Shown one piece after another: positions 1 through 64,000 of a DNA stretch of 64,000 nucleotides. Origin of the DNA: an uncultured Caulobacterales bacterium (GTDB lineage: Bacteria > Pseudomonadota > Alphaproteobacteria > Caulobacterales > Maricaulaceae); assembly GCA_947503715.1 (NCBI GenBank), contig CANNER010000002.1:62001-126000 (forward strand), in the 5' to 3' direction. The translations under genes and the position numbers were made by a program. Position 1 is the first letter of the stretch, and every line of letters starts with the position of its first letter. A model generated the notes under the pieces. That model saw only the letters and a list, made by a program, of their open reading frames with translations, searched no databases and had not been told where the DNA came from.

Positions 1-214
1 CGCCGAAGCTTCCTGTAAAAGCGTCGCCTTCCTGTGCTGCCGTGAATTGAATAAAAGAATCCTCCGCCACAATATTCCAACTGGAAGCGCTCGCCGCACT
101 GGCAGGCGCGGGCACATCCGCCGGAGTTTCGGCTGAACTGGCATTTCCGCAAGCGCCCAGCGACGCAGCGATGAGGAAGCCGGCGGATAAACGAAGTGAT
201 TTTGTAAAGGTCAT
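1..214 (-). CDS. YceI-like lipoprotein, 3' part outside the window
   Basis: Reading leftward from the ATG at 214, the product begins with a lipoprotein signal (MTFTKSLRLSAGFLIAASLGAC) with a lipobox ending in Cys at about residue 22. An Ala/Pro/Ser-rich linker follows, then SWNIVAEDSFIQFTAAQEG and DAFTGSFG. The W-x-I...S-x-I-x-F-x-A...G...F-x-G-x-F pattern is the N-terminal strand pair of the YceI lipid-binding lipocalin-like fold. An in-frame ATG five codons upstream (229) is an alternative start. YceI proteins are periplasmic and bind isoprenoid-like lipids; some are membrane anchored, as inferred here. The gene runs off the left edge, so only about 71 residues are visible and the family call rests on the first strands. 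Confidence 0.6.
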   Translation of the reverse strand, partial: MTFTKSLRLSAGFLIAASLGACGNASSAETPADVPAPASAASASSWNIVAEDSFIQFTAAQEGDAFTGSFG

Positions 215-352
215 GGTTTCTCTACGCATGGTAAGAGCTGTTTGTGCAAATGAATTTTCCGCGAGATGTAGAATCCTGTTCAATATTTAGGCTTCATTGC
301 ATGAAATGCAGTTGATAGGGGTAATTCGACGCCGTTTAACAGAAGGTCTGCT

Positions 353-1153
353 ATGTCATCGCCCTATATCGCCACACCCGGTCAATTGTTTGATCTCTCC
401 GCCTGTCCGACACGGGTAGATGTGTATAAGGATAAGGACACTGCGAAAGAGGCGATCAAGGACCACGCCAAGGCCATCGCACCGCTCGCGCATAAGCTTT
501 ACGGCGAGGCGGACCGGAAGCTTCTCATCGTATTGCAGGGTATGGATACATCTGGTAAGGACGGCACGACGGAAGCCATTTTCCACCGTACGCCGCCTCT
601 GAATGTCAAAGTCGCAGGGTTCAAAGCGCCGACGAAAACAGAACTCGCACATGATTATCTCTGGCGCGTGCATCAAGTCGTTCCGGGGGCGGGTCAGATC
701 ACCGTTTTTAACCGCAGCCATTATGAAGACGTCCTCGTCGTCAAGGTGAAGAATTATGCCAGCCCCGAGACGATTGAGCAGCGCTATGCCCAGATCAATG
801 ATTTCGAGCGGCTGCTGGTGGAGAGCGGGACGACCATCCTGAAATTCATGCTACATATTTCGCATGAGACACAGGGCGAGCGCCTGCGCGACCGTTTGGT
901 GCAACCGCATAAACGGTGGAAGTTTAATCCGGGCGATCTAGACGACCGTGCGCTCTGGCCGGACTTTATGAACGCCTATGAGACGATGGTGCAGAGGACC
1001 TCGACCGAGCACGCGCCGTGGCACATTATTCCGTCCGACAGTCGCTCTACGCGCGGCGCGATTATCTCCGGCATTGTAAAGGACACGCTGGAAAAAATGG
1101 ACCCGCAATATCCCGATCCGGGATATCGTCCGGATGATTTCCAGATTGACTGA
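353..1153 (+). CDS. ppk2: Polyphosphate kinase 2 family protein (PPK2)
   Basis: A 266-aa single-domain PPK2, which transfers phosphate between polyphosphate and nucleotides in the cytosol. The P-loop GMDTSGKDG is at residues 63-71, the Walker B-type FNRSHYEDV at about 119-127, and the Arg/Lys-rich lid RLRDRLVQPHKRWKF at about 177-191. Length and the single domain fit the short PPK2 types (class I or III) rather than the fused two-domain class II. Which nucleotide it prefers, and the direction in the cell, cannot be read from the sequence. The 3' end overlaps mtgA by 20 bp, so the two genes are probably cotranscribed. Confidence 0.9.
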   Translation: MSSPYIATPGQLFDLSACPTRVDVYKDKDTAKEAIKDHAKAIAPLAHKLYGEADRKLLIVLQGMDTSGKDGTTEAIFHRTPPLNVKVAGFKAPTKTELAHDYLWRVHQVVPGAGQITVFNRSHYEDVLVVKVKNYASPETIEQRYAQINDFERLLVESGTTILKFMLHISHETQGERLRDRLVQPHKRWKFNPGDLDDRALWPDFMNAYETMVQRTSTEHAPWHIIPSDSRSTRGAIISGIVKDTLEKMDPQYPDPGYRPDDFQID

Positions 1154-1904
1154 ACAGGCGGAACACGTTGATTTCGTTTTAGCGGACGGAGATGTCTATG
1201 GCCCAACGCGGCCTGAGACTAAAAAGACGCGTTGGCTCTGGAGGATATTTAAAATCCTGCTCTGGATTGTCCTCATCCTCCATCTCTATGCAGTGGCGTT
1301 GCGCTTCTTACCCGTACCGACGACAATCCTAATGACGCAGCGCGCCTTGGCGGGTGAAGATGTCCGTCGGGATTGGACGCGATTGGAAGATATATCCCCG
1401 CACCTCCCCCGCGCTGTCATGGGCGGCGAAGACTCCCGTTTTTGCGACCACCACGGTGTGGATTTCGAGGCGATCACGCAAGCACTGGAGGATAATGCAG
1501 AGGGCGGGCGACGGCGCGGCGGATCAACCATCACGCAACAAACGGCGAAGAATGTCTTCCTTTGGAATGGCGGTAGTTATGTACGCAAGGCGGCCGAGGC
1601 CTATTACGCGCTGATGGTCAATATCGTCTGGGGTAAGCGCCGCACGATGGAGATTTATTTAAACGTCGCAGAGTGGGGCGACGGTATATTCGGCGCGGAA
1701 GCGGCGGCGCAAGCCAGATTTGGAAAACCCGCCAAAGACCTGACGAAACGCGAAGCCGCCCTCCTCGCAGCTGTCCTGCCCAGCCCGAATAAGTGGCGCG
1801 TCGACCCGCCGGGGGACTATGTCAGCGAGCGGGCAGGGACATTAATGAAACGCGCAGAGGTTATCCGTACAAGTGGGTATGATGAATGTTTGGGACTTGA
1901 GTAA
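1134..1904 (+). CDS. mtgA: Monofunctional biosynthetic peptidoglycan transglycosylase
   Basis: A 256-aa GT51 glycosyltransferase that polymerises lipid II into glycan strands at the outer face of the inner membrane. It has a cytosolic N-terminus, one transmembrane helix at about residues 36-60, then the GT51 motifs GGEDSRF (catalytic Glu at about 99), RRGGSTITQQTAKN (about 128-140), the KRRTMEIYLN stretch, and GAEAAA...R. No transpeptidase domain follows, which is characteristic of MtgA as opposed to class A PBPs. The ATG at 1134 lies inside ppk2; no in-frame ATG or GTG lies between it and the membrane helix (only a TTG at 1146), so the overlapping start looks real and suggests translational coupling. 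Confidence 0.92.
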   Translation: MISRLTEQAEHVDFVLADGDVYGPTRPETKKTRWLWRIFKILLWIVLILHLYAVALRFLPVPTTILMTQRALAGEDVRRDWTRLEDISPHLPRAVMGGEDSRFCDHHGVDFEAITQALEDNAEGGRRRGGSTITQQTAKNVFLWNGGSYVRKAAEAYYALMVNIVWGKRRTMEIYLNVAEWGDGIFGAEAAAQARFGKPAKDLTKREAALLAAVLPSPNKWRVDPPGDYVSERAGTLMKRAEVIRTSGYDECLGLE

Positions 1905-1959
1905 TAAATACGCTCTCATCCCGGATTTATTCCGAGATAAGACACGCGTTGAAGTCGCT

Positions 1960-3162
1960 TTACAAAACCGCCAAAATCGCATCGGCCAGACGCGGAATAT
2001 TTTCGCTATTCGCGCCTGCAATATTTATCCGTCCGCTATCCGTCATATAGATCGAGTAATCCGAGCGGAGTTTTTGCGCCTGTGCGACGGAGAGCGGGAG
2101 GGTAGAGAACATGCCGTTCTGGTCCTTCACCGCCGCTGCAATCGTTTCCCCGCCCTGCACATTCAGCGCCTCAGAAAGCTGACGGCGCAGGTCGCGCATC
2201 CGTTCACGCATATCCGTCAATTCATCGACCCATATTTTGCGAAGTTTCGCATCACCCAGAATATTGGAGACGAGACGCGCACCGTGATCCGGCGGCATGG
2301 AGATGATCTTGCGTTGCGTCGCCCCTAATTGCGTGCGGGCAATTTCTGCGGTTTTGTCATCCTGACAAACAATTGCCACCAGACCGACGCGCTCTTTATA
2401 CATGGCGAAGTTTTTGGAGCATGATGCCGCAATGACGACTTCCGGACAGATTTCGACGACCTTGCGGAGACCATACGTGTCCTCCGCCATGCCGCGACCC
2501 AATCCGAAATAGGCGAGATCGACGAAAGGCGTCAGCTGTTTTTCCAACATGAAATCCGCGACACGGTCCCACTGCGCCGGCGAGAGGTCCGCACCCGTTG
2601 GATTGTGGCAGCACCCATGGAGCACAACCACATCGCCAGGTTTCGCTTTCTTCTCCAAATGCGCAATCATATCGTCGAAATCCACGCCCAGCGTCTCGCG
2701 GTTATAATAAGGATATTTCTCCATCTTCAATCCGGCGGAACTAATGAGGGGAATGTGGTTCGCCCAAGTCGGGGTGGAGACCCAGACGGTCGCATCGGGC
2801 GCAGCGGATTTGATAATCTCCGCGCCGAGGCGTAGCGCCCCTGAACCGCCTGCGGCTTGCGAACTGGCCGTTCGGTTCAACAAAGCGGAGTCAATTTTTC
2901 CATCTTCACCGCCCAGCATCATATCCAACATCCCGTGACGGAAGCCTTCATAGCCGCGAATGCCGACATAGGATTTCGTCGTCTCAGATTCCCAAAGCTG
3001 TTTTTCGGCCAGTTTGACGGCTTTCATAATCGTCGTCTCGCCCGAGTCGTCCTTATAAACACCGACACCAAGGTCGATTTTATCGGGGTTCGGATCGGCC
3101 TTGGCCTGTTGCATCAGGGCGATGATGGCGTCGGGTGCACGGGGGACGAGATATTCAAACAT
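1960..3162 (-). CDS. Aromatic amino acid / aspartate aminotransferase
   Basis: A PLP-dependent class I aminotransferase of the AspC/TyrB type, about 400 aa from the start used here. The PLP lysine lies in SCSKNFAMYKERVG (Lys about residue 250), the HNPTG motif in HGCCHNPTGADLS, and the cofactor-ring Asp in VDLAYFGLG. It would interconvert aspartate or aromatic amino acids with their 2-oxo acids. The frame extends 13 codons upstream to 3201, but family members normally begin near MFEYLVPRAPDAI, so I use the ATG at 3162; neither start has a clear ribosome site. Convergent with mtgA, with 55 bp between the stops. Substrate preference cannot be decided here. Confidence 0.88.
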   Translation of the reverse strand: MFEYLVPRAPDAIIALMQQAKADPNPDKIDLGVGVYKDDSGETTIMKAVKLAEKQLWESETTKSYVGIRGYEGFRHGMLDMMLGGEDGKIDSALLNRTASSQAAGGSGALRLGAEIIKSAAPDATVWVSTPTWANHIPLISSAGLKMEKYPYYNRETLGVDFDDMIAHLEKKAKPGDVVVLHGCCHNPTGADLSPAQWDRVADFMLEKQLTPFVDLAYFGLGRGMAEDTYGLRKVVEICPEVVIAASCSKNFAMYKERVGLVAIVCQDDKTAEIARTQLGATQRKIISMPPDHGARLVSNILGDAKLRKIWVDELTDMRERMRDLRRQLSEALNVQGGETIAAAVKDQNGMFSTLPLSVAQAQKLRSDYSIYMTDSGRINIAGANSENIPRLADAILAVL

Positions 3163-3326
3163 GATGAAAATGTGTTCCATATTGCAGTTAAGTCGCTTCA
3201 ATAGCGGGTTTTACTGCATGCGGCTACAGCGCAAGGGGTTTCAGGCGAAATTTTCCGTTGCCTTATGCGTGGTGAGGCGAAACAAGGCGACAGAACAAAT
3301 TTCGCCCTGAACAGGGCAAGGGGAAT

Positions 3327-4802
3327 ATGATGGAAGCTTTTAACAAAGCCATGGAAGCCATGAACGGGATCGTCTGGGGCCCTCCCATGATGGTACTCCT
3401 ACTGGGCGTCGGATTTTTCCTTACAGTTGGCCTGCGATTCATCTCCCTCACAAAAATCGGATATGGTTTCCGTCAACTTTTCAAGAAACGTACCGGCGAA
3501 GCCGAAGAAGGCGATGTCTCACCTTTCGCCGCGCTTATGACAGCGCTCTCCTCCACCGTGGGCACGGGTAACATCGCAGGTGTTGCAGCCGCGATTGCGA
3601 TTGGTGGTCCCGGTGCCGTCTTCTGGATGTGGGTGACGGCCATTCTCGGCACGGCGACGAAATTCGGCGAAGGCGTATTGGCCGTTCGCTACCGCGAAAT
3701 TGATGCCAATGGCAATCGTGTCGGTGGTCCGATGTATTATATCAAGAACGGCTTGGGCCCGAAATGGCTCTGGCTCGCAGGCGCTTTTGCATTTTTCGGA
3801 ATTATCGGATCGCTCTCGACGGGGAACGCGGTCCAAGCTAACTCCATCGCAGACGCCCTGAAAAGCGAATATAATTTTGATCCCCGCATTGTCGCGGTTA
3901 TTCTATCACTCTTGGTCGGCGGCGTGATTTTCGGTGGCATTAAACGGATTGGCGCTGTGGCGTCCAAGCTCGTCCCGTTCATGGCGGTCATTTACCTGTC
4001 AGCGGCGATTTTTGTCATTCTCGCAAATGTCACAGCCGTTCCCGCGGCATTTGGACTAATTTTCCAAGGCGCATTTGGTCTGCAAGGTGCCGGTACAGGC
4101 GTGACGATCGGCTTAATGATGCTCGCCATGCAAAAAGGTGTCGCCCGCGGTTTGTTCTCCAATGAGGCCGGCCAAGGCTCAGCGCCGATTGCACATGCGG
4201 CCGCGCAGAATAATGATCCGGTCAATCAAGGTATCATTGCCATGTTGGGAACGATTATCGACACGCTGATAATCTGTACAATAACAGCGCTTGTCATTTT
4301 GACCTCCGGTGTCATGTCCGGTGACTGTCTCGCCAATCCGGCGATTTTGGAGTTGTTAGAAAGCGGTATAACACCTGCAGGCTGTGAAATCGGAGTCCCG
4401 CTGACGGCGCAAGCCTTCGATTCAGTTCTGGTTGGATTTGGCGCAGATATCGTGACAATCTGTTTGTGTATCTTCGCCTTCACGACCATCATTGGCTGGT
4501 CCTATTACGGGGAACGCTGTACAGCTTTCCTGTTCAAGGAAAAGTCTATCCCGGTCTTCCGCGTCTTCTGGATTTTAGCGGTTTTCGCCTCCACCTTCGC
4601 TCTGTCGTTTGAAAGCGATGGTGATAATTTGGTGGTCGCAACATTCTGGTTAATCGCCGATAGCTTGACGGGCTTGATGGCCGCGCCAAACTTGATAGGT
4701 CTCATCCTGCTCTCGCCCGTCGTGTTTAAATTGGCGAAAGAATATTTCGACAAGGACAAGATCGCGAATGATGGTTTGGTCGATCAGGACGACCTCAAAT
4801 AA
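3327..4802 (+). CDS. Alanine/glycine:cation symporter family protein (AGCS)
   Basis: A 491-aa inner-membrane transporter of the AGCS (AlsT/DagA) family, which couples uptake of alanine or glycine to Na+ or H+. The family features visible are the N-terminal VWGPPMMVLLLGVGFFLTVGLR helix, the SSTVGTGNIAGVAAAIAIGGPGAVFWMW motif, the GGPMYYI stretch, and GVARGLFSNEAGQGSAPIAHAAA, which is diagnostic. Roughly ten further hydrophobic helices follow. The start ATG (immediately followed by a second ATG) is preceded by an AAGGGG ribosome site. The stop codon overlaps the ATG of the next gene (TAATG), indicating an operon. The coupling ion is not determined. Confidence 0.93.
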   Translation: MMEAFNKAMEAMNGIVWGPPMMVLLLGVGFFLTVGLRFISLTKIGYGFRQLFKKRTGEAEEGDVSPFAALMTALSSTVGTGNIAGVAAAIAIGGPGAVFWMWVTAILGTATKFGEGVLAVRYREIDANGNRVGGPMYYIKNGLGPKWLWLAGAFAFFGIIGSLSTGNAVQANSIADALKSEYNFDPRIVAVILSLLVGGVIFGGIKRIGAVASKLVPFMAVIYLSAAIFVILANVTAVPAAFGLIFQGAFGLQGAGTGVTIGLMMLAMQKGVARGLFSNEAGQGSAPIAHAAAQNNDPVNQGIIAMLGTIIDTLIICTITALVILTSGVMSGDCLANPAILELLESGITPAGCEIGVPLTAQAFDSVLVGFGADIVTICLCIFAFTTIIGWSYYGERCTAFLFKEKSIPVFRVFWILAVFASTFALSFESDGDNLVVATFWLIADSLTGLMAAPNLIGLILLSPVVFKLAKEYFDKDKIANDGLVDQDDLK

Positions 4803-5392
4803 TGACGGAAGAGACTGTCCCGACAGCGGCGAAAAAAACGAGTTTCTGGCTCGATTTCGGGCCGTTGCTCATCTTCTTCGCGGCGTTTCTTTATTGGCGG
4901 CGGAACCATCCGGATGAAGCCCTGATTTGGGCGGCTGGCGTTCTGGCTATCGCGGCCACTTTCGCCTTATTGATAAGCTGGGTCCGTCACCGGACCCTGT
5001 CGCCTGTTCTCATTTTTTCGACAATCGTCATTGGCGGGTCAGCGCTGATTGCGCTTCTCACGGGGGATAAGCGCTTTATTTACATGAAGCCCACCTTCTT
5101 GAACGCCCTTTACGGCGTGGTCGTCATCGGCGGCGTGATATTTGGCAAAAATGTTATCAAGCTCCTCATGGGATCGGCCTTTGAATTACCTGATGATAAA
5201 TGGAACGTCCTCGCCATCCGCTGGGCGATCTTCTTTTTCGCGATGGCCATTCTAAACGAGATCATCTGGCGGAATTTTTCAGAAGACTTTTGGGCCGGGT
5301 TTAAGGTCTTCGGATTTCTTCCATTGACGATTCTGTTTACCCTGACCCAAATCCCATTTCTGAACAAATTCGGCGAAATGAAAACGGATTAA
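4802..5392 (+). CDS. yciB: Inner membrane-spanning protein YciB / septation protein A
   Basis: A 196-aa polytopic protein of the IspZ/YciB family. Diagnostic segments are FWLDFGPLLIFFAAFLYW near the N-terminus, a central KPTFLNALYGVVVIGG, and ALNE/WRNFSEDFW-type residues (LNEIIWRNFSEDFWAGFKVFG) near the C-terminus. Members are inner-membrane proteins linked to cell-envelope integrity and septation; the molecular activity is not established. Its start overlaps the stop of the upstream symporter by one base, so it is probably translated from the same message. In many alphaproteobacteria this gene lies near ftsY; here its partner is an amino-acid symporter. Confidence 0.9.
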   Translation: MTEETVPTAAKKTSFWLDFGPLLIFFAAFLYWRRNHPDEALIWAAGVLAIAATFALLISWVRHRTLSPVLIFSTIVIGGSALIALLTGDKRFIYMKPTFLNALYGVVVIGGVIFGKNVIKLLMGSAFELPDDKWNVLAIRWAIFFFAMAILNEIIWRNFSEDFWAGFKVFGFLPLTILFTLTQIPFLNKFGEMKTD

Positions 5393-5504
5393 TCACAAGT
5401 TAACTCTGTTCAAACGGCTCATTTGCCAATATGTCGCAGCGATGTGAAAGCGGGACGGGCAGGTCGAATTCTCGGTTGCCCCAGCAATGTGGGATTAAAT
5501 TATC

Positions 5505-5750
5505 ATGGGGTCAGATGTTTCGGCGGTTAGCGCAATCCGCGAAGCCATAGAACACGATTCTGATTGGGACACCGCAGAATCAAATGAACAGCTTCACTTC
5601 TACATTTTAAGAGCCGCCCAAAATGTTGGAAGGTTTGAACCGTTCACGGAAAATGAAATAGAGCTGAATATATATCTCACCCGCCGTATGGCCGGAAAAC
5701 GGCTCTGTGATTATGCCTGGCGAATGCTGGCCGCGAGTAAAGCCGCCTGA
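5505..5750 (+). CDS. Small hypothetical protein (81 aa)
   Basis: An 81-aa, mostly alpha-helical, acidic protein without signal peptide or membrane segment. I do not recognise a family. It contains an Arg-rich helix (TRRMAGKRLCDYAWRMLAA) near the C-terminus. It sits alone, 112 bp after yciB and 110 bp before acnA, in the same direction, with codon use similar to its neighbours, which supports it as a real gene; no strong ribosome site precedes it. Function unknown. Confidence 0.45.
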   Translation: MGSDVSAVSAIREAIEHDSDWDTAESNEQLHFYILRAAQNVGRFEPFTENEIELNIYLTRRMAGKRLCDYAWRMLAASKAA

Positions 5751-5860
5751 CTGCTATTCATAGCTGTTAGAACATAGGCCTGTATCAAACATTGATAATG
5801 TGACGGGGTTTTGTCATAAGCCGCGCAACAGACACAACCTTTATAAAGGATGCGCCCCAC

Positions 5861-8548
5861 ATGGCCTCATTGGACAGCTTTAACTGCGAACGCGAGATGG
5901 AAGTCCGCGGCGGAACTTACACTTATTACGACCTGAAAGAGGCCGAAAAGAACGGACTGACGGGCATCTCGAATCTGCCGCGTTCCCTCAAAGTCCTTCT
6001 TGAAAACCTGCTGCGTCACGAAGACGGCAATACGGTCAAAAAAGAAGACATTCAGGCGATTGCGGATTGGCTTGGACCAAAGACCTCCACACACGAAATC
6101 GCCTATCGTCCGGCGCGTGTTTTGATGCAGGATTTCACAGGCGTTCCGGCGGTTGTCGATCTGGCCTCCATGCGCGACGCGATTGTGAAGCTCGGCGGAT
6201 CTGCCGAGGCGATTAACCCGCTCAACCCCGTTCACCTCGTCATCGACCATTCGGTCATGGTCGATTATTTCGGCACACCCGAAGCCGAGAAGAAAAACGT
6301 CCAGCGCGAATATGAGCGGAATATGGAGCGTTATGATTTCCTGAAATGGGGTCAGACCGCCTTCGATAATTTCTCCGTCGTCCCTCCCGGAACAGGCATT
6401 TGTCATCAGGTGAATTTGGAAAACCTCGCACAGACGGTTTGGACGAAAACAGCCGATGGTAAAACTTATGCCTTCCCTGACACACTTGTCGGAACCGACT
6501 CCCACACAACCATGATTAACGGCATTTCCGTTCTGGGTTGGGGCGTTGGCGGAATTGAAGCCGAAGCCGCCATGCTCGGCCAGCCGATTTCCATGCTCAT
6601 CCCCGAAGTTGTCGGGTTCGAGCTGACGGGCAAATTACCGGAAGGCTCGACCGCCACCGACCTTGTCTTGCGCGTTGTTGAAATGCTGCGCCAAAAAGGC
6701 GTCGTCGGAAAATTCGTTGAGTTTTACGGATCGGGTCTGGATCACCTGTCCCTCGAAGATCAGGCAACACTCGCCAATATGGCACCGGAATATGGCGCGA
6801 CCTGCGGGTTCTTCCCCGTTGATGATGACACGCTCCGCTATCTGCAAGCGACAGGTCGTGACGAAACACGCATCGCCCTCGTCGAGGCCTATGCGAAACA
6901 GCAGGGCTTCTGGCGCGATGACAGCACACCGACCTTCACCAGCACAATTAGCTTGGATATGGCGACGGTCACACCGTCTATTGCCGGACCCAAGCGTCCG
7001 CAGGACCGTTTCGACCTAAAAGGCGCGAATGTGAAATTCGCGGAAATCCTCCGCGATGAATTTGGCAAAACGCCGGACGGTGACACTGCCATTGAGGTCG
7101 AAGGCGCAGGCTATTCCATCGACCATGGCGATGTCATGATCGCCGCGATTACGTCCTGTACCAACACATCCAACCCCTCAGTCATGATGGCGGCCGGCCT
7201 CGTGGCCAAAAAAGCCCGCGAGAAAGGTTTGAAGGTTAAGCCTTGGGTCAAAACATCGACCGCACCGGGCTCGCAGGTTGTCGGCGAATATCTCGAAAAA
7301 TCCGGACTACAGGACGATCTCGACGCGCTCGGTTTCGACGTTGTCGGCTATGGCTGTACGACCTGTATCGGGAACTCCGGCCCGCTTGCGCCGGAATTGT
7401 CCAAAGCCATTGCAGACGGCGACCTCGTCTCATGTTCTGTGCTGTCCGGTAACCGAAACTTTGAAGGCCGGATTGGTCCGGACCTCAAAGCCAACTTCCT
7501 CGCCTCACCGCCCCTCGTCGTCGCTTATGCGCTGGCGGGTTCGATGCATCACGATTTCGATGCGGATCCACTGGGTGTCGATCAGGAGGGCAATGAAGTT
7601 TATCTCAAGGACCTCTGGCCAACCTCAGCGGAAATCGCAGAGGTTGTACGGAAGATCATCACCCGTCAAATGTTCACGGACCGCTATGCCGACGTCTTCA
7701 AGGGCGACAAGCAATGGCGCGATATTAAAGTGTCGGGCGGCAAGACCTATGATTGGAAACCGAAATCCACTTACGTCCGCAACCCACCCTATTTTGACGG
7801 CATGAGCGCGACTCCGGATGCGGTTGAAGACGTTAAAGATGCAAATATTCTCGCGCTTCTTGGCGACTCTATCACAACCGATCACATCTCTCCGGCCGGT
7901 GCAATTAAACATGACGGTCCGGCGGGTGATTACCTGAAAGACAATGATGTCCCGAAATATGAGTTCAACTCATTCGGCTCCCGTCGTGGTAACCATGAAG
8001 TCATGATGCGCGGCACATTTGCCAATATCCGTATCAAGAACCTGATGGCACCGGGCACAACGGGCGGCGTGACAAAATATGTCCCGACGGGCGAAATCAT
8101 GTCCATCTTTGATGCGGCCCAAAAATATAAGGACGCGAATAAAGACCTCGTGATCTTCTCCGGCTCGCTTTACGGTAACGGATCCTCCCGCGACTGGGCG
8201 GCCAAAGGCACAATCCTCCTCGGTGTGAAAGCCGTCATCGCCTCCAGCTTTGAGCGGATTCACCGGTCCAACCTGATCGGAATGGGCGTCCTACCCCTGG
8301 AATTCCAAGAGGGTGAGAGCTGGGAACAACTCGGCCTGACAGGTGATGAGACGGTTTCTATTTCCGGCATTGAAGGCCTGGAACCACGCGGCACACTCGA
8401 CGTCGTCATCACTTATCCAGACGGAAAGACTAAAACAGTCACCACCAATGTCCGGATCGATACAGATAATGAGCATGAATATTATAAGAACGAGGGTATC
8501 CTGCACTACGTTTTGCGGAACCTCGCAGCGGAAGCCAAGGCCGCCTAA
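5861..8548 (+). CDS. acnA: Aconitate hydratase A
   Basis: An 895-aa aconitase of the AcnA/IRP type, isomerising citrate to isocitrate in the TCA cycle. It has the three [4Fe-4S] ligand positions: Cys in AAITSCTNTSNPSVM, and the pair in VVGYGCTTCIGNSGPL. Substrate-binding segments such as LVGTDSHTTMINGISVLGWGVGGIEAE and, in the C-terminal swivel domain, FGSRRGNHEVMMRGTFANIRI and YGNGSSRDWAAKGTILLGV are intact. The length matches the family. AAGGA precedes the ATG by about ten bases. A clear intrinsic terminator follows, so it is probably a single-gene unit. Confidence 0.97.
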   Translation: MASLDSFNCEREMEVRGGTYTYYDLKEAEKNGLTGISNLPRSLKVLLENLLRHEDGNTVKKEDIQAIADWLGPKTSTHEIAYRPARVLMQDFTGVPAVVDLASMRDAIVKLGGSAEAINPLNPVHLVIDHSVMVDYFGTPEAEKKNVQREYERNMERYDFLKWGQTAFDNFSVVPPGTGICHQVNLENLAQTVWTKTADGKTYAFPDTLVGTDSHTTMINGISVLGWGVGGIEAEAAMLGQPISMLIPEVVGFELTGKLPEGSTATDLVLRVVEMLRQKGVVGKFVEFYGSGLDHLSLEDQATLANMAPEYGATCGFFPVDDDTLRYLQATGRDETRIALVEAYAKQQGFWRDDSTPTFTSTISLDMATVTPSIAGPKRPQDRFDLKGANVKFAEILRDEFGKTPDGDTAIEVEGAGYSIDHGDVMIAAITSCTNTSNPSVMMAAGLVAKKAREKGLKVKPWVKTSTAPGSQVVGEYLEKSGLQDDLDALGFDVVGYGCTTCIGNSGPLAPELSKAIADGDLVSCSVLSGNRNFEGRIGPDLKANFLASPPLVVAYALAGSMHHDFDADPLGVDQEGNEVYLKDLWPTSAEIAEVVRKIITRQMFTDRYADVFKGDKQWRDIKVSGGKTYDWKPKSTYVRNPPYFDGMSATPDAVEDVKDANILALLGDSITTDHISPAGAIKHDGPAGDYLKDNDVPKYEFNSFGSRRGNHEVMMRGTFANIRIKNLMAPGTTGGVTKYVPTGEIMSIFDAAQKYKDANKDLVIFSGSLYGNGSSRDWAAKGTILLGVKAVIASSFERIHRSNLIGMGVLPLEFQEGESWEQLGLTGDETVSISGIEGLEPRGTLDVVITYPDGKTKTVTTNVRIDTDNEHEYYKNEGILHYVLRNLAAEAKAA

Positions 8549-8571
8549 ATTCTGTTCAAGTCTAAGATTTG

Positions 8572-8604
8572 AAAGCCCGTTCCTTCCGGAGCGGGCTTTT
8601 TATT
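8572..8604 (+). terminator. Intrinsic terminator of acnA
   Basis: AAAGCCCG (8572-8579) pairs with CGGGCTTT (8592-8599), with inner TCC/GGA pairs and a short TTCC loop, and runs straight into a T-rich tail. It lies 23 bp after the acnA stop. Confidence 0.85.
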
Positions 8605-8711
8605 TACCTGCGAAAAAATGCTGTGGAACCCAGCCGTGAATGAGGGGTTTTATCATCACACGACTTATTTATAAGAACGCAAATTCACTAAAGACTATAC
8701 GGGCCAAATTC

Positions 8712-9323
8712 ATGATCTATCGACTTCTGACGACAACTCTGATCGCTTGCGCATTAACGGCTTGCGGAGACAAGGCTGCTGCGCCCGAAAAAGCTCCGAC
8801 CCCGCCAACACAGATTGAAACGACGACACCAGAAACGCCTAAACCTGAGATAAAAGCCGCTCTGAAACCCGGCCAATTTATCACGGGTCGACGCGGTGTC
8901 CGCGCGGCAAAATCCGATGATATTATAATTACGGATGACGCGGTGACCCTGCGCCTCAACCCAAAGGGTCCGTCCCTCGGACTTTCCAAAACCTTCCCGA
9001 CATCTACTGCAAAAGATTACGTTGTGACCGTTGATCTGGAAACGGAAAATGTGATTGGCGATCTCGGCTTCCGCATGGTCGCTTGGGCGCTGGACGCCAA
9101 TGGCGCCCCCGTCAGCCGTACAGGTTACACGGCTATCGGACGGAGCTTTGATGCTGCCGCAGGTCGCCAAACACTGACCTATCGCTTCGGTCCAGCGACT
9201 GGCGAAACAGAGGCCGCCGAGCGTTTACCTGCAGGGGAGTCCATACGCTTCCTGCTGGAACCCGTCACAAAATCAACAGGTGCAACCGCACGCGTTTACG
9301 CCATGACGGTCGCGCAGGACTAA
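8712..9323 (+). CDS. Hypothetical lipoprotein
   Basis: A 203-aa predicted lipoprotein: MIYRLLTTTLIACALTAC forms a signal with lipobox L-T-A-C, followed by a Pro/Thr/Glu-rich linker of about 40 residues and a beta-rich C-terminal domain (about residues 60-203). The frame is open for 24 codons upstream (to 8640), but that stretch has no signal character, so the ATG directly before the signal is preferred. I do not recognise the domain; the beta-sandwich-like pattern could suggest ligand or carbohydrate binding, but no motif supports this. Its stop overlaps the stop of the convergent gene at 9320 by 4 bp. Confidence 0.6.
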   Translation: MIYRLLTTTLIACALTACGDKAAAPEKAPTPPTQIETTTPETPKPEIKAALKPGQFITGRRGVRAAKSDDIIITDDAVTLRLNPKGPSLGLSKTFPTSTAKDYVVTVDLETENVIGDLGFRMVAWALDANGAPVSRTGYTAIGRSFDAAAGRQTLTYRFGPATGETEAAERLPAGESIRFLLEPVTKSTGATARVYAMTVAQD

Positions 9324-10366
9324 TCCTGTTTTTTCTTGAGGTAGTCGGACGCACTCGTCCGACCGCCCGTTCCCGCGCGGTCCACGGGGTCGCGCTTTAA
9401 CCGTTCCAACGGACTGATTGTTTCGGCATGGGCGGCGGCTTGTGCCGCTGTTTCAGCATTGGACTGTGCGTCTGCGACAGCTTGTGCCTGTGCGGCAGCA
9501 GCCGCGTCAGCTTGGGCTTGTGCCGAGGCATCAGAGGCAGATTGCGCATCCGCATCAGCGGTCCCATCAGTTTGCGCCTGACCGGAATCTTGACCCTGTT
9601 GCGCGTCGGATTGACCGCTGGGTTGCGAACCTTGCGCCTGTCCTTCTGCCTGCCCTGCCGATTGTCCCGCTGTCTGGCCGCTAGGGTTTTGGCCCGAGGG
9701 CCCGCCGCGGCCTTTGATCTGGTTCAGAATATCCGACGCCGATGCCGCAGACCCACCGCGCAGGGGCGAGTTTTGCGACATAGGTGATTGACCGGAAGAC
9801 CCGCCACCGGATTGTCCCGCTTGTCCTTTAGTTTGCCCTTCGCCGCCGCCCTGTCCTGCCTCAGCAGGCTCCTGACTCGCGGTGCCTTCACCTTCTCCGG
9901 ACTTACCATCTCCGGTTCCGTCACCCATTCCGCCAAGGCCGCTATTGGCCTCCTCGACCATTTCTTTCCAGGCCCGCGCTTCCTGCTTGGCGATATATTC
10001 GTCCGTTTTCGCCTCTTCCGAGGGTTCATAGGCCGCATCAATAGGCTCACCGGGTTCGGCTCCGGCCAGAGCTTTTGCGCGCTGACGGTTCAGGTGACGA
10101 CGGGATTCAGGGTTGAGCAGGTCAATGGCCTTGACCTCGCCCCCCGGAAAGGAACCGACGCCCTGACTATTGGGATTGGTGACGATATCTTTGAAAATAT
10201 CACCACTATCGCGCTTCTTGCGGGACTTCCGCCAATCTTCCTCGGACTGATCGGTTTGTCGCGTGTCAGGATTGTCCTGAACCGGATTCGGGTCTGAGTC
10301 CTGCGCATAGGCAGGTGCGGCCAGAACGGCGAAGAGGAGCGAAACTGTCAATCCACGTATGATCAT
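9320..10366 (-). CDS. Secreted low-complexity Gln/Ala/Gly/Ser-rich protein
   Basis: A 348-aa protein with a classical signal peptide (MIIRGLTVSLLFAVLAAPAYAQ). The first third is charged and helical (DWRKSRKKRDSGDIFKDIV, RRHLNRQRAKALAGAEPGEP). Residues from about 140 onward are low complexity: Gly/Glu-rich, then SGQ/AGQ repeats, then Ala/Gln-rich stretches with D-A-Q-S spacing, ending in LKRDPVDRAGTGGRTSASDYLKKK. The frame extends 67 codons further upstream into non-signal sequence, so the ATG at 10366 is chosen. It is the last gene of the minus-strand cluster that starts at 17932, 46 bp behind the FGE-fold gene. Disordered spacer or wall-associated roles are possible; none is shown. Confidence 0.6.
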   Translation of the reverse strand: MIIRGLTVSLLFAVLAAPAYAQDSDPNPVQDNPDTRQTDQSEEDWRKSRKKRDSGDIFKDIVTNPNSQGVGSFPGGEVKAIDLLNPESRRHLNRQRAKALAGAEPGEPIDAAYEPSEEAKTDEYIAKQEARAWKEMVEEANSGLGGMGDGTGDGKSGEGEGTASQEPAEAGQGGGEGQTKGQAGQSGGGSSGQSPMSQNSPLRGGSAASASDILNQIKGRGGPSGQNPSGQTAGQSAGQAEGQAQGSQPSGQSDAQQGQDSGQAQTDGTADADAQSASDASAQAQADAAAAAQAQAVADAQSNAETAAQAAAHAETISPLERLKRDPVDRAGTGGRTSASDYLKKKQD

Positions 10367-10412
10367 GGCAGAGCCATAACATATTTTGCCTGAGCACGGG
10401 ATGAATAGGTCG

Positions 10413-11957
10413 TTAGTTTCTAACCACCCTAAATCCCGTGAAGTCATTCGTGTCCCCGCGACGCTGAACCGCGCGCGCCGCATAGCGCAGACCTTCCGCG
10501 CCTGAGAACCACGATCCACCGCGCACAATCCGTTGGGAACAGGACCCGCGCGCATCAGCAGAACCATCTACAGGCGCGTCTTTCAAGTTCAGCGTGTTAC
10601 AATCCAGCACCCATTCTGACACATTGCCGATCATATCCTGCGTCCCGAATTTATTTTTGGACAGCGACCCCACGGGCAAGGTGCGGTCCGCGGCCATATC
10701 GGTACAGGCCTCATTCGCCCAGGGCAGACCGGATTCTTTCGACGCACCATTGGCAAACGCACAGAGCGCTGCGGGGGAACCGCCCGGATAGATATTGGTG
10801 TCGCCGGCACGCGCCGCATATTCCCACTGGGCTCCGGAGGGCAGGCTGTAGGACTTGCCGGTCGTGTTGGACAGCCATTGCGCATAGGCAACGGCGTCAG
10901 ACCAACTGACATTGATGACGGGACGATTTCCGCCGCCCCAACCATTATCAGACGGCATGGATTTACACCCGCCCGCACTGACGCAGGCCTGATATTGATT
11001 GAAGGTCACCTCGGTAACGCCAATCGCGAACATATTGGTAAAGGTCACGGGACGCGAAGGTTTCTCATTCGGTTTGCCGTCCGTGTCGCCCGCCCCTGCG
11101 CCGAGTTCCGCCGTGCCGGCGGGCAGGCTGACCATGGTCGGGCAAGCGTCGCAATCTTTAAAGGTTTTCCCTGCCGCGGGACGCAGATTTTCCAGCGCCG
11201 CAATGGCCTCGGGCACATGTGCACCCTGCGGGAAACTCGTCAGATATTGTTGGTAGGCATCCGCCGCATTTGAGGCTTTTGCCACGGCCCATGCCGCTTC
11301 ATCCGCCGCTGTGGCTTTCAACCGGTCAATGCGGGACTGTGCCTCTGCCGCGTTTTTCCCAGCGGGAAATTTGGAGAGATAGCCTTCGTAAGACGGGACC
11401 GTATTCGCCTCGGCCGCCGCTTTCCAAGCCGCTGCTTCTTGTCGCGCGGCTTCTTCCGCATTTTTGCGGCGGGCCTCTTCCTCCGCCTTTATCTGCGCAA
11501 TCCGTTCACGCGCTTCATTGGCGTGGAGGCCGTCGGGCCACGCCTCCAAATAATCCTCATAACCTTCAATCGTATCGCGTTCTTCAGCCACAGCCCAAGC
11601 TTTGCCGTCAAATTCATTGATGAGACGGATGGCGTCTTCCTTGTGCCGCCCATTCGGGAAAGCGGTCAGATAGGCGCGGTATCCCTCCAACGTATCCGTT
11701 TCCAGCGCCTGCACCCACGCCTCGTCATCGGCGGATTTCGGGGCTTGGGGTTTTTCCTCAATCGGTTTCTCAACCCGCTCAATTACGGGAACATCCTCCG
11801 CAATGACAACTTTTGATGCCAGCCAAATCCCGCCCCCCGCGACGAGAAGTAGCGCGATAATACCGACGGCATATTTCAGCCAAGGCGCAGATTCTTCACG
11901 GACCGCAAATTCGTTGCGCTCATGTGGGGGCTGCCAATTGTCGTTATGATTAGTCAT
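10413..11957 (-). CDS. Membrane-anchored FGE-sulfatase (SUMF1) domain protein with SPOR/TPR-like helical repeats
   Basis: A 514-aa protein: short cytosolic N-terminus, one transmembrane helix (about 27-48), Glu/Pro-rich linker, then four degenerate helical repeats of about 30 residues with the core AW...A...T...GY..YL..FP.G.H..EA (about 79-250). The C-terminal half (about 265-514) is an FGE-sulfatase/PvdO/EgtB-type domain: VTFTNMFAIGVTEVTFNQYQAC, RPVINVSWSDAVAYAQWLS, YSLPSGAQWEYAARAG, NKFGTQDMIGNVSEWVLDC, RIVRGGSWFSG and FTGFRVVRN. Many such domains are structural (for example GldJ and GldK of gliding/type IX secretion) rather than enzymatic. Its start overlaps the upstream gene by 8 bp. Its place in the cluster suggests a periplasmic structural or sensory part. 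Confidence 0.85.
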   Translation of the reverse strand: MTNHNDNWQPPHERNEFAVREESAPWLKYAVGIIALLLVAGGGIWLASKVVIAEDVPVIERVEKPIEEKPQAPKSADDEAWVQALETDTLEGYRAYLTAFPNGRHKEDAIRLINEFDGKAWAVAEERDTIEGYEDYLEAWPDGLHANEARERIAQIKAEEEARRKNAEEAARQEAAAWKAAAEANTVPSYEGYLSKFPAGKNAAEAQSRIDRLKATAADEAAWAVAKASNAADAYQQYLTSFPQGAHVPEAIAALENLRPAAGKTFKDCDACPTMVSLPAGTAELGAGAGDTDGKPNEKPSRPVTFTNMFAIGVTEVTFNQYQACVSAGGCKSMPSDNGWGGGNRPVINVSWSDAVAYAQWLSNTTGKSYSLPSGAQWEYAARAGDTNIYPGGSPAALCAFANGASKESGLPWANEACTDMAADRTLPVGSLSKNKFGTQDMIGNVSEWVLDCNTLNLKDAPVDGSADARGSCSQRIVRGGSWFSGAEGLRYAARAVQRRGDTNDFTGFRVVRN

Positions 11958-12456
11958 TTAGATTACTCGTTAATGCCTGATGGCGATACCCGTTCAGCAA
12001 ATTCACAAGCTCTTCAATCGAATAAGAAAAACTGAATGGGATGAAATTATCGATATTGTTTTCGTCAGAACTCATATTTGAAACGTGCTTGTAAGAAATT
12101 TTTTCAATCTTGAAGACGCCTTTTTCTACAATCTGAAAGCTGGAAACTTCGGACCATTTTTCTTCGAAACTTGGAAACGCAGATTTAATCTCAAAACCTT
12201 TTTGATGAAGATAAAGTTTTGGTGGTCGCAAAAACATATAAAGAATATACGCAATTGCGGGAACAAACCCAACGATGAACGAAAGGCCTTTCGGATGTTC
12301 TAAAATTTCATTCAAAGAGAATTTGAAAAACATATAAACCGCTATTGAGATTAAGAAGATTAAGTAGAATCCCCAAAATTTTCTACTTCCAATTAATTCA
12401 ATATCTTCAACCTTATCCTCCACCAGATAAGCCTTTACCTTTAGCATCCGGCCCAT
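11950..12456 (-). CDS. AT-rich small membrane protein of unknown function
   Basis: A 168-aa protein with two adjacent transmembrane helices (about 28-46 and 57-75), followed by a soluble domain of about 90 residues with a W-x-E-V-x-x-F-x-I pattern that hints at a PH-like fold; this is a guess. Base composition is clearly more AT-rich than the flanking genes, and codon use differs (many AAA, ATT and TTT codons). The start overlaps the end of the MotA/TolQ-like gene by 44 bp (35 bp if the ATG at 12447 is used), and its stop overlaps the FGE gene. It therefore sits in frame-coupled register inside the cluster despite foreign-looking composition. Confidence 0.6.
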   Translation of the reverse strand: MGRMLKVKAYLVEDKVEDIELIGSRKFWGFYLIFLISIAVYMFFKFSLNEILEHPKGLSFIVGFVPAIAYILYMFLRPPKLYLHQKGFEIKSAFPSFEEKWSEVSSFQIVEKGVFKIEKISYKHVSNMSSDENNIDNFIPFSFSYSIEELVNLLNGYRHQALTSNLND

Positions 12457-13210
12457 CGCCTAACCGCAAAATCAAATTGTCCAAACAATATTGCCCCGCC
12501 TCGTTCAATGCGCGTTCTTCCTTATTCTGGACGAGGCTTTGGATGAGCACGAGGACGGCCGACATGATGAGCGCCAACAAGGTCGTGGTGAAGGCCACAC
12601 CCAATCGCGAGGTGACTTGATAGAGGAAATCATCCGCTTCCGCATTGGCAGGGACGCCCGCATATTGCAGGGCGAACATGATCCCCATAACTGTGCCGAT
12701 AAAACCGAGGGACGGGATGAGCCATGTCAGGTAACGCAGCATTGAATAGCGCAAGTCGATTTCATGCATGTAAAGCTCGAGCGAGGAGTTCAGGACGGAG
12801 ATCGCCTGATCCTCATTCCCGCTCATCCGGTATTGGTCGATGGTGCGGGAAATCATGCGCGGGAGGAACGCGTTGAGGCCGAAGCGACGTTCGGTAATGC
12901 CTGCCTTGATGCGTCCCAACACATCGGGGTCGAGTTGCCGCCCGTCGGTCGGGAGATAGCCGCGCTTGAGTTGGTTCTCCTCGTCACTCGCCGCGGACCA
13001 GCGCAAGAATAATTCGCCAAATCCGATAAAAAGCGCGACCCACATAATGTTCTGCACAGTGAAGGGCCAGAAGCTGGCATCCGCATCGAGCAGAATTTCC
13101 TGCAACGCCGGAGATGCCGCGACGCGGATAATGCCGATGGTGACAATCGCACCGACGATGGCGACGAGGAAGACGAAAAGTCTTTTCATTAAAGCATTCG
13201 GATTTTTCAT
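12413..13210 (-). CDS. MotA/TolQ/ExbB family proton-channel subunit
   Basis: A 265-aa inner-membrane protein with four predicted helices: about 10-30, 48-70, 161-181 and 204-227. The last two carry the family signatures: LTWLIPSLGFIGTVMGIMFAL and LGVAFTTTLLALIMSAVLV, where small residues and Thr line the proton path in MotA, TolQ and ExbB. A helical cytosolic domain of about 90 residues lies between helices 2 and 3, shorter than MotA's and close to TolQ/ExbB. It follows the two VWA proteins with only a 20-bp gap, and these have the Asp-bearing helix expected of a MotB/TolR/ExbD partner. I infer a proton-motive-force driven complex. Confidence 0.85.
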   Translation of the reverse strand: MKNPNALMKRLFVFLVAIVGAIVTIGIIRVAASPALQEILLDADASFWPFTVQNIMWVALFIGFGELFLRWSAASDEENQLKRGYLPTDGRQLDPDVLGRIKAGITERRFGLNAFLPRMISRTIDQYRMSGNEDQAISVLNSSLELYMHEIDLRYSMLRYLTWLIPSLGFIGTVMGIMFALQYAGVPANAEADDFLYQVTSRLGVAFTTTLLALIMSAVLVLIQSLVQNKEERALNEAGQYCLDNLILRLGDGPDAKGKGLSGGG

Positions 13211-13230
13211 AATCTTTCCTCAGATCCAAC

Positions 13231-14214
13231 CTAATCACACACACCGGCACTGGTCGAGGCCAGGGCCATGAATTGACCATTATTTCTGTCCGCGAGCCGT
13301 TCCATAAATTCGACCGTCCCGCGATAGTCGAAATAATTTCCAACCACGACGGAATGGATTTCTTTACGCCCATTATTTCTGCGCGCAATTTCATCCGCGA
13401 GACGATTGGGCGAGAGACCGTTATTCGCATTTGGATTGGGCAGACCGTCACTGACGAGGAAGATCGCCTGCCCCGGCCCCGCCAGCATGTCGTCAAATGC
13501 GTCGAGCATGGAGGCCGAGCCGCCAAATTGGCGCGTCAGGCCGCGTGCAAAATCAATGGCGCCCGTTTTCGTGCCGCCCGTATTTATCTGGCGCAGACGG
13601 CCAGTCGCCGGCCATTGCCGGACTTGCGGACCGCGATCCGTTTGTTGGAAACCCACGACTTTGACGGCGTGATTATCCTGCAGGGAGAGAATAATCCGTT
13701 CGACGGCTTTATTCACGCTCGCCTCATGCCCGCCCATACAACGGCTCATATCTATCGCGACGACAACGTCATCTGCTGTTGTTTTCATGCCGAGAAAGCG
13801 AAAGCTGACCGTCGCGGGTTCAGGTGTTGGGCCGGGATCCTCGGCGACGGGTTCGGGGACGGGTGTGGCGGGCGGCGGCGTGGCGGCAGCTTGCTTTTCC
13901 AAGAGGTCCGATTGCGCGGCGCGGAGCCGTTCTAGAAGCTGCTGCGCGTCGGATTTTATATCGGACACATTTTGCCGTTTGGCCGAGCGCTTAATCTCCA
14001 GCGCCTTGCGCTTCTCTTCCGTCTCGACAGAGCTGTCCTGCGCTGCGCGGAGGAGTTCTGAAATTGCATTATCCGGCGTCTTTTCGCGCAGCTCATTCTG
14101 ATAATAGGGTAGCAGAATAATCGCGAGCAGCGCAAAGGCCCCCATCGCGGCGGCGAAAAGGTCGATCGCCGACATGGAGAAAACTTCGATCGTGCGTTCG
14201 GATCTTCTTTTCAT
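13231..14214 (-). CDS. MotB/TolR-like membrane protein with degenerate VWA domain
   Basis: A 327-aa protein: basic N-terminus, one transmembrane helix (about 15-37, SAIDLFAAAMGAFALLAIIL) with an Asp at residue 18 at its start, a coiled-coil region (about 40-112), a Pro-rich linker (112-134) and a C-terminal VWA domain (about 145-325). The helix resembles MotB's A-D-F-M-T-A-M-M-A-F-F-L stretch, whose Asp binds protons. The metal site is degenerate: DMSRCM (155-160) has Cys in place of the last Ser, and the usual Thr is replaced within GGSASMLDAF, while the third motif, VSDGLPNP, is kept. It overlaps its paralogue upstream by 4 bp (ATGA). Role inferred: stator-like partner of the MotA/TolQ-like subunit. 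Confidence 0.8.
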   Translation of the reverse strand: MKRRSERTIEVFSMSAIDLFAAAMGAFALLAIILLPYYQNELREKTPDNAISELLRAAQDSSVETEEKRKALEIKRSAKRQNVSDIKSDAQQLLERLRAAQSDLLEKQAAATPPPATPVPEPVAEDPGPTPEPATVSFRFLGMKTTADDVVVAIDMSRCMGGHEASVNKAVERIILSLQDNHAVKVVGFQQTDRGPQVRQWPATGRLRQINTGGTKTGAIDFARGLTRQFGGSASMLDAFDDMLAGPGQAIFLVSDGLPNPNANNGLSPNRLADEIARRNNGRKEIHSVVVGNYFDYRGTVEFMERLADRNNGQFMALASTSAGVCD

Positions 14215-15164
14215 CGGGACCGTCCCACAAATTCACCGCGATTGCGATTGGCGAGTTCCTGCAGGAATATCGTCAGCGCTTTATCCGAGGTGTAATCGCC
14301 AATTGCGACGGTGTGGATTTCCACCCGTCCGCGATTTCGCGATGTGACATTCTGGACAATCCGTCCGGGCTGTCCGTCATCGGGTTGCCCGTCACTAATC
14401 AGAATGACCGCTTCTGGTTTCAGGTTCAGTGTTCGGATCAACGCATTTTGCGTCGGCGTCCCCCCGCCAAAATTAGACGGCATATTATCGACAAAGCGCC
14501 GCGCGCGGTCCAGCGTTACCGCGTCGGCGCGGACCAGTCTTTCATTATTCGGAAAACTGTCAAAGGTCGGCCCACCGCGATAGCCGATAATGGCGAAGCG
14601 ATTATCCGGCTTCATCTGCGACAGGATTTCATTCAACGCCTGCACGACATTTTGACGATGGGCCTGCATGGACCCGGACATATCAACGAGGATGACGACA
14701 TCGCGCTTATCCGTCGAGAGGCCCAGAATTGAGAACGGCACACCGCGGTTAATTGAACGCGGCGGTTCCGGCGGGTCAGGTTCCACGATGGGTTCGGGGT
14801 CCGGAACGGGTTCGGGCTGCGGCTGCGGGTCGGGGATTTCGACCTCTGCCATTTGCTTGAGGACCTCTTGTAATTTGGCCTCCGTTTCGCTCATCTGAGT
14901 CTCAGTCGTCAGATATTGTTTATCCAGCAGACGGATTTCAGACTGAATGGCGCGAATGGCGGAAAGGTCAGTTTGCTCGCTTTCGGCGGCGAAGCGGCGT
15001 TTGCGGACCTGCTCTTCCAGCTCCTCCATCGACACATCCGTGCCGCCCAATTTGTAATAGGGAAAGAGTACGAGCACGATCAGAATAAACGCCCCTAAAG
15101 CCGCCGCGAAGAGGTCGAGCGCCGATATAGAGAAAACAGCAATGGAGCGCCGCTTGGACCGCAC
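14211..15164 (-). CDS. MotB/TolR-like membrane protein with intact VWA domain
   Basis: A 317-aa paralogue of the gene downstream: basic N-terminus, transmembrane helix SALDLFAAALGAFILIVLVL (about 14-36, Asp17), coiled coil (about 45-110), Pro/Glu/Asp-rich linker (110-137) and VWA domain (about 150-315). The metal-ion-dependent adhesion site is complete: DMSGSM (161-166), Thr in GGGTPTQNAL, and Asp in LISDGQPDDG. VWA domains of this kind bind a divalent metal and a protein ligand. Topology places the domain in the periplasm, where OmpA-like domains of MotB bind peptidoglycan. It lies 3 bp behind the secreted protein gene. Confidence 0.83.
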   Translation of the reverse strand: MRSKRRSIAVFSISALDLFAAALGAFILIVLVLFPYYKLGGTDVSMEELEEQVRKRRFAAESEQTDLSAIRAIQSEIRLLDKQYLTTETQMSETEAKLQEVLKQMAEVEIPDPQPQPEPVPDPEPIVEPDPPEPPRSINRGVPFSILGLSTDKRDVVILVDMSGSMQAHRQNVVQALNEILSQMKPDNRFAIIGYRGGPTFDSFPNNERLVRADAVTLDRARRFVDNMPSNFGGGTPTQNALIRTLNLKPEAVILISDGQPDDGQPGRIVQNVTSRNRGRVEIHTVAIGDYTSDKALTIFLQELANRNRGEFVGRSR

Positions 15165-15167
15165 GAC

Positions 15168-15968
15168 TTATCCGCCACCGCCAAAGATTCGAATAAGGCG
15201 GTAGAGACGTTCCTGTTTGGCCTTTTCCAGCGCGGCCTCACTCATATCATTGGAAAGCCGCACGGAATCGCGCAGCACACCGCGATCCATCTCGCTATTG
15301 ATCACATCATTGGACCGCTTCAGCCGCCCGTCGAGATCGTCCATGAACAGCGTTTCAAGCTCCGCAATTTCCGTTTCGAAAGACTGGAACTCGACGGCAT
15401 CGCGTTGCGCAATCAGGGAGGAGGAATAGCCCGCGACGAGACCCGCCCATTGCGGGTCTTCATCCGCGCCAAGATCTGTCAAACTCTCGCTGAGGATCTG
15501 GCGCAGGAAGAGCGCATCTTCCGCAATCGCCGCATTGAAATCGGGATTGGTCAGCGTCGCATCAAAGGCGAGCAGGCTGTCCATCTGTCCTGTGATATAA
15601 ATATCGCAAGCTTGCGCAAAATCGATCATATAATCCATGCTAGCCACGATGATTTCAGGTGCGGCCTGACGCAGGACGGGATTGGCGATATCTTCGATAA
15701 CCGCCAAAACGGGCGTGCCGGATTCGACAGCGGGTTGACCGTAATGGTTCAGCAAAATCTGCGTGCCCTCATCCGCGCCGAAGGCTGTGTCTTGGACAAG
15801 TTTGAAAAACTGGTAGCGGGCCACGGCATCATCCGTTGGAAATTCCGCCATTTGCGTGATGCACATATCCTGATTAACCGCCGGAAGGGCGACGGGGGCA
15901 ATGTCTTGCGCCGCTGCCAAAACAGGCAGGCTCAATGCGCCCAAACTTATAAGGGTTGCGCGAAACAT
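15168..15968 (-). CDS. Secreted protein of unknown function
   Basis: A 266-aa protein with a signal peptide (MFRATLISLGALSLPVLAAAQ) and a mature part predicted to be almost wholly helical, with an extended charged helix near the C-terminus (about 205-255) ending in IRIFGGGG. Two Cys (in MCITQM and QACDIY) could form a disulfide. No family recognised. Its ATG overlaps the stop of the upstream lipoprotein (TGATG) and its own stop lies 3 bp before the first VWA gene, so it belongs to the same transcription unit and probably to the same envelope assembly. Confidence 0.65.
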   Translation of the reverse strand: MFRATLISLGALSLPVLAAAQDIAPVALPAVNQDMCITQMAEFPTDDAVARYQFFKLVQDTAFGADEGTQILLNHYGQPAVESGTPVLAVIEDIANPVLRQAAPEIIVASMDYMIDFAQACDIYITGQMDSLLAFDATLTNPDFNAAIAEDALFLRQILSESLTDLGADEDPQWAGLVAGYSSSLIAQRDAVEFQSFETEIAELETLFMDDLDGRLKRSNDVINSEMDRGVLRDSVRLSNDMSEAALEKAKQERLYRLIRIFGGGG

Positions 15969-17932
15969 CAGTTGATCGCGCCGCCTGTCGCGCCGTCAAA
16001 GGCCGAGGCAATTGGCTGATCGGATGGGCCGCGGTCCACGCCGCTTTCAAAACTGCGGACCTTATCCGCACGACCGGATTGGGAGACCCGCACTGTCCCG
16101 TCAGGTTGCCCGTCGGTAAAGCTGCCCTCGTAAGAAATTGACCCGATGGAGGAATGGCGGATCATCAGGCCCGGCCCATTCGCCAAACCGTTACGGGCAT
16201 AGCCGTAATATTCCATCACCGTATCTGCATCTTCCAACACACCTGCACCGGTCCCATTGGCCAATCCGTTTTCACAGACGCCTAGCCATGTTCCACGTTT
16301 GACCCGGTCCGTTCCGAGATAAGCACATTGCGTCGCCACCGTTTCCAGCGAGCGTTGCTTCGACGTGTAGAGCGACTGCAATTTCGCCTGCAAATCCTCA
16401 TAACGGATGGCTGTGATGGTCTCGTTTGAATCGAGCAGGTCAATCGTCACGGTCGTTTGTTGTTCCAAGACGGGAACGATAGAATTTAGATAATTATTCC
16501 CGACCTGCTGCGACAATTGTGCTTTAGAGTAAGCTTCCGTTCCCGCAAAAATACCGCCCTGTATCGCAGCGGAGGACGCTGCACTGCGCGCGCGGTTGCG
16601 GCGCACACAGGCATCATATTCGCGCTGGGTGGTTTTATTGCGACAGTTTTCGCCACCGCTCGCAATCGCAGCTCCACCCAAGACACCGGCAATAGCCATC
16701 ATGGTCGCGGCATTCTGTTGCCGCGCAATTTTACGACGCTTTTCCAGAACATCATATTCAGCAGAAATCATATCACGGACTTGCGCGCCCAATTCGCCGT
16801 TATGGATGCCATCGAAAATACGCAAGGATTGAACAGAGAGAAACTTACGTTGGGCCTCCAACAGACGGTCCGCATAAGCAGCGCGGGCTGCATAATCAGC
16901 CTCGTCACTGCCGACGAAAGTCAGCGCCGCGAGGCTGGGGTCAAACTCCGCGACATTGGCCGCCTTGCCCATCATAACAGCCTTGTCTGAGTCCAAACCG
17001 TTGATGAGCGCAATAATACGGCGAGCCATGGCGTCGGTATAAACATCGTCCAATGGATCAACGGTTCCGTCCGACGCGCCGTCCAAAAGATACATGTCCG
17101 AGCTCTGCAATTTAATTTTTTCGACTGGCAGCGACATAACAGAGTTAGTCTCTGACCGCACATCCAATCCCTGCGTCTCGACCCGCATGGGCGTGTCATT
17201 TGTGAGATAGGAAATGAAATCTAGTTCGGGGATGACCGGATCGAGATTTCCCGCCTGTAAGGCATTAATCGTTTCCAGCGCCGTTTCCTGCCCTTCCGCC
17301 GCAGCCCGCGACACGAGCGGCGCGGAGGCCATTAGTAATCCGTGTGTCGGTGCGGCGGCCCGGTGGTCGGTGCGAACGGTCACCAAGGGTGTGACCAGGT
17401 CTCCAAACGTCAGCGGAACATTCCCCATCATCTTCTTGCTGTCCGGGAAACTATAGGTCGAAAAGTCGATAGAAGTAACAGCGGGTAATTCCTCGGCCTC
17501 CGTCATAGGCTCCGACGTAAGCTCCCCACCGGGACCCAGCGTAATAGCATGAGGCGAGAGTAGCACAGAATGTTCCGGTAAACGGGCGGCTAACTCCTTA
17601 TAAAGAGACAACGCGAAATAATTGGATTTCACGACGGCGCTATCCGCAATTGCGACCGTTTCAATCGTGTTGGTGACGCCCCGTCCCGTCGCCCCACCAA
17701 TCGCGCGGCGGGCATAGGCGCGGTGGTAATCATCGCGGGCATCCTCTGTGACAATCGCCGGATAGCGGATGACGGTCAGAACGCTGCCCTCTGGGACTTC
17801 CCCGCGGAGTGTCTCGACGGGGGCGGATTGTGTGACGACAGACGCTTTGACGCCTTGCGCCGTCGAGGCACAACCTGTCGCGAGAAGCCCTAAGCTCAGT
17901 AAGGAGGAGGCTAAAAGAATGCGTTTCATCAT
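15968..17932 (-). CDS. Large lipoprotein with C-terminal MORN-like motifs
   Basis: A 654-aa protein with a lipoprotein signal (MMKRILLASSLLSLGLLATGC). The first roughly 380 residues form an unrecognised alpha/beta region. A Gly/Ala-rich hydrophobic stretch follows (AATMMAIAGVLGGAAIASGG, about 420-440), then a helical segment. The C-terminus has three MORN-like motifs (GTWLGVCENGLANGTGAGVL, YYGYARNGLANGPGLMI, YEGSFTDGQPDGTVRV). MORN repeats commonly mediate protein or lipid binding. It is the first gene of the cluster, reading leftward to 9320; upstream is a 91-bp gap to bolA, where the promoter should lie. Confidence 0.7.
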   Translation of the reverse strand: MMKRILLASSLLSLGLLATGCASTAQGVKASVVTQSAPVETLRGEVPEGSVLTVIRYPAIVTEDARDDYHRAYARRAIGGATGRGVTNTIETVAIADSAVVKSNYFALSLYKELAARLPEHSVLLSPHAITLGPGGELTSEPMTEAEELPAVTSIDFSTYSFPDSKKMMGNVPLTFGDLVTPLVTVRTDHRAAAPTHGLLMASAPLVSRAAAEGQETALETINALQAGNLDPVIPELDFISYLTNDTPMRVETQGLDVRSETNSVMSLPVEKIKLQSSDMYLLDGASDGTVDPLDDVYTDAMARRIIALINGLDSDKAVMMGKAANVAEFDPSLAALTFVGSDEADYAARAAYADRLLEAQRKFLSVQSLRIFDGIHNGELGAQVRDMISAEYDVLEKRRKIARQQNAATMMAIAGVLGGAAIASGGENCRNKTTQREYDACVRRNRARSAASSAAIQGGIFAGTEAYSKAQLSQQVGNNYLNSIVPVLEQQTTVTIDLLDSNETITAIRYEDLQAKLQSLYTSKQRSLETVATQCAYLGTDRVKRGTWLGVCENGLANGTGAGVLEDADTVMEYYGYARNGLANGPGLMIRHSSIGSISYEGSFTDGQPDGTVRVSQSGRADKVRSFESGVDRGPSDQPIASAFDGATGGAIN

Positions 17933-18023
17933 GCGACAGCCCTACAAAATGACAGATTAACCTTTGCTGAAGGAAAATCGGGGCTCGCGCAAGTCACAGG
18001 CGCTTGACGTTAACGCCCTTTAA

Positions 18024-18314
18024 TCACGGAGCTTTCGCTTCCAACGAAAACGCGTGGAGCTTTGCAACCTCTTCCGCGACCGCGTCCATGACTGCACGAT
18101 GCTTGGCCAATGTGTTCATCCCGGCAAAAGCTGCGCTCGTGATGATGACGTGAACATGTGTCTCCGCGGCTCGCTCCATGTCGGGAAAACTGGCTGCATG
18201 TTCCGCCGCGCCGCCATGTCCGGCATGTAAATGCGACTGATCCTGCACCTCCAACTGCGACGGAGTGAACATCTGCTCCAGTTTTTCCTTGATTGAGTCT
18301 ACCAATATGCCCAT
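18024..18314 (-). CDS. bolA: BolA family protein
   Basis: A 96-aa BolA-fold protein. The conserved positions are visible: an N-terminal helix IKEKLEQMF, the QDQSHLHAGH loop (histidines that in BolA/IbaG contribute to Fe-S binding with monothiol glutaredoxins), and ETHVHVIITSAAFAGMNTLAKHRAVMDAV with the helix-turn FxG-x-N-x-x-x-x-H-R. It probably acts with a glutaredoxin in iron-sulfur trafficking. It is divergent from the J-domain gene 47 bp away; the bolA - J-domain - cobS - cobT neighbourhood is a known alphaproteobacterial arrangement. Confidence 0.92.
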   Translation of the reverse strand: MGILVDSIKEKLEQMFTPSQLEVQDQSHLHAGHGGAAEHAASFPDMERAAETHVHVIITSAAFAGMNTLAKHRAVMDAVAEEVAKLHAFSLEAKAP

Positions 18315-18361
18315 CTTGCGCGGTCCCTGTTCCTAAATCATCCGTGACGAAGACCTTACTT

Positions 18362-18976
18362 ATGCCCTCCAACTTTGAATACAAACCCAAAGGCATCGAT
18401 ATTCGAGCCTCCCGGTCAAAGAAAAAAAAGAAACCTGACGAATTGCCCTGCGAATGGGCGGGTTGTGTCAGCATGGGCGGCTGTAAAGCTCCCAAGTCTC
18501 CGGACCGTTTGCGCGATTATTTCAATTTCTGCCAGCAACATGCACGGGAATATAATAAGAACTGGAACTTCTTCTCCGGCAAGACGGATGAGGAAATTCA
18601 GGAATGGCAAATCGGTGCGCGACACGGTCACCGTCCGACCTGGGATGTCCGCAAGAACACAGCCGAGCGCGCACAAGCGCAAAAGAAGCGCCGCGCGGGC
18701 AGTACATCCTCGACATCGGAAGGATATAATATCTTTGGCGACGGGAAAGAGGAACAAATCGCCGCGCCAGCGCGTCGTCTCTCCTCGCTACAGATGAAAG
18801 CGCTCAACGATCTTGGCCTAGACGATACGGCTACAAAATCCGAGGTTCGCAAACGCTACACGCAACTTGTCAAACAACTCCATCCCGATGCGAACCAAGG
18901 CAAACGGAATACAGAAGACAGCTTCCAACGCGTCGTCGCCGCCATGAAAGTTCTGAAAACCACGAATTTAGGGTAA
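18362..18976 (+). CDS. J-domain (DnaJ-like) protein
   Basis: A 204-aa cytosolic protein with a C-terminal J domain (about 143-204): LNDLGLDDTATKSEVRKRYTQLVKQLHPDAN, with the HPD tripeptide that stimulates DnaK ATPase. The N-terminal half contains four Cys in a C...C...C...C arrangement (CEWAGC, CKAP, CQQH) suggesting a zinc site, plus a basic KKKKK stretch and a low-complexity Ser/Thr linker. The frame opens at 18293, but this would overlap bolA; the ATG at 18362 is preferred. It has no Gly/Phe or zinc-finger region of classical DnaJ. It precedes gtrA by 2 bp. Confidence 0.85.
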   Translation: MPSNFEYKPKGIDIRASRSKKKKKPDELPCEWAGCVSMGGCKAPKSPDRLRDYFNFCQQHAREYNKNWNFFSGKTDEEIQEWQIGARHGHRPTWDVRKNTAERAQAQKKRRAGSTSSTSEGYNIFGDGKEEQIAAPARRLSSLQMKALNDLGLDDTATKSEVRKRYTQLVKQLHPDANQGKRNTEDSFQRVVAAMKVLKTTNLG

Positions 18977-18978
18977 AC

Positions 18979-19350
18979 ATGAGCCGTCAACTCGGGCGCT
19001 ACCTCACGGCAGGTTTGGGCACAGTCGCCCTTTATGTGGGTGGCGTCTGGTTTGGGACAGAAATACTGCATTTGCCAGTCCGTCCCACAAATGTGGTGCT
19101 GTACATCGCGGCGACAGCCCTTTCTTTCGCCCTAAACTATAAATGGGTCTTTGCGTCCAAAACCTCCGCAGGGCGCTCCCTCTTTTTATTTCTCTTACTG
19201 CAAGCTTTTGGGGTGTTGTTGAACATTATATGGGTCGAGGCGGGATTACGGCTCACACATCTCTACCCGTGGATTATCGCGGCCACTTATTTTGCCATCT
19301 GGCCCTTTCTGTCATTTGCCGTTCAGAAGCGATATATCTTCAATCGGTGA
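18979..19350 (+). CDS. GtrA-like membrane protein
   Basis: A 123-aa protein with four transmembrane helices and the GtrA-family features: N-terminal RYLTAGLGTVALYVG, a central TALSFALNYKWVFAS (the N-x-x-W-x-F motif typical of the family), and C-terminal PFLSFAVQKRYIFN. GtrA proteins are thought to flip undecaprenyl-linked sugars or take part in polysaccharide decoration. It sits 2 bp after the J-domain gene and 64 bp before cobS; no glycosyltransferase partner is nearby. Confidence 0.88.
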   Translation: MSRQLGRYLTAGLGTVALYVGGVWFGTEILHLPVRPTNVVLYIAATALSFALNYKWVFASKTSAGRSLFLFLLLQAFGVLLNIIWVEAGLRLTHLYPWIIAATYFAIWPFLSFAVQKRYIFNR

Positions 19351-19414
19351 GCTTGGATTCACCGTAGCCAAGGGGTAGACATGCCTCGAATAGTATTTCC
19401 GGAAAGACTGTAAA

Positions 19415-20401
19415 ATGACCGACGATAAATTTCCCCTGTTCGCGCCGGACACGACCGTTTCCGCCCGTGAAACTTTCGGCGTGGATTTCGACATGGAGAT
19501 TCCGGCCTTTTCCAAGCGCAGTGAATATGTGCCGGAGATTGACGAGGCTTACCGTTTCGACTCCAGGACCACGCAGGCGATCTGCGCGGGCTTTGCATTT
19601 GACCGCCGCGTCATGGTGCAGGGCTATCACGGGACGGGGAAATCCACACATATCGAACAGGTCGCCGCGCGGCTGAACTGGCCGATGGTGCGGATCAATC
19701 TGGACTCTCACGTTAGCCGGATCGACCTGATCGGCAAGGACGCGATTGTCCTGAAAGACGGGAAACAGATCACGGAGTTCCGTGAAGGCCTGCTGCCCTG
19801 GGCACTGCAACATCCCGTCGCACTCACATTCGACGAATATGATGCAGGTCGTCCTGACGTCATGTTCGTGATCCAGCGCGTCCTCGAAGCGCAAGGCCGC
19901 CTGACCCTGCTCGACCAGAATAAAGTCATCACACCGCATTCCGCGTTCCGCATTTTTGCGACGACGAACACAGTCGGCCTCGGCGATACGTCCGGCCTCT
20001 ATCACGGCACGCAGCAGATCAACCAGGGGCAGATGGACCGCTGGTCAATCGTCTGTCAGCTCAACTATCTCGCCCATGACGAAGAAGAGAAAATCGTCCT
20101 CGCAAAATCCCCCGCCTACGACACACCCGAAGGCCGGGACATCCTCGCCTCTATGGTGCGTGTCGCAGACATGACACGGAACAGCTTCATCGCCGGCGAT
20201 ATCTCCACGGTCATGTCCCCGCGAACGGTCATGAACTGGGCCGAAAACGCCCGCATATTCGACGGCAATATCGCACAGGCTTTCAGGCTCACATTCTTGA
20301 ACAAATGCGACGAGCTAGAACGCCCGATTATCTCGGAGTTCTACCAGCGAGCCTTTGGCAGCGAGTTGGAGGAGAGCGCGGTTACCGTGATGGTCGCGTA
20401 G
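19415..20401 (+). CDS. cobS: Cobaltochelatase subunit CobS (AAA+ ATPase)
   Basis: A 328-aa MoxR-type AAA+ ATPase. In aerobic cobalamin synthesis, CobS and CobT form the chaperone-like complex that drives cobalt insertion by CobN. Features are Walker [12 protein letters not shown] (about 70-80), the segment [23 protein letters not shown] (Walker B region), sensor-1 [20 protein letters not shown], and an Arg finger region in [16 protein letters not shown]. The length matches the family. Unusually, cobT does not follow directly: two unrelated genes lie in the 2.1-kb gap. No cobN is in the window. Confidence 0.95.
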
Positions 20402-20406
20402 TGGGC

Positions 20407-20461
20407 GTAATTGATACGAAGTATCAATTACAACGGAGCGCCTTCATTGCTGGCGATGAAG
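20407..20461 (-). repeat. Partial copy of the multi-hairpin repeat (copy C)
   Basis: A perfect 11-bp inverted repeat with a GAA loop (20407-20417 / 20421-20431, arms GTAATTGATAC and GTATCAATTAC) begins 5 bp after the cobS stop. It is followed by a second hairpin (20442-20447 / 20456-20461, CTTCAT/ATGAAG). Read on the minus strand, the order hairpin - GGCGCTC - hairpin with GTAATTGA-type arms - GCCC matches the H3-H4 part of copies A and B near 26 kb, though the H3 stem has a different sequence. No T-run follows, so it is a poor terminator candidate. Confidence 0.55.
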
Positions 20462-20489
20462 TATATTAAACAATAGTTGGGGGACTATC

Positions 20490-20978
20490 ATGGCGAAACA
20501 TCAATGTCTGAGTTGCGGTGAACGTTTTGAGGGGCCGGAGTTTTTCAGCTACCTTCTAAAACTGCGGAGCAAGACCGTTCTGTGCCTTCGCTGCCAAACA
20601 GATAATTATATCGTCCCGCAACGCAACGTGGCCTATTTCATTTTTCTGCTCATCTCAATTCTGATTGGACTGATCATATTCGCCATTCCAAATCTCGGAT
20701 TTGCAGCTGCGACCTATAGTCCTTCGACGGAAACTTACCGGGTTAGTTTTCTGGCTCTCATCGGGGGCGCTGCCCTCGGTCTGGCTGCGGCAAGGCTCGT
20801 CATGAATGTTTTAACTGGATGTTTGGAAAAGTCTCACAGGATCGTAAGTATAAATCCGCGAGTGATTATGAGGGCTGACCACCCAAACCTGTCGGCGACC
20901 CTACTTTACCAATGTTGTATTCGGATAGGCCGCCTGCCAGCCGAACCAGAAGGCGCGGTGATAGGGGAGTCTTTTTAA
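20490..20978 (+). CDS. Zinc-ribbon membrane protein of unknown function
   Basis: A 162-aa protein with an N-terminal four-Cys ribbon (CLSCGERFEG...CLRCQTDN) and two transmembrane helices (about 49-75 and 88-110). The short C-terminal tail reads into the end of the convergent DUF3179 gene (78-bp overlap), so the last 25 residues may be fortuitous read-through. Similar Cys-ribbon plus two-helix small proteins exist in several phyla without known function. The ATG has GGGGG about nine bases upstream. It lies between cobS and cobT. Confidence 0.55.
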   Translation: MAKHQCLSCGERFEGPEFFSYLLKLRSKTVLCLRCQTDNYIVPQRNVAYFIFLLISILIGLIIFAIPNLGFAAATYSPSTETYRVSFLALIGGAALGLAAARLVMNVLTGCLEKSHRIVSINPRVIMRADHPNLSATLLYQCCIRIGRLPAEPEGAVIGESF

Positions 20979-22340
20979 TTCGCGGCCATCCTCTGCGGTG
21001 AGGCGGGCTTCCGAAATTTTCCATGTGCCGCCATTTTTATCCGCGGCGACCCGTCCGTCAGACGTCACAATCTCGACCGTGCCCGGGTCATAGACGCGGT
21101 TCGCCCCGGTCTCATCCGTCAATATGACGAAACGCTGCGTGCCGAGTGTTCCGGCATAGACGGGGTTATTATTTAAATAATCCGTATCGATTGCAATGCT
21201 GCCGGGTTGTCCCTTGAATCGCAGGGCAAGTACTTCCTGTTTATTGGCAAGACGCGAATCCTGAAACGGCGTATTAAACATAAGGTCATCCGTCGCGAAA
21301 TAATCATGATAGGCGACCCCTTCGTCATAGTTGCGACGATGCCCCGTTTTCAGCGATAGAACCTGCGTTTGTGGATGGAGCGATTTCCATTTCCCCCAGG
21401 TCGTGGTGACAACACTGCGATGGTTCAGTGCGATATCTTTTCCCGTCAACGGGCCGACCACTGGTTCACCCTTAATTGTATTCCACAGACTCTGAGTCGC
21501 TTGATCATACATTAATTTGTTCGAGCGCAGTAAAAAGCCGGACGTACCCAGATCATAATCTGTTCCGTTCAGCGTCGTATCATAGAGAATGACTGTCCCG
21601 CAAAGTGTGCAATAAACGCCCGCAACATCGACGCCGCCAACCGTGTCCGTAAACATCTCATGCCACGCCAATATACGTTTGGGGTAGGCACGAAAATCGC
21701 CATTGACCTCTATCCCGAAGACGACATCTTCATCATCCAGATAATCTGCATCTAAAGCTTTTAACATTTTAGGATTGCGCAGAGGCGGGATGCCGTCCTG
21801 TCTTACGCCGCCCCACCGGACTTCATCCAAGCGGATTGTAGATGTTTCGCCGCGATCTCTGAAATATTTACCGAAACGCGGATCAATGCGTTCATAAAAC
21901 TCAGCTTTGAACGCATCATATCCCGGCGAATTGAGCGCGGGTTCATTCCACATCCAGCGGAACCAATCATTCATATTCGTGCCGAAATCCTGTCCGGTTT
22001 CATGGCGCAATTCATTCAGGAGGTGTTTCCGGATTGTAGGGTCATAAACGAAGTTGAAGACTTCCAAGGTCGGTGCAACCCACGTCGCATCAAAGCGGGC
22101 AGATATCTGATTCCGGATTTCAGGGTCTCCAAACGCGGCGGAACGGTCTAAAAGTGCGAGTAATAATGCGCGGTCCAGAGCGTCAAAAGATGCGGCATTC
22201 GACACGGGATTGACAGGGGCTGCCGCACTGGCCGTCGCCGCAGATATGGCAGTATTGGTTTGCGCATTCGCATTCACAAAGACTATGGAAAGCAGAGCGC
22301 CGGCTGCGAGAGCCGTGGTCAGGAGGATAGAGTTTTTCAT
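20901..22340 (-). CDS. DUF3179 domain protein, secreted
   Basis: A 479-aa protein with a signal peptide (MKNSILLTTALAAGALLSIVFVNANA). The DUF3179 core spans roughly 165-380: FGIEVNGDFRAYPKRILAWHEMFTD, the C-x-x-C motif in VAGVYCTLCGTVILYD, FLLRSNKLMYDQATQSLWN, and a late HDYFATDDLMF. DUF3179 proteins are periplasmic or extracellular, of unknown activity; the CxxC suggests a metal or thiol role. It is divergent from cobT with a 184-bp intergenic space carrying an inverted repeat, and its 3' end overlaps the convergent zinc-ribbon gene. Confidence 0.85.
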   Translation of the reverse strand: MKNSILLTTALAAGALLSIVFVNANAQTNTAISAATASAAAPVNPVSNAASFDALDRALLLALLDRSAAFGDPEIRNQISARFDATWVAPTLEVFNFVYDPTIRKHLLNELRHETGQDFGTNMNDWFRWMWNEPALNSPGYDAFKAEFYERIDPRFGKYFRDRGETSTIRLDEVRWGGVRQDGIPPLRNPKMLKALDADYLDDEDVVFGIEVNGDFRAYPKRILAWHEMFTDTVGGVDVAGVYCTLCGTVILYDTTLNGTDYDLGTSGFLLRSNKLMYDQATQSLWNTIKGEPVVGPLTGKDIALNHRSVVTTTWGKWKSLHPQTQVLSLKTGHRRNYDEGVAYHDYFATDDLMFNTPFQDSRLANKQEVLALRFKGQPGSIAIDTDYLNNNPVYAGTLGTQRFVILTDETGANRVYDPGTVEIVTSDGRVAADKNGGTWKISEARLTAEDGRELKRLPYHRAFWFGWQAAYPNTTLVK

Positions 22341-22455
22341 AGCCCATTATCTGCACAAAGCACTGCGTTAGGGAACTCACGAAGCCAGACATGACAGTCA
22401 CGTCACCGTCAGGGCTGTGTTATTAATCTACTCACCCTTCCGTGCGCATCTGCGC

Positions 22456-22476
22456 GGTTTATATCTCGTATAAACC
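22456..22476. promoter_or_regulatory. Inverted repeat between DUF3179 gene and cobT
   Basis: GGTTTATA (22456-22463) and TATAAACC (22469-22476) flank a 5-bp spacer, in the middle of the divergent intergenic region. The symmetry and position suit a dimeric regulator site; a hairpin in the cobT leader is the alternative. No matching regulator is identified. Confidence 0.35.
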
Positions 22477-22524
22477 TGTTTATGCTGTCCCAGCAGTTCA
22501 CTCACAACATCATAGCTATCCCCA

Positions 22525-24342
22525 TTGACCGCCACACCCCTCGATAATTTCAAACGCGCCCTCTCCGCCTCGACCAAGGCCATCTCCGGTGAGCCTGAGC
22601 TGGACGTGTCTTTTGGCGGGGATGTGGCGGGGATTGTGCGGGATCAGGTCATGCTGCCCTCGCTGCCACCCAACCCAAAACCCGAATTAATTGCGAAGGC
22701 ACGCGGCGAAGCCGATGGTCTGGCCCTCCGCCTCGCCCTGCATGACAAAGATGTCCATGCGGGCAATCAACCGCAATCGGGTCCCGCGCGGCAGGTGTTC
22801 GAAGCGATGGAACAGGCGCGGGTTGAAGCTCTGGGCGGGAAGCATCTCTCCGGTCTCGGTGATAACCTGATGGCGGCACTGTCGGCGCGGGCGAAGAAGC
22901 GCGGCTTTGACAAGGCCGATATCGCGATGGACGACACCTCCTTTGCCGAGGCGGTCGGCCTCTATGCGCGTGAAAAATTGACGGGCCGCGAATTGCCCGC
23001 GACGACCAACGGCATCATGGCCGCCTGGCGGGACGAGATCGAGATGAAGGCGGCAGGGCGCATGGATGACCTTGCGAGTGTGCTGGACGACCAACATGCG
23101 TTTGGTCAATTCGTGCAGGACCTCATCGCGGATTTCGACCTCGGGGATGAACGGGCCAATTCAGAGGAAGAGGACGAGCAGGACGACGAGTCCAAGGAGA
23201 ACGAACAAGAGCAGGATAATAACGAAACGCCGGATTCCGAACAAGAAGACGAGCCCGGTCAAACCGAAGTCTCCGATGCTGATGCGATGGAAGACCAGGA
23301 CTCTGATCCACAGGATATGGTCGATGCCGAAAATATTGACGGCGAGCAGGACGATGCCGAACAGTCCCCCGACGCCAATCCGCAACGCCCGCAACCGACC
23401 AATCTGCCCGATCCCTATACTGTTTATACGACGAACCATGATGAGGTCATCAAGGCGGAAGAGCTCTGTGAAGTCGAAGAGCTGGAACGCCTGCGCGGCT
23501 ATCTCGACGGCCATATGCAGGGCCTAAGCGGCGCGATTTCCCGCCTCGCCAATCGCCTGCAACGTCGCCTCCTCGCGCAGCAACAACGCTCTTGGACCTT
23601 TGATCTGGAAGAAGGCATGCTCGACACCGCGCGCCTGACCCGTGTGATTATTGATCCAATGAGCGCCCTGACCTTTAAGGAAGAAAAGGAAACCGATTTC
23701 CGCGATACGGTCGTGACGATCCTGATAGATAATTCCGGCTCTATGCGCGGGCGTCCGATTATGGTCGCGGCCGTCACAGCAGACATCATGGCGCGGACAT
23801 TGGAACGCTGCGGCGTAAAAGCGGAAATCCTCGGCTTCACGACTCGCGCGTGGAAGGGCGGCAAGAGTTTTCAGGATTGGATGGCGGCGGGCAAACCGTC
23901 TCGCCCCGGACGCCTGAACGACCTCCGCCATATCGTCTATAAGGCCGCGGATATGCCGTGGCGTCGCGCGAAAAGAAATCTTGGCCTGATGATGCGCGAG
24001 GGCTTATTGAAGGAAAATATTGACGGCGAAGCGCTGGACTGGGCTTACCGCCGCCTGATGTCCCGTCCCGAACAAAGACGCATCCTGATGGTCATTTCTG
24101 ACGGCGCCCCCGTCGATGACGCGACGCAAAGCCAAAATAAATCCGGCCTGTTAGAAAACCACCTCCGTATGATGATCGACAAAATAGAAAACCGCTCCGA
24201 GGTCGAACTCGTCGCCATCGGCATCGGCCATGACGTCACGCGCTGGTACAAGAAAGCGATCACGATTTTGGACGTGGAGCAGCTCGGTGGCGCGATGACG
24301 GAGAAATTGGCGGAATTGTTTGATGAACGGCCGAGACGGTAA
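22525..24342 (+). CDS. cobT: Cobaltochelatase subunit CobT (VWA protein)
   Basis: A 605-aa CobT. It has the N-terminal [24 protein letters not shown] typical of the family, a long acidic central region (about 213-300, rich in Glu/Asp/Gln), and a C-terminal VWA domain with [19 protein letters not shown] and [10 protein letters not shown]. CobT partners CobS in cobalt chelation. The start is a TTG: there is a stop nine to twelve bases upstream in frame and no earlier ATG, and the residues immediately after the TTG already match the family N-terminus. It is separated from cobS by two unrelated genes. Confidence 0.93.
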
Positions 24343-24343
24343 A

Positions 24344-25666
24344 ATGGCTAGAACAAAATCATATGGCAGTGTGGCAGATTGGGTTGCAGCAGAATACACA
24401 GTCTCCACAAGTAAAATAAAAAACCTAAGCGTCGAAACGCTGGCTTTTACAGGAATGATTGTCAGCTCTGTACATCCTCGCAGTCCCGCCAGCCATTTGG
24501 GGATTCAGGTTGATGACATTCTCTATGAAATAAATGGTGGTATCTTTGACGAAGAAGATTTGGACAAAACCTTCATACCGCGATTGCTCGGACGCGCTCA
24601 TAAGTTCAGTTTTTTTCGACCGTCCTCCCGCGAAATTTTCAAAGTTAAAGGCGCCCAATTTCCCTACGCTCTTCGTTTAAAAAACAGTTTGCAAAGTTTC
24701 ATCGCCATCCTCCGAAATGGTGACCCGGACCCATCAGAAGTCGCGACCTTCTGGGAAGCTGGAGATCGACAAGCTCTCGCTGATTTATGGATTCCCTTTG
24801 AGACTTATTTGATGAGACTGCGTGACCTGAATGGAAATCCATTTGACGGGCCGCTTCCACAGACGGTCGCACCTAAATCACCCCTCCCATCATCGGAAGA
24901 TATTTGGCCGGGTTTCTTTGGGTGGTTGGCTCTTTGCGCCGCAGAGGCCGGGCAAATGGAACGCGCCGCCTATGTTCAATCGCAAGTTGACGCGCATTTT
25001 GAGCAGTCAGGCGATAGCGGCATGATGAACGCATTCGCGGCGATGGAAGATACACGCGCTTTATTGGCAGAAGCCCGCTTTAATCCCAACATGGCCATCA
25101 CGTATATTGAGCGCGGGATAGAGATGGCGCCGGATGTGAAAGAATTATATCGTCGTTTATCCGCACTGACGAATACAGATGTCACACCACCCCCTTCATC
25201 CTTTCTGGATATGCAGCCAAGTTATGATCTTCCACGCGTTGATCCAGCAGGACGTTTCAAGCAAGAGTCTGGACGCGTATCGCTAAGTGAGCAGGTTGCA
25301 ACACTCTCCCAAGGTCAATTCATTCTTTTGGTCCTCATGTCCAGTTACCGAACGAACGGTCCGTATGTCGAAGGTTTCAACAGAGCTCTCATTCCGTTGT
25401 TGCGCCTAAAAGCCTTCCAAGAAGTCCATATTGTAACAGCTTGGGACTCCGGTCGATCCCGAGACCTTCCGCTTCCAGTTATGGAGCCTGCACTGCAAAA
25501 AGGAGGCATAAAAGTGAGTCTTCTGCATGATGTTGAAGACAGGCTTGCACAGGCTTTAGATATTACCTCCGCTCCAACTAATTTAATTATTGATCATCGC
25601 GGTGTCGTAATTGCAGAGGGGTGGTTGGGTGAAGATAATGTTTTGTGGGACGCCCTAAACGCTTAA
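24344..25666 (+). CDS. PDZ domain protein with C-terminal thioredoxin-like fold
   Basis: A 440-aa protein with no signal peptide. Residues about 25-90 form a PDZ-like domain (GMIVSSVHPRSPASHLGIQVDDILYEINGG). The middle is helical, with TPR-like character. The C-terminus (about 310-440) looks like a thioredoxin/peroxiredoxin fold: GQFILLVLMSSYRTNGPYVEGFNRALIPLL, then DITSAPTNLIIDHRGVVIAEGWLGEDN, with the cis-Pro-type and D-x-x-G strand but without a CxxC. It begins 1 bp after the cobT stop (the ATG at 24344 is used; the frame opens 24 bp earlier inside cobT). Composition is more AT-rich than cobT. Function unknown. Confidence 0.65.
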   Translation: MARTKSYGSVADWVAAEYTVSTSKIKNLSVETLAFTGMIVSSVHPRSPASHLGIQVDDILYEINGGIFDEEDLDKTFIPRLLGRAHKFSFFRPSSREIFKVKGAQFPYALRLKNSLQSFIAILRNGDPDPSEVATFWEAGDRQALADLWIPFETYLMRLRDLNGNPFDGPLPQTVAPKSPLPSSEDIWPGFFGWLALCAAEAGQMERAAYVQSQVDAHFEQSGDSGMMNAFAAMEDTRALLAEARFNPNMAITYIERGIEMAPDVKELYRRLSALTNTDVTPPPSSFLDMQPSYDLPRVDPAGRFKQESGRVSLSEQVATLSQGQFILLVLMSSYRTNGPYVEGFNRALIPLLRLKAFQEVHIVTAWDSGRSRDLPLPVMEPALQKGGIKVSLLHDVEDRLAQALDITSAPTNLIIDHRGVVIAEGWLGEDNVLWDALNA

Positions 25667-25689
25667 AAACCCTCATTTTAAGACGGCGC

Positions 25690-25910
25690 CTTTAAAGTCC
25701 CGACGCGACAACCAAACCCCCACGCACAGAATCTGTCCGAATCCTGAAAATCTGCGCCCTGCCGCGTGGCAAAGGCGTGGAACCTGCACCTGTGCATATG
25801 ATTTCCGGGGACGGACGACGGAAACTGGATATGAGAGAGCATACATCGACTTTCCCCTTGATGTGGAGACCCTATCGACCCGGTGGCTTTCGAGCGCCGG
25901 GTCTTTTTTT
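25690..25910 (+). ncRNA. Candidate small RNA or 3'UTR-derived transcript of unknown type
   Basis: About 220 bp with no plausible ORF, containing short stems (TTTCCG/CGGAAA at 25802-25807 and 25819-25824; an ACATC/GATGT stem shortly after) and ending in a strong intrinsic terminator at 25877-25910. The terminator lies about 210 bp after the upstream stop, which is long for a simple 3' end and suggests an independent transcript. I compared it by memory with 6S, SRP, RNase P and tmRNA signatures and found no match. The 5' end is arbitrary. Confidence 0.3.
25877..25910 (+). terminator. Intrinsic terminator
   Basis: GACCCGG (25877-25883) pairs with CCGGGTC (25897-25903), extended by a wobble and a GC pair, followed by seven T. 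It is on the + strand and ends the candidate small RNA or the PDZ gene transcript. Confidence 0.85.
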
Positions 25911-25951
25911 GGATAAGTCGGCGGGTGGAGAAAGCCTTATATTGTCATCTC

Positions 25952-26225
25952 GCACTTGATGCGGGGCCTATCGGCTGTTCTCTCAGACTTGCGCTCATAA
26001 ACGATAGGCCCCGCATCAGGTGCGGGGTCACGTAGGCATTTGATTATCAATCAAATGACAAGGAACCGAAAGGCAAAGCCTTTCGGCGCTACACTGTAAT
26101 TGACCCTCAGGGTCAATTACGGGCGTTTCGCGCCCCCTCACCCCACAGCCGCCAATTGTTTGCAAGCAAACAAAAGGCGGCATGATCCTCTCCCTATGTT
26201 GTTTTTTCAAAACAACGAGGAGAGG
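25952..26225 (+). repeat. Multi-hairpin repeat array, copy A
   Basis: At least seven consecutive inverted repeats: H1 25952-25973 with 26002-26023 (22-bp arms, one mismatch, REP-like CCCCGCATC core); H2 26037-26045/26049-26057; H3 26066-26074/26078-26086; H4 26096-26106/26110-26120; H5 26121-26125/26131-26135; H6 26148-26153/26176-26181 enclosing 26156-26163/26166-26173; H7 26187-26193/26219-26225 enclosing 26198-26205/26209-26216. Most have 2-3 base loops and perfect stems. H1-H5 correspond one by one to copy B in inverted orientation, with compensatory stem differences. Confidence 0.8.
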
Positions 26226-26686
26226 AAATAATGACGCTTAAAAAGATAATCCTCGGTTATGACGTTTTTGAAGGTGTGGATTGAGTTATAAAATTCTCAA
26301 CTTTCCTCGTCTCTTAGACTCGCTATAAACGGGGATTGGGATTTATTTCAAAAACTGCGTCCACACCCCCTGAGAGTTGTGCAATTTTAAAGCTGTCTTC
26401 TTTCAACGGGCGACCAAGCGATCGTTGGCTTGTTCGGAAAGAAGCGGTGCTTGTCATTGGAGCGGAAGGGTTAACGTCCTCGAGCTTGGGTGGCCTATCG
26501 AGAGCTGATCGTTCCCAGACTGAATGGTTCGGCCGGTAGTGCGAAAAGGCATCGCCGCGTGGGCCCGTTGGGGTTCGAAAACTTAGCTTTAACCCTGGTT
26601 TGCGACCAGAACCCTGAATACCCACGCGGACATCCCGTTTTTTTTGAGATTAAAAACGAAACAAACGGACATAACTAAGAGATACA
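26226..26686. other. Gene-free core between inverted hairpin arrays
   Basis: About 460 bp without a convincing gene. A 17-codon ORF (26231-26284) follows GAGGAGAGGAAATA but has no recognisable product. Stems include CTTCTTTC/GAAAGAAG (26397-26404 / 26437-26444) around CCAA/TTGG (26414-26417 / 26425-26428), and a junction closed by CCGCGTGGG/CCCACGCGG (26555-26563 / 26621-26629) holding GGGTT/AACCC (26571-26575 / 26591-26595) and a CTGGT/ACCAG hairpin (26595-26599 / 26605-26609, alternative at the shared base), followed eight bases later by eight T (26638-26645). It may be a structured RNA or a decayed element. Confidence 0.4.
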
Positions 26687-26831
26687 GGAACTCAACAGTT
26701 CCGAGGCGCGGAACGCCCGCAATCAATTCTGTGAGTCGATTGCAGTGTCGCGCCGAAGGGCTTTGCCCTTCGGTTCCTCGATATTTGATTATCAATCAAA
26801 TATCTTCGTCACGCATCAAGTGCGGGGTGAC
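26687..26831 (-). repeat. Multi-hairpin repeat array, copy B (inverted relative to copy A)
   Basis: Reading on the minus strand: REP-like hairpin (26808-26831, GTCAC/GTGAC outer arms); H2 26781-26790/26794-26803; H3 26753-26761/26765-26773; H4 26719-26724/26738-26743; H5 26705-26708/26714-26717; H6 26687-26692/26697-26702. The linkers (AGGAACCGAA..., CGGCGC.ACACTG) match copy A. H3 has CCGAAGGGC/GCCCTTCGG where copy A has CCGAAAGGC/GCCTTTCGG, and H4 has GCAATC/GATTGC where copy A has GTAATT/AATTAC, so stems are kept through paired changes. Confidence 0.8.
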
Positions 26832-26848
26832 AACATGAAGTTATACCC

Positions 26849-27625
26849 TCAATCCGAACGTGCGGTCATGCCGCCGTCGAGCACGATCGTATGCCCGCAA
26901 GTCCACGCGCCTGCGCGGGAGCAGAGATAGAGCGCCGTTCCGGCGATATCTTCCGGCTGCCCCATACGGGCGCGAGGTATCTTGGACACAACCATTTTGT
27001 TCACGGCCTCATCCTCGGTCAGGCTTTTCGTCATATCGGATGGAAAGAAGCCGGGCGCAATTCCGTTCACATTGATGTTTCGACCCGCCAGATCCGTCGC
27101 GAGATGTCGGGTGAGATGCGCGCAGGCCGCCTTGCTGGCGGAGTAAGAATAGCTCGGCAATCCCGGGTTGGAGAGACCGTGAATGGAGGAAATCAGGATG
27201 ACACGGGACGGATCAGTATCTGTCCCTTTGGACAGGAGCGGCAGGCATTTCTGTGTCATGAAGAACATGGATTTCACATTGATATCCATGACTTTATCCC
27301 AGCCATTTTCAGGGAAAATATCAATCGGCGCGACCCAGTTTGCGCCCGCATTATTAATCAGGATATCGATGTGATCTTCTTGTTCAGAGAGCGCTTTCAC
27401 GAAAGCTTCAATCCCTTCGACAGAGGACATATCCCCCGGAATGGCAACGCACTCGCCGTAAGCGGACAGCTCTTCGGCTTTTTTCATCAGCCGCTCAACC
27501 TTGCGCGCGGTGATGTAAACTTTGGCACCGCCTTCGAGGAGGCCCTGTGCCATCATCGCGCCAATCCCGCTGGACCCACCTGTCACGACGGCCACTTTAC
27601 CCTCTACTGAAAATAAGTTCTTCAT
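26849..27625 (-). CDS. SDR family oxidoreductase
   Basis: A 258-aa classical short-chain dehydrogenase/reductase. It has the NAD(P) motif VVTGGSSGIGAMMA (about 13-26), an Arg after the second strand (TARKVERL) favouring NADP, NNAGANW (about 91-97), catalytic Ser in ISSIHG, and YSYSASKAACAHLTRHLA with Tyr and Lys of the active site. The C-terminus ends in GHTIVLDGGMTARSD, as usual. The substrate is not predictable, though FabG-like or gluconate-5-dehydrogenase-like roles are possible. Its start overlaps the stop of mrp by 4 bp (ATGA), so the two are cotranscribed. Confidence 0.9.
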   Translation of the reverse strand: MKNLFSVEGKVAVVTGGSSGIGAMMAQGLLEGGAKVYITARKVERLMKKAEELSAYGECVAIPGDMSSVEGIEAFVKALSEQEDHIDILINNAGANWVAPIDIFPENGWDKVMDINVKSMFFMTQKCLPLLSKGTDTDPSRVILISSIHGLSNPGLPSYSYSASKAACAHLTRHLATDLAGRNINVNGIAPGFFPSDMTKSLTEDEAVNKMVVSKIPRARMGQPEDIAGTALYLCSRAGAWTCGHTIVLDGGMTARSD

Positions 27626-28725
27626 GTCGTCTCTCCCTCATTCTGTTCAATTTTATCAAAGACTGTTTTGGCCAGCGTTGCAAAGATATCTGCAATCTCG
27701 CCGTCATTTTTCGCAACGGGCTCGCCCGCATCACCGCTGGCGCGGATATCCATGTGGAGCGGGGCCGCGCCGAGATAGGGCACGTCCATCGCTTCCGCGT
27801 CACGCTTTGCACCGCCTGTACCAAAAATATGATGCGCACTGCCGCAGGTCGGGCAAGTAAAAACAGCCATGTTTTCAATCAGGCCGAGGACCGGAATATC
27901 GACCTTGCGGAACATGGCCACGCCTTTGCGCGCATCCAGCAGGGCAAGGTCTTGCGGCGTCGAAATAATGATCGCGCCCGCGGGTTTGATGTCTTGTGCG
28001 AGGCCCAATTGCGCGTCCCCCGTACCGGGCGGCATATCGATGAGGAGGAGGTCCAACTCGCCCCAATCCACATCCCAGAGCATACGCGACATCGCGCCCT
28101 GCACCATCGGCCCGCGCCACACGATGGGGTCGTCATTGGGCGTCAAATATCCGATGGACATGGTTTTCAATCCGTGCGCCTCGACCGGTACGATGATTTT
28201 TCGCGCGCCCACGGGAATGGCGCGTGCGAGTGTGCCGGAAGTCCCCATCAACATGGGCAGGCTGGGCCCGTGAATATCGGCATCCAGCAGCCCGACTTTC
28301 ATCCCGGTCTTCGCCAGCGCCACGGCAAGATTGGCCGCCAGTGTCGATTTGCCGACGCCGCCCTTGGCCGAGGAAATCGCGATGACCCGTTTTACATCCG
28401 CATCGCCCTGAACACCGTCGGGACGTTTGGGCTGGTGCGGATTTCCGCGTTTGCGCGCGCCACCGATCTGCGGCCCTTGTTTATGGGCCGAGAGAATGAC
28501 GCGGGCTTTATTCACACCGTCCAGTGTTTCGAGGGCCTCTTGCGCTTGCGTGCGGATAGGGAAGAAGGCGTCTGCATCCGGCGGCGAAATTTGCAACACT
28601 GCCTGCAAAGTGCCGTCTACCAGTTCAAGCGACGCCAACCGCCCTGCCGAGATAATGTCGCCCGATTTAATCGGATCAGAGATTTCTCCCAGCGCTTTGA
28701 GCGCTTTGTCTTCGGAATAGGTCAT
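27622..28725 (-). CDS. mrp: Mrp/ApbC (NBP35) family Fe-S carrier ATPase
   Basis: A 367-aa protein: an N-terminal MIP18-like domain (about 1-80), a linker, and a P-loop ATPase with deviant Walker A SSAKGGVGKST (about 118-128), LLDADIHGPSLPMLMG, DLLLIDMPPGTGDAQL (Walker B region), and the CxxC motif CPTCGSAHHIFG that binds a bridging Fe-S cluster. It delivers Fe-S clusters in the cytosol. It is followed with 4-bp overlap by an SDR gene and preceded by 3 bp by a gene for a large secreted protein. Confidence 0.95.
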   Translation of the reverse strand: MTYSEDKALKALGEISDPIKSGDIISAGRLASLELVDGTLQAVLQISPPDADAFFPIRTQAQEALETLDGVNKARVILSAHKQGPQIGGARKRGNPHQPKRPDGVQGDADVKRVIAISSAKGGVGKSTLAANLAVALAKTGMKVGLLDADIHGPSLPMLMGTSGTLARAIPVGARKIIVPVEAHGLKTMSIGYLTPNDDPIVWRGPMVQGAMSRMLWDVDWGELDLLLIDMPPGTGDAQLGLAQDIKPAGAIIISTPQDLALLDARKGVAMFRKVDIPVLGLIENMAVFTCPTCGSAHHIFGTGGAKRDAEAMDVPYLGAAPLHMDIRASGDAGEPVAKNDGEIADIFATLAKTVFDKIEQNEGETT

Positions 28726-28728
28726 GAC

Positions 28729-30606
28729 TTAACTCCCGTTTCCGCAGGCCAGAGAGATTTTTCCCTCTGCCGAAATGCGGAGAGGTGGTTGTACATCTTG
28801 TCTGTTTTTAGTCTCGAAACTCACCAGAATATTGCCGTTCTGCGCCAGAGAGACGGCGCGTGGATCATTCGGCAATTCGACAACGCGTCGGACATCAAAA
28901 TTATCACCCGTTATTTTCAATTGATAGAGGTCTTGCCGCGCCCCCATATGACCTGCCGTGTCGACAATCCAGAATGTGTCGGCGCGTTCGCCCAAACGCA
29001 GCGGGCGGTCCGGCAGAATGGCAAAGGGCGAGCGGAAATTTCCAACTCTGCGGCCTTCGCCCGTTTGGTTATCGAAATAGACGAGCGCTCCATTCTGCGC
29101 GCCTTGATAATAAGACGCCAACCATCCGGATTTAGTCGGGTGGGCGGCGTTGAGTGTCTTTCGCGTCACGCGCTTCACCCAGTCATCCGTCGTGTTGACG
29201 GGTGCTTCGTCAAAGAACGGCATTTGCGCGACGAGATCTTGGATGTCGAAAGTGTTCAATTGGCATCTTTCGGCAGATTGGAGCGCTACACGTCTTTTCT
29301 GTATAAAGGCCTGAGTCCCATCTTCGAACTTTCCGTCCCGTGCGAAGCGGGCGGCGACGGCAATATCGACGAGCGGATGGTTTTCCAATTGCTGAAGCAC
29401 TGGCAGAAATTTCGGGCGGGTTTGCGCGGCCTTTATACCCGTCAGAAGCAAAGATATGTCACTGGATGTCAGAGCATCCTGAATGGCAAAATCTTCCAGA
29501 GGCGTTCCCAAAACGGCTCTCAAAAGACTGGCACGATCTGCAAGATTATTCAGCTTTGCATAGCGCCAAATCCGGTCAATCGCGGGTTGGGTGACGGGGT
29601 TATTTATGCCGTCCAGAACGCGGGCATAGGCCGTCACATCAGCAGCGCGTTCCGTCAGCAAAAGGGTCAAGGCCTCCAGCCTTGCGGGTGTCATCTGTGG
29701 CAGGGGCGGCGATGTCGACTGGGATTTATTTCTTGCGGCCATGATCTTGAACCACCCATCCAAAGCAACCGCGCGAGCTGGCGGCGGAATTTCAGGGTCA
29801 CCGGAAAGCTCCACCGCGAATTTTCCGTAAAATCCGTCGGTTCGGCTTTCATGGCGGGCGGCCAGCAATCCGGCCAAATTATTTATCTGCCGCGGCGTCT
29901 CCACAGACCGCATGGCCCGCATCAGGGACGCGAACGCGTTAGACGGATTCTCCCGATAGAGCGCGTCATAGGCTGCGGACACAACCGTCGTATTGAAGCC
30001 GGTCAGGAGCAGTTTCTCAAACGCCGCTTCATGGCCCGCAGCGGGGATTTTGGACAGCAGCGCTACGTGAAACGCACTGGGAGAATTCGACATATCTTTC
30101 AGAATAATCGAAATCTGCTCGCCAGAAAAAGGCGCCTGCATAACTGTCTCATCCATCCGGAAAAGGCGACGGCTAAAGTTCCGCACCGCCTCATCCGGAT
30201 GGGTCAGGCCCGTAACCCAGCGGTTCCGGTTGGCGAGCGTCATGTCCCGCAGGAGCGGCGTGACGAGCGCCGCCTTCGGACCCGCCCAGAGCGTATCAAT
30301 GACCCGCGCCTCTTCCGCCGCCAATGGCCCCGTTCGGGACAGCAGAAGCGCCATTTCCGATCTCGCCTCGTCGCGGGTCAGTCCACTCAACAGCGCGCGT
30401 CGGCCTTTGTCGCCAAAGCGCTGAAATTCCTGCGTCAGCACATCATAGTCAAACTCGCTCGCGTCATGTCGGGTAACGATATCCATACAGTGACGCAGCG
30501 AGGCACAGACTGTCTGCTCCGCCCGCGTCAGAGACTGCGCGAGAGCGGGCATAGCGGCGGTCAGCAGGACTGACATCGCAATGAAAGAGGAGGACAACAG
30601 TTTCAT
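28729..30606 (-). CDS. Large secreted protein of unknown function
   Basis: A 625-aa protein with a signal peptide (MKLLSSSFIAMSVLLTAAMPALAQ). The mature part (about 30-430) is helical, with a regular hydrophobic spacing that suggests an alpha-solenoid (HEAT-like). The last roughly 170 residues are beta-rich with W/Y-containing strands (SGWLASYYQGAQNGALVYFDN, DTFWIVDTAGHMGARQDLYQLKI, NGNILVSFET), consistent with part of a beta-propeller. I recognise no family. A GTG two codons upstream is an alternative start. It precedes mrp by 3 bp, so they are probably cotranscribed, yet mrp is cytosolic. Confidence 0.6.
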   Translation of the reverse strand: MKLLSSSFIAMSVLLTAAMPALAQSLTRAEQTVCASLRHCMDIVTRHDASEFDYDVLTQEFQRFGDKGRRALLSGLTRDEARSEMALLLSRTGPLAAEEARVIDTLWAGPKAALVTPLLRDMTLANRNRWVTGLTHPDEAVRNFSRRLFRMDETVMQAPFSGEQISIILKDMSNSPSAFHVALLSKIPAAGHEAAFEKLLLTGFNTTVVSAAYDALYRENPSNAFASLMRAMRSVETPRQINNLAGLLAARHESRTDGFYGKFAVELSGDPEIPPPARAVALDGWFKIMAARNKSQSTSPPLPQMTPARLEALTLLLTERAADVTAYARVLDGINNPVTQPAIDRIWRYAKLNNLADRASLLRAVLGTPLEDFAIQDALTSSDISLLLTGIKAAQTRPKFLPVLQQLENHPLVDIAVAARFARDGKFEDGTQAFIQKRRVALQSAERCQLNTFDIQDLVAQMPFFDEAPVNTTDDWVKRVTRKTLNAAHPTKSGWLASYYQGAQNGALVYFDNQTGEGRRVGNFRSPFAILPDRPLRLGERADTFWIVDTAGHMGARQDLYQLKITGDNFDVRRVVELPNDPRAVSLAQNGNILVSFETKNRQDVQPPLRISAEGKISLACGNGS

Positions 30607-30794
30607 AATCACAGCGCATAGGCCATCCCCCGAAGGGCGACAAGCGGACAGGTGTAGCCGAGCGATTGTTCAGATTTGAGGGTCCCAAAAAGAGGTGCGG
30701 ATTAGGGCTTGCATGCCCCCACACCCTTGCGTATATCGCCGTTTCCCGAACGTCGAAGATTACTCTTCGAAACTTTACGTTCACGATTTGGAAC

Positions 30795-30869
30795 GGGCGA
30801 TTAGCTCAGCGGGAGAGCACTACATTGACATTGTAGGGGTCACTGGTTCAATCCCAGTATCGCCCACCA
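30795..30869 (+). tRNA. tRNA-Val (anticodon GAC)
   Basis: Acceptor stem GGGCGAT/ATCGCCC, D-arm TAGCTCAGCGGGAGAGC, anticodon stem CTACA/TGTAG around loop TTGACAT (anticodon GAC, reads GUC and GUU), T-arm CACTGGTTCAATCCCAGT-like with canonical TTC, discriminator A and an encoded CCA (30867-30869). Confidence 0.97.
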
Positions 30870-30891
30870 TTCCTAAAAAAATGCGTGTGAT

Positions 30892-31251
30892 TTACGCCGC
30901 AATGAGTCGGTCGACTTCATTCACCAACTGACGCAAATGTACGGGTTTCGACAAGACTGTCTGCGTGCTGGCGTCCTGATCGCTCATGGCGACGGCGGCG
31001 AACCCTGTAATAAACATGATCTTGATTCCGGGGGAGAGTATCTCGGCCTGTTTGGCCAGTTCTATTCCGTCCATGCCCGGCATCATGATATCGGTCAGGA
31101 GCATGTCAAACGCCCCGTCCGCGAATTTCAACGCGCGAAGGGCCCGCTCTCCATCGGCACAGGCAATAACGTGGTGTCCGGCTTTTTCGAGGGCTTTCTC
31201 GAAAAACTTGCGCATGGCATCATCGTCTTCGGCGTAGAGAATTGTGGCCAT
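30892..31251 (-). CDS. cpdR: Single-domain response regulator CpdR
   Basis: A 119-aa receiver domain: MATILYAEDDDAM (acidic pocket), phospho-acceptor Asp54 in LLTDIMMPGMDGIELA, the switch region IMFITGFAAVAM, and the invariant Lys in LSKPVHLRQL. The sequence is close to what I know of Caulobacter CpdR, including the KIMFITGFAAVA run. In that group, unphosphorylated CpdR directs ClpXP to the pole and primes degradation of substrates such as PdeA. The C-terminal IAA is compatible with CpdR being a ClpXP substrate too (inference). The frame opens eight codons upstream; the ATG at 31251 gives the family N-terminus. The following gene on the other strand is the usual neighbour. Confidence 0.88.
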   Translation of the reverse strand: MATILYAEDDDAMRKFFEKALEKAGHHVIACADGERALRALKFADGAFDMLLTDIMMPGMDGIELAKQAEILSPGIKIMFITGFAAVAMSDQDASTQTVLSKPVHLRQLVNEVDRLIAA

Positions 31252-31388
31252 GTTCGCTGTTCCGTTTCGTATCAATTATCAGGGACTGTAACGAATCATG
31301 CAAGGCCCGCACCAGTCATGCATGTGCTACGGGGGTAGGCCTTAAAATTGTCTAACGACGCGGCGATTGTTTTCGGTTTATAGAGGTT

Positions 31389-32294
31389 GTGATTATGCGA
31401 TTCAGACGCTCACAGAAACCAACGGAAGACCTCGATGCCTACGCGCCCGGGCATATTGTTGAGCGCCCTGACACGGTTGGGTGGCGCGCGGGTGTTGTCT
31501 TTGCCTCACCCCATTCCGGTTCGACCTATCCGAAAGACCTTCTCTCCCGTGCGAAAATTTCACCGCACCAGATGCGTCGGAATGAGGATATTTACATCGA
31601 CCATCTGTTTCAAAGCGCTGTCGCAGCAGGAGCGCCCTACCTACGGGCTGTGTTTCCGCGCGTTGTCGTGGACGTCAATCGCGCGGAAGATGAGTTACCC
31701 TTGCATTGGGCGGACATAGTAAACGACGGAGATTTAACACAACCGACACCACGTGCGGCAGCCGGATTGGGGGTTGTGCCGACCTTCCTGAGTGAGACAC
31801 TGCCGATTTACGAACGTCTCCCGACGGAGGCCGATGTCAAAGCGCGTCTTGAAACGCTCTACCGCCCCTATCACGCGGCCCTGCGGAATTTGGTCGAGGA
31901 CGGCCTGTCACGGTTCGGGCAAGTCTTACTCGTCGATTGTCACTCCATGCCCGGCTTTGCGGCGATGGGCGCACGGCGTCCGGACATTATTTTGGGCGAC
32001 AGGTTTGGGACGTCCTGTCACCCCGACACAATCGCCCTTTTTCGCGAGTTATTCCAAAGCGCCGGATATTCTGTCGGTATTAATTATCCCTATGCGGGTG
32101 GATTTGTGACGAGCCATTACGGCAAACCGTCTGACGGCGTCGAAGCCATTCAAATAGAAGTGAACCGCGATCTTTACGTCAATCCCGTCACACTCTCACC
32201 CAAATCCGGCTATGTGAAATTGATGGAAGATCTGAAAGCAATCACGCGGGAAATTGTTGACAGTGCCGTCCCGCAATCCTTGGCGGCGCAATAA
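31389..32294 (+). CDS. N-formylglutamate amidohydrolase family protein
   Basis: A 301-aa protein with the HutG-like amidohydrolase fold: FASPHSGSTYP, RNEDIYIDHLF, RVVVDVNRAEDELP, LLVDCHSMPGFAAMG and the late AIQIEVNRDLYVN. In alphaproteobacteria this gene commonly lies beside cpdR; whether it truly acts on formylglutamate is untested, and some members may act on other N-acyl amino acids or on envelope compounds. Divergent from cpdR with about 140 bp between. ATG ATT ATG at the start gives two possible initiators (31389, 31395); I kept the first. Confidence 0.87.
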   Translation: MIMRFRRSQKPTEDLDAYAPGHIVERPDTVGWRAGVVFASPHSGSTYPKDLLSRAKISPHQMRRNEDIYIDHLFQSAVAAGAPYLRAVFPRVVVDVNRAEDELPLHWADIVNDGDLTQPTPRAAAGLGVVPTFLSETLPIYERLPTEADVKARLETLYRPYHAALRNLVEDGLSRFGQVLLVDCHSMPGFAAMGARRPDIILGDRFGTSCHPDTIALFRELFQSAGYSVGINYPYAGGFVTSHYGKPSDGVEAIQIEVNRDLYVNPVTLSPKSGYVKLMEDLKAITREIVDSAVPQSLAAQ

Positions 32295-32382
32295 TCCAAC
32301 CGGAAATTCTCTTTTAACGCGGCTGTCTGGCACGCGACTTGCTCTCCTCTCAGGCGAAACACACGCTTGAAGGAACTGGCCC

Positions 32383-32787
32383 ATGACAAATGATATCGAC
32401 CTCCATGTTGGCAAACGCCTGCGCCGCCGTCGCCGCTTGCTGGGCCTGACGCAACAGACCTTGGCGGAACATGTCGGCATCCGGTTTCAGCAAATCCAGA
32501 AATATGAGTGCGGGGCCAACCGTGTCTCTGCCGCGCGCTTGTTTGAATTATCCGAAGCCCTGTCTGTACCCATTCAGTATTTCTATGAAGGTCTCAGCGA
32601 AACGGACCACATTTCCGGCGAGACCGATCCCGATGTTATTGCGCCGGATGTGCTGTCTCGTAAGGAAACGATGGACCTCGTCCGCGCCTATTACAATATG
32701 GCCGAAGCGCCGCGAAAGCATTTTCTCGATCTAGCGAAATCCTTGGAGGGCGCGACTAAGCCGTCCCTGCGGCTCGTCGCGCAATAG
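32383..32787 (+). CDS. XRE family transcriptional regulator
   Basis: A 134-aa DNA-binding protein with an N-terminal Cro/CI helix-turn-helix (about 8-65): VGKRLRRRRRLLGLTQQTLAEHVGIRFQQIQKYECGANRVSAARLFELSEALSV. A helical C-terminal part (about 90-125) may mediate dimerisation. Close relatives sit at this same position between the amidohydrolase gene and hisN in other alphaproteobacteria. It has an Arg-rich N-terminal helix (six Arg within eight residues). Targets are not known from the sequence. Confidence 0.88.
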   Translation: MTNDIDLHVGKRLRRRRRLLGLTQQTLAEHVGIRFQQIQKYECGANRVSAARLFELSEALSVPIQYFYEGLSETDHISGETDPDVIAPDVLSRKETMDLVRAYYNMAEAPRKHFLDLAKSLEGATKPSLRLVAQ

Positions 32788-32820
32788 ACAATCTCTGCGC
32801 GGGCTGTTAGCGGCCCGCCT

Positions 32821-33639
32821 ATGACTATTTCAAAAGACATTCAGGCCCGCCTGACACACCTTCACACGCTCTCACAAATTGCGAGAGAAATTACGCTTCC
32901 GCTTTTCGCTGACCCGAAAGGCGTTGAAAATAAAGCGTCAGGGTCCGATTATGACCCCGTGACACAGGCCGATATCGACGCCGAGAAAGCTTTGCGAAAA
33001 TCTATTCGGGCGACGTTTCCCGACGATTCCATCGAGGGTGAAGAACTCCCCGATCATGTCGGTAAGAATGATTTCTCTTGGACCTTGGACCCCATTGACG
33101 GGACACGCGGATTTGTTGCGGGCGTTCCGGTTTGGAGCACGCTCATCGCGCTGTCACATAAAAATAAAGCCGTCCTCGGGATGATCGATCTGCCCGCTCT
33201 TAATAAGCGCTATATGGGTCATATTGATGGGACGACGTCCAAATCCTGGCTTGAGGAAGATGGTACAAAAACCGATCTCAAAACGTCGCCTTGCGCGGAA
33301 ATCCGTGATGGTATCCTCGGCTGCACCGCGCCGTTTGGGATGTTCAAACCCGGCGAATTGGCGGCTTTCAAAATCATCGGATCGGGCACGCGGTTTATGC
33401 GATTGGGGCTCGACGCGCTCGGCTATGGCCTCCTCGCGGAAGGGCGGATGGACATCATTGTCGAGGCCGGGATGAAGCCCTGTGACGTCCGCGCCCTCAT
33501 CCCGATTGTCGAAGGCGCGGGCGGAAAACTGACCAATTGGCATGGCGGCAGCGCAGCCGATGGCGGGCGTGTCGTCGCCGTTGGTGACGCCGGATTACTC
33601 CCGGAACTTTATACCTATCTTGGGCGGGCCTTGGATTAA
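32821..33639 (+). CDS. hisN: Inositol-monophosphatase-fold histidinol-phosphatase (HisN type)
   Basis: A 272-aa Mg2+-dependent phosphatase. The metal site is complete: EGEE at about 72-75, DPIDGTRGF at about 90-98 (D90, D93), and the C-terminal Asp in GMKPCDVRALIPIVEGAGG. The alphaproteobacterial HisN type dephosphorylates histidinol phosphate in histidine synthesis; general inositol monophosphatase activity is the alternative. It starts 33 bp after the XRE gene, and its stop overlaps the stop of the convergent giant outer-membrane gene by 3 bp. Confidence 0.87.
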   Translation: MTISKDIQARLTHLHTLSQIAREITLPLFADPKGVENKASGSDYDPVTQADIDAEKALRKSIRATFPDDSIEGEELPDHVGKNDFSWTLDPIDGTRGFVAGVPVWSTLIALSHKNKAVLGMIDLPALNKRYMGHIDGTTSKSWLEEDGTKTDLKTSPCAEIRDGILGCTAPFGMFKPGELAAFKIIGSGTRFMRLGLDALGYGLLAEGRMDIIVEAGMKPCDVRALIPIVEGAGGKLTNWHGGSAADGGRVVAVGDAGLLPELYTYLGRALD

Positions 33640-36600
33640 GGCGTGCTGAGAACTTGTGGCTCGCTACGCGGACCAACAGTTTCCGCACTCGGACTAATCC
33701 GTCGTAATAATCCGCGCGCTGTGTTCTGATCGAACTTGATACGCATCTGCAGATAGACACCTTTGCGCGTATATTCCGCGGCTTCGAAATCATCGTCTTT
33801 GAAGCCCGCAACATTATAGCCTGCACTGATCCAGACATTATCGACGGGCGATACACCGACACTTGGACCCCAGCTATAAGCCGTGCCCGTGTCTTCACCC
33901 GCAAGCATGGACCCCCGGAAACCGACATCGATTTTCTCAGTCACGTCATAGCGCGTTTCGGCGCCCAACAGGTTGGACCAGTTAGAGAGTGTTTGATCAC
34001 CAATTTCGGCTTTCACATATTTCGTGCCCCAATTGGCGGAGAGCTGCCAGCGGTCAGAGACAAGCGTGTTCATCGCAACGTTGTTGACGATTTTCGTACC
34101 TTTTTGGCCGGACTGATCATCTGTGTGGACGAAGTCTAAGCGATTAAAGATGACCGTGCCCTCATCACGCGGACGCCAAGCGGCGCCAAGACGGGCATCA
34201 ATGCGTGCATCAGATTCAACGTCGCCTTTACCATTCGACGCGCGGGCGCGAACCGTTCCGGCGAGAGAGAGTTTTTCAGTGAGTTCGCGGGCAACGGAAC
34301 TCGTCCCGATCCAAGTCGTGTCAACGGAATTATCACGGACTTCGACACGGGCAGAGGCGCTGGTTTTTTCTGTGCCGTAAGCCGCGCCGACATAGACGGA
34401 TTGGAAATCCTCATTTGTCTCAAATGGCGAGATGGCGGCGTCGGGTGCAACTTCGACAAAAGCTTCTTCCGTCTTCAGCATGTGACGCGCGCGGACACCG
34501 ACGGAGCCGGAGACTTTGTCGGACAAGCGAACGGTTTGATCCAGGCCGACAGTCGCGCCCAAACGGTCCCCGGACTCATTTGCCAGATTATCCGCCGCGA
34601 CGGTTGCCGTGCCGCCAATCCAGGGCGTGGCGGACAAACCGACAGTTGTGTTCATGGATTGCTGACCACCGCCATTTGTGACTTCGTGACGGACATTGAC
34701 GACCGCAACTTTACCGAGACGCTTATCCGCGCCGACGGAGAATGTGGAGGGCTGGCCGGAGACCTCGTCCTCACCGTGGATCGGGACTTCGGCTGTGGCC
34801 TTTAAGGTCAGGCCATGTTTCGGAATATCGTAAGACGCGCGGCTGACGGCCAGAAGCGAATTGCGGTCTTCTTGATCAACCAGTTCGTCACTTGTAAAGC
34901 GCAGACCACCGGAGACGCGGGTCCGCGTCCCCTCGTGATGGGCCATGATCTCACCATTATTGCGGGCATCATCCGTTGTCAGGTTTTCTTCGCGGTAGAC
35001 CTGGGCTTCCAAACGGCTGGTCGAGCGACGGCCCGTTTCCTTATCATCCGTCTCGTTCACGCGCAGGTTAGACCGCAGACCATAGCGACGGATACCATTT
35101 GTGTTAGAGGCAGTTTGACCCAGACCAAAGCCCGCATCTTCTTCGCGGAAATAGGCTTCGGCTGTTAATTTTTCAGAGGTGTGAACGACTTCCAAGAGTT
35201 TGGCATCAGCCACGCCCTCGCCGTCACCGGATTGATCTGTCACCGCATATTCTGCACGGATGCGCGTGGAGTCAGACACATCCGCGATGACATCAATGCC
35301 GATCTGCTGCGACTTCGCGCCAGCCGTCAGGTTGCTGCCATCTTCATGTGTGAAGGTGGACCCGACTTGAACTTTGTCGTCCATAAATTGTGCTTGCACC
35401 CGGCCACCTGCCGTCAGGTTGCGTTCCGCATCCTCGGATGTCTCATAGTCTGCAACGATCACATTCGGGTTGAAGTTTTCATCTGTTGCGTCAACCGGCA
35501 GGCGGAAGATCAACTGACCCGTATAATAATCGAGTGTGTAGTCGAGATAGCGGACGAGCACTTTGCGCTCGAGCACGATATCCGGGCGCACGCGGTCGCG
35601 CGTTTCAATTGTGATTTCTTCAGATTGCGGCAGGATGCGCGAATTAGAGAGTTGGTAGTTGCCGGAAATACCTTCAGCCGCAATCTCATCTTTTGCGAAA
35701 CCTTGATTGGTTTCTGCAGCAAAGCCTAGCACCTGAATATTTTCGCCCAGATACTCACCCTTCAGACCCGTCAGGCGACGGTTATAACTCGTCAGGCGGC
35801 CTTCGGTGATGTTCGTGTCATAGTCCCCGAACAGCGCATAGGCGTGTGATTTTTCGATTTTCACATACAGCGGATAGCGGGACGCGCCTTCAAATTCCTG
35901 ATAGGTGCGGTCGCCATAGAGTGTGTAGTAAGCATTCGGGTCAATCTCTTCGCCAAACGCATCATCCCGTGAACCGCGACGCTTATCCGTATCGATGGCG
36001 AGGGTCATTAGCCATTCGCCTTTGATCATCCCCTTTGCAAAAAACGCAACACGGCCATCCGTGATGACGTCATCGGCGTCACCGCCAAATGTCTGTGCAT
36101 TGCCTTTGATGTCCTGCAACGCGGCGGAGCCCTCAGCCAAACCGACCAAAATCCAGTCCCGCTTTTCCGGCTCCAAATACATGTAGATCGGGATTTCGCG
36201 GCCATCATCCATGGTCGCGAGGACCGTGACTTTGCCCGTGCGGAGTGTGGGCTCTAATTTGACATTCAGAATACCGTCCACGCCAACAGAGAGGTCCTGC
36301 TGCGCGGAGAGGGGTGCTGTCAAATTCTCTGTTTCCTGACGCAGGCGGTCTGTCCCGTCCGAGTCGAACAGACGGTAAGGCGGCTCAAGATTAACTTTGG
36401 TCACGCGGCCCGCATGAACGGGGCGACCGGAGGAATCCTCCAAACGAATGGCGACGACGGGCGGTGTGCGACCATCAGCAATGAGCGTAGAGCGGTCCGG
36501 CATTGGCACGGCGCGCGCAATTGTTTTCACATACCAAATTTCTTCGCGGAGTGTGTCGACGACATTGCCGTCCGCATCGCGCACGGTTGCAATGAAAACG

Positions 36601-38846
36601 TTACGTCCGTCCTGCAAAGGCAGTCCCCGCCAGCGCGAAATTGATTTTGTCCGGTCCGCCGTGACAGTCTGACCGTTGAAATAATAAGATTCCACATCAC
36701 GGTCATTCAGGCGAATGGAGACTTTCTGTCCATAGGCATGTTGGATCCCGACGTGGGTAGACGGCGAAGAGGGCGTACGGTCTGGTGAGGGATAAGCCCA
36801 TTTCGGCGCACCGTCCTGCATTTCCAACCAAGCGTCATCGAATTTCAGATGTTCTTTCGCGTCAGAGAAGGTTTCCACTTCCGTCTCAACTGCGACCTCA
36901 CCCGTTTGCTTGAGATAGAAATTCGCACGCCAAATTCCGCCGCCCTGAACATCAACAAATTTCGAATTTACTGCACCGGCATAGCGCGTATTCTCTTCGC
37001 ACTTCATCAACTCGAAACCCTGCGGCAGAGTTTCCTCGTCAACTTGAACGACATGTGTGCCCTCAGTCACGCCTTCAAAATGGAAGAGACCGTCAGCATC
37101 GGACACGACATAGGCACCCGTTTCCATATACATGCGGACACCTGAAACACCGATCCCGCGGTTGATCGGGCGGACCCAGTCTTCTTCACCGTCACAGGAT
37201 TGTTCCGTTACGCGGCCAATGATGGTGCTGGTGGAGCGGAGCAGGTCTTCGCGAATTTGAATTTCAGCACGACCAACATTAGAGATTGGTGCACCCGTCG
37301 CATCCCGCACAACGGCCTCATTGACCGCGTCTCCCATATGCGCGGCAGGCCCGATTTGCAAGGCGTAATCCAGTGTAATCGCTTCGCCCGGTGCCACTGT
37401 CCCCATTTCAAATGTCAGCAGAACAGCGTCATCGGAAACAATCGGATCTTCGCCCGGCAGGCGTTCCACGCGGCTTGTGCCCGGAACGTAACGGAAGCCC
37501 ACGGGCAGTGTATCGAACAAACGTACGGGTGCGGTGACAATACCTTGGTTGCGGATGGTCACGGTGTAATTCACATAGTCGCCTACATCGCCCGTAGCAC
37601 GGTCTGCCGTTTTTTCAACAACCAGATCTGACTCTGGGTCCAAGGGAATATCGAACCGAAGGGGTCCGTCATTTTCAATTGTAAATGTGCGACCAAAAGA
37701 CCCCGGCGTGAGAACAAAGCCATTTTGCGACGTGATATCGCTCAACTGATCCTCGTCCAGAATTGTCGAGAAGTTAAATCCTTCCGGCGCATCGACGCGG
37801 ACTTCATATGTCCCAGCTTCCACGATCGGATAGCGGAATTCACCTTCCGCATTTTCATAAGTCAGGCCGGAGGCATCGATCTGATCCTCACCGGATGTGG
37901 CCTCTGACGGGAATGTCGAGAAACCGTCAACGCCCCAGACTTCGGCTTCCGCGCCTGTGTCAAGATTGATGAGCCTGATGGTCGCGCCGTCGACCAAGCT
38001 GCCATCCACAGAGGAAAAAACGCGGTTGAGCGGGTTCAGGATGGCTGTATCGACAACCACATCCGTCGAGTCGAGCGCGTCAATATAAGTTGCACGAAGT
38101 TGCGTGTTTCCGGCGGCGCTAATAACATTATCATTTTGCGGGGTGGGCGCAGATGTGGACGGAAGATAGGCGAAAAATTCACCTGTATCAGGACCCGTCT
38201 CATAAAGTTGTAATGTGATGAGATCGCCATTGGAGCCTTCGATGACGATTGCCACATTCTCGATGACGGTGCTGTCGAGATTCTGGCCCGTATCGGTGAC
38301 GCGCACGAACATCAACTCACCGGCGAGATAGGTCGTGGCGGGAATCAGTGGAATGGGTGAGGATAAATCCACGACATTTCCACCCGTCGTCACAGGCGTA
38401 CCCGTCTGTACGAATGGGCCTTCTAGGCTGCCGTCAGGACTGTAGTCAGAGCCATTAATAGGTCGGATAATTATATCACTGGCCGTTGGCGCATGGCGAA
38501 AGAACTCGATCTGCGCAGGCGTTTGCGGGGGACGAATTGTAAATACAGCCGGTGCGGTCTCGACCGTCGCCGTATTGTCACCGACCGTATAAGTCAGTGT
38601 CGCAACATTGACGACCTCTGTGCCGTAATTATTCGGCGCGGTTTGAGCATCAGCGGAAGCCGCTGTGCTGAGCCAGGCCGTGGCAGCGAGGACGAGAAGT
38701 CCGGGGATATGTGTGGTTGTGCGGGTCACGAGTTGCGGGGGCAATCGCGGGGGCCGTCTCGAACACCTCGGTTCAGACAAGCGTTCAGAATCGCCGTCCT
38801 CACGGCGCGTCTTCCCACATGTCGTTTGACGGGGTCGCATCCACAT
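33636..38846 (-). CDS. Giant secreted protein with DUF11/SdrD-B-like domains and C-terminal outer-membrane barrel
   Basis: A 1736-aa protein. After a basic N-terminus comes a signal-like helix (about 45-68, ending ADAQ), then beta-rich regions. These include a DUF11 repeat (about 400-520: DLVVEKTADRATGDVGDYVNYTV...), a carboxypeptidase-regulatory/SdrD-B-like segment (GIGVSGVRMYMETGAYVVSDADGLFHFEGV), and a Big-like segment (VVAIRLEDSSGRPVHAGRV). The last roughly 850 residues alternate polar and aromatic beta strands, as in an outer-membrane beta barrel. The end is charged rather than a C-terminal aromatic. A GTG at 38729 (VTRTTTHIPGLL) would give a neater signal peptide and is a serious alternative start. 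It is third in a row of secreted proteins, possibly a surface structure or export pore. Confidence 0.7.
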   Translation of the reverse strand: MWMRPRQTTCGKTRREDGDSERLSEPRCSRRPPRLPPQLVTRTTTHIPGLLVLAATAWLSTAASADAQTAPNNYGTEVVNVATLTYTVGDNTATVETAPAVFTIRPPQTPAQIEFFRHAPTASDIIIRPINGSDYSPDGSLEGPFVQTGTPVTTGGNVVDLSSPIPLIPATTYLAGELMFVRVTDTGQNLDSTVIENVAIVIEGSNGDLITLQLYETGPDTGEFFAYLPSTSAPTPQNDNVISAAGNTQLRATYIDALDSTDVVVDTAILNPLNRVFSSVDGSLVDGATIRLINLDTGAEAEVWGVDGFSTFPSEATSGEDQIDASGLTYENAEGEFRYPIVEAGTYEVRVDAPEGFNFSTILDEDQLSDITSQNGFVLTPGSFGRTFTIENDGPLRFDIPLDPESDLVVEKTADRATGDVGDYVNYTVTIRNQGIVTAPVRLFDTLPVGFRYVPGTSRVERLPGEDPIVSDDAVLLTFEMGTVAPGEAITLDYALQIGPAAHMGDAVNEAVVRDATGAPISNVGRAEIQIREDLLRSTSTIIGRVTEQSCDGEEDWVRPINRGIGVSGVRMYMETGAYVVSDADGLFHFEGVTEGTHVVQVDEETLPQGFELMKCEENTRYAGAVNSKFVDVQGGGIWRANFYLKQTGEVAVETEVETFSDAKEHLKFDDAWLEMQDGAPKWAYPSPDRTPSSPSTHVGIQHAYGQKVSIRLNDRDVESYYFNGQTVTADRTKSISRWRGLPLQDGRNVFIATVRDADGNVVDTLREEIWYVKTIARAVPMPDRSTLIADGRTPPVVAIRLEDSSGRPVHAGRVTKVNLEPPYRLFDSDGTDRLRQETENLTAPLSAQQDLSVGVDGILNVKLEPTLRTGKVTVLATMDDGREIPIYMYLEPEKRDWILVGLAEGSAALQDIKGNAQTFGGDADDVITDGRVAFFAKGMIKGEWLMTLAIDTDKRRGSRDDAFGEEIDPNAYYTLYGDRTYQEFEGASRYPLYVKIEKSHAYALFGDYDTNITEGRLTSYNRRLTGLKGEYLGENIQVLGFAAETNQGFAKDEIAAEGISGNYQLSNSRILPQSEEITIETRDRVRPDIVLERKVLVRYLDYTLDYYTGQLIFRLPVDATDENFNPNVIVADYETSEDAERNLTAGGRVQAQFMDDKVQVGSTFTHEDGSNLTAGAKSQQIGIDVIADVSDSTRIRAEYAVTDQSGDGEGVADAKLLEVVHTSEKLTAEAYFREEDAGFGLGQTASNTNGIRRYGLRSNLRVNETDDKETGRRSTSRLEAQVYREENLTTDDARNNGEIMAHHEGTRTRVSGGLRFTSDELVDQEDRNSLLAVSRASYDIPKHGLTLKATAEVPIHGEDEVSGQPSTFSVGADKRLGKVAVVNVRHEVTNGGGQQSMNTTVGLSATPWIGGTATVAADNLANESGDRLGATVGLDQTVRLSDKVSGSVGVRARHMLKTEEAFVEVAPDAAISPFETNEDFQSVYVGAAYGTEKTSASARVEVRDNSVDTTWIGTSSVARELTEKLSLAGTVRARASNGKGDVESDARIDARLGAAWRPRDEGTVIFNRLDFVHTDDQSGQKGTKIVNNVAMNTLVSDRWQLSANWGTKYVKAEIGDQTLSNWSNLLGAETRYDVTEKIDVGFRGSMLAGEDTGTAYSWGPSVGVSPVDNVWISAGYNVAGFKDDDFEAAEYTRKGVYLQMRIKFDQNTARGLLRRISPSAETVGPRSEPQVLSTP

Positions 38847-38888
38847 TTCGCGGACACGACCCTTGTCAAAAGGCTTCGGGACTAATCC

Positions 38889-40127
38889 CTACTTGATGGT
38901 CGCCCGGATAACGAGGTGACCTTCAACCGGGGCATCGCCCGGTGCAGCTTTACCGGCCAGTGTCGCCCCTGTGAGGGTGACGTTACAGGTCGGCGATCCA
39001 ACAACGGGGTCGCCGTTACAGGATGTGTCTGCTGCGATTGTCGACAATGTACCACCGGTCAGGAAACCAACTGCGCGGGCTGATTCAAAGATCAAGTGCT
39101 CGGACAGGATATCTGAAAGATTGATGTCTGTTGCATCCGCAGATCCATCGTTACGAACTGTGATGAAATATTCAACACAGGCGTCCGGACGGTGATAGCC
39201 ATTATTTGGCACAGGACCGGCCGGCGCATCCGTGCTCGGTGCAGGTGGTGTGTAAGCCGCACCGATGGCGTCACAGGTCCCGTCATAATCCGCGTCAAAG
39301 ACAAAAACGTCTTTCGTCGCGGTGATATCAGCGGCGACAATCACATAAGCGCCCTGTGCAGAATGCGCGCCGTCAGTATCATCATCATTACCTGTGCCAG
39401 CCGGACCGTCAGCATCAATGAGGACGTTCTCTGTCACGTTCGTTTCATTTCCGGCGATCGGATCAGCGATGATAGGTGTGCCCGATGGATCCGCAGAATC
39501 ACGTGTATCGGCATAGAGATAGATAATCGCTTCTTCCCCATCCGCAGCACTTGCCGGGATGTTACGCACGACGCGAACGATAATGCTATCGTCAGCACCA
39601 AGAACAGGCCATGTTGTATCGTCAGCTGGATCATAATCAACGGCATTGGCGGCGTCGCCTTCTGTTCCGTCCAAGACACCGTTTCCGTTGGTGTCAGGAT
39701 AATAGACAATCCGGTCACCGCTTGTTGATGCGAGCGTATCAAAATTATCGTTACCCGTGCCGCTGACAGCTTCTTCAAAATCAAGGAGATATGTGTGCGA
39801 GTCGTTACCATCATTGCGGACGGAGAACTGCGTGACTGCATCAGTTGAACCGGGTGCGAATGTTCCTGCAACACCGCTTGACGCGACTGTAACGTTCACG
39901 AGGCGGTCAACCTTAAACACGGTTGGCGCATCATTGCCTGGATTGCCATCATTCGTAATTGGCGGCTGCTCTACACCACCGACATCATAGTCGAGTGTAA
40001 ATGTGTTGGACACGTCCGTATCAGCGGGTGTGAAATTATTGGGCACCTGCGCAAAGGCGGTCCCTGTTGATAAGGCTACAAAGGCAGAAGCGCCGAGTAA
40101 GCCTTTCATGAGTTTAGATGTCGTCAT
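38889..40127 (-). CDS. Secreted acidic DUF11-like surface protein
   Basis: A 412-aa protein with a signal peptide (MTTSKLMKGLLGASAFVALSTGTAFAQ). The mature part is strongly acidic and beta-rich, with Asp/Asn/Thr-rich stretches (DTNGNGVLDGTEGDAANAVDYDPADDT resembles calcium-binding type-3 loops), then a DUF11-like C-terminal domain (ACVEYFITVRNDGSADATDINLSDILSEHLIFE). Four Cys near the end could form disulfides. It precedes the giant outer-membrane gene by 42 bp and may be secreted by or anchored to it (inference). A 334-bp AT-rich region upstream holds its promoter. Confidence 0.7.
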   Translation of the reverse strand: MTTSKLMKGLLGASAFVALSTGTAFAQVPNNFTPADTDVSNTFTLDYDVGGVEQPPITNDGNPGNDAPTVFKVDRLVNVTVASSGVAGTFAPGSTDAVTQFSVRNDGNDSHTYLLDFEEAVSGTGNDNFDTLASTSGDRIVYYPDTNGNGVLDGTEGDAANAVDYDPADDTTWPVLGADDSIIVRVVRNIPASAADGEEAIIYLYADTRDSADPSGTPIIADPIAGNETNVTENVLIDADGPAGTGNDDDTDGAHSAQGAYVIVAADITATKDVFVFDADYDGTCDAIGAAYTPPAPSTDAPAGPVPNNGYHRPDACVEYFITVRNDGSADATDINLSDILSEHLIFESARAVGFLTGGTLSTIAADTSCNGDPVVGSPTCNVTLTGATLAGKAAPGDAPVEGHLVIRATIK

Positions 40128-40461
40128 GTTGATATTCCCAAAGTTGTTTGACCTGCCCTATTTAGGGAACTTTGGTTAAGTCGATGCGAAGCAGCATGGT
40201 TAATTTGATATGAAATAGACTGCGTTCATTTTATATTCAGGTAAAATTTATGTTATTTTTCAGTATCTTAAATTCGTTTAAGCAAAATTCAATTTACTCT
40301 CTATTAAGAGTCAAAACGATTCACAAATTGTCAAAAGGGAAATTATTGCGTTTGAACTTTCAATAAATCTGTCAAACTTTTGGAGGCTCTTGCACCATTT
40401 TGACACAAAAAAAACCGCCGAAAATTTCCGGCGGTTCTTCAGATTCATCTAATCTTAAAAC
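40128..40461. promoter_or_regulatory. AT-rich promoter region with palindrome and a terminator
   Basis: A 334-bp gap, clearly richer in A/T than the genes. It should contain the promoter of the minus-strand surface-protein gene starting at 40127. A short palindrome CTTAAA-ttcg-TTTAAG sits near 40268-40283. The right end carries the terminator of the gene at 40462-40944. I see no ORF. Confidence 0.5.
40406..40436 (-). terminator. Intrinsic terminator of the minus-strand gene at 40462-40944
   Basis: AACCGCCG (40413-40420) and CGGCGGTT (40429-40436) form the stem; on the minus strand the hairpin is followed by a run of eight to nine U (40406-40414 as A on the + strand). Confidence 0.9.
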
Positions 40462-40944
40462 TTACTTCAAACGGCCTTTGAAAACGAGGCTGTCACTTGC
40501 ACCGACAGGCACCGGGCCGGCAATCGTCCATTGTATGTGTGTGATCTCTTCACTGCGCGCCGGTCGTGTCCCGCCACCAACGGCCGGAAGTGCGAGCGCG
40601 TCACGTTTATCGAATGTGGAACCGCCATCTATTGAATAAAGGACGACCGCACCGGACCGATCAGCCGTACCTTCCAGGTAGCGCACATCTGCAGGTACGG
40701 GCATCGCCAGAACAAGGTCTGTCGCGGCCGCAGCAGAGTCGTTCACAAAATCAACCGTATAAACAACTGTTTCCCCGGGGGTCACGAGTTCAGCCGGCAC
40801 GCGTGTCGTGACCTGCGTCCCGTCAGCGGCAACCGTCACGACTTCCTTTTCCACTGTTTGCTTGGCGGTGAGCGCGCTGGCCTGGGCTGCGAAAACCAAA
40901 GAGAGGGCGGAAAGGCCTAATATAGAGAGACGTTTTATAGACAT
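40462..40944 (-). CDS. Small secreted DUF11-like protein
   Basis: A 160-aa protein with a signal peptide (MSIKRLSILGLSALSLVFAAQASA) and a single beta-sandwich of the DUF11 type: ETVVYTVDFVNDSAAAATDLVLAMPVPADVRYLEGTADRSGAVVLYSIDGG. It matches the repeated unit found in the two larger proteins downstream on the same strand, so the three genes look like a functional group (surface or cell-cell contact layer). It has its own terminator, so it may be expressed separately and at higher level. A CtrA-type box lies about 60 bp upstream of its start. Confidence 0.75.
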   Translation of the reverse strand: MSIKRLSILGLSALSLVFAAQASALTAKQTVEKEVVTVAADGTQVTTRVPAELVTPGETVVYTVDFVNDSAAAATDLVLAMPVPADVRYLEGTADRSGAVVLYSIDGGSTFDKRDALALPAVGGGTRPARSEEITHIQWTIAGPVPVGASDSLVFKGRLK

Positions 40945-41004
40945 GTGTAAACTCCTAATGCGGACATTGTCCTTTAATTTCCCGATCAGTCTAAGGTTTT
41001 AGGC

Positions 41005-41019
41005 TTAACGAGGGTTTAA
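41005..41019. promoter_or_regulatory. CtrA-type box (TTAA-N7-TTAA) in the divergent region before the tad locus
   Basis: TTAA at 41005-41008, seven bases, TTAA at 41016-41019: a perfect match to the full CtrA consensus. It lies in the 304-bp divergent gap between the small DUF11-like gene (start 40944) and cpaB (start 41249). CtrA controls pilus genes in Caulobacter, so control of either or both directions is plausible. The match alone could occur by chance in this AT-rich gap. Confidence 0.55.
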
Positions 41020-41248
41020 ACCCGAAGCTCACGTTTCAGTCATTTAACCTACGTTCATAGAGACAAGCGCGAACCGATCATCCCGAATGTTAAGTCTTTA
41101 TTTATTAAATATTTTGCGAGTTTCTTCACTCTGAACCTGAACGAAACCTTACCGCAAGCCTGTCATATCAAGTCTCATATCATTCTGGAGGCCAAGAGCT
41201 ACCCTTGCACCGGATAAAAAACAGATAAACTGGGATGGGCTGTCAGCA

Positions 41249-42211
41249 ATGCGGACAAATACGTTAGTTACACTTGGCGCCAGCGCCGCTTTTGGTGTTA
41301 TGGCGATTGTATTGGCGCGCGGTTGGATCAAAGGCGCCGTTGAAGACGAGTTCCGCCAGGTCCCGTCTGCACGTGCCGAGCAAACTAACCCGCCACAGCA
41401 ACCCGCTATCCCGATGAGTTCTGTTGTCGTCGCGAATGCGGACCTCGTCTTTGGCGATCAAATCACACCGGATGTTTTACGCGTCGTTGAAATGCCGAAA
41501 GGTACGACACCTGTAGAGGCACTGTCCGACTTATCAGATATCTTCACGCCGGATTATGATGTGCTGGAAAATGGTGCGATGATCGCTTTGGCAGACATTA
41601 AAATGAATGAAGTCATCCTGCCGCACCGCGTTTCCGGCCTCGGGGGACGGGGGTCTTTATCCGCCCGCATCCGTCCCGGCTATCGCGCCGCGTCTATTCG
41701 GGTTGACGATGTGACGGGTGTTGCGGGCTTTGTTGTGCCCGGGGATTTAGTGGATATCCAATATATCTCCGAGCCGAACCCCGATGCAAAAATTGAGAAT
41801 TTTCGATCTGATATCATCCTTCAATCCATTCGCGTGCTGGGCGTGGATCAGGCGCAGAACCGAGGGCAAGAGGCGCCAAATATTGCACGGACCGTAACGC
41901 TGGAAGTCAGCCATATGGATGCCCAAGCGCTGGCCGTTGCACAATCCCGGGGCCGCCTATCGCTCGTCCTGCGCGCTGTGGGTGAAGCTCTGCCGTCAAC
42001 GACGCGCTCCCTGAATTCACGTGAGTTAGACGCCCGCGCCAATTCCGGCAGCGCTGCCAAGAAACCTAAACGCCCCGTCAAAGTGACACCAAAACCCGCG
42101 CCGCCACCCGTCGCAAATATCAAAGTCATTCGCGGGGAGGAGACGCAATCCGTCTCCGTCAAACGTGAAAATCAACCGACTGTCACTGAGCTCAATCTGG
42201 CGGGAGGATAA
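41249..42211 (+). CDS. cpaB: Flp pilus assembly protein CpaB (RcpC)
   Basis: A 320-aa periplasmic protein anchored by an N-terminal helix (about 5-27). It contains an SAF/RcpC region (SSVVVANADLVFGDQITPDVLRVVEMPKGTTP, ALADIKMNEVILPHRVSGLG) and the RcpC domain (GYRAASIRVDDVTGVAGFVVPGDLVDIQYI). The C-terminal tail is Lys/Pro-rich. CpaB is thought to link the secretin CpaC to the wall. First gene of the tad locus; the next gene starts 1 bp after its stop. Confidence 0.93.
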   Translation: MRTNTLVTLGASAAFGVMAIVLARGWIKGAVEDEFRQVPSARAEQTNPPQQPAIPMSSVVVANADLVFGDQITPDVLRVVEMPKGTTPVEALSDLSDIFTPDYDVLENGAMIALADIKMNEVILPHRVSGLGGRGSLSARIRPGYRAASIRVDDVTGVAGFVVPGDLVDIQYISEPNPDAKIENFRSDIILQSIRVLGVDQAQNRGQEAPNIARTVTLEVSHMDAQALAVAQSRGRLSLVLRAVGEALPSTTRSLNSRELDARANSGSAAKKPKRPVKVTPKPAPPPVANIKVIRGEETQSVSVKRENQPTVTELNLAGG

Positions 42212-42212
42212 T

Positions 42213-43535
42213 ATGACCAAATCTATTTTATCACTGACATTGGCCACCTGTCTTTTAGGGCTTAGTGCCTCCGCACATGCAGGCGCATGGGTCGACACCA
42301 AAACAGGCGGTGACCGCACGGCGACATCTGTCACGAAAGACGACACGCTGGTCATGCGAACGGATACGTCCTTTGCGCAGGTCCGTGTCGCCAATCCAAA
42401 GGTCGCCGATGTTGTCGTGCTCTCGGACCGCTCCTTCCAGCTTCTCGGCAAGGCCGGCGGTAAGACGAATGTTATGCTCTATGACGGCGAAAACCAACTC
42501 GTCGATATCGTGGATGTCACGGTCGGGTATGATGTCGCGTCCTTAAAGCGAACATTATTTGAGACCTTTCCAAAAGAAAAAGTAGAGGTCCGACCCCTCG
42601 CGGGCGGCATCTATCTTTCGGGTGACGTGACGTCGGAAGACGTTGCCAAACGCGCGGTCTCAATTGCAGAGGCCTACGCGCCGTCACGGGTCACATCCGG
42701 CCTCGCCGTACGCGACAGCCATCAGGTCATGCTGGAAGTTCGATTCGTCGAAGCCAGCCGCGACACAATTAAACAACTCGGCGTCAATCTCTTATCCTCC
42801 AGAGGCACGGGCGATCTTTCGCTTGATCCGGGTGATTTCAGTGTGGGAAGCGATAATGGCTTGGTCAACCCGGCCCTGCGCGCCGCGCTTGGCGGCGGCA
42901 TTGGTGCAGCTGCGCTGAATATCGAGATCGACGCGCTGGAGGAACGTGGCGTCATCCGCACCTTGGCGGAGCCAAACTTGGTCTCCATGTCAGGTGAAAC
43001 CGCCAGCTTCCTCGCAGGCGGCGAATTCCCCATTCCCGTCCCGAGTGGCCTCGGCGAAATCGCGATTGAATACCGAAAATTCGGCGTGGGTCTCGCCTTC
43101 ACGCCAACCGTCTTGGATGACGGTGTTATTAATTTGAAAGTTGCGCCGGAAGTCAGCCAGCTCGACTTTTCAAATGCTGTTGAAATCGCGGGCGTTTCCG
43201 TTCCTGCCCTGCGCGTGCGTCGGGCCAATACGACGATTGAACTTCGTAATTCACAGAGCTTTGCCATTGCCGGCTTATTGCAAAATGACAGCTCGAACAC
43301 GCGTCGGGATGTGCCGTGGCTGGGTAAAATACCGATCCTCGGGTCGCTCTTTTCCTCAACCCGTTATCAAACATCAGAGACCGAGCTTGTCATCATCGTG
43401 ACACCGCATCTCGCGCGGCCCGTCTCGGATCGCAGCCTGTTGGCGACCCCGCTGGATAATGCCTCTGTTCCCTCAGAGGCCAGCGCATTTTTTGCCGGAC
43501 ACATTGAAGGAGGCTTTGGCCATGCACTTGAATAG
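42213..43535 (+). CDS. cpaC: Flp pilus secretin CpaC
   Basis: A 440-aa outer-membrane secretin with signal peptide (MTKSILSLTLATCLLGLSASAHA). It has an N-terminal pilus-specific domain (TSFAQVRVANPKVADVVVLSDRSFQLLGKAGGKTNVMLYD), a BON-like region, then the secretin core: VMLEVRFVEASRDTIKQLGVNL, ETASFLAGGEFPIPVPSG, EVSQLDFSNAVEIAGVSVPALRVRRANTTIELRNSQSFAIAGLLQ, and KIPILGSLF. GGAGG precedes the ATG. It forms the pilus exit channel. Translation probably follows on from cpaB. Confidence 0.95.
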   Translation: MTKSILSLTLATCLLGLSASAHAGAWVDTKTGGDRTATSVTKDDTLVMRTDTSFAQVRVANPKVADVVVLSDRSFQLLGKAGGKTNVMLYDGENQLVDIVDVTVGYDVASLKRTLFETFPKEKVEVRPLAGGIYLSGDVTSEDVAKRAVSIAEAYAPSRVTSGLAVRDSHQVMLEVRFVEASRDTIKQLGVNLLSSRGTGDLSLDPGDFSVGSDNGLVNPALRAALGGGIGAAALNIEIDALEERGVIRTLAEPNLVSMSGETASFLAGGEFPIPVPSGLGEIAIEYRKFGVGLAFTPTVLDDGVINLKVAPEVSQLDFSNAVEIAGVSVPALRVRRANTTIELRNSQSFAIAGLLQNDSSNTRRDVPWLGKIPILGSLFSSTRYQTSETELVIIVTPHLARPVSDRSLLATPLDNASVPSEASAFFAGHIEGGFGHALE

Positions 43536-43797
43536 AACTTGTCTCATGGTTGCGTCTCTTACGCTATGTGCCGGGCTCTCCGCCTGTGCGTCCACGCCTG
43601 CTATGGAAACGAAAACCGAACATTTCGGACAAGCTGTAGCGCATAATATTGCGGCCCAACGCGTAGCCCCGACGGCTGAACAAAAAGCCAATACCTTTAT
43701 TCCGCCTAATCGCGCCCGTCAAAAGGCCGCCCGCGAAGCCTATGAAAAAGGCGAAACACCCGATCCGGAACAGCTGGGCACAACTGAGAACGAATAA
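43522..43797 (+). CDS. Minimal CpaD-like pilus lipoprotein
   Basis: A 91-aa lipoprotein (MHLNRTCLMVASLTLCAGLSAC). The mature part contains TEHFGQAVAHNIAAQRVAP and an Arg/Ala-rich tail with A-Y-E-K-G. This matches the C-terminal block of CpaD (F-G-C-A...N-L-A-A-x...P...Y..G) but lacks the preceding roughly 100 residues, and the usual Cys after FG is Gln. It lies where cpaD is expected, overlapping the 3' end of cpaC by 14 bp. Either a reduced CpaD or an unrelated small pilus lipoprotein. Confidence 0.6.
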   Translation: MHLNRTCLMVASLTLCAGLSACASTPAMETKTEHFGQAVAHNIAAQRVAPTAEQKANTFIPPNRARQKAAREAYEKGETPDPEQLGTTENE

Positions 43798-43814
43798 TAA
43801 GAAAGAGAGGATAT

Positions 43815-45350
43815 ATGAGGCTCCCCCGCTCCAATTCCACCACATCCATTTTTAAAGATTTCCTGACTGGAACAACCCGCGCCACGGCCGGGTCCGTTGC
43901 CGTTTGGGTCGCCATGTCCACACCTGTCTTGGTGGGGGGAGCCACGCTGTCTGTTGACATGGCCCGCGTCTATAATGTGGATGCTGATCTCCAATCCGCA
44001 GCGGATGCGTTGTCACGGGCTGGCGCAGCCGAATTAGACCAGCGCGGAGATGCGACGACACGGGCCTCTCGCGCTATCCTGCAACTTCTCTCCCATGATG
44101 AGAAATTTGCAAAAGGGTCTTCGGCCATCGAAGTCGATACGATTACGTATTTCAAACAACTCCCTGCAAATGATTATGAGGACATTCCGACATCCTATCG
44201 CACGACAAATGCGTCAGAGGCCCGTTATGTCGAAGTCAAAATCAAACCCAAAGACGTGGCGACAATCTTCCCGTCCTCTTTCATGAAAAAGCTCACAGAC
44301 ACGACACTGGACGCGCATTCTGTTGCGGGCATGGATGAAGTCGTTTGCGGGACGGCACCCGTCTTCATTTGTAATCCGAGAGAAGGTTTATCCGAAACGA
44401 TTTACGAAGCCATGGAAGACCCTGCGTTCAAACGGACTCAATTTAAATTGAAAACACCCAATAATGTGAGCGACCCTTATGGCCGCGGGAATTTTGGTTG
44501 GCTTGATCCCTTTGGTGGCAACTCCGGCGCTTCAAAACTAGCCGATGCAATCGCGATTGATATTCCACCCACGTGTTATTCGCAAAGTAAAGGCGTCGTG
44601 CTTCGCACAGGGAATATCGCGTCGATGAGCGCGGCTGTAAACACCCGTTTCGATATTTATGAAGGGTCTTTCAAGAAATATTCCAGCGATCCGCGTTATG
44701 CTCCCGCAGAAAATGTGGTGAAAGGTTATGGTCCCCCTCTTAAAGGGAATGGGCAGCCCAAGAAGAATGCGAGCGGTTGTGATTCGCTGCCCTCGCCACA
44801 GGCTTTTGCCATGCCACGGGACACCTGTTTTAATGACAGTACATGTTCATCGCGTCAGGGCACGGGCGCTTGGGACTTCAACACATATATGCAAGTTAAT
44901 CATCCGGGTTTTCACAGCATCACGCTTGAAGGCGTCACCTATAGCAAAGACAATTTAGGTCAGTTCACAACGCGCAATCCACCATCGCGGTATTCTCTAT
45001 ATCGTTGGGAGATCGACAATAACTGCATTCCGGGCGCGAAGACATATGGATCAAATGCAATTACGCCTGAGGAAGGGACACCACAGTGTCATAGCTCAGG
45101 CCATTCGACCACGGTTGCCGACCGCCGGGTCATCACGGTTGCAGTTCTGAATTGTCTTGAAATAGAATCATCCAGTGCTGCAGGCATGTCGAAACAATCA
45201 GGCCCTCTTCCTGTCGAAACTTTTGTGAAAGTCTTCCTGACGGAACCCATGGGTGCTGGACAGGAAAATGTTATCTACGGCGAAATCGTTGGACCGTTAG
45301 TCAAAGGCAAAGATAGCGAAGCCAATGAATTAGTGGCGGTCGTCCGGTAA
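43815..45350 (+). CDS. TadG-like pilus assembly protein
   Basis: A 511-aa protein with an N-terminal basic segment and TM helix (about 24-50) of the Tad type: TRATAGSVAVWVAMSTPVLVGGATLSVDMARVYNVDADLQSAADALSRAGAAELD. The large periplasmic part has eight or more Cys (CGTAPVFICNP, CDSLP, CFNDSTCSS, CIPGA, CHSS, CLEIE), probably disulfide-bonded. I see no canonical VWA MIDAS, unlike many TadG proteins. Its stop overlaps the next start (TAATG). It belongs to the minor pseudopilin-like group of the tad locus. Confidence 0.8.
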   Translation: MRLPRSNSTTSIFKDFLTGTTRATAGSVAVWVAMSTPVLVGGATLSVDMARVYNVDADLQSAADALSRAGAAELDQRGDATTRASRAILQLLSHDEKFAKGSSAIEVDTITYFKQLPANDYEDIPTSYRTTNASEARYVEVKIKPKDVATIFPSSFMKKLTDTTLDAHSVAGMDEVVCGTAPVFICNPREGLSETIYEAMEDPAFKRTQFKLKTPNNVSDPYGRGNFGWLDPFGGNSGASKLADAIAIDIPPTCYSQSKGVVLRTGNIASMSAAVNTRFDIYEGSFKKYSSDPRYAPAENVVKGYGPPLKGNGQPKKNASGCDSLPSPQAFAMPRDTCFNDSTCSSRQGTGAWDFNTYMQVNHPGFHSITLEGVTYSKDNLGQFTTRNPPSRYSLYRWEIDNNCIPGAKTYGSNAITPEEGTPQCHSSGHSTTVADRRVITVAVLNCLEIESSSAAGMSKQSGPLPVETFVKVFLTEPMGAGQENVIYGEIVGPLVKGKDSEANELVAVVR

Positions 45351-45817
45351 TGAAAATACTGTCGAAATATCGTCGCGATGAAAGGGGAAGTGCCGCCATT
45401 GAGGGCGCGGTCCTCTTCCCACTTCTCGCCCTTATTGGTTTCGGTGTTGTCGACCTGTCCATGCTTCTGCGTCAGACCCACGCGATGGAGCAGGGCCTTG
45501 TCTCAAGCGGAGGATATCTCGCGCGGGCAGAAAACCCTGACCAATCCAATATCCAGACGAATGCCAGAAATATCGCGGTATATGGAACGCCAAGCGCGTC
45601 CGGCACAGAACGGATTTCCGGTTGGACGCCCAGCGATGTCACGCTGAATATCGTTCCTGTCGCGAATAATGGACAATATCGCGGGAATGATACGTTGCTC
45701 GTCGCGAAACTTTCTGCAGATCATGCCTATTCGGGATTGGGGTTTATCCGCCTCGCGTCCGGCGGAAAAATCCGAATCCGTGTGGAACATGAAGAAAGAC
45801 TGGTGAGGGCGAGATGA
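45350..45817 (+). CDS. TadE-like pseudopilin
   Basis: A 155-aa protein with the TadE hallmark at the N-terminus: RDERGSAAIEGAVLFPLLALIGFGVVDLSMLL, i.e. a G-x-x-x-x-E prepilin-like motif followed by a hydrophobic helix. TadE/F proteins are minor pseudopilins processed by the prepilin peptidase. It overlaps both neighbours by 1-4 bp. Confidence 0.87.
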   Translation: MKILSKYRRDERGSAAIEGAVLFPLLALIGFGVVDLSMLLRQTHAMEQGLVSSGGYLARAENPDQSNIQTNARNIAVYGTPSASGTERISGWTPSDVTLNIVPVANNGQYRGNDTLLVAKLSADHAYSGLGFIRLASGGKIRIRVEHEERLVRAR

Positions 45818-46428
45818 AACTGTTTCGATCTTTTCGTAAAAATGATGACGGCGCAGTAACCGTTGAAACGTCCTTTTTAATCCTATCCCTAATTATTTTA
45901 ACAGGCGGCGCAATTGAGGCCGGCTATGCGCTTTTCCAATGGAACGGCGCGCAAACAGCGGCCCGAACGGGTGCCAGAATTGCGGCGACCTCTGATCCTG
46001 TTGCCACCCAGATGAACACGATGACCGGGCTTTCCAATAGTGTCGCCGTGGGTGACCCGATGCCTTATTACAGGTTGGAATGTGACAATAAGAACAAGAC
46101 TTGTGATGCGGGCGGTTATGACGCCACGGCCATGAGCCGTATCGTTTTCGGGCCTGATGGTGACAATCGTTGCGGCGCAACAACACGGGCCCGGCGCGGT
46201 ATGTGCGATATATTCAGCGAAACCAAACGCGCCAATGTCAGTGTCGCCTATCAAAATTCAGGCTTGGGCAAAGCCGGATATCAGACTGATCCCGCGCCCT
46301 TGGTCACAGTCACGCTGAAAGACGTGCCATTGAAATTTGTCTTTTTGGACCTCGTGGGGTTCTCAAATATTGCGACGCTACCGCCTGTTCAGGCAACCGT
46401 CATGGGTGAGGATTTGAAGAATGGTTAA
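45814..46428 (+). CDS. TadE/TadF-like pseudopilin
   Basis: A 204-aa protein with the same type of N-terminus (NDDGAVTVETSFLILSLIILTGGAIEAGYALFQW): a G...E prepilin-like motif and hydrophobic helix (about 16-40). The periplasmic part has four Cys in two pairs (CDNKNKTC, CGATT...MC). Paralogue of the upstream gene; overlaps the cpaE start by 8 bp. Confidence 0.87.
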   Translation: MKLFRSFRKNDDGAVTVETSFLILSLIILTGGAIEAGYALFQWNGAQTAARTGARIAATSDPVATQMNTMTGLSNSVAVGDPMPYYRLECDNKNKTCDAGGYDATAMSRIVFGPDGDNRCGATTRARRGMCDIFSETKRANVSVAYQNSGLGKAGYQTDPAPLVTVTLKDVPLKFVFLDLVGFSNIATLPPVQATVMGEDLKNG

Positions 46429-47422
46429 ACGACGCAGATGGAGCCGCCGACGCGAAGATGATCGTGTGGCCAAGAAAGAAGACTACGCTCTGATTCAGGA
46501 CGCAGACCTAGAGCTGGAACAGGATGATCTCTCTATTCCTAAGCCTGAACCCGAGCTTGAGACAGGAGAGGACCCTGACGTTCAAGAGGTTGAATCTGTT
46601 GAACACCCCGCGACTCCCACGGGAAACACACCTCAAATCTTTGCGGTCATCGGTGCGACTGGCGGAGTTGGGACAACCTCTTTGGCAACACAGCTCGCGC
46701 ATGAATTTGCCGTCTCGACCGCGCAACCCTCGCTCGGGATACGACCTGTTGATCCGCGAATTTGCTTGATTGATTTAGACTTTGAAAGCGGGGCCTGCGC
46801 GCATCACCTTGATCTCTTGCCGAGCCTCACACTGGAAGATCTTTGTGGCCCCTCAGATCAGATTGACACCGCCTTTACCAGCGCCCTCGTCTCAACCCAT
46901 GAAAGCGGAATTTCGCTCTTGGCTGCGCCCAATACGGTGGGCGCAAATGCGAGGGTTAATCCACGGACTGTCATGGCGATTTTGGACGCAGCCGCCGATC
47001 TCTATGATGTTGTTATCATTGACATGCCGCGTTATCGTCAGTCCTGGTCACTCCCCGTCATGCAAGCGGTGGATGTTTTGGCTGTCACAGCAGAACTCAC
47101 CATTCCATCCCTTCATGCCGCGCGCGAAATGCTGACACAGATCGCGCATGAAGCCAATGGGAGCGTGAATGCGCAAGCTATTATCGGGAAATATGAGCGA
47201 CGGTCTTTCAAAAATATGCTGAAATTAGGCGATGCCGAAACAGCCTTGGGACGCGATATTTTCGCCACGATTTGCCAAGACCCGGACTCGACACGCGAAG
47301 CTCTGAATTGTGGTGAACCGGCGGGCGTTTTAAAGTCAGACTCTCGTTTTGTGAAAGATGTCAGGACGATTGCAGGAAAACTGAAAAACGCATCACCTCT
47401 ATTGTTGGAAGAAGCCGCTTAA
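46421..47422 (+). CDS. cpaE: CpaE/TadZ-like ATPase
   Basis: A 333-aa MinD/ParA-superfamily protein. The usual N-terminal receiver-like domain is replaced by a short acidic region of about 65 residues. The P-loop is atypical: GATGGVGTTSLATQLAHEF (about 74-92) lacks the signature Lys, as in the CpaE/TadZ group. ICLIDLDFESGACAHHLDLLP follows, then DVVIIDMPRYRQSW. TadZ localises the pilus machine to the pole. The truncated N-terminus compared with Caulobacter CpaE (over 500 aa) is notable. Confidence 0.85.
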   Translation: MVKRRRWSRRREDDRVAKKEDYALIQDADLELEQDDLSIPKPEPELETGEDPDVQEVESVEHPATPTGNTPQIFAVIGATGGVGTTSLATQLAHEFAVSTAQPSLGIRPVDPRICLIDLDFESGACAHHLDLLPSLTLEDLCGPSDQIDTAFTSALVSTHESGISLLAAPNTVGANARVNPRTVMAILDAAADLYDVVIIDMPRYRQSWSLPVMQAVDVLAVTAELTIPSLHAAREMLTQIAHEANGSVNAQAIIGKYERRSFKNMLKLGDAETALGRDIFATICQDPDSTREALNCGEPAGVLKSDSRFVKDVRTIAGKLKNASPLLLEEAA

Positions 47423-47480
47423 CCGCAGATTCACCTTAAGCCGTAACGGCGACCTAAACCCTCTCGTGTAGAGACGACAC

Positions 47481-48950
47481 ATGGGAAGATTTTCACAGGC
47501 TTTTGAGGCGCAAACGAAACCCGCGCCCGTGCACGACGCGCCCGTGTTCATACCGGAAGAGGTGGAGCTCACGGCGGCGCCGCCTCCAGTTGAAACTGCG
47601 CCTGAGCCAGAGGCGCAAACCGTACCAACCGCCGCGGGAAATGCGTGGCTGGATACAAAGATCAAACTTCATACCCGCCTGATTGATGAGATTGATTTGG
47701 CCCAGTTGGATGGGTTGGAAAGTCTTGAGCTTCGTCAGCAGGTCCATGACATTGTCGTGGAAATGGCGCGCGAAGAAAGAATGAAGCTCAATGCGCGGGA
47801 CCTGAAATCTCTCGCTGATGGCGTCTATGACGAGATGACAGGTCTTGGGCCTTTGGAAGTCCTGCTTCAGGATGAAACCGTCTCAGATATTTTGATTAAC
47901 GGCCATGAACGTGTCTTTGTTGAACGCCGGGGCGAGTTGGAACTCTCCGCCGTAAAATTCGCGAATGAGCCGCATCTCTTACGTATTATCAACCGCATCG
48001 TGGCGCAGGTCGGACGGCGTGTGGATGAAAGCCAGCCGCTCTGTGACTGCCGCTTGTTAGATGGGAGTCGGGTGAATGTGGCGATTGCGCCTATTGCCGT
48101 GGACGGTCCGCTTGTCTCCATTCGGAAATTTTCAAAAGATCCGCTTACGCTGGACAAACTCGTTGAGTTTAAAGCTATTCCCGATGTCGTCGCGCAATTC
48201 CTCTGGGCGGCCTGCAAAGCCCGCGTGACGATCCTGATTTCAGGCGGAACGGGGTCCGGTAAAACGACACTTCTGAACGCGCTTTCGCAATCGATTTCAC
48301 CAAAAGAACGTCTCATCACGATTGAGGACGCGGCGGAATTGCAACTGCAGCAGCCACATGTCGCGCGTATGGAAACACGTCCGCCCAATATTGAAGGGCG
48401 CGGCGAAATTAAACAGCGCGGTCTAGTAAAGAACGCTCTCCGGATGCGCCCAGACCGCGTTATTCTCGGCGAGGTTCGCGGCGAAGAAGCCTTTGATATG
48501 TTGCAGGCTATGAATACGGGCCATGAAGGCTCTATGGCGACACTACATGCGAATACGCCACGTGATGCCCTCACCCGATTGGAGCAGATGGTTGCGATGG
48601 GCGATATGAAGATCACACCAGAAGCCGTCGCCGGACAAATTGCGTCTGCCGTCGGGATTATCGTTCAAGCTACGCGTCTCTCTGACGGACAGCGCAAGAT
48701 TACATCCGTTGCCGAAGTCACAGGCATGGAAGGCGCCGTCATCCAGATGCAGGAATTATTTAATTACACGCGTACGGGGACCGGGCCCAACCACGAAGTC
48801 ATCGGGGAATTCCGTTCGACAGGCATCCGGCCAAAATGTCTGGATGAAATTGTGACCCGCGCCATTCCATTGCCTGAAGGTTTGTTTGAACCAAAGGTTT
48901 TAGAGCCCGGAAAAACGTCTGATCAGACCATTAAAGAGCGTGTTGGATAA
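47481..48950 (+). CDS. cpaF: Flp pilus motor ATPase CpaF (TadA)
   Basis: A 489-aa secretion ATPase of the VirB11/CpaF family. It has an N-terminal Pro/Ala/Glu-rich stretch (about 15-55), an N-domain (DEMTGLGPLEVLLQDETVSDILINGHERVFVERRGELE), Walker A GGTGSGKTTLLNALSQS (about 254-270), the Asp box region LITIEDAAELQLQQPHVARMETRPPN, Walker B RVILGEVRGEEAFDMLQAMNTGHEGSMATLHANT and the His box within it. It powers pilus extension and retraction at the inner membrane. The stop overlaps tadB (TAATG). Confidence 0.96.
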   Translation: MGRFSQAFEAQTKPAPVHDAPVFIPEEVELTAAPPPVETAPEPEAQTVPTAAGNAWLDTKIKLHTRLIDEIDLAQLDGLESLELRQQVHDIVVEMAREERMKLNARDLKSLADGVYDEMTGLGPLEVLLQDETVSDILINGHERVFVERRGELELSAVKFANEPHLLRIINRIVAQVGRRVDESQPLCDCRLLDGSRVNVAIAPIAVDGPLVSIRKFSKDPLTLDKLVEFKAIPDVVAQFLWAACKARVTILISGGTGSGKTTLLNALSQSISPKERLITIEDAAELQLQQPHVARMETRPPNIEGRGEIKQRGLVKNALRMRPDRVILGEVRGEEAFDMLQAMNTGHEGSMATLHANTPRDALTRLEQMVAMGDMKITPEAVAGQIASAVGIIVQATRLSDGQRKITSVAEVTGMEGAVIQMQELFNYTRTGTGPNHEVIGEFRSTGIRPKCLDEIVTRAIPLPEGLFEPKVLEPGKTSDQTIKERVG

Positions 48951-49909
48951 TGTCCTCAACGCAGCAAATTATTATTTACGGCCTGATTTTCTGCGCAGGG
49001 TTTCTCATGCTGCAAACGATTTTGGGTTTGATGGGTCAAGCCGGAAAAAATGTTCGTTTGGCCAATGATCGCCTTCGGCGCCTATCCAAATCTGACGATA
49101 AAGTAGATGTACTCGACAAGATGCGGCGCGCGCGGTCACTGACAAAAGAAGGCCAGCTTGCAGGCCTGAACACACGAATCGCGCAACTGATTATGCAATC
49201 CGGATTGCCGCTTGGCACATATGGGTTTTACTATGCCAGCCTAGGTTTTGCCGTCTCGCTGGGCATGACGTTGTTTCTTGTCAAAGGCACACCTGTTTGG
49301 GGATTTCTCGGGTTTGGCCTCGGCAGTATCGCGCCAGTTCTCATCCTAAGTTTCTTCGTCAAACGGCGTCGCAAAAAAGCTGTCGCACAGCTTCCGGAAG
49401 CGTTGGACATTATCATTCGATCGCTGGCCGCCGGACATCCCGTGCCGGTCGCAATGGGTCTGGTCGCGCGGGAAATGCCGGATCCCATCGGAAGTGAATT
49501 TGGAATTGCCTCGGATGAAGTGAGTTTTGGATCCACGATTTCTTCTGCCATCCAGAAATTAGCGGATCGCGTGGGGCATGAAGATTTTGAATTATTTTCT
49601 GCAATGATCCGGTTGCAGGAACGCACGGGTGGTAATCTTGCTGACCTCCTGCGCTCCAATGCGAAAACAATCCGAGATCGCCAGAAAATGCGACTCAAAA
49701 TTAAAGCCGCCTCGGCCGAAGGGCGCGTCAGCGCAATGATTTTGAATGTTGCGCCAATCTTTCTGTTCATAGCCGTCAATAAGATGAGCCCGGAATTTTA
49801 CGGCGAAGTGAAGCACTTAAAATCCGTCACCTATACGCTTTGGGGCGTTGTCATCTGGATGGGCCTTGGCAATCTCGTCATGTACAAAATGATCAATTTC
49901 AAGATATGA
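48950..49909 (+). CDS. tadB: Flp pilus inner-membrane platform protein TadB
   Basis: A 319-aa T2SSF-domain protein: N-terminal helix, two central helices (about 85-130), a cytosolic T2SSF domain (QLPEALDIIIRSLAAGHPVPVAMGLVAREMPDPIG...HEDFELFSAMIRLQERTGGNLADLLRS), and two C-terminal helices. It forms the platform with TadC. The stop overlaps the tadC start by 4 bp (ATGA). Confidence 0.94.
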   Translation: MSSTQQIIIYGLIFCAGFLMLQTILGLMGQAGKNVRLANDRLRRLSKSDDKVDVLDKMRRARSLTKEGQLAGLNTRIAQLIMQSGLPLGTYGFYYASLGFAVSLGMTLFLVKGTPVWGFLGFGLGSIAPVLILSFFVKRRRKKAVAQLPEALDIIIRSLAAGHPVPVAMGLVAREMPDPIGSEFGIASDEVSFGSTISSAIQKLADRVGHEDFELFSAMIRLQERTGGNLADLLRSNAKTIRDRQKMRLKIKAASAEGRVSAMILNVAPIFLFIAVNKMSPEFYGEVKHLKSVTYTLWGVVIWMGLGNLVMYKMINFKI

Positions 49910-50847
49910 GCTTTACCAACGCCCTCACAATCCTGATTTCCGCGGCCTTTCTGGGGATATCACTCTGGCTCTGCTTTATTGCGGTGCGTGGAGCCATTCG
50001 GGATAATGCGAAAGTCGAAAGGCGCCTTGCGGGAGGCGCGAGTCTGGACGCGGATACAGATGTCGGGATCGGCGCCAAGGCAAAGGCCAAAAGGAACTTG
50101 CTCTCACAACTCGGATCTCATCTCACGCTACCGGATGCGAAAGAAATTTCACGACTGCGGTTTGAGCTCGCACGGGCGGGCTATTATGACCCCTCATCTG
50201 TGAAGACGTTTCTGGCCGTCCGGGTTGTCTCACTCTTCGCGCCCCAGATTATTTTCCTCGCACTCTGGGGGCCGCTTTCGGCTAAGCTGAGCGTTGGTGT
50301 GTGTTTAATCCTCATCATGGTTCTGGCTGCAGTCGGCTTGTTGGGACCCACTCAATTCTTGAAACGTAAGGCCGCCAAACGCACAAATTCCTGTCGTCTG
50401 GGCTTTCCCGATCTCATGGACCTCATGACCGCCTGTGTCGAAGCGGGCCTGTCCATGGACGCCTCCCTCGTGAGGGTGAGCCATGAATTAGGCGGGCGAT
50501 ATCCTGCGCTGAAACAGAATATGGACATCATGAATTTGGAACTTCGCGCAGGACGCGAACGCAATGAGGCCATGATTAATTTTGCCGACCGTATCAATCT
50601 GGATGAAGCCAAAGCGCTGGCGGTCATGCTGAAACAAGCTGAAGAAATGGGCAGTTCTGTCGGGCATGCCTTACGCACGTTCTCCGAGGACATGCGCCAT
50701 AAACGCATGATGAAAGCCGAAGAAAAAGCGATGGCCTTACCCGCAAAAATGACCGTGCCGCTCATCGTCTTTATCTTTCCGACAATCATGGTCATGTTGA
50801 TGATGCCGGCGGGTATCCGCCTGATGGAAGGTCTCGCGGTACAGTGA
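49906..50847 (+). CDS. tadC: Flp pilus inner-membrane platform protein TadC
   Basis: A 313-aa T2SSF-domain protein similar in design to TadB: N-terminal helix (about 5-27), central helices (about 100-145), cytosolic domain (FPDLMDLMTACVEAGLSMDASLVRVSHELGGRYP, ADRINLDEAKALAVMLKQAEEMGSSVGHALRTFSEDMRHKRM) and C-terminal helix. The ATG at 49906 overlaps the tadB stop; an open frame upstream lies inside tadB and is not used. Confidence 0.94.
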   Translation: MSFTNALTILISAAFLGISLWLCFIAVRGAIRDNAKVERRLAGGASLDADTDVGIGAKAKAKRNLLSQLGSHLTLPDAKEISRLRFELARAGYYDPSSVKTFLAVRVVSLFAPQIIFLALWGPLSAKLSVGVCLILIMVLAAVGLLGPTQFLKRKAAKRTNSCRLGFPDLMDLMTACVEAGLSMDASLVRVSHELGGRYPALKQNMDIMNLELRAGRERNEAMINFADRINLDEAKALAVMLKQAEEMGSSVGHALRTFSEDMRHKRMMKAEEKAMALPAKMTVPLIVFIFPTIMVMLMMPAGIRLMEGLAVQ

Positions 50848-51674
50848 TGGTGCGCACGGGTTTAATATGTCTGGCGCTCCTTTGGCCGACGGCGTCTTTG
50901 GCAAAAAGTGTGGATCTGCCGGATATTCGCGCGATTGAGCGCGACTCTACGGATATCTTCCAGGTCCTGCAAACTCTCGCATCGGCTGAGGCCGCCTTGC
51001 GAGCTCGCGATTATCTCTCCGCGAAAAAAGGATATGAAAGTGTCTTGCTTCACGACCCGGATTTAGGAACCGCGCGTGCGGGATTGAGGCGCACGCTAAT
51101 CGCGACAGGTCAGGCTGAGGAAGCTGCGCGATATATTGATGACGCGACTTCGGCAGATGCGGTTCTCATTCGTGTTCTAATGGGGCGATCTGATCATCCG
51201 ACGGTTGAGCTAAAAACGGCTTTGGAAACGCATCAGGATGCGCGGCTTTGGAATGCACTGGGGCATTTACAAGATGATCAAGGCCATTTTGCCGCCGCTC
51301 GACAAGCTTACGCGAGGGCAAACCTTCTGGGTCAGCGCGCAGGACTGGCAGAAAATAATACCGGACAGTCCCATTGGGTAGCCGGAGAGTTCGAGCAGGC
51401 CTTAACGTCTTTCGAACAAGCGGTCCAAGCTGACCCACGCGACACCCGTTTCGACAACAACCGCCGTAGAGCCTTAGTAAAGCTCGGGCGTGTTGAATTC
51501 GCCATTGTCGGATTAACGTCTGAAGAGGCAAGCGTCTTTCTGGGCCAGGCCGGAGTTCAGGCGGAGATGGAAGGCGAAATCCGCCTTGCAAAATTACTCT
51601 ACCAAAAATCTCTTGATCTCGCTCCCCGCCATAATCCGACCATCGCGGAAAGACTGGAAGCCTTAGAGCAATAA
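50847..51674 (+). CDS. TPR protein of the tad locus (TadD-like)
   Basis: A 275-aa protein with a signal-like N-terminus (MVRTGLICLALLWPTASLAKS; no lipobox Cys, unlike most TadD) and several tetratricopeptide-like repeats (ASAEAALRARDYLSAKKGYESVLLHDPDL..., ARLWNALGHLQDDQGHFAAARQAYARANLL, GQSHWVAGEFEQALTSFEQAVQADPRDTRF). TadD is a pilotin-like assembly factor. The ATG overlaps the tadC stop (TGATG); a GTG one codon earlier is also possible. The 3' end overlaps the convergent exoD-like gene by 12 bp. Confidence 0.82.
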   Translation: MVRTGLICLALLWPTASLAKSVDLPDIRAIERDSTDIFQVLQTLASAEAALRARDYLSAKKGYESVLLHDPDLGTARAGLRRTLIATGQAEEAARYIDDATSADAVLIRVLMGRSDHPTVELKTALETHQDARLWNALGHLQDDQGHFAAARQAYARANLLGQRAGLAENNTGQSHWVAGEFEQALTSFEQAVQADPRDTRFDNNRRRALVKLGRVEFAIVGLTSEEASVFLGQAGVQAEMEGEIRLAKLLYQKSLDLAPRHNPTIAERLEALEQ

Positions 51675-52262
51675 AGACACCACGCCGAAAAAGACCCCCA
51701 TGCTGAGGCCAAAGGCTAACAGAACGATGACACCGTCCCGTGCCGTAATCCCGAGACCCAGCAGCAAGATGATAAAGGCCGGTGCGACGACGCCAAATGG
51801 CACCATACCCAGTGGGAAAAATGTCAGTGATAGGATAATCGCAATCAGGGAGACAATCACCTGCGCCGGACCCGTGGCCGCCCATTCCAAGCGCGGGGAT
51901 ATAATGCCGTCTATCTTTGCGAGGATGGGGCGGACCTTATTCTGAACCGCCGTCAACTTTGCCGACGGAATTTTCACGCGCGCCAAGACATTGGGCATCC
52001 ACGGCGTGTTTCGGCGAAATAAGAGCTGCAACGCGAAAACAATAACAATAACGCCAAAAGCCGGAGGAATACCCGGGATTGCCCCCAAAGGCGTCATCAT
52101 ACAGAGTCCGCAGAGCACCATGATGGGCCCAAAGGCCCGGTTGCCGAAACTCTCAACAACCGTTTTTAAATCCACCGATTCTCCACCATCCATCGCCGTC
52201 TCGACCTGGTCGAGAACACTCTGGAGCGGTGTGTCTGCTGCATTGTCTTTTGGTTCGCTCAT
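51663..52262 (-). CDS. ExoD-family membrane protein
   Basis: A 199-aa protein of the ExoD family (exopolysaccharide synthesis, named from Sinorhizobium). Characteristic segments are GNRAFGPIMVLCGLCMMTPLGAIPGIPPAFGVIVIVFALQLL (about 40-83) and the C-terminal hydrophobic helices SLTFFPLGMVPFGVVAPAFIILLLGLGITARDGVIVLLAFG. The role in polysaccharide synthesis is indirect and its activity unknown. A TTG four codons upstream is a weaker alternative start. Confidence 0.87.
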   Translation of the reverse strand: MSEPKDNAADTPLQSVLDQVETAMDGGESVDLKTVVESFGNRAFGPIMVLCGLCMMTPLGAIPGIPPAFGVIVIVFALQLLFRRNTPWMPNVLARVKIPSAKLTAVQNKVRPILAKIDGIISPRLEWAATGPAQVIVSLIAIILSLTFFPLGMVPFGVVAPAFIILLLGLGITARDGVIVLLAFGLSMGVFFGVVSLLL

Positions 52263-52347
52263 GTGACGTGACAAATGTGACTTATGACGTTACGGCGCAA
52301 GTCGTAAATGCAATGATGCGCAGACACTCAAATGGGACAGTCGGAAA

Positions 52348-52965
52348 ATGGAATTAGAGCTCTGGCTCAGTCTTGTTCTGTTGTTTTTCACGGGCGGATT
52401 AACGCCCGGCCCTGCGGTCATGCTCGTGCTGGCCTCTTCCTTTCGTTACGGGTTCAAACCCGCGCTTCTGCCCGCGCTCGGCGTAGCCTCGGCCAATGTT
52501 GTCTGGCTCTGTCTGGCGGCCAGCGGGACAGCGGCGCTGCTCGAGATCTATCCGCGCGCCACACTGGGTTTAAAAGTCCTGGGAATGCTGGTTCTGGGAT
52601 ATATGGCGATTTCCGTCATGTTCGGCCCCCTGCCCCGTTTGGAACCGGATCCGGATGATGCACCCAGACGAGGACGGCTCTATTTCAAGGGATTCCTGCT
52701 TCAGATCACCTCCCCTATGCCTTTGGTCTATTTCGGGATGCTCCTTCCGCTTTACTTCCAGCCGGACACAGCGCTCGCGCCACAATTTCTGACGATGTTA
52801 GTCACGGTCACAGTTCTCGAGCTTTTCGGCCTTTCCGTTTACGCCTATGCCGCCAAAGGTATTCGCCGCTTTTTACAACGTCCTCGCACGGGACGCATTT
52901 TCAATGTGCTTATCGGTGTCGTGATGATGGCCTCCGGCGTGTTTGCGGTCTTGTCCACGGCATAA
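52348..52965 (+). CDS. LysE/RhtB family exporter
   Basis: A 205-aa inner-membrane protein with six hydrophobic helices and the LysE/RhtB signature near the N-terminus (FFTGGLTPGPAVMLVLASSFRYGFKPALLPALGVASAN). The family exports amino acids and derivatives. The substrate is not predictable. Placed alone between an exoD-like gene (divergent) and ppa, with a 62-bp gap to ppa. Confidence 0.88.
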   Translation: MELELWLSLVLLFFTGGLTPGPAVMLVLASSFRYGFKPALLPALGVASANVVWLCLAASGTAALLEIYPRATLGLKVLGMLVLGYMAISVMFGPLPRLEPDPDDAPRRGRLYFKGFLLQITSPMPLVYFGMLLPLYFQPDTALAPQFLTMLVTVTVLELFGLSVYAYAAKGIRRFLQRPRTGRIFNVLIGVVMMASGVFAVLSTA

Positions 52966-53027
52966 ACTCTTGCAAATAGAGCCTTTGCCGCTAAGAGGCC
53001 TGCGAATAGACAAAGGACATATTCCCC

Positions 53028-53555
53028 ATGGATATGAGTAAAATCCCGGTAGGTGAGAACCCGCCATTTGACGTCAATGCCATTATCGAAGTCCCCAAGG
53101 GCGGCGAACCCATTAAATATGAGATGGACAAGGCATCAGGCGCCATGTTTGTGGACCGCTTCCTTTACACCTCCATGCGTTATCCATGTAATTACGGCTT
53201 TCTGCCCCACACATTATCTGAGGATGGTGATCCGACAGATATTCTGGTCGTGGGGCAACGCGCCCTCGTGCCGGGCTGTGTCATCCGGGCCCGGCCCGTT
53301 GGGGTCATGTTGATGGAAGATGAGGCCGGTATGGACGAGAAAATCGTCGCTGTCCCGCATCAGGCTTTGACGCCATATTATGATAATATCAAATCCTATA
53401 AAGATCTGCCGCAAGTCATGCAGGATCGCATTCCACATTTCTTCGAACATTATAAAGATCTTGAAAAGAATAAATGGGTGAAAGTTTTGGGCTGGGAAGG
53501 TCCGGAAAAAGCCGGTGAGCTGATCATGGCCGGTATAAAATCGTATCAGGGATAA
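53028..53555 (+). CDS. ppa: Inorganic pyrophosphatase
   Basis: A 175-aa family I soluble pyrophosphatase hydrolysing PPi in the cytosol. Active-site features are present: FDVNAIIEVPKGGEPIKYEMDK, YPCNYGFLPHTLSEDGDPTDILV (the D-x-D-P-x-D metal motif) and FEHYKDLEKNKWVKVLGW. The length is typical. AAGGA precedes the ATG; an ATG two codons later (53034) is an alternative. A hairpin resembling a terminator follows at 53592. The membrane-bound pyrophosphatase HppA is encoded 9 kb away. Confidence 0.96.
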   Translation: MDMSKIPVGENPPFDVNAIIEVPKGGEPIKYEMDKASGAMFVDRFLYTSMRYPCNYGFLPHTLSEDGDPTDILVVGQRALVPGCVIRARPVGVMLMEDEAGMDEKIVAVPHQALTPYYDNIKSYKDLPQVMQDRIPHFFEHYKDLEKNKWVKVLGWEGPEKAGELIMAGIKSYQG

Positions 53556-53591
53556 ATTTCCCAAACGCTTTCTTAGATATAAATTCATGCT

Positions 53592-53622
53592 ATCCCCGTT
53601 CGTAAAACGAATGGGGATTTTT
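53592..53622 (+). terminator. Terminator-like hairpin directly before the sulfatase start codon
   Basis: ATCCCC (53592-53597) and TTCGT (53599-53603) pair with ACGAA (53607-53611) and GGGGAT (53613-53618) around an AAA loop, followed by T (53618-53622) and then immediately ATG at 53623. It looks like the ppa terminator. The GGGGA of its right arm is also the only candidate ribosome site for the next gene, so the hairpin would hide it. Confidence 0.7.
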
Positions 53623-55605
53623 ATGTTGAGAACGCTACTTCTAGGGTCAACTTTAATTTTGGTAGCATGTGGATCGCCCACTCCGCAAAATGAAAACCCG
53701 TCAACAGCCGTCATTCCCGCTGCGCCCGCGCCCGGATTTGTTTCAGCGTCGACAAAATCCGCAAATGACGATTTGGCAAAACGCCTCCCCTTGTCCGATC
53801 AGCAGGATTTCGAAGATGCCTCACGTGGGTTTTTGGCTGCAATCACTGCACCTGCCATTCGCGACGATGCCGGCAATCCTGTCTGGGAGATTGCGCAATA
53901 TGATTTCGTGCAAGGTCCGGCCCCGCAGAGCGTAAATCCCTCGCTCTGGCGGCAAGGGGAACTCGTTGCCAAACATGGCCTGTTTGAAGTCTCGCCCGGC
54001 CTCTATCAAATCCGGGGCTATGATCTCTCCGTCATGACCCTGATTGAGGGGAATACAGGCTGGATCATTATCGACCCGCTCACCAATGTTGAAACGGCGA
54101 AAGCCGCTTTAAAACTCGCCAATGACACACTCGGCGAGCGCCCCGTTTCCGCGATGCTTTACACGCATAGCCATGCCGATCATTTCGGCGGTGCAAAAGG
54201 TATCCTCCCCGACGGCGCGGGCGATGTGCCCGTCATTGCGCCGCAGCATTTCTCAAATGAGGCTGTGAGTGAAAATGTATTAGCGGGCAATCACATGACA
54301 CGTCGCGCAACGCTGATGTTTGGTTCGACCCTTCCGAGAAGCGCGACAGGGCATGTCAGTTCAGGCCTCGGCCCCGGCCTGCCGCGCGGCAATGTCAGCC
54401 TTATCCTTCCGACCGAAGAACTCGGTGCAGGTATCACTGAAAAGACGATCGATGGTATCCGCTTTGAGTTCATGGATATGGGCGGCACGGAAGCCCCCAG
54501 TGAGTTCATCTTCTATCTTCCAGATTTCAAAGCCCTCCATACGGCGGAAGTCGTCAGCGGAACCTTCCACAATGTCCTAACCTTGCGCGGGGCAAAGTCG
54601 CGCGATGCGCTGGCGTGGTCACAGGGCATAGACGCCATGTTGGCAGAATATGGCGCAAAGTCTGACATTACACTTGCCAGCCACCACTGGCCGAAATGGG
54701 GAACTGAGCGCGTGCAATCCCACCTGAAAAATCAACGCGACATCTACCGCTATGTTCATGACGCGACCCTGCGCGCAGCCAATAGCGGTGCGGGTATGGT
54801 TGAAGCCGCAGAAGCAATGGAAGAACCGGAATTCCTCGCGCAGGATTTCGGCGCGCGGGGCTATTACGGCACACTGAACCATAATTCGAAAGCCGTTTAT
54901 CAACATTATTTCGGCTGGTGGTCAGGCGTGCCTGCCGACTATCACAAACTACCGCCCGAAGCCTCCGCTGTGAAATATGTCGCGGCGATGGGGGGCGCGG
55001 ACGCCGTTCTGCGAACAGGTATTATGGCCTATGAGGCGGGTGATTATCGCTGGGCGGCGGAAGTTCTCAATCACCTCATTTTTGCGAAGGAAGGCGGCCA
55101 ACCCGCCAAAGACTGGCTGGCCGCAACCTATGAGCAGATGGGCTATCAGGCCGAGAGCGGAGCGTGGCGGAGCTATTATCTGACGGGGGCACAGGAACTC
55201 CGCGTCGGCCTCGTCGCCCGCAATGCGACCAATCCCGGCAGTGCAGATGTCCTGCGCTCTGTCCCAACCCGTACTTTATTGGATGCGATGGCGGTCCGTT
55301 TCGATGGCTCGAAGGTTTCGAAAACCCCGAAATCTATCAATTTCATCTTCACGGATACGGATGAAGTTTTCACAGTCGAGGTCAACCGCTCAACGGCATT
55401 GGCCCGTCCAAGTCTGTCTGACAATCCGGCCGTCACACTCACCCTAACCCGCACAGCTTTCAATAAATTGCTGGGCCAACAAGCGGAGTTTGCGGATTTG
55501 ATGAAAACTGGAGAGATAAAGCTGGATGGCACCCCCCTCGCGGCACGGGATTACCTGACAGCTCTGGAAACACCAGAGCTATGGTTTAATATCGTTGAGC
55601 CGTAG
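53623..55605 (+). CDS. Alkylsulfatase-type metallo-beta-lactamase lipoprotein
   Basis: A 660-aa protein with a lipoprotein signal (MLRTLLLGSTLILVAC). Next is a BDS1/SdsA1-type metallo-beta-lactamase domain: LYTHSHADHFGGAKG (zinc ligands H-x-H-x-D-H), PSEFIFYLPDFKALHTAEVVSGTFHN and ITLASHHWPKWG. The helical dimerisation domain follows (YGTLNHNSKAVYQHYFGWWSGVPADYHKLPPEASA), then an SCP2-like C-terminal domain. The family cleaves primary alkyl sulfates such as SDS. The frame opens at 53587, but those 12 codons coincide with a terminator-like hairpin, so the start at 53623 is preferred. Confidence 0.88.
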   Translation: MLRTLLLGSTLILVACGSPTPQNENPSTAVIPAAPAPGFVSASTKSANDDLAKRLPLSDQQDFEDASRGFLAAITAPAIRDDAGNPVWEIAQYDFVQGPAPQSVNPSLWRQGELVAKHGLFEVSPGLYQIRGYDLSVMTLIEGNTGWIIIDPLTNVETAKAALKLANDTLGERPVSAMLYTHSHADHFGGAKGILPDGAGDVPVIAPQHFSNEAVSENVLAGNHMTRRATLMFGSTLPRSATGHVSSGLGPGLPRGNVSLILPTEELGAGITEKTIDGIRFEFMDMGGTEAPSEFIFYLPDFKALHTAEVVSGTFHNVLTLRGAKSRDALAWSQGIDAMLAEYGAKSDITLASHHWPKWGTERVQSHLKNQRDIYRYVHDATLRAANSGAGMVEAAEAMEEPEFLAQDFGARGYYGTLNHNSKAVYQHYFGWWSGVPADYHKLPPEASAVKYVAAMGGADAVLRTGIMAYEAGDYRWAAEVLNHLIFAKEGGQPAKDWLAATYEQMGYQAESGAWRSYYLTGAQELRVGLVARNATNPGSADVLRSVPTRTLLDAMAVRFDGSKVSKTPKSINFIFTDTDEVFTVEVNRSTALARPSLSDNPAVTLTLTRTAFNKLLGQQAEFADLMKTGEIKLDGTPLAARDYLTALETPELWFNIVEP

Positions 55606-55607
55606 CT

Positions 55608-56756
55608 TTATTTCGGCGTGATGCGGAGCAACCGCCCACCATCATCTTCCAGCACATACAGCGCGCCGTCGAGCCCTGTTTCGACTTCGCGAATCCGGTT
55701 ACCCCATTCAAACCGTTCGGCTTCTTCCGCAGAGGGACCACGACGATTGCCTTCGCCAAATTCGACGCGGATGAGGGCCTGCGAGCTCAGACCGCCAATG
55801 AAGCCGTCGCCTTTCCAATCGGAAAAAAGATCACCGTCATAGATGGTGAATCCTGCCGGACTGATCGCTGGCACCCAATAGGCTTCCGGGCTGTTAAAAA
55901 CGGGGTTGGTATCATGATCCGGGATGTCGACACCGGAATAGTGTTTCCCGTTGGAGACAACAGGATAGCCGTAATTTGAAGACCGTACGATGTGATTTAA
56001 TTCATCGCCGTCGCGCGGACCCATTTCGTGGACCCAAAGTTGTCCATCCGGATCAAAATCGATGCCAAGCGGATTACGGTGACCGAGTGTCCAAATCTCT
56101 TTCGTAACCCCGCCTTGCCCGTAAAACGGATTATCTTCGGGAACAGATCCGTCCATATTCACACGAACAACTTTCCCCAAATTCATGTCCATATTTTGGG
56201 ACGGGGTGAATTTCTGACGCTCACCGGATGTAATATAGAGATAGCCACCGCCATCTTCCGCTGTCGCCGGGCTGACCGCCATACGGTGTCCATAATGACC
56301 GTTACCCGTCACTTTCGGCGATTGTTCCCAAACGCGTTGCGCAGATGAGAGCGAGCCGCCGCGCGCAGAGAGATTGAGGGTCATCATGTCGACAGCCGCC
56401 CCGGACAAATCATTGTTCTTCGCGTCGCGCTCAACATAGGAAATATAGACTTGGTTATTGGACGCGAAATCCGGGTGGATGATGATATCGCCCATACCGC
56501 CCTGACCGCGTTCTGTGACAGAAGGTGCGCCCGCGATTTTACCGAGCTTTTTGCCGTCACGCCCCACCAACCAGATGGCGCCTGATTTTTCCGTCACCAA
56601 CATCCGTCCATCGGGAAGTTGTGTCATGGCCCAAGGCCCGTCAAATGTATCGAGGGTCGTGATTTCAATCTTGGACCCTTTGGTCCCCGTGACAGTTTCA
56701 GCGTAAGCGGCTGTCGAGAATGACAAAACGGCGGCAGATAGTAGTAAAACGCGCAT
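55608..56756 (-). CDS. PQQ-dependent sugar dehydrogenase-type beta-propeller
   Basis: A 382-aa secreted protein with a signal peptide (MRVLLLSAAVLSFSTAAYA) and a six-bladed propeller of the soluble aldose/sorbosone dehydrogenase (YliI-like) type. Blade signatures are FDGPWAMTQLPDGRMLVTEKSGAIWLV, RGQGGMGDIIIHPDFASNNQVYISYV, GNGHYGHRMAVSP (catalytic His region), HRNPLGIDFDPDGQLWVHEMGPRDGDELNHI and LDGALYVLEDDGGRLLRI. Oxidation of sugars in the periplasm with PQQ is likely. Its stop lies 2 bp after the sulfatase stop (convergent). No PQQ synthesis genes here. Confidence 0.88.
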   Translation of the reverse strand: MRVLLLSAAVLSFSTAAYAETVTGTKGSKIEITTLDTFDGPWAMTQLPDGRMLVTEKSGAIWLVGRDGKKLGKIAGAPSVTERGQGGMGDIIIHPDFASNNQVYISYVERDAKNNDLSGAAVDMMTLNLSARGGSLSSAQRVWEQSPKVTGNGHYGHRMAVSPATAEDGGGYLYITSGERQKFTPSQNMDMNLGKVVRVNMDGSVPEDNPFYGQGGVTKEIWTLGHRNPLGIDFDPDGQLWVHEMGPRDGDELNHIVRSSNYGYPVVSNGKHYSGVDIPDHDTNPVFNSPEAYWVPAISPAGFTIYDGDLFSDWKGDGFIGGLSSQALIRVEFGEGNRRGPSAEEAERFEWGNRIREVETGLDGALYVLEDDGGRLLRITPK

Positions 56757-56816
56757 AATAATCTCCTTGCAGGAATGGGTCTCGCAATAGTTACGTTGCG
56801 AGACCCGTATCAGTTC

Positions 56817-57602
56817 CTAACCAAAGAGGTCAAAGTAAAGGATTTCAGCCTCACGTCCTTGTGAGACGGTGAGTTTTCCACCTTGAGTGATGGCGAGGCC
56901 ATCCCCTTCTTCGAGTCTTTGCCCGTTCACATCAACCGAACCACGCGCGACCTGAATCCAGCCTTTGTGACCGTCCGGTAGCACGGTTTCTGCCGACTGC
57001 GCGCCGTCAAAGGTTCCGGCATAGATCAAGCCGTCCGCCCGCATGGCGAGGGAGCCGTCCCGACCATCGGGCGAGAGGAACAATTTCAACTGCCCTGCCT
57101 TGTCTTCCGGTTTCAGGTCGAGCGTATCATATCGTGGTTCCCCGCCATCCTGATTGGGTAGCAACCAAACTTGCAGGAAATGCACGGGCTCATCTACAGA
57201 CGGGTTGAACTCGGAGTGGCGTACGCCGGACCCGGCGGACATATATTGCACGCCACCCGCCTTCACGGTCGAGCTGTTGCGCATTGTGTCCTTATGGGCC
57301 AACGCTCCGTCCAAGACGTAAGAAAAAATCTCCGCATTGTCGTGGGGATGCTCACCAAAGCCGCGTTCCGGCATGACTTGGTCATCATTGATCACGCGCA
57401 AATTTGCAAAGCCCATATGATCGGGATGGAAATAATTTGCGAAGGAAAAACTATGCGCCGAATTCAGCCAGCCGTGGTTCGCCATGCCCCGTTCATTGGC
57501 GGGACGCAGGCGGAATCCTGACGCCGCTGGAAGAGCGGCATTCGCTGTTGTGGCAGTTGCGGCGGCAGCTGTCGTGGCCGCCATCATTGTACGTCTGGTC
57601 AT
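56817..57602 (-). CDS. Pirin family protein with N-terminal Tat-like leader
   Basis: A 261-aa bicupin. The core matches pirin/YhaK quercetinase-type proteins: FHPDHMGF, GFGEHPHDNAEIFSYVLDGALAHKDT (metal His/Glu residues), GSGVRHSEFNPS, and FLQVWLLPN. The N-terminus MTRRTMMAATTAAAATATTANA is unusual for the family: twin Arg followed by a hydrophobic Ala/Thr stretch, like a Tat signal. AAGGAG lies six bases before the ATG at 57602, so the leader is translated. It follows azoR within 10 bp (the reading frames overlap if an earlier ATG is used). Electrophile or quinone metabolism is suggested by the operon. Confidence 0.87.
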   Translation of the reverse strand: MTRRTMMAATTAAAATATTANAALPAASGFRLRPANERGMANHGWLNSAHSFSFANYFHPDHMGFANLRVINDDQVMPERGFGEHPHDNAEIFSYVLDGALAHKDTMRNSSTVKAGGVQYMSAGSGVRHSEFNPSVDEPVHFLQVWLLPNQDGGEPRYDTLDLKPEDKAGQLKLFLSPDGRDGSLAMRADGLIYAGTFDGAQSAETVLPDGHKGWIQVARGSVDVNGQRLEEGDGLAITQGGKLTVSQGREAEILYFDLFG

Positions 57603-57612
57603 GTGCATCTCC

Positions 57613-58188
57613 TTAGGCTGCAAGTTTCAAAATGTCATTTTTAGCAGAAGCAAGTTTCGCCTCCGCATTTCGGCCCAGCGCATCGGCGGCGATAACGGTG
57701 ACGTCATCTATGCCGATAAAATGCAGAGCCTGTTTTATCCAAGGCGTTGCGAAGTCGATATCAGAGCCGACGGGGGTACCACCGGACGCGATGACGACAA
57801 CCGCCCGCTTTCCAGACAATAATCCAACCGGACCCGTGTCTGTATATTTAAACGTCACGCCAACGCGCGCGACCATATCGAACCATGCTTTGAAGGCTGC
57901 AGGAACGCCGAAATTATAGATCGGTACACCCAGGACAAGAATGTCCGCGTCTTTGACTTCAGCGACCAGCGCATCGGAATAGGCCAGAGTGGCCGATTGC
58001 TGTGCTGTCCGCTCATTTGGGGGCGTGAAATTGGCCGCGATCCAGTCCCCATCCACATGCGGGACAGAGGTTGTCAGATCTCGCTCACTCACGTCACCTC
58101 CGAGCTGCTCAAGGACGGCCGCAGAGAGTTTGCGGGTCACAGAACCGTCCTGACGTCCACTGGATTGTATTGAGAGTATCTTTGTCAT
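57613..58188 (-). CDS. azoR: FMN-dependent NADH-azoreductase
   Basis: A 191-aa flavodoxin-fold protein: MTKILSIQSSGRQDGSVTRKLS (FMN phosphate binding), the VLGVPIYNFGVPAAFKAWFDMVARVGVTFKYTDTGPVGLLSGKRAVVV core, and the SGG-T loop. AzoR reduces quinones and azo compounds with NADH. A TTG two codons upstream is an alternative start. The middle gene of doxX - azoR - pirin, next to a divergent LysR regulator, a common arrangement for quinone or electrophile stress. Confidence 0.92.
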   Translation of the reverse strand: MTKILSIQSSGRQDGSVTRKLSAAVLEQLGGDVSERDLTTSVPHVDGDWIAANFTPPNERTAQQSATLAYSDALVAEVKDADILVLGVPIYNFGVPAAFKAWFDMVARVGVTFKYTDTGPVGLLSGKRAVVVIASGGTPVGSDIDFATPWIKQALHFIGIDDVTVIAADALGRNAEAKLASAKNDILKLAA

Positions 58189-58194
58189 TTTCAA

Positions 58195-58617
58195 TTATCC
58201 TTTTCTGTTATCGAGGGCGAACGTGCCGGCGCCAAAAGCGGCTAGGAGACCTAACCCCCCTGCAATCGAGATGTTCTTCAGAAACATGATTGTCTGGATT
58301 TGGTCCGAGAAATCGAAGTGAAACATCAGGGCGCTCAGTCCGGCAAAGCCTGCGAGAAGCACCGCTGCAATCCGTGTCTGCCAACCAATGATGATCGCCA
58401 GCGGCGCGAGAATTTCGAGGGCAATCACGATCGGCAATAACTCACCCGGCACGCCGACAGATTCCATATAACCCTGCGTTCCGGCATATTGACCGAGCTT
58501 GGTCAGACCTGAGATCAGGAAGACGGAGGCCAGCGCGGTTCTGGCGACGGGAGGGATGTAAGTCTGCGTGAGACGCTCCAGCGTCTTAGTGGGTTTAGAA
58601 AGCGTTGCGGTTGTCAT
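58195..58617 (-). CDS. DoxX family membrane protein
   Basis: A 140-aa protein with four transmembrane helices. DoxX features are VARTALASVFLISGLTKLGQYAGTQGYMESVGVPGELLPIVIALEILAPLAIIIGWQTRIAAVLLAGF, the FHFDF pocket and the final helix with IAGGLGLLAAFGAG. Some DoxX proteins bind quinones, and the family often sits with azoreductases or pirins. The frame extends 21 codons upstream, but the ATG at 58617 gives a normal family start. First gene of the operon reading leftward. Confidence 0.9.
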   Translation of the reverse strand: MTTATLSKPTKTLERLTQTYIPPVARTALASVFLISGLTKLGQYAGTQGYMESVGVPGELLPIVIALEILAPLAIIIGWQTRIAAVLLAGFAGLSALMFHFDFSDQIQTIMFLKNISIAGGLGLLAAFGAGTFALDNRKG

Positions 58618-58703
58618 GGTCTTTGCCTTTCGAGCTTGTGAATTTCGATGAAGTAGATTTAGGTGTTTACACTTCGGCACAGAAGACGTGCATTTCGCAA
58701 ATC

Positions 58704-58726
58704 ATTGTTCTATAGTTGGCAACAAT
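58704..58726 (+). promoter_or_regulatory. LysR-type operator (ATTGTT-N11-AACAAT) overlapping the regulator start
   Basis: ATTGTT (58704-58709) and AACAAT (58721-58726) are perfect inverted half-sites spaced by 11 bp, the T-N11-A arrangement recognised by LysR proteins. The right half-site overlaps the ATG at 58725. It lies about 90 bp from the doxX start, so it may control both directions. Confidence 0.65.
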
Positions 58727-59609
58727 GTTGAATACTGAAGACCTTTCCATTTTCACTGACATCGCGCGGGCGGGCTCCATCTCCCGCGCGGCAAACCAGC
58801 GGGGTCAGTCAAAATCCGTTCTGTCGCGGAAGCTTTCCGACCTTGAAGCCAGACTTGGTGTGACCCTGATTGCGCGGACGACCCGGGCGATGCACCTGAC
58901 GGATGCAGGCGCGGAGCTGCTAGAACGCGCGGAGTCCATTTTGGATGAGTTGTCCGATGCGGAAAGCGCTGTACGTGAGGATTCCTCCGCGCTGAAGGGG
59001 CGTTTGCGGATTGCGGCGCCGCTCTCTTATGGTCTCTCGGTCCTGCAACCCATTCTCTCGCAATTCATACGCGACCACCCTGAGGTCAAAGTCGAGATTG
59101 ATTTCTCGGACCGCAAGATTGATCTTGTCGAAGATGGATTTGATGTGGCGCTGCGGATCGGCGTGCTGACAGATAGCAGCCTGATTGCCCGCAAGGTCAC
59201 ACCCGTTGGTCACACGGTTGCCGCGAGTCCGGCCTTTTGGGATAAGCATGGACGGCCGACACATCCTGATGAGTTGGCCAAGCTCTCCGCGCTTCGCTAT
59301 CTCAATTTGAAAACACCCGGCGCAATTCCGTGGTGGGGACCGAAAGGCACGCGCGGAACCGTCCATCCACCCGTCGGTGTGCTGGCCGGGAATGGCGATT
59401 TCCTGGCGGGACTCGCCCATGATGGTTGCGGGTTTATGGTCGAGCCGGATTTCATCCTTGCGCCGTGGCTGGAGAGCGGAAAACTGGAAGCGGTCCTCAC
59501 GGATTATGCTTGGTCGCAAATGAACCTTTATCTCGTCTACCCTCCGACACGTCGCACGGCCGCGAGAACGCGGGCTTTCGCCGAGGCTGTTTTGGACGCG
59601 CTGGGCTAA
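58725..59609 (+). CDS. LysR family transcriptional regulator
   Basis: A 294-aa regulator: N-terminal winged HTH (MLNTEDLSIFTDIARAGSISRAANQRGQSKSVLSRKLSDLEARLGVTLIARTTRAMHLTDAGAELLERA) and a periplasmic-binding-protein-like effector domain from about residue 85 (GRLRIAAPLSYGLSVLQPILSQFIRDHPEVKVEIDFSDRKIDLVEDGFDVALRIG). It belongs to the CrgA/DgdR-like group of LysR proteins that often regulate divergent oxidoreductase operons. The frame opens three codons earlier with a TTG, but the ATG at 58725 gives a normal start. Likely regulates doxX-azoR-pirin and itself. Confidence 0.92.
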   Translation: MLNTEDLSIFTDIARAGSISRAANQRGQSKSVLSRKLSDLEARLGVTLIARTTRAMHLTDAGAELLERAESILDELSDAESAVREDSSALKGRLRIAAPLSYGLSVLQPILSQFIRDHPEVKVEIDFSDRKIDLVEDGFDVALRIGVLTDSSLIARKVTPVGHTVAASPAFWDKHGRPTHPDELAKLSALRYLNLKTPGAIPWWGPKGTRGTVHPPVGVLAGNGDFLAGLAHDGCGFMVEPDFILAPWLESGKLEAVLTDYAWSQMNLYLVYPPTRRTAARTRAFAEAVLDALG

Positions 59610-59619
59610 TAAGCAAATA

Positions 59620-59643
59620 AAAAAGCCCCGCCGGGGCGGGGCT
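59620..59643 (-). terminator. Intrinsic terminator of the TonB-dependent receptor gene
   Basis: AGCCCCGCC (59624-59632) pairs with GGCGGGGCT (59635-59643). On the minus strand the stem is followed by a run of U (59617-59623 as A on the + strand). It lies 23 bp past the receptor stop and also just after the LysR stop, but a T-run exists only for the minus strand. Confidence 0.88.
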
Positions 59644-59666
59644 ATCTATCATCAATCGGCCAAAGC

Positions 59667-62330
59667 CTAGAATTCGATATCTACACCCGCATAAAGTAGC
59701 CGCCCACGGGGATCATGAACTTTGGAATCAAACCCACCATTTGTGAAGACCTGTGGTGGGTCCTCATTCAAGGCGTTTATGACGCCGACATTCAAGGATG
59801 TGGCCTCTCCCAGTGCATCGAAATATTGGCCGATATTAAGGCTATAACGTCCATCAATTGTAAAGTGGTCGTCAATTCTTTGGTTCGCATTCTGATCATC
59901 TTCATATGATTCAATATAACGGCCAAACACATCCAAGCGATGCGCGCCTGACATCAAATTGAAGCCTGTGTTGAAGCGATTCTTCGGCACAGATGTTCCA
60001 AAGTTTGTGAAGTTACGGTTACCAACACCACTGACGTCACCCGCCTGAGGGTCCTCAAGGTCATAGTCAAATACGATCGTGCCCTGAATAAACGGCACAA
60101 TAGTCACGGAACCTAGTTCCGCTTCATAGCTGACACCGTAATCCAAACCACTTGTTTGAACGGAGGAGGCGTTCACAAAATTTGTGTTCACCTGAACAAT
60201 AGATCCACCTGCGTTTCGGACAACACGGTCTGCGTCCAGTGGATCAAGATTTGTAACAGCTTGGAAGTTCTCAGCAATAATCACATCGGTAAAGTCAAAA
60301 TTATAGACATCCATATCTATCCGCAAACGATCTACAGGCTCCCACGTAAAACCAAGATTGATGGCTTCCGACTCTTCAGGTGTCAGGTCCGGATTACCTA
60401 AAGTTCGAATGCCGGCAAATGACGTCGCGCCGTTACGAGACGGATCGCTGACTTGGTTTAGCGCTGTCTGCTGCCCATTTTGCTGGTAAACCGTTGGCGC
60501 TCTAAATGAGGTCGAGAAAGAGCCTCGCAAGGACAGGCGGTCCGTTGCTCGCAGCAGAGCGGCAAATTTAGGATCAAGCGTTGAGCCAATAGCTCCCCCA
60601 TAATCCTCATAACGTAGCGCCGCTTGTAGCTCGAGACGGTTATCCCAGAATGGCATGTTAACCTCACCAAAAATGGCGTAAACATCCTGTGAACCTTCAA
60701 AGTCCTGATCGCCGATCAAAAAGCCGAAATTATCTCTCTGGGAATTCGCATCAAATTCACCCGTGAAATCTTCTTTGCGGTATTGAACACCGAGAGCCGC
60801 GGCCAGACCGCTATCCCCGACTGTACCAGAAACCACACCTTCAATGACTTGCAATTCGGATGTCAGGTCCCGCACCTGTGTACCAATGATGAAGTCTTCA
60901 ACTTCGGCACTGTTAGGCGCCGACGTAAAGGATGTTGAGAATGGGTTGAAGAAGGTACCGGCCGCAATGCCGAAACCGCTACAGGCGTCTGACCGGAAAC
61001 CATCCAAAGCACAGCGGAACTCGTCCACTAATGTATCCTCGGTGTTGATGACGTGATTATTCTCAGCCTGAGTGTAAGAGAGGCGCCAATTGTAATCTTC
61101 GTTAAAATCGCCTTCTAGTCCCGTGCTAATGCGCCATGTTTCCGACTCTGTCAGGTTCGGTGAAACCTCTGCTCCGTTACCAAAGGCACGCCCGAGGAAT
61201 ACGGCTCCACCAGGTGCTAATGGCGCTAACGGGCCTGCAAAGATCGTATTTGGGTGATCTGCGGGCACAACTCCACCCAAGAGGAAGGGGAAGGAAGGCG
61301 AGTTACCGCGGATAGCTTCATTATCCGCATAACTAAACTGACCGTCCCACCGAATAGTGTCCGTCAAATCGAAGTCAGCACGCACAAGACCTGTTAGTCT
61401 TTCTTCCTCCGCAACCAGATTAAAGAAGTCACCAAAATCAAAACCGCAAGTCCCGCCGTCAAGTGGCAGTCCGCCCAAGGCACTGCCCGGAGCAAGCACG
61501 TTCGGGAATCCGCCAACTGCAGCACATCCGGGATCAATCAAGGGTAAACCCGCAGGTAGAGGCCCACCCAAAGGAACGAAAGCACCGGGGTTGCCCAAGG
61601 CCGATGTATCATCTTGTGGTCGCGACAAACGCTTTTCTGCCGTCGTCAACGGGGACCGATCTGTATAGCTGAGCGCACCCATAATATTGCCACGATCAAA
61701 GTTTTTACCGACCATGCCTTGTAGGATGATTTCATCCGCACTGCCTGTGCCGTCAACGAACTGATATTGCGCATTCAAACGCACACCATCAAAATCATCG
61801 AACGTGGTGAAGTTGGCCACGCCGGCAACAGCGTCAGACCCATAAGTCGCCGAGGCGCCGTCTTTCAAAATTTCAAGATTTTCAACAGCAATCAAAGGAA
61901 CAAGCGACGCCGTGTCAACAAAGTTGAAACCACCATTATTTGTCGCAGCTGAAAGAACCTGACGCCGTCCGTCCAAGAGGACAAGTGTCGATTGAACACC
62001 CAAACCGCGCAGATTGATGTTGGATGTACCGGTTGTCCCGTTCTGTGTAAAAGCGTCCGGATTATTTTCAGACCCCGTATTAATGGTAAGTGTTTGCGTC
62101 AGGTCAGCGATGTTTTTCGCGCCCGTGCTGCTGATATCTGCTTCTCCAAGGGAGACAACCGGAGAGGCGCGATCCGCTTGCGCTTGCCTCCGAATAAGCG
62201 TTCCTGTGGCAATCACGACGTCTTCCGTCATGGAAGTTTGAGAGTTGTCCTGTGCAAAAGCAGTGGAACCTGAACCGATGGCCGTCACAAGCGCAAGCGC
62301 ACTGGCGGATAGAGAAGCAAATGTCTTCAT
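59667..62330 (-). CDS. TonB-dependent receptor
   Basis: An 887-aa outer-membrane receptor with a signal peptide (MKTFASLSASALALVTAIGSGSTAFAQ), an N-terminal plug (DVVIATGTLIRRQAQADRASPVVSLGEADISSTGAKNIADL..., LRGLGVQSTLVLLDGRRQ, AVENLEILKDGASATYGSDAVAGVANF) and a 22-strand-type barrel ending in an aromatic residue (VDIEF). Two Cys-containing loops occur (GCAAVGG, CGFDFG and CALDGFRSDACSGFG). It belongs to the large OAR/sugar- or oligopeptide-type group common in aquatic alphaproteobacteria; the substrate is unknown. A palindrome lies in its upstream region. Confidence 0.93.
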   Translation of the reverse strand: MKTFASLSASALALVTAIGSGSTAFAQDNSQTSMTEDVVIATGTLIRRQAQADRASPVVSLGEADISSTGAKNIADLTQTLTINTGSENNPDAFTQNGTTGTSNINLRGLGVQSTLVLLDGRRQVLSAATNNGGFNFVDTASLVPLIAVENLEILKDGASATYGSDAVAGVANFTTFDDFDGVRLNAQYQFVDGTGSADEIILQGMVGKNFDRGNIMGALSYTDRSPLTTAEKRLSRPQDDTSALGNPGAFVPLGGPLPAGLPLIDPGCAAVGGFPNVLAPGSALGGLPLDGGTCGFDFGDFFNLVAEEERLTGLVRADFDLTDTIRWDGQFSYADNEAIRGNSPSFPFLLGGVVPADHPNTIFAGPLAPLAPGGAVFLGRAFGNGAEVSPNLTESETWRISTGLEGDFNEDYNWRLSYTQAENNHVINTEDTLVDEFRCALDGFRSDACSGFGIAAGTFFNPFSTSFTSAPNSAEVEDFIIGTQVRDLTSELQVIEGVVSGTVGDSGLAAALGVQYRKEDFTGEFDANSQRDNFGFLIGDQDFEGSQDVYAIFGEVNMPFWDNRLELQAALRYEDYGGAIGSTLDPKFAALLRATDRLSLRGSFSTSFRAPTVYQQNGQQTALNQVSDPSRNGATSFAGIRTLGNPDLTPEESEAINLGFTWEPVDRLRIDMDVYNFDFTDVIIAENFQAVTNLDPLDADRVVRNAGGSIVQVNTNFVNASSVQTSGLDYGVSYEAELGSVTIVPFIQGTIVFDYDLEDPQAGDVSGVGNRNFTNFGTSVPKNRFNTGFNLMSGAHRLDVFGRYIESYEDDQNANQRIDDHFTIDGRYSLNIGQYFDALGEATSLNVGVINALNEDPPQVFTNGGFDSKVHDPRGRLLYAGVDIEF

Positions 62331-62683
62331 GAATTTTCCCGTATATTTTTATTTAGTTATGAAAGCATTCTGCGTCGGAATTTTCTAACTGCCTAACTAA
62401 ATGCAACTTCATATCCCGTTTTTTGAGGCAACTGTTGCTAATTCGCAACAATAGAGCCCTCCTAAACATGAAGCCTTGACGCCGCCTTACGGCTTTGTCA
62501 CAAAACAATTCTACGCGAAGGGAAGCGCGAGCCGGAAAGCCGGACGCGGCCAACTTCATACTCGCGAGGGGAAGCGTGCACTTATCGGGGAGATAAGGCA
62601 GAGCACGGCCAACTTCATAACATTGACGGCGTGAGGTTTCGCGCAAACGCTGGACCCGCGCCCTTATTCAAGGGGACCGTGTT
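62331..62683. promoter_or_regulatory. Divergent regulatory region between the receptor gene and hppA
   Basis: A 353-bp gap without a gene. The left part holds the receptor promoter, an AT-rich stretch and a palindrome TGTTGC-N6-GCAACA (62433-62438 / 62445-62450), a possible regulator site. The right part holds the tandem RNA motif described separately, then about 65 bp of presumed leader with AAGGGG at 62671-62676 before the hppA ATG at 62684. Confidence 0.6.
62514..62619 (+). promoter_or_regulatory. Tandem structured RNA motif in the presumed hppA leader (candidate riboswitch)
   Basis: Two units share the flanks CGCGARGG-GAAG at the left and GCCAA-CTTC-ATA at the right. Unit 1 (62514-62560): P1 GAAG 62522-62525 with CTTC 62554-62557; P2 CGCG 62526-62529 with 62545-62548; P3 CCGG 62532-62535 with 62540-62543; bulge GCCAA 62549-62553. 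Unit 2 (62563-62619): P1 GAAG 62571-62574 with CTTC 62613-62616; P2 CGTGC 62575-62579 with GCACG 62603-62607; P3 CTTATC 62581-62586 with GATAAG 62592-62597; bulge GCCAA 62608-62612. A C-G pair in P2 of unit 1 is a T-A pair in unit 2. P3 stems are unrelated in sequence. Confidence 0.6.
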
Positions 62684-64000
62684 ATGGCTCTTTATCTGAT
62701 TATCGCGGCGGGGGTTCTCGCCGTTCTCTACGGGATTGTGACCCGTGCCAGTTTGATGAAAGAATCGACAGGCAATGAACGTATGAATGAAATCGCGGGC
62801 GCGATTCAGGAAGGCGCGAAAGCCTATCTCAACAAGCAATATAAGACGATTGCTATTGTGGGTGTCGTTGTTGTCGTCATTCTGTTCGCGCTGTTCCAGA
62901 ACTTGATTGCACCGCTTGGGTTTATCATCGGCGCGGTCCTGTCAGGCATCGCGGGCTATGTCGGCATGCTCGTGTCTGTGCAGGCCAATGTTCGCACGAC
63001 GGAAGCCTCGCGAGAGTCGCTGGGCAAAGGTTTGAACGTTGCGTTCAAAGCCGGCGCGATTACGGGCATGCTCGTCGCGGGTCTCGCGCTTCTCGGCCTC
63101 GCTATTTATTATATGCTGCTCAAAGGTCCGATGGGCGCGGATGAGCGCGGCGTGATTGACGGGCTGGTCAGCCTGTCCCTCGGCGCGTCACTCATCTCGG
63201 TCTTTGCGCGTCTCGGCGGCGGTATCTTCACCAAGGGCGCAGATGTCGGCGGCGACCTCGTCGGGAAAGTCGAAGCGGGTATTCCCGAAGATGACCCCCG
63301 CAACCCCGCGACCATCGCGGATAATGTTGGTGATAATGTCGGCGATTGCGCAGGCATGGCGGCCGATTTGTTCGAGACTTATGTCGTGACAATTGCGGCA
63401 ACGATGATCCTCGGCTCCATCCTCTTCGGTGCTGTACGCGAGCTCGCGCTCTACCCGATGGCGATTGGTGCGGTTTGTATCATCACGTCGATTATCGGGA
63501 CCTATTTCGTTAAACTCAGCAAGGGATCCACGAATGTGATGGGCGCTTTATATAAAGGTCTTATTGCAACGGGTGTTCTGTCCGTCGCGGCCATTGGTGT
63601 GCTGACGCATCAAATGCTCGGCTTTGGCGACGTCGCCAATACGGGCTTTTCGGGCATGGACCTGTTCCTCTGCTCAATCGTCGGTTTGGTGATTACCTTC
63701 CTCATTGTTATGGTCACGGAATATTATACGGGTACAAAATACCGCCCCGTCAGATCCGTCGCTGCCGCGTCCGAGTCCGGACACGGTACCAACGTCATTG
63801 CTGGCCTCGCCGTTTCCATGGAAGCGACCGCTATTCCAGCGCTCATTATCGTCGCCGGTATCATTATCACGTTTAGCCTTGCAGGTCTCTACGGCATTGC
63901 GATTGCCGTGACGGCTATGCTTGGCGTGGCGGGAATGATCGTTGCGCTCGACGCCTTCGGTCCTGTGACCGATAATGCGGGCGGCATTGCCGAGATGGCC
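62684..64000 (+). CDS. hppA: Membrane-bound proton/sodium-pumping pyrophosphatase, 3' part outside the window
   Basis: The first 439 residues of a membrane pyrophosphatase that couples PPi hydrolysis to H+ or Na+ transport. It begins [21 protein letters not shown] and continues with the conserved [78 protein letters not shown] (about 180-238, the PPi/Mg site; family consensus has GADVGADLVG, here [10 protein letters not shown]) and several helices. The residue that separates K+-dependent from K+-independent types lies beyond the window. AAGGGG is 8 bases before the ATG. Confidence 0.95.

Follow-up and report, generated by a model that had tools for sequence, protein, structure and literature searches.

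A conserved envelope gene cluster of a Caulobacterales bacterium that probably encodes a proton-driven motor with an asymmetric pair of VWA proteins

We found that a cluster on the minus strand at positions 9320-17932 of the window, which is the whole 64,000-nucleotide stretch of DNA analysed here, probably encodes a PMF-driven trans-envelope motor. The original prediction of a proton-driven, periplasm-spanning machine with VWA stator-like proteins is backed by invariant channel residues and by the conservation of the gene neighbourhood. Proton-driven 5:2 motors drive flagella, nutrient import and outer-membrane upkeep, and those with VWA axles, so far without known function, here gain a full parts list together with a control module consisting of kinase, phosphatase and phospho-readers.

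Upon an ORF check of the window, all eight reading frames, A to H, were found on the minus strand, where all features described below lie, and the rechecked junctions bear out the tight run that had been described (A/B overlap of 1 nt, B-C gap of 3, C/D overlap of 4, D-E gap of 20, E/F overlap of 44, F/G overlap of 8 and G-H gap of 46). The further claim that the eight genes form one unit holds for seven of them (A-B-C-D-E-G-H), which are conserved, but F is an accessory newcomer. Neighbourhood comparison recovers the seven-gene set in Robiginitomaculaceae/Hyphomonadaceae and the same proteins, in rearranged order, in Gammaproteobacteria. Among relatives with full flanks, A, B, the C/D pair, E and G are present in 23/23 and H in 22/23, a co-occurrence beyond chance. 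Lack of co-occurrence elsewhere had been named beforehand as the outcome that would speak against the prediction; the neighbourhood survey finds that the genes do co-occur.

The channel subunit E (12413..13210) is MotA/TolQ/ExbB-like, as proposed, with a Pfam MotA_ExbB match above the cut-off (1.4e-11; 44.7 bits vs 22.9), and it probably has four transmembrane helices, three of them clear and one, at about residues 47-68, of moderate hydropathy. Two positions are Thr in 86/86, namely Thr173 of the GFIGTV motif in TM3 (12692..12694), which aligns to the GT(V) of MotA and TolQ, and Thr210 of the VAFTTT motif in TM4 (12581..12583). E thus combines, like the A subunits of PMF-driven 5:2 motors, a MotA_ExbB domain with Thr residues conserved in each of the two final helices, and C and D each have the single N-terminal helix with Asp that marks the B subunits. 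Matches of E to solved stators were weak (E-value about 0.05).

The two expected TolR-like VWA proteins are C (14211..15164; VWA1), which has one N-terminal transmembrane helix and a VWA domain with an intact MIDAS (Pfam VWA_3, 1.6e-17), and D (13231..14214; VWA2), which has a transmembrane helix and a VWA domain with a degenerate MIDAS and is assigned by a weaker VWA_3 match (7e-5, under the curated cut-off) together with its full-length alignment with C. The MIDAS residues of C (D161, S163, S165, T236 and D258), whose DMSGS motif at 14670..14684 was placed by sequence and conservation, are kept in 55-56 of 56 sequences, whereas in D the corresponding positions carry other residues (N or S; C, Y or F; A or S) in 56/56. 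The contrast between a preserved MIDAS in C and a lost one in D is seen in 56/56 pairs and suggests that the two proteins form an obligate asymmetric heterodimer. From conservation, the proposed proton-binding residues are Asp17 in the axle helix of C (15114..15116), which is Asp in all 53 sequences covering that column, and Asp18 of D (14161..14163), which is Asp in 56/56.

TolQ-like motors with paired transpore-helix vWA axles are already known as a prediction, published in the form of in-silico 5:2 models (PMC12204202; Mol Biol Evol 2025). Compared by description, the cluster shares with that class a TolQ-like subunit encoded beside a heterologous vWA pair with a membrane Asp, and no separate tolR/exbD. 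The searched passages of that paper make no mention of FGE, kinase, PP2C, FHA-domain, CHAT or A, B and H partners, and its account of the vWA pair does not remark on MIDAS asymmetry; relative to these passages, what is new here is, first, the phospho-control module with its apparent loss, second, the set of partners (FGE protein, lipoprotein, B and H) and, third, the asymmetry of the MIDAS. Similarly, AglRQS of Myxococcus gliding joins one MotA-like protein to two MotB/TolR-like proteins; however, AglQ/S have TolR-like peptidoglycan-binding domains rather than VWA domains, and the other partners differ.

Next to the motor genes lies G (10413..11957), which is confirmed as an inner-membrane-anchored FGE-fold protein (Pfam FGE-sulfatase, 7.7e-49). 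Its RGGSWFSG motif is devoid of the Cys pair, as is the RGGSWF[ST]G-type motif of core-family homologues, and a role as a formylglycine-generating (sulfatase-activating) enzyme was rejected because this active-site pair is missing. In relatives, Pfam identifies an N-terminal Ser/Thr kinase fused to the FGE domain of G, with PP2C, FHA, trypsin-like and CHAT genes alongside; the catalytic residues of the kinase are kept in 34-35/37 as judged from alignment columns, and its sensor domain is exchangeable, being FGE or beta-helix. In the tree of E, the window falls within a clade of 37 (support 100/100) whose only kinase bearers are L102 and L105, and mostly kinase-bearing relatives lie outside it. 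From these comparisons, G appears to be the remnant of a kinase-FGE protein, and we infer, as to the direction of change, that kinase, PP2C, FHA, trypsin-like and CHAT parts were lost in the window's lineage. A profile search of the window's genome gave no FHA or PP2C_2 match. Kinase matches elsewhere in that genome were rejected as a relocated partner, with no FHA, PP2C or other partner around the main match and zero matches at the second region. Thr92 of E was also rejected as a phosphosite; it is kept in 27/28 in Gammaproteobacteria and at some of the other kinase loci and has disappeared from the kinase-less clade, yet it is also missing from L102 and L105, which have the kinase, so the correlation is not clean. 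Viewed from the relatives, a closer parallel than GldJ/GldK would be the T6SS threonine phosphorylation pathway (PpkA, PppA, Fha and TagR, the last an FGE-type protein), with which they share a transmembrane kinase, PP2C, FHA and an FGE-type periplasmic protein. The complete set was found in relatives and not in the window, and it differs from the T6SS pathway in that, in relatives, a proton-channel motor would be under its control and no Tss genes were noticed next to it.

A (15968..17932) is a 654-aa outer-membrane-type lipoprotein with the lipobox ATGC, whose Cys21 is invariant among 27 homologues. Its AlphaFold model (mean pLDDT 80) and a fold search delineate an N-terminal alpha/beta domain, a long helical hairpin and a C-terminal MORN domain, and the match of residues 530-646 to junctophilin/MORN4 (Z about 10.9, rmsd 2.8-3.0, about 105 aligned) supports its description as a MORN-type lipoprotein. 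The hairpin tip (residues about 408-426) is hydrophobic and conserved in nearly all full-length homologues; AhlB or BAR homology of the helical part was dropped, the matches having a large rmsd. B (15168..15968; 266 aa) always adjoins A, in alpha and gamma loci, and proves to be the secreted helical protein that was expected, with a signal peptide by sequence and an all-helical AlphaFold model (pLDDT 87), whose fold search against the PDB returned generic helical matches, none informative (best Z 5.0). H (9320..10366) most likely starts at 10366, with the signal peptide MIIRGLTVSLLFAVLAAPAYA, rather than at the longest-ORF start, 10567. It had been called a low-complexity secreted protein, which fits its tail and its predicted signal peptide, but about 120 N-terminal residues form a domain that aligns out to Gammaproteobacteria; in alpha and gamma loci H follows the FGE gene. 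A, B and H had zero matches in the Pfam profile search, and gene linkage is what ties them to the motor.

We infer that the cellular function would be that of a PMF-driven trans-envelope force transducer. By analogy with the family, five copies of E would form a 5:2 assembly around the membrane-spanning helices of a single C and a single D, protons would pass Asp17, Asp18 and the Thr ring of E, the axle would turn or tilt against E, and the periplasmic VWA heads would pass this motion on. Since C alone would be able to bind a ligand through its metal-ion site, it may be the gripping head, with D a structural or counter-head, and the pairing of an intact with a degenerate MIDAS suggests that the axle is a heterodimer with this one gripping head. 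The load probably sits on the outer-membrane side and would comprise lipoprotein A, with its hairpin and MORN domain, together with B as its partner and the secreted H, and G, without enzymatic cysteines, may be a ligand-sensing or docking module. In the ancestral form, G would have had an active Ser/Thr kinase as its cytoplasmic end, with PP2C counteracting it and FHA proteins as readers, so that motor activity would have been phosphorylation-gated; in the window's lineage, with control lost, the motor may be constitutive or take another input, possibly F. If phosphorylation is central, its complete loss demands an explanation, which counts against the motor model; the same lineage provides a natural experiment in which the motor stands apart from its control. 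Only tentatively do we consider that these systems could form a distinct class of envelope nanomachine, combining a proton motor, an asymmetric VWA heterodimer axle and reversible Ser/Thr phospho-gating (kinase-FGE, PP2C, FHA) and acting on an outer-membrane MORN lipoprotein, and that one lineage would have given up phospho-control and put other cytoplasmic or membrane domains in place of the kinase.

Three other readings of the cluster were weighed against such a motor. It is rather unlikely that, as in T9SS/gliding, E-C-D drives H or some other surface protein across or along the outer membrane, with FGE and lipoprotein as a ring. To our knowledge, gliding is not known for this organism group, and a GldL/GldM-like protein, an outer-membrane translocon and an adhesin are all missing from the cluster, even though H is a secreted protein whose tail is of low complexity and the arrangement of one A and two B subunits resembles AglRQS (PMC9389320). 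The GldJ/GldK parallel drawn originally extends to the FGE fold, which resembles PorK/GldK and in T9SS likewise lies beside a proton-driven motor, but not beyond it; the GldK model scores G far under its cut-off (85.9 vs 350 bits), GldL and GldM models have zero matches among the cluster proteins, and with GldL/M/N absent a GldK-L-M-N identity was rejected. A mechanosensor or signal input device that does no work, its channel reporting envelope or surface state via VWA and FGE to the kinase, we regard as unlikely. The direct fusion of kinase to periplasmic FGE module, the FHA and PP2C of relatives and the exchangeable sensor domains would suit it, but the window's lineage shed the signalling output yet retained every channel, VWA and envelope part, suggesting that these parts act on their own.

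An anti-phage or cell-cell conflict system, in which a sensor on a Zorya-like channel triggers a toxic response and the kinase and CHAT of relatives are effectors, is also unlikely. The cluster shares with Zorya (ZorAB) a MotA-like subunit and a single-TM partner, ZorA models match E weakly (best 5e-5), the distribution is patchy, and kinase, VWA, PP2C, FHA and FGE domains are found in described conflict systems (PMC7159879). However, E is 265 aa and has no long ZorA-like cytoplasmic tail, C and D carry VWA domains rather than the peptidoglycan-binding domain of ZorB, and the cluster contains no ZorC/ZorD or ZorE effector genes and neither nuclease nor helicase, so that Zorya identity was rejected and the earlier argument against it stands. 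Furthermore, most partners have signal peptides, the matches of the kinase to defence models are of the kind that any kinase gives, and the flanks are not a defence island; they are housekeeping genes (aconitase, BolA, DnaJ, CobS) common to related species.

Outside the core unit, F (11950..12456) is a recently acquired protein of 168 aa that has two TM helices and resembles PH-domain proteins of bacteria, with weak DUF6585 and STM3941 matches in profile searches. Its GC content (0.349, against a window mean of 54%) is lower than that of any 507-bp stretch sampled from the window. It is present in few relatives and in some, L084, L091, L100 and L103, forms an N-terminal fusion with G. The cluster was found in 13 of the 18 genomes sampled of the genus, its own genome counted, and in a fourteenth genome from another genus of the same family; it was not found in the other five, two of them 99% complete, and is therefore not essential to the genus. 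In two cluster-less genomes (G003 and G015), BolA-DnaJ-CobS is present with rearranged flanks and zero cluster remnant between or beside these genes, so a clean insertion or excision is not demonstrable. Promoter and terminator scans of the locus scored no better than shuffles. Cultured hosts for study are Litorimonas cladophorae, Algimonas arctica and Aliiglaciecola lipolytica, the last of which bears the kinase, and a more distant FGE-TolQ-VWA subfamily also exists.

An ORF check of the window bore out the original prediction of an eight-gene cluster (A to H) on the minus strand at 9320-17932, with every claimed position agreeing. The junctions from A/B to G/H measure, in order, -1, 3, -4, 20, -44, -8 and 46 nt, and the start of H lies most plausibly at 10366. 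Pfam placed VWA domains in C and D, MotA_ExbB in the channel subunit E and FGE in the membrane-anchored G, with no Pfam match for A, B or H.

Full-length homologues of C, D and E were found in 13 of the 18 sampled genomes of the window's genus, its own genome counted, and in one genome from another genus of the family, in which the flanks differ. All these loci share the order A-B-C-D-E-G-H, except one truncated by a contig end, and the small two-TM protein F can be recognised in no more than three, the window among them. The wider scan for E, at one genome per species, kept 80 of 291 relatives. Among Robiginitomaculaceae/Hyphomonadaceae loci with full flanks, A, B, the C/D pair, E and G are present in 23/23 and H in 22/23, and in Lysobacterales-like Gammaproteobacteria the same proteins are reordered (CHAT< C D [FHA<] FHA E trypsin-like-FHA kinase-FGE H), with B< A< following H in 8/12 loci. 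That the gene set has outlasted rearrangement in two classes speaks for A-B-C-D-E-G-H forming a functional unit. E homologues at E <= 1e-15 occur in 17 of the 385 genomes of a class-wide sample, and the system is therefore sparse but widespread. Read by eye, the left flanks of L108, L109, L113, L114 and L118 carry separate ExbB-like, TonB-like and TPR genes adjoining the VWA-motor cluster, so that several Lysobacterales loci appear to hold two neighbouring proton-driven systems.

In the alignment of 56 C/D pairs from core-family loci, the membrane Asp is conserved in C (53/53) and in D (56/56). Thr173 and Thr210 of E, whose alignment partners in MotA and TolQ are the conserved Thr residues of TM3 and TM4, are present in all 86 aligned sequences. 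Positive residues ahead of the helix would place both VWA domains in the periplasm. The metal-ion site (MIDAS) of C (D161, S163, S165, T236, D258) is intact in 55-56/56, and D carries D, N/S, C/Y/F, A/S and D at the matching positions in 56/56. Maintained through the divergence of alpha and gamma loci, this split indicates a binding-competent C and a binding-dead D, probably as an obligate heterodimer. A is a lipoprotein with an invariant lipid-anchor Cys, in which an alpha/beta domain is followed by two very long helices, with a conserved hydrophobic tip between them, and by a MORN domain spanning the C-terminal 115 residues in the AlphaFold model; the modelled hairpin could span far across the periplasm. 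B is all-helical, and H combines a conserved N-terminal domain with a low-complexity tail. Sequence, domains, conservation and the missing control module are direct observations; the stoichiometry, motion, load and cellular role of the motor are inferred, and we propose that protons would pass through E5 around a C-D axle, the VWA head of C gripping a partner and work being delivered at the outer membrane to A, B and H.

A role of G as a sulfatase-activating enzyme was rejected, because core-family homologues carry RGGSWF[ST]G and similar motifs at the expected catalytic cysteines, without the Cys pair. In a more distant subfamily (L058, L163-L172) an anchored FGE protein is likewise paired with TolQ and VWA proteins, which points to a deep-rooted partnership between FGE and VWA motors. 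The operon in this subfamily encodes a lipoprotein, an unknown inner-membrane protein, the FGE protein, a TolQ-like protein and two VWA proteins, and it occurs frequently in one of the families in the phylum sample.

In relatives, the counterpart of G joins an N-terminal protein kinase and a C-terminal FGE domain in one polypeptide, and the kinase catalytic residues are retained in 34-35 of 37 sequences. The gene for this protein adjoins those for PP2C, FHA proteins and a trypsin-like-TM-FHA protein, and in gamma loci also a CHAT protein; the kinase of Kiloniellales and related loci is fused to other periplasmic parts, such as the beta-helix in L134. Small FHA proteins (L111:2705-3340 and FHA8 homologues) have a conserved Thr-containing segment ahead of the FHA domain, which we take to recall GarA-type phospho-switches. 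The E tree places the window within a clade of 37 members (support 100/100), where kinase, PP2C and FHA are retained only in L102 and L105; the kinase is present at most loci outside this clade, with some apparent absences being contig ends and several deep branches long and poorly placed. FHA and PP2C_2 searches of the window's genome gave no match; the only clear Ser/Thr kinase encoded in this genome is away from the cluster, without partners. The simplest reading is that phospho-control is an ancestral feature that the window's lineage has probably shed; in the ancestral form, G would have been the sensor and switch. Paired, heterologous VWA axles on TolQ have been described, with AF3 models and with function unknown (PMC12204202); sulfatase/FGE and kinase go unmentioned in the passages of that article that were searched, as does VWA in two surveys of 5:2 motors (PMC9389320, PMC12505986). 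No description of a kinase/PP2C/FHA/FGE association with this motor was found in the open-access literature searched, which does not in itself prove novelty.

The former kinase position in the window is occupied by the separate AT-rich gene F (11950-12456; GC 0.349, GC3 0.379). None of the 507-bp stretches sampled from the window has a GC as low, and the gene shares 44 nt with E and 8 nt with G. F is thus likely a recent insertion, exactly at the site of the relatives' kinase domain. This position varies between loci and is in some empty; a two-TM PH-like domain is fused to G there in L084, L091, L100 and L103, and an unrelated multi-TM segment at the N-terminus of G replaces the kinase or F in L028/L029 and L090. 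The N-terminus of G thus looks like a domain-swap hotspot. Beside the cluster, a secreted 227-aa protein of unknown family (8640-9323) is encoded convergently with H, overlapping its end by 4 nt, and a nearby DUF3179 secreted protein gene (20901-22340; 1.5e-72) overlaps an unannotated ORF for a membrane protein (20490-20978) at the latter's 3' end.

Follow-up and report, generated by a model that had tools for sequence, protein, structure and literature searches.

In glycine (gcvT) riboswitches, two similar tandem aptamer domains share one expression platform, and ON switches are known among them (PMC9481103, PMC7266159). Guanidine-II (mini-ykkC) riboswitches likewise place a tandem of small hairpin units, similar to each other, before a single gene (PMC9481103), and in the THF-II (folE motif) riboswitch the gene is directly preceded by a small and simple aptamer of the hairpin type (PMC6800512). 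Here, we describe a leader with features of each of these systems, upstream of hppA in a 64,000-nucleotide stretch of DNA (the window). Our favored interpretation, held with fair though not high confidence, is that the hppA leader is a cis-acting translational ON switch with two copies of a small aptamer-like domain. Judged by sequence comparison, it probably represents a new riboswitch class.

Results

Two tandem units lie directly upstream of hppA

An earlier note on this DNA had described two adjacent structured copies in the presumed hppA leader, and inspection of the window sequence bears this out. The copies form one RNA element directly 5' of hppA, with unit 1 at 62514-62560 and unit 2 at 62563-62619, both on the + strand, and a spacer of 64 nt separates unit 2 from the hppA ATG at 62684. 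The 5' blocks are CGCGAAGGGAAGCG in unit 1 (62514-62527) and CGCGAGGGGAAGCG in unit 2 (62563-62576), while the 3' block of both units, CGGCCAACTTCATA, ends at 62560 and 62619, respectively. Both copies have the layout CGC-GARG-GGAAG-(P2 and variable tip)-GCCAA-CUUC-A. Thus, in unit 1, CGC is followed by the 5' strand of P1 (GAAG, 62517-62520), one side of an internal loop (GGAAG, 62521-62525), P2 (CGCG, 62526-62529, with CGCG, 62545-62548), the other side of the loop (GCCAA, 62549-62553) and the 3' strand of P1 (CUUC, 62554-62557). The corresponding parts of unit 2 after its CGC are GAGG (62566-62569), GGAAG (62570-62574), CGUGC (62575-62579) with GCACG (62603-62607), GCCAA (62608-62612) and CUUC (62613-62616). 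The apical tips of the two units are unlike, and a P2 pair that is C-G in unit 1 is T-A in unit 2, as had been reported. In addition to inspection, both units are matched by a covariance model; unit 1 is further supported by covariation in P2, and unit 2 by blocks that are nearly invariant in 40 leaders. By single-sequence folding, the window leader is mildly better than its shuffles (z -1.7); chance is excluded not by this fold energy but because the same pair is conserved in 40 distinct leaders.

The sequence CAACTTCATA at 62404-62413 had been proposed as the remnant of a third, degenerate unit. We rejected this candidate: the 10-mer stands alone, upstream of the hppA promoter and with no 5' partner, and none of the other 39 leaders contains it. 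It falls in the intergenic region common to hppA and a divergent upstream gene (59667-62330, - strand), whose 887-aa product is a TonB-dependent-receptor-like protein, named by eye from its sequence.

The tandem pair is confined to one family and always precedes hppA

A covariance model built from 68 units detected the tandem pair in all 18 genomes of the window's genus and, across the whole family, in 43 of 137 genomes; exactly two units were present in 41 of the 43 carriers. The next gene encodes HppA in every one of the 40 distinct leaders that we read, the window's own among them. The motif is conserved beyond this genome. Nor does it behave as a dispersed DNA repeat, the other possibility raised in the earlier note: the whole genome contains two matches, both at hppA. 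Carriers include a 'Hyphomonadaceae bacterium' (NCBI; leader L072) and a 'Hellea sp.' MAG (leader L113), Hellea being placed by NCBI taxonomy in the Robiginitomaculaceae, Maricaulales. These two leaders were the only real hits in a loose pattern scan of genome contigs, which otherwise returned mostly chance matches.

Other searches agree on a narrow distribution. With an earlier covariance model, 29 of 398 genomes in the order gave matches; among these 29, weak single matches in G087, G204, and G296 came without a second unit and were taken as chance. A 13-mer search gave matches in 28 of 60 related genomes, part of them by chance at unrelated places. Outside the window's own genome, the model built from 68 units found no element among 385 class-wide and 299 phylum-wide genomes, with the proviso that searches over more than 40 genomes used stricter filters, under which very divergent forms could be missed. 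We also considered a special HppA lineage that carries the motif beyond the family and discarded it: the best HppA proteins of other families are ~73% identical, the motif is absent from the leaders read there, and the model has no match. In other genera of the family, hppA is ordinary and lacks the motif. Seven hppA leaders from relatives that lack the tandem motif (L187, L191, L197, L198, L199, L200, and L203) have in common a short G-rich stretch, such as GGGGAGGG, ~80-120 nt before hppA and soon after a GCATAGTCC-like promoter, which may be another conserved leader element.

Two carriers are unusual. Genome G016 has two pairs on two contigs, in hppA leaders (L017 and L030) whose motif pairs are of differing types; one of these leaders may be foreign, because the genome shows 4% contamination. 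In genome G356, the model matches one unit, and a degenerate first unit is readable by eye (L171, 1555-1602, - strand; CGCTGGGAAAGCG ... CGACCAGCCTGCA); its second unit is intact, so that this genome offers a natural example of first-unit decay. In the same genome, a bacterial small SRP RNA (RF00169; L171, 1719-1815, - strand) lies ~120 bases upstream of the motif.

P2 covaries around a near-invariant internal loop

Across the 68 units, P2 covaries strongly, with U-A, C-G, G-C, and A-U pairs at the same positions, and none of 500 shuffles reached its score. These units always stand before hppA, and the leader has the conserved, covarying fold expected of a riboswitch.

The register of P1 is less straightforward. 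The earlier note had drawn P1 as GAAG/CTTC with a GCCAA bulge, which is possible, but unconstrained RNAalifold instead picks GARG/CUUC, five nt further 5'. The unit 1 variants TCTC, ACTC, and CTCC break the GAAG register, whereas two of them fit the alternative, with UCUC pairing with GAGG and CUCC with GGGG. With GARG/CUUC, 314 of 316 P1 cells are paired (7 of 2000 permutations do as well), compared to 309 with GAAG/CUUC, and the whole structure contains six pairs changed on both sides rather than four; few events underlie this evidence. P1 of unit 2 never varies, so its support comes from unit 1. From these alignments, the GAAG/CTTC register is probably wrong.

The GARG/CUUC register leaves a 5x5 internal loop, GGAAG/GCCAA, that is near-invariant in both units. 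Over the 40 leaders, the only variable positions in the unit 2 blocks are the base that opens the 5' block and the one after CUUCA; the tips range from 11 to 50 nt. This comparison upholds the description of conserved flanks around a variable but paired tip, in a tandem, structured, cis-acting element of the hppA leader. The unpaired loop bases are more conserved than the helix bases, a pattern as in ligand pockets.

Protein sites, too, typically have invariant internal loops, and we weighed a model in which the GGAAG/GCCAA loops are bound by an RNA-binding protein, possibly dimeric, that shifts the pairing at the Shine-Dalgarno sequence and start codon proposed below. A dimeric protein would suit an mRNA with two identical sites whose spacing is nearly fixed, and a single target gene would suit autogenous-type control. 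However, HppA is an integral membrane protein, making autogenous binding unlikely; Rfam 15 contains no known protein-binding leader that resembles this one; and each unit has ~20 near-invariant bases, which exceeds the need of most protein sites. On balance, we regard a protein reader as unlikely.

The minimum free energy fold also draws a helix, P0, between CGCGA of unit 1 and UCGCG of unit 2. Its covariation amounts to no more than one case, a level reached by 514 of 2000 permutations. Such pairing between the 5' flanks would be a possible contact between unit 1 and unit 2.

The element lies between a conserved predicted promoter and hppA

A TTGACG at 62476-62481 (+ strand) is the predicted -35 element of the hppA promoter, and its position is conserved in the 40 leaders: in 37 of them, a TTGA precedes unit 1 by 36-41 nt, and the remaining three have TTGC at a similar place. 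Spacing from this element predicts a -10 near 62499-62504 and a transcription start near 62511 on the same strand. Because the -35 is conserved at a fixed distance, the start is predicted to fall a few nt before unit 1. Transcription of the motif together with hppA, which the earlier note had presumed, thus gains support from a conserved promoter directly before the motif, although a generic sigma-70 promoter scan did not score the TTGACG. No terminator-like site was found in the leader.

This arrangement bears on whether the motif acts at the DNA level, as an operator or repeat. The units lie downstream of the conserved promoter, and their conserved blocks stand 11-50 nt apart with a covarying P2 between them. 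Moreover, the motif is found nowhere else in these genomes. We thus consider a DNA element extremely unlikely, even though CGCG and GGCC are palindromic and repeated.

The gene itself, hppA (62684-64000, + strand, continuing past the window), encodes a membrane-bound proton-pumping pyrophosphatase of 695 aa. The full protein carries the signature GNTTKA, which we take to mark the K+-independent type. The earlier note had suggested that the leader might sense an ion. We found no supporting evidence for ion sensing, and the reading of K+ as the ligand is weakened by this signature. Nine of the 40 leaders have ppa, encoding a soluble pyrophosphatase, as their close upstream neighbor in the same orientation (a ppa signature is found at 0.54-0.59 kb), with the motif and its promoter sitting between ppa and hppA; two further leaders have ppa within 1.4 kb. 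Full ppa genes are present in L072 (2378-2902, - strand) and L113 (1856-2380, - strand), both among the nine. By gene content, this neighborhood points to PPi metabolism, without fixing the sensed ligand.

Unit 2 is predicted to compete with the translation start for one strand

The 3' strand of unit 2 is complementary to the hppA translation start region. In the window, an anti-start arm, UCAUAACAU (62615-62623, + strand), overlaps the 3' strand of P1 in unit 2 and is predicted to form a 9-bp helix with GUGUUAUGG (62679-62687, + strand), which includes the hppA start codon. Unconstrained RNAalifold recovered this arm/start-codon helix from nine leaders of the window type. The best arm helix covers the Shine-Dalgarno sequence in 20 of the 40 leaders (for example, CUUCAUAA with UUAUGRGG) and the start codon in 14 (UCAUAACA with UGUUAUGR). 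In the remaining six it lies at another site, mostly pairing CUUCAG with CUGAGG 34-54 nt upstream of the start. Helices of at least 6 bp were found in 36 leaders; the arm makes just 5 bp in L169, L173, L174, and L219.

In five leaders (L009, L011, L013, L016, and L170), the sole good Shine-Dalgarno-like site, GAGGG, lies 34-54 nt upstream of the hppA start, with a GC-rich hairpin between. In leaders of the CUGAGG group, such a hairpin may bridge the GAGGG Shine-Dalgarno sequence and the start codon.

The arm pairing is kept while both strands change between genera (CAUAA/UUAUG, CAUUAU/AUAAUG, CAG/CUG, and CAUG/CAUG). Pairing of each arm with its own leader beat re-dealt pairing in 5000 of 5000 permutations, a test inflated by relatedness, as are the other permutation tests here, the element being confined to one family. 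The arm helix and P1 of unit 2 compete for one strand, and the outcome of consensus folding depended on the set of leaders: one set gave P1, another the start-codon helix. The fold with P1 is less stable than the optimum by a median of 2.2 kcal/mol, with a similar gap when calculated with the GAAG/CUUC register. When P1 was forced, 32 of 40 leaders showed a higher predicted accessibility of the start region; the window's own leader showed no rise (0.40 to 0.37). Together, the common arm and the compensatory changes predict an expression platform that is exclusive with the aptamer fold.

A start site under a helix of 8-9 bp, with few strong pairs, in most leaders would also suit an RNA thermometer or a passive translation-control or stability element, in which the arm helix melts with temperature or sets a constant level without a ligand. 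A thermometer requires neither invariant internal loops nor a second, distant unit, yet the loops of both units are nearly invariant, and we judge this explanation improbable.

Discussion

Comparison among genomes, at the level of sequence, establishes the tandem pair, P2, tight linkage to hppA, and an alternative pairing. These observations are consistent with a model in which transcription begins at unit 1 and, by default, CUUCAUAACA (the 3' strand of unit 2) is paired downstream with the Shine-Dalgarno sequence or start codon, keeping hppA translation low. When unit 2 adopts the conserved fold, with P1 (GARG/CUUC), the GGAAG/GCCAA loop, and P2, this strand would be held in P1 and the start site freed. 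We propose an ON switch because the start site would be covered by default and free once unit 2 folds. A small ligand at the internal loops would drive the transition.

What might that ligand be? HppA consumes PPi, and a tandem, cooperative riboswitch that senses PPi or a directly linked energy metabolite would turn on a PPi-consuming proton pump. This is a speculative assignment, and we think it more probably wrong than right by a wide measure. No PPi riboswitch was found in the literature searched.

Two units sharing one platform suggest that the units cooperate, a behavior discussed for the glycine and guanidine-II classes (PMC9481103), and the two copies may bind cooperatively. If the leader is a riboswitch, it would form a new class, one in which the two-unit build appears to be obligate and the controlled gene belongs to energy metabolism; we found no riboswitch described for this gene. 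Our literature search, largely of open-access main texts, found no link between hppA and riboswitches, the one co-mention being hppA in a proteome table. RNA switches restricted to a family, as this one appears to be, can escape libraries built on broad conservation. With units of ~50 nt, a clear alternative pairing, and a single target gene, ligand hunting and switching tests should be simple.

The earlier note could assign the motif to no known class, and comparison to Rfam 15 concurs: the window leader had no match, even with the threshold relaxed to E up to 10 (nothing above chance), and the motif in six relatives likewise matched no family. THF-II RNAs are not tandem and belong to a different gene, and share no sequence match with the hppA leader in Rfam 15. 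The glycine riboswitch, also with two domains and one platform, has another sequence, fold, and gene than the ~50 nt units described here, and its Rfam model does not match them. Guanidine-II riboswitches, whose Rfam models likewise match neither the leader nor the six relatives, bind their ligand via conserved tetranucleotide tip loops; in the hppA leader, by contrast, it is the tips that vary, from 11 to 50 nt, and the internal loop that is conserved.
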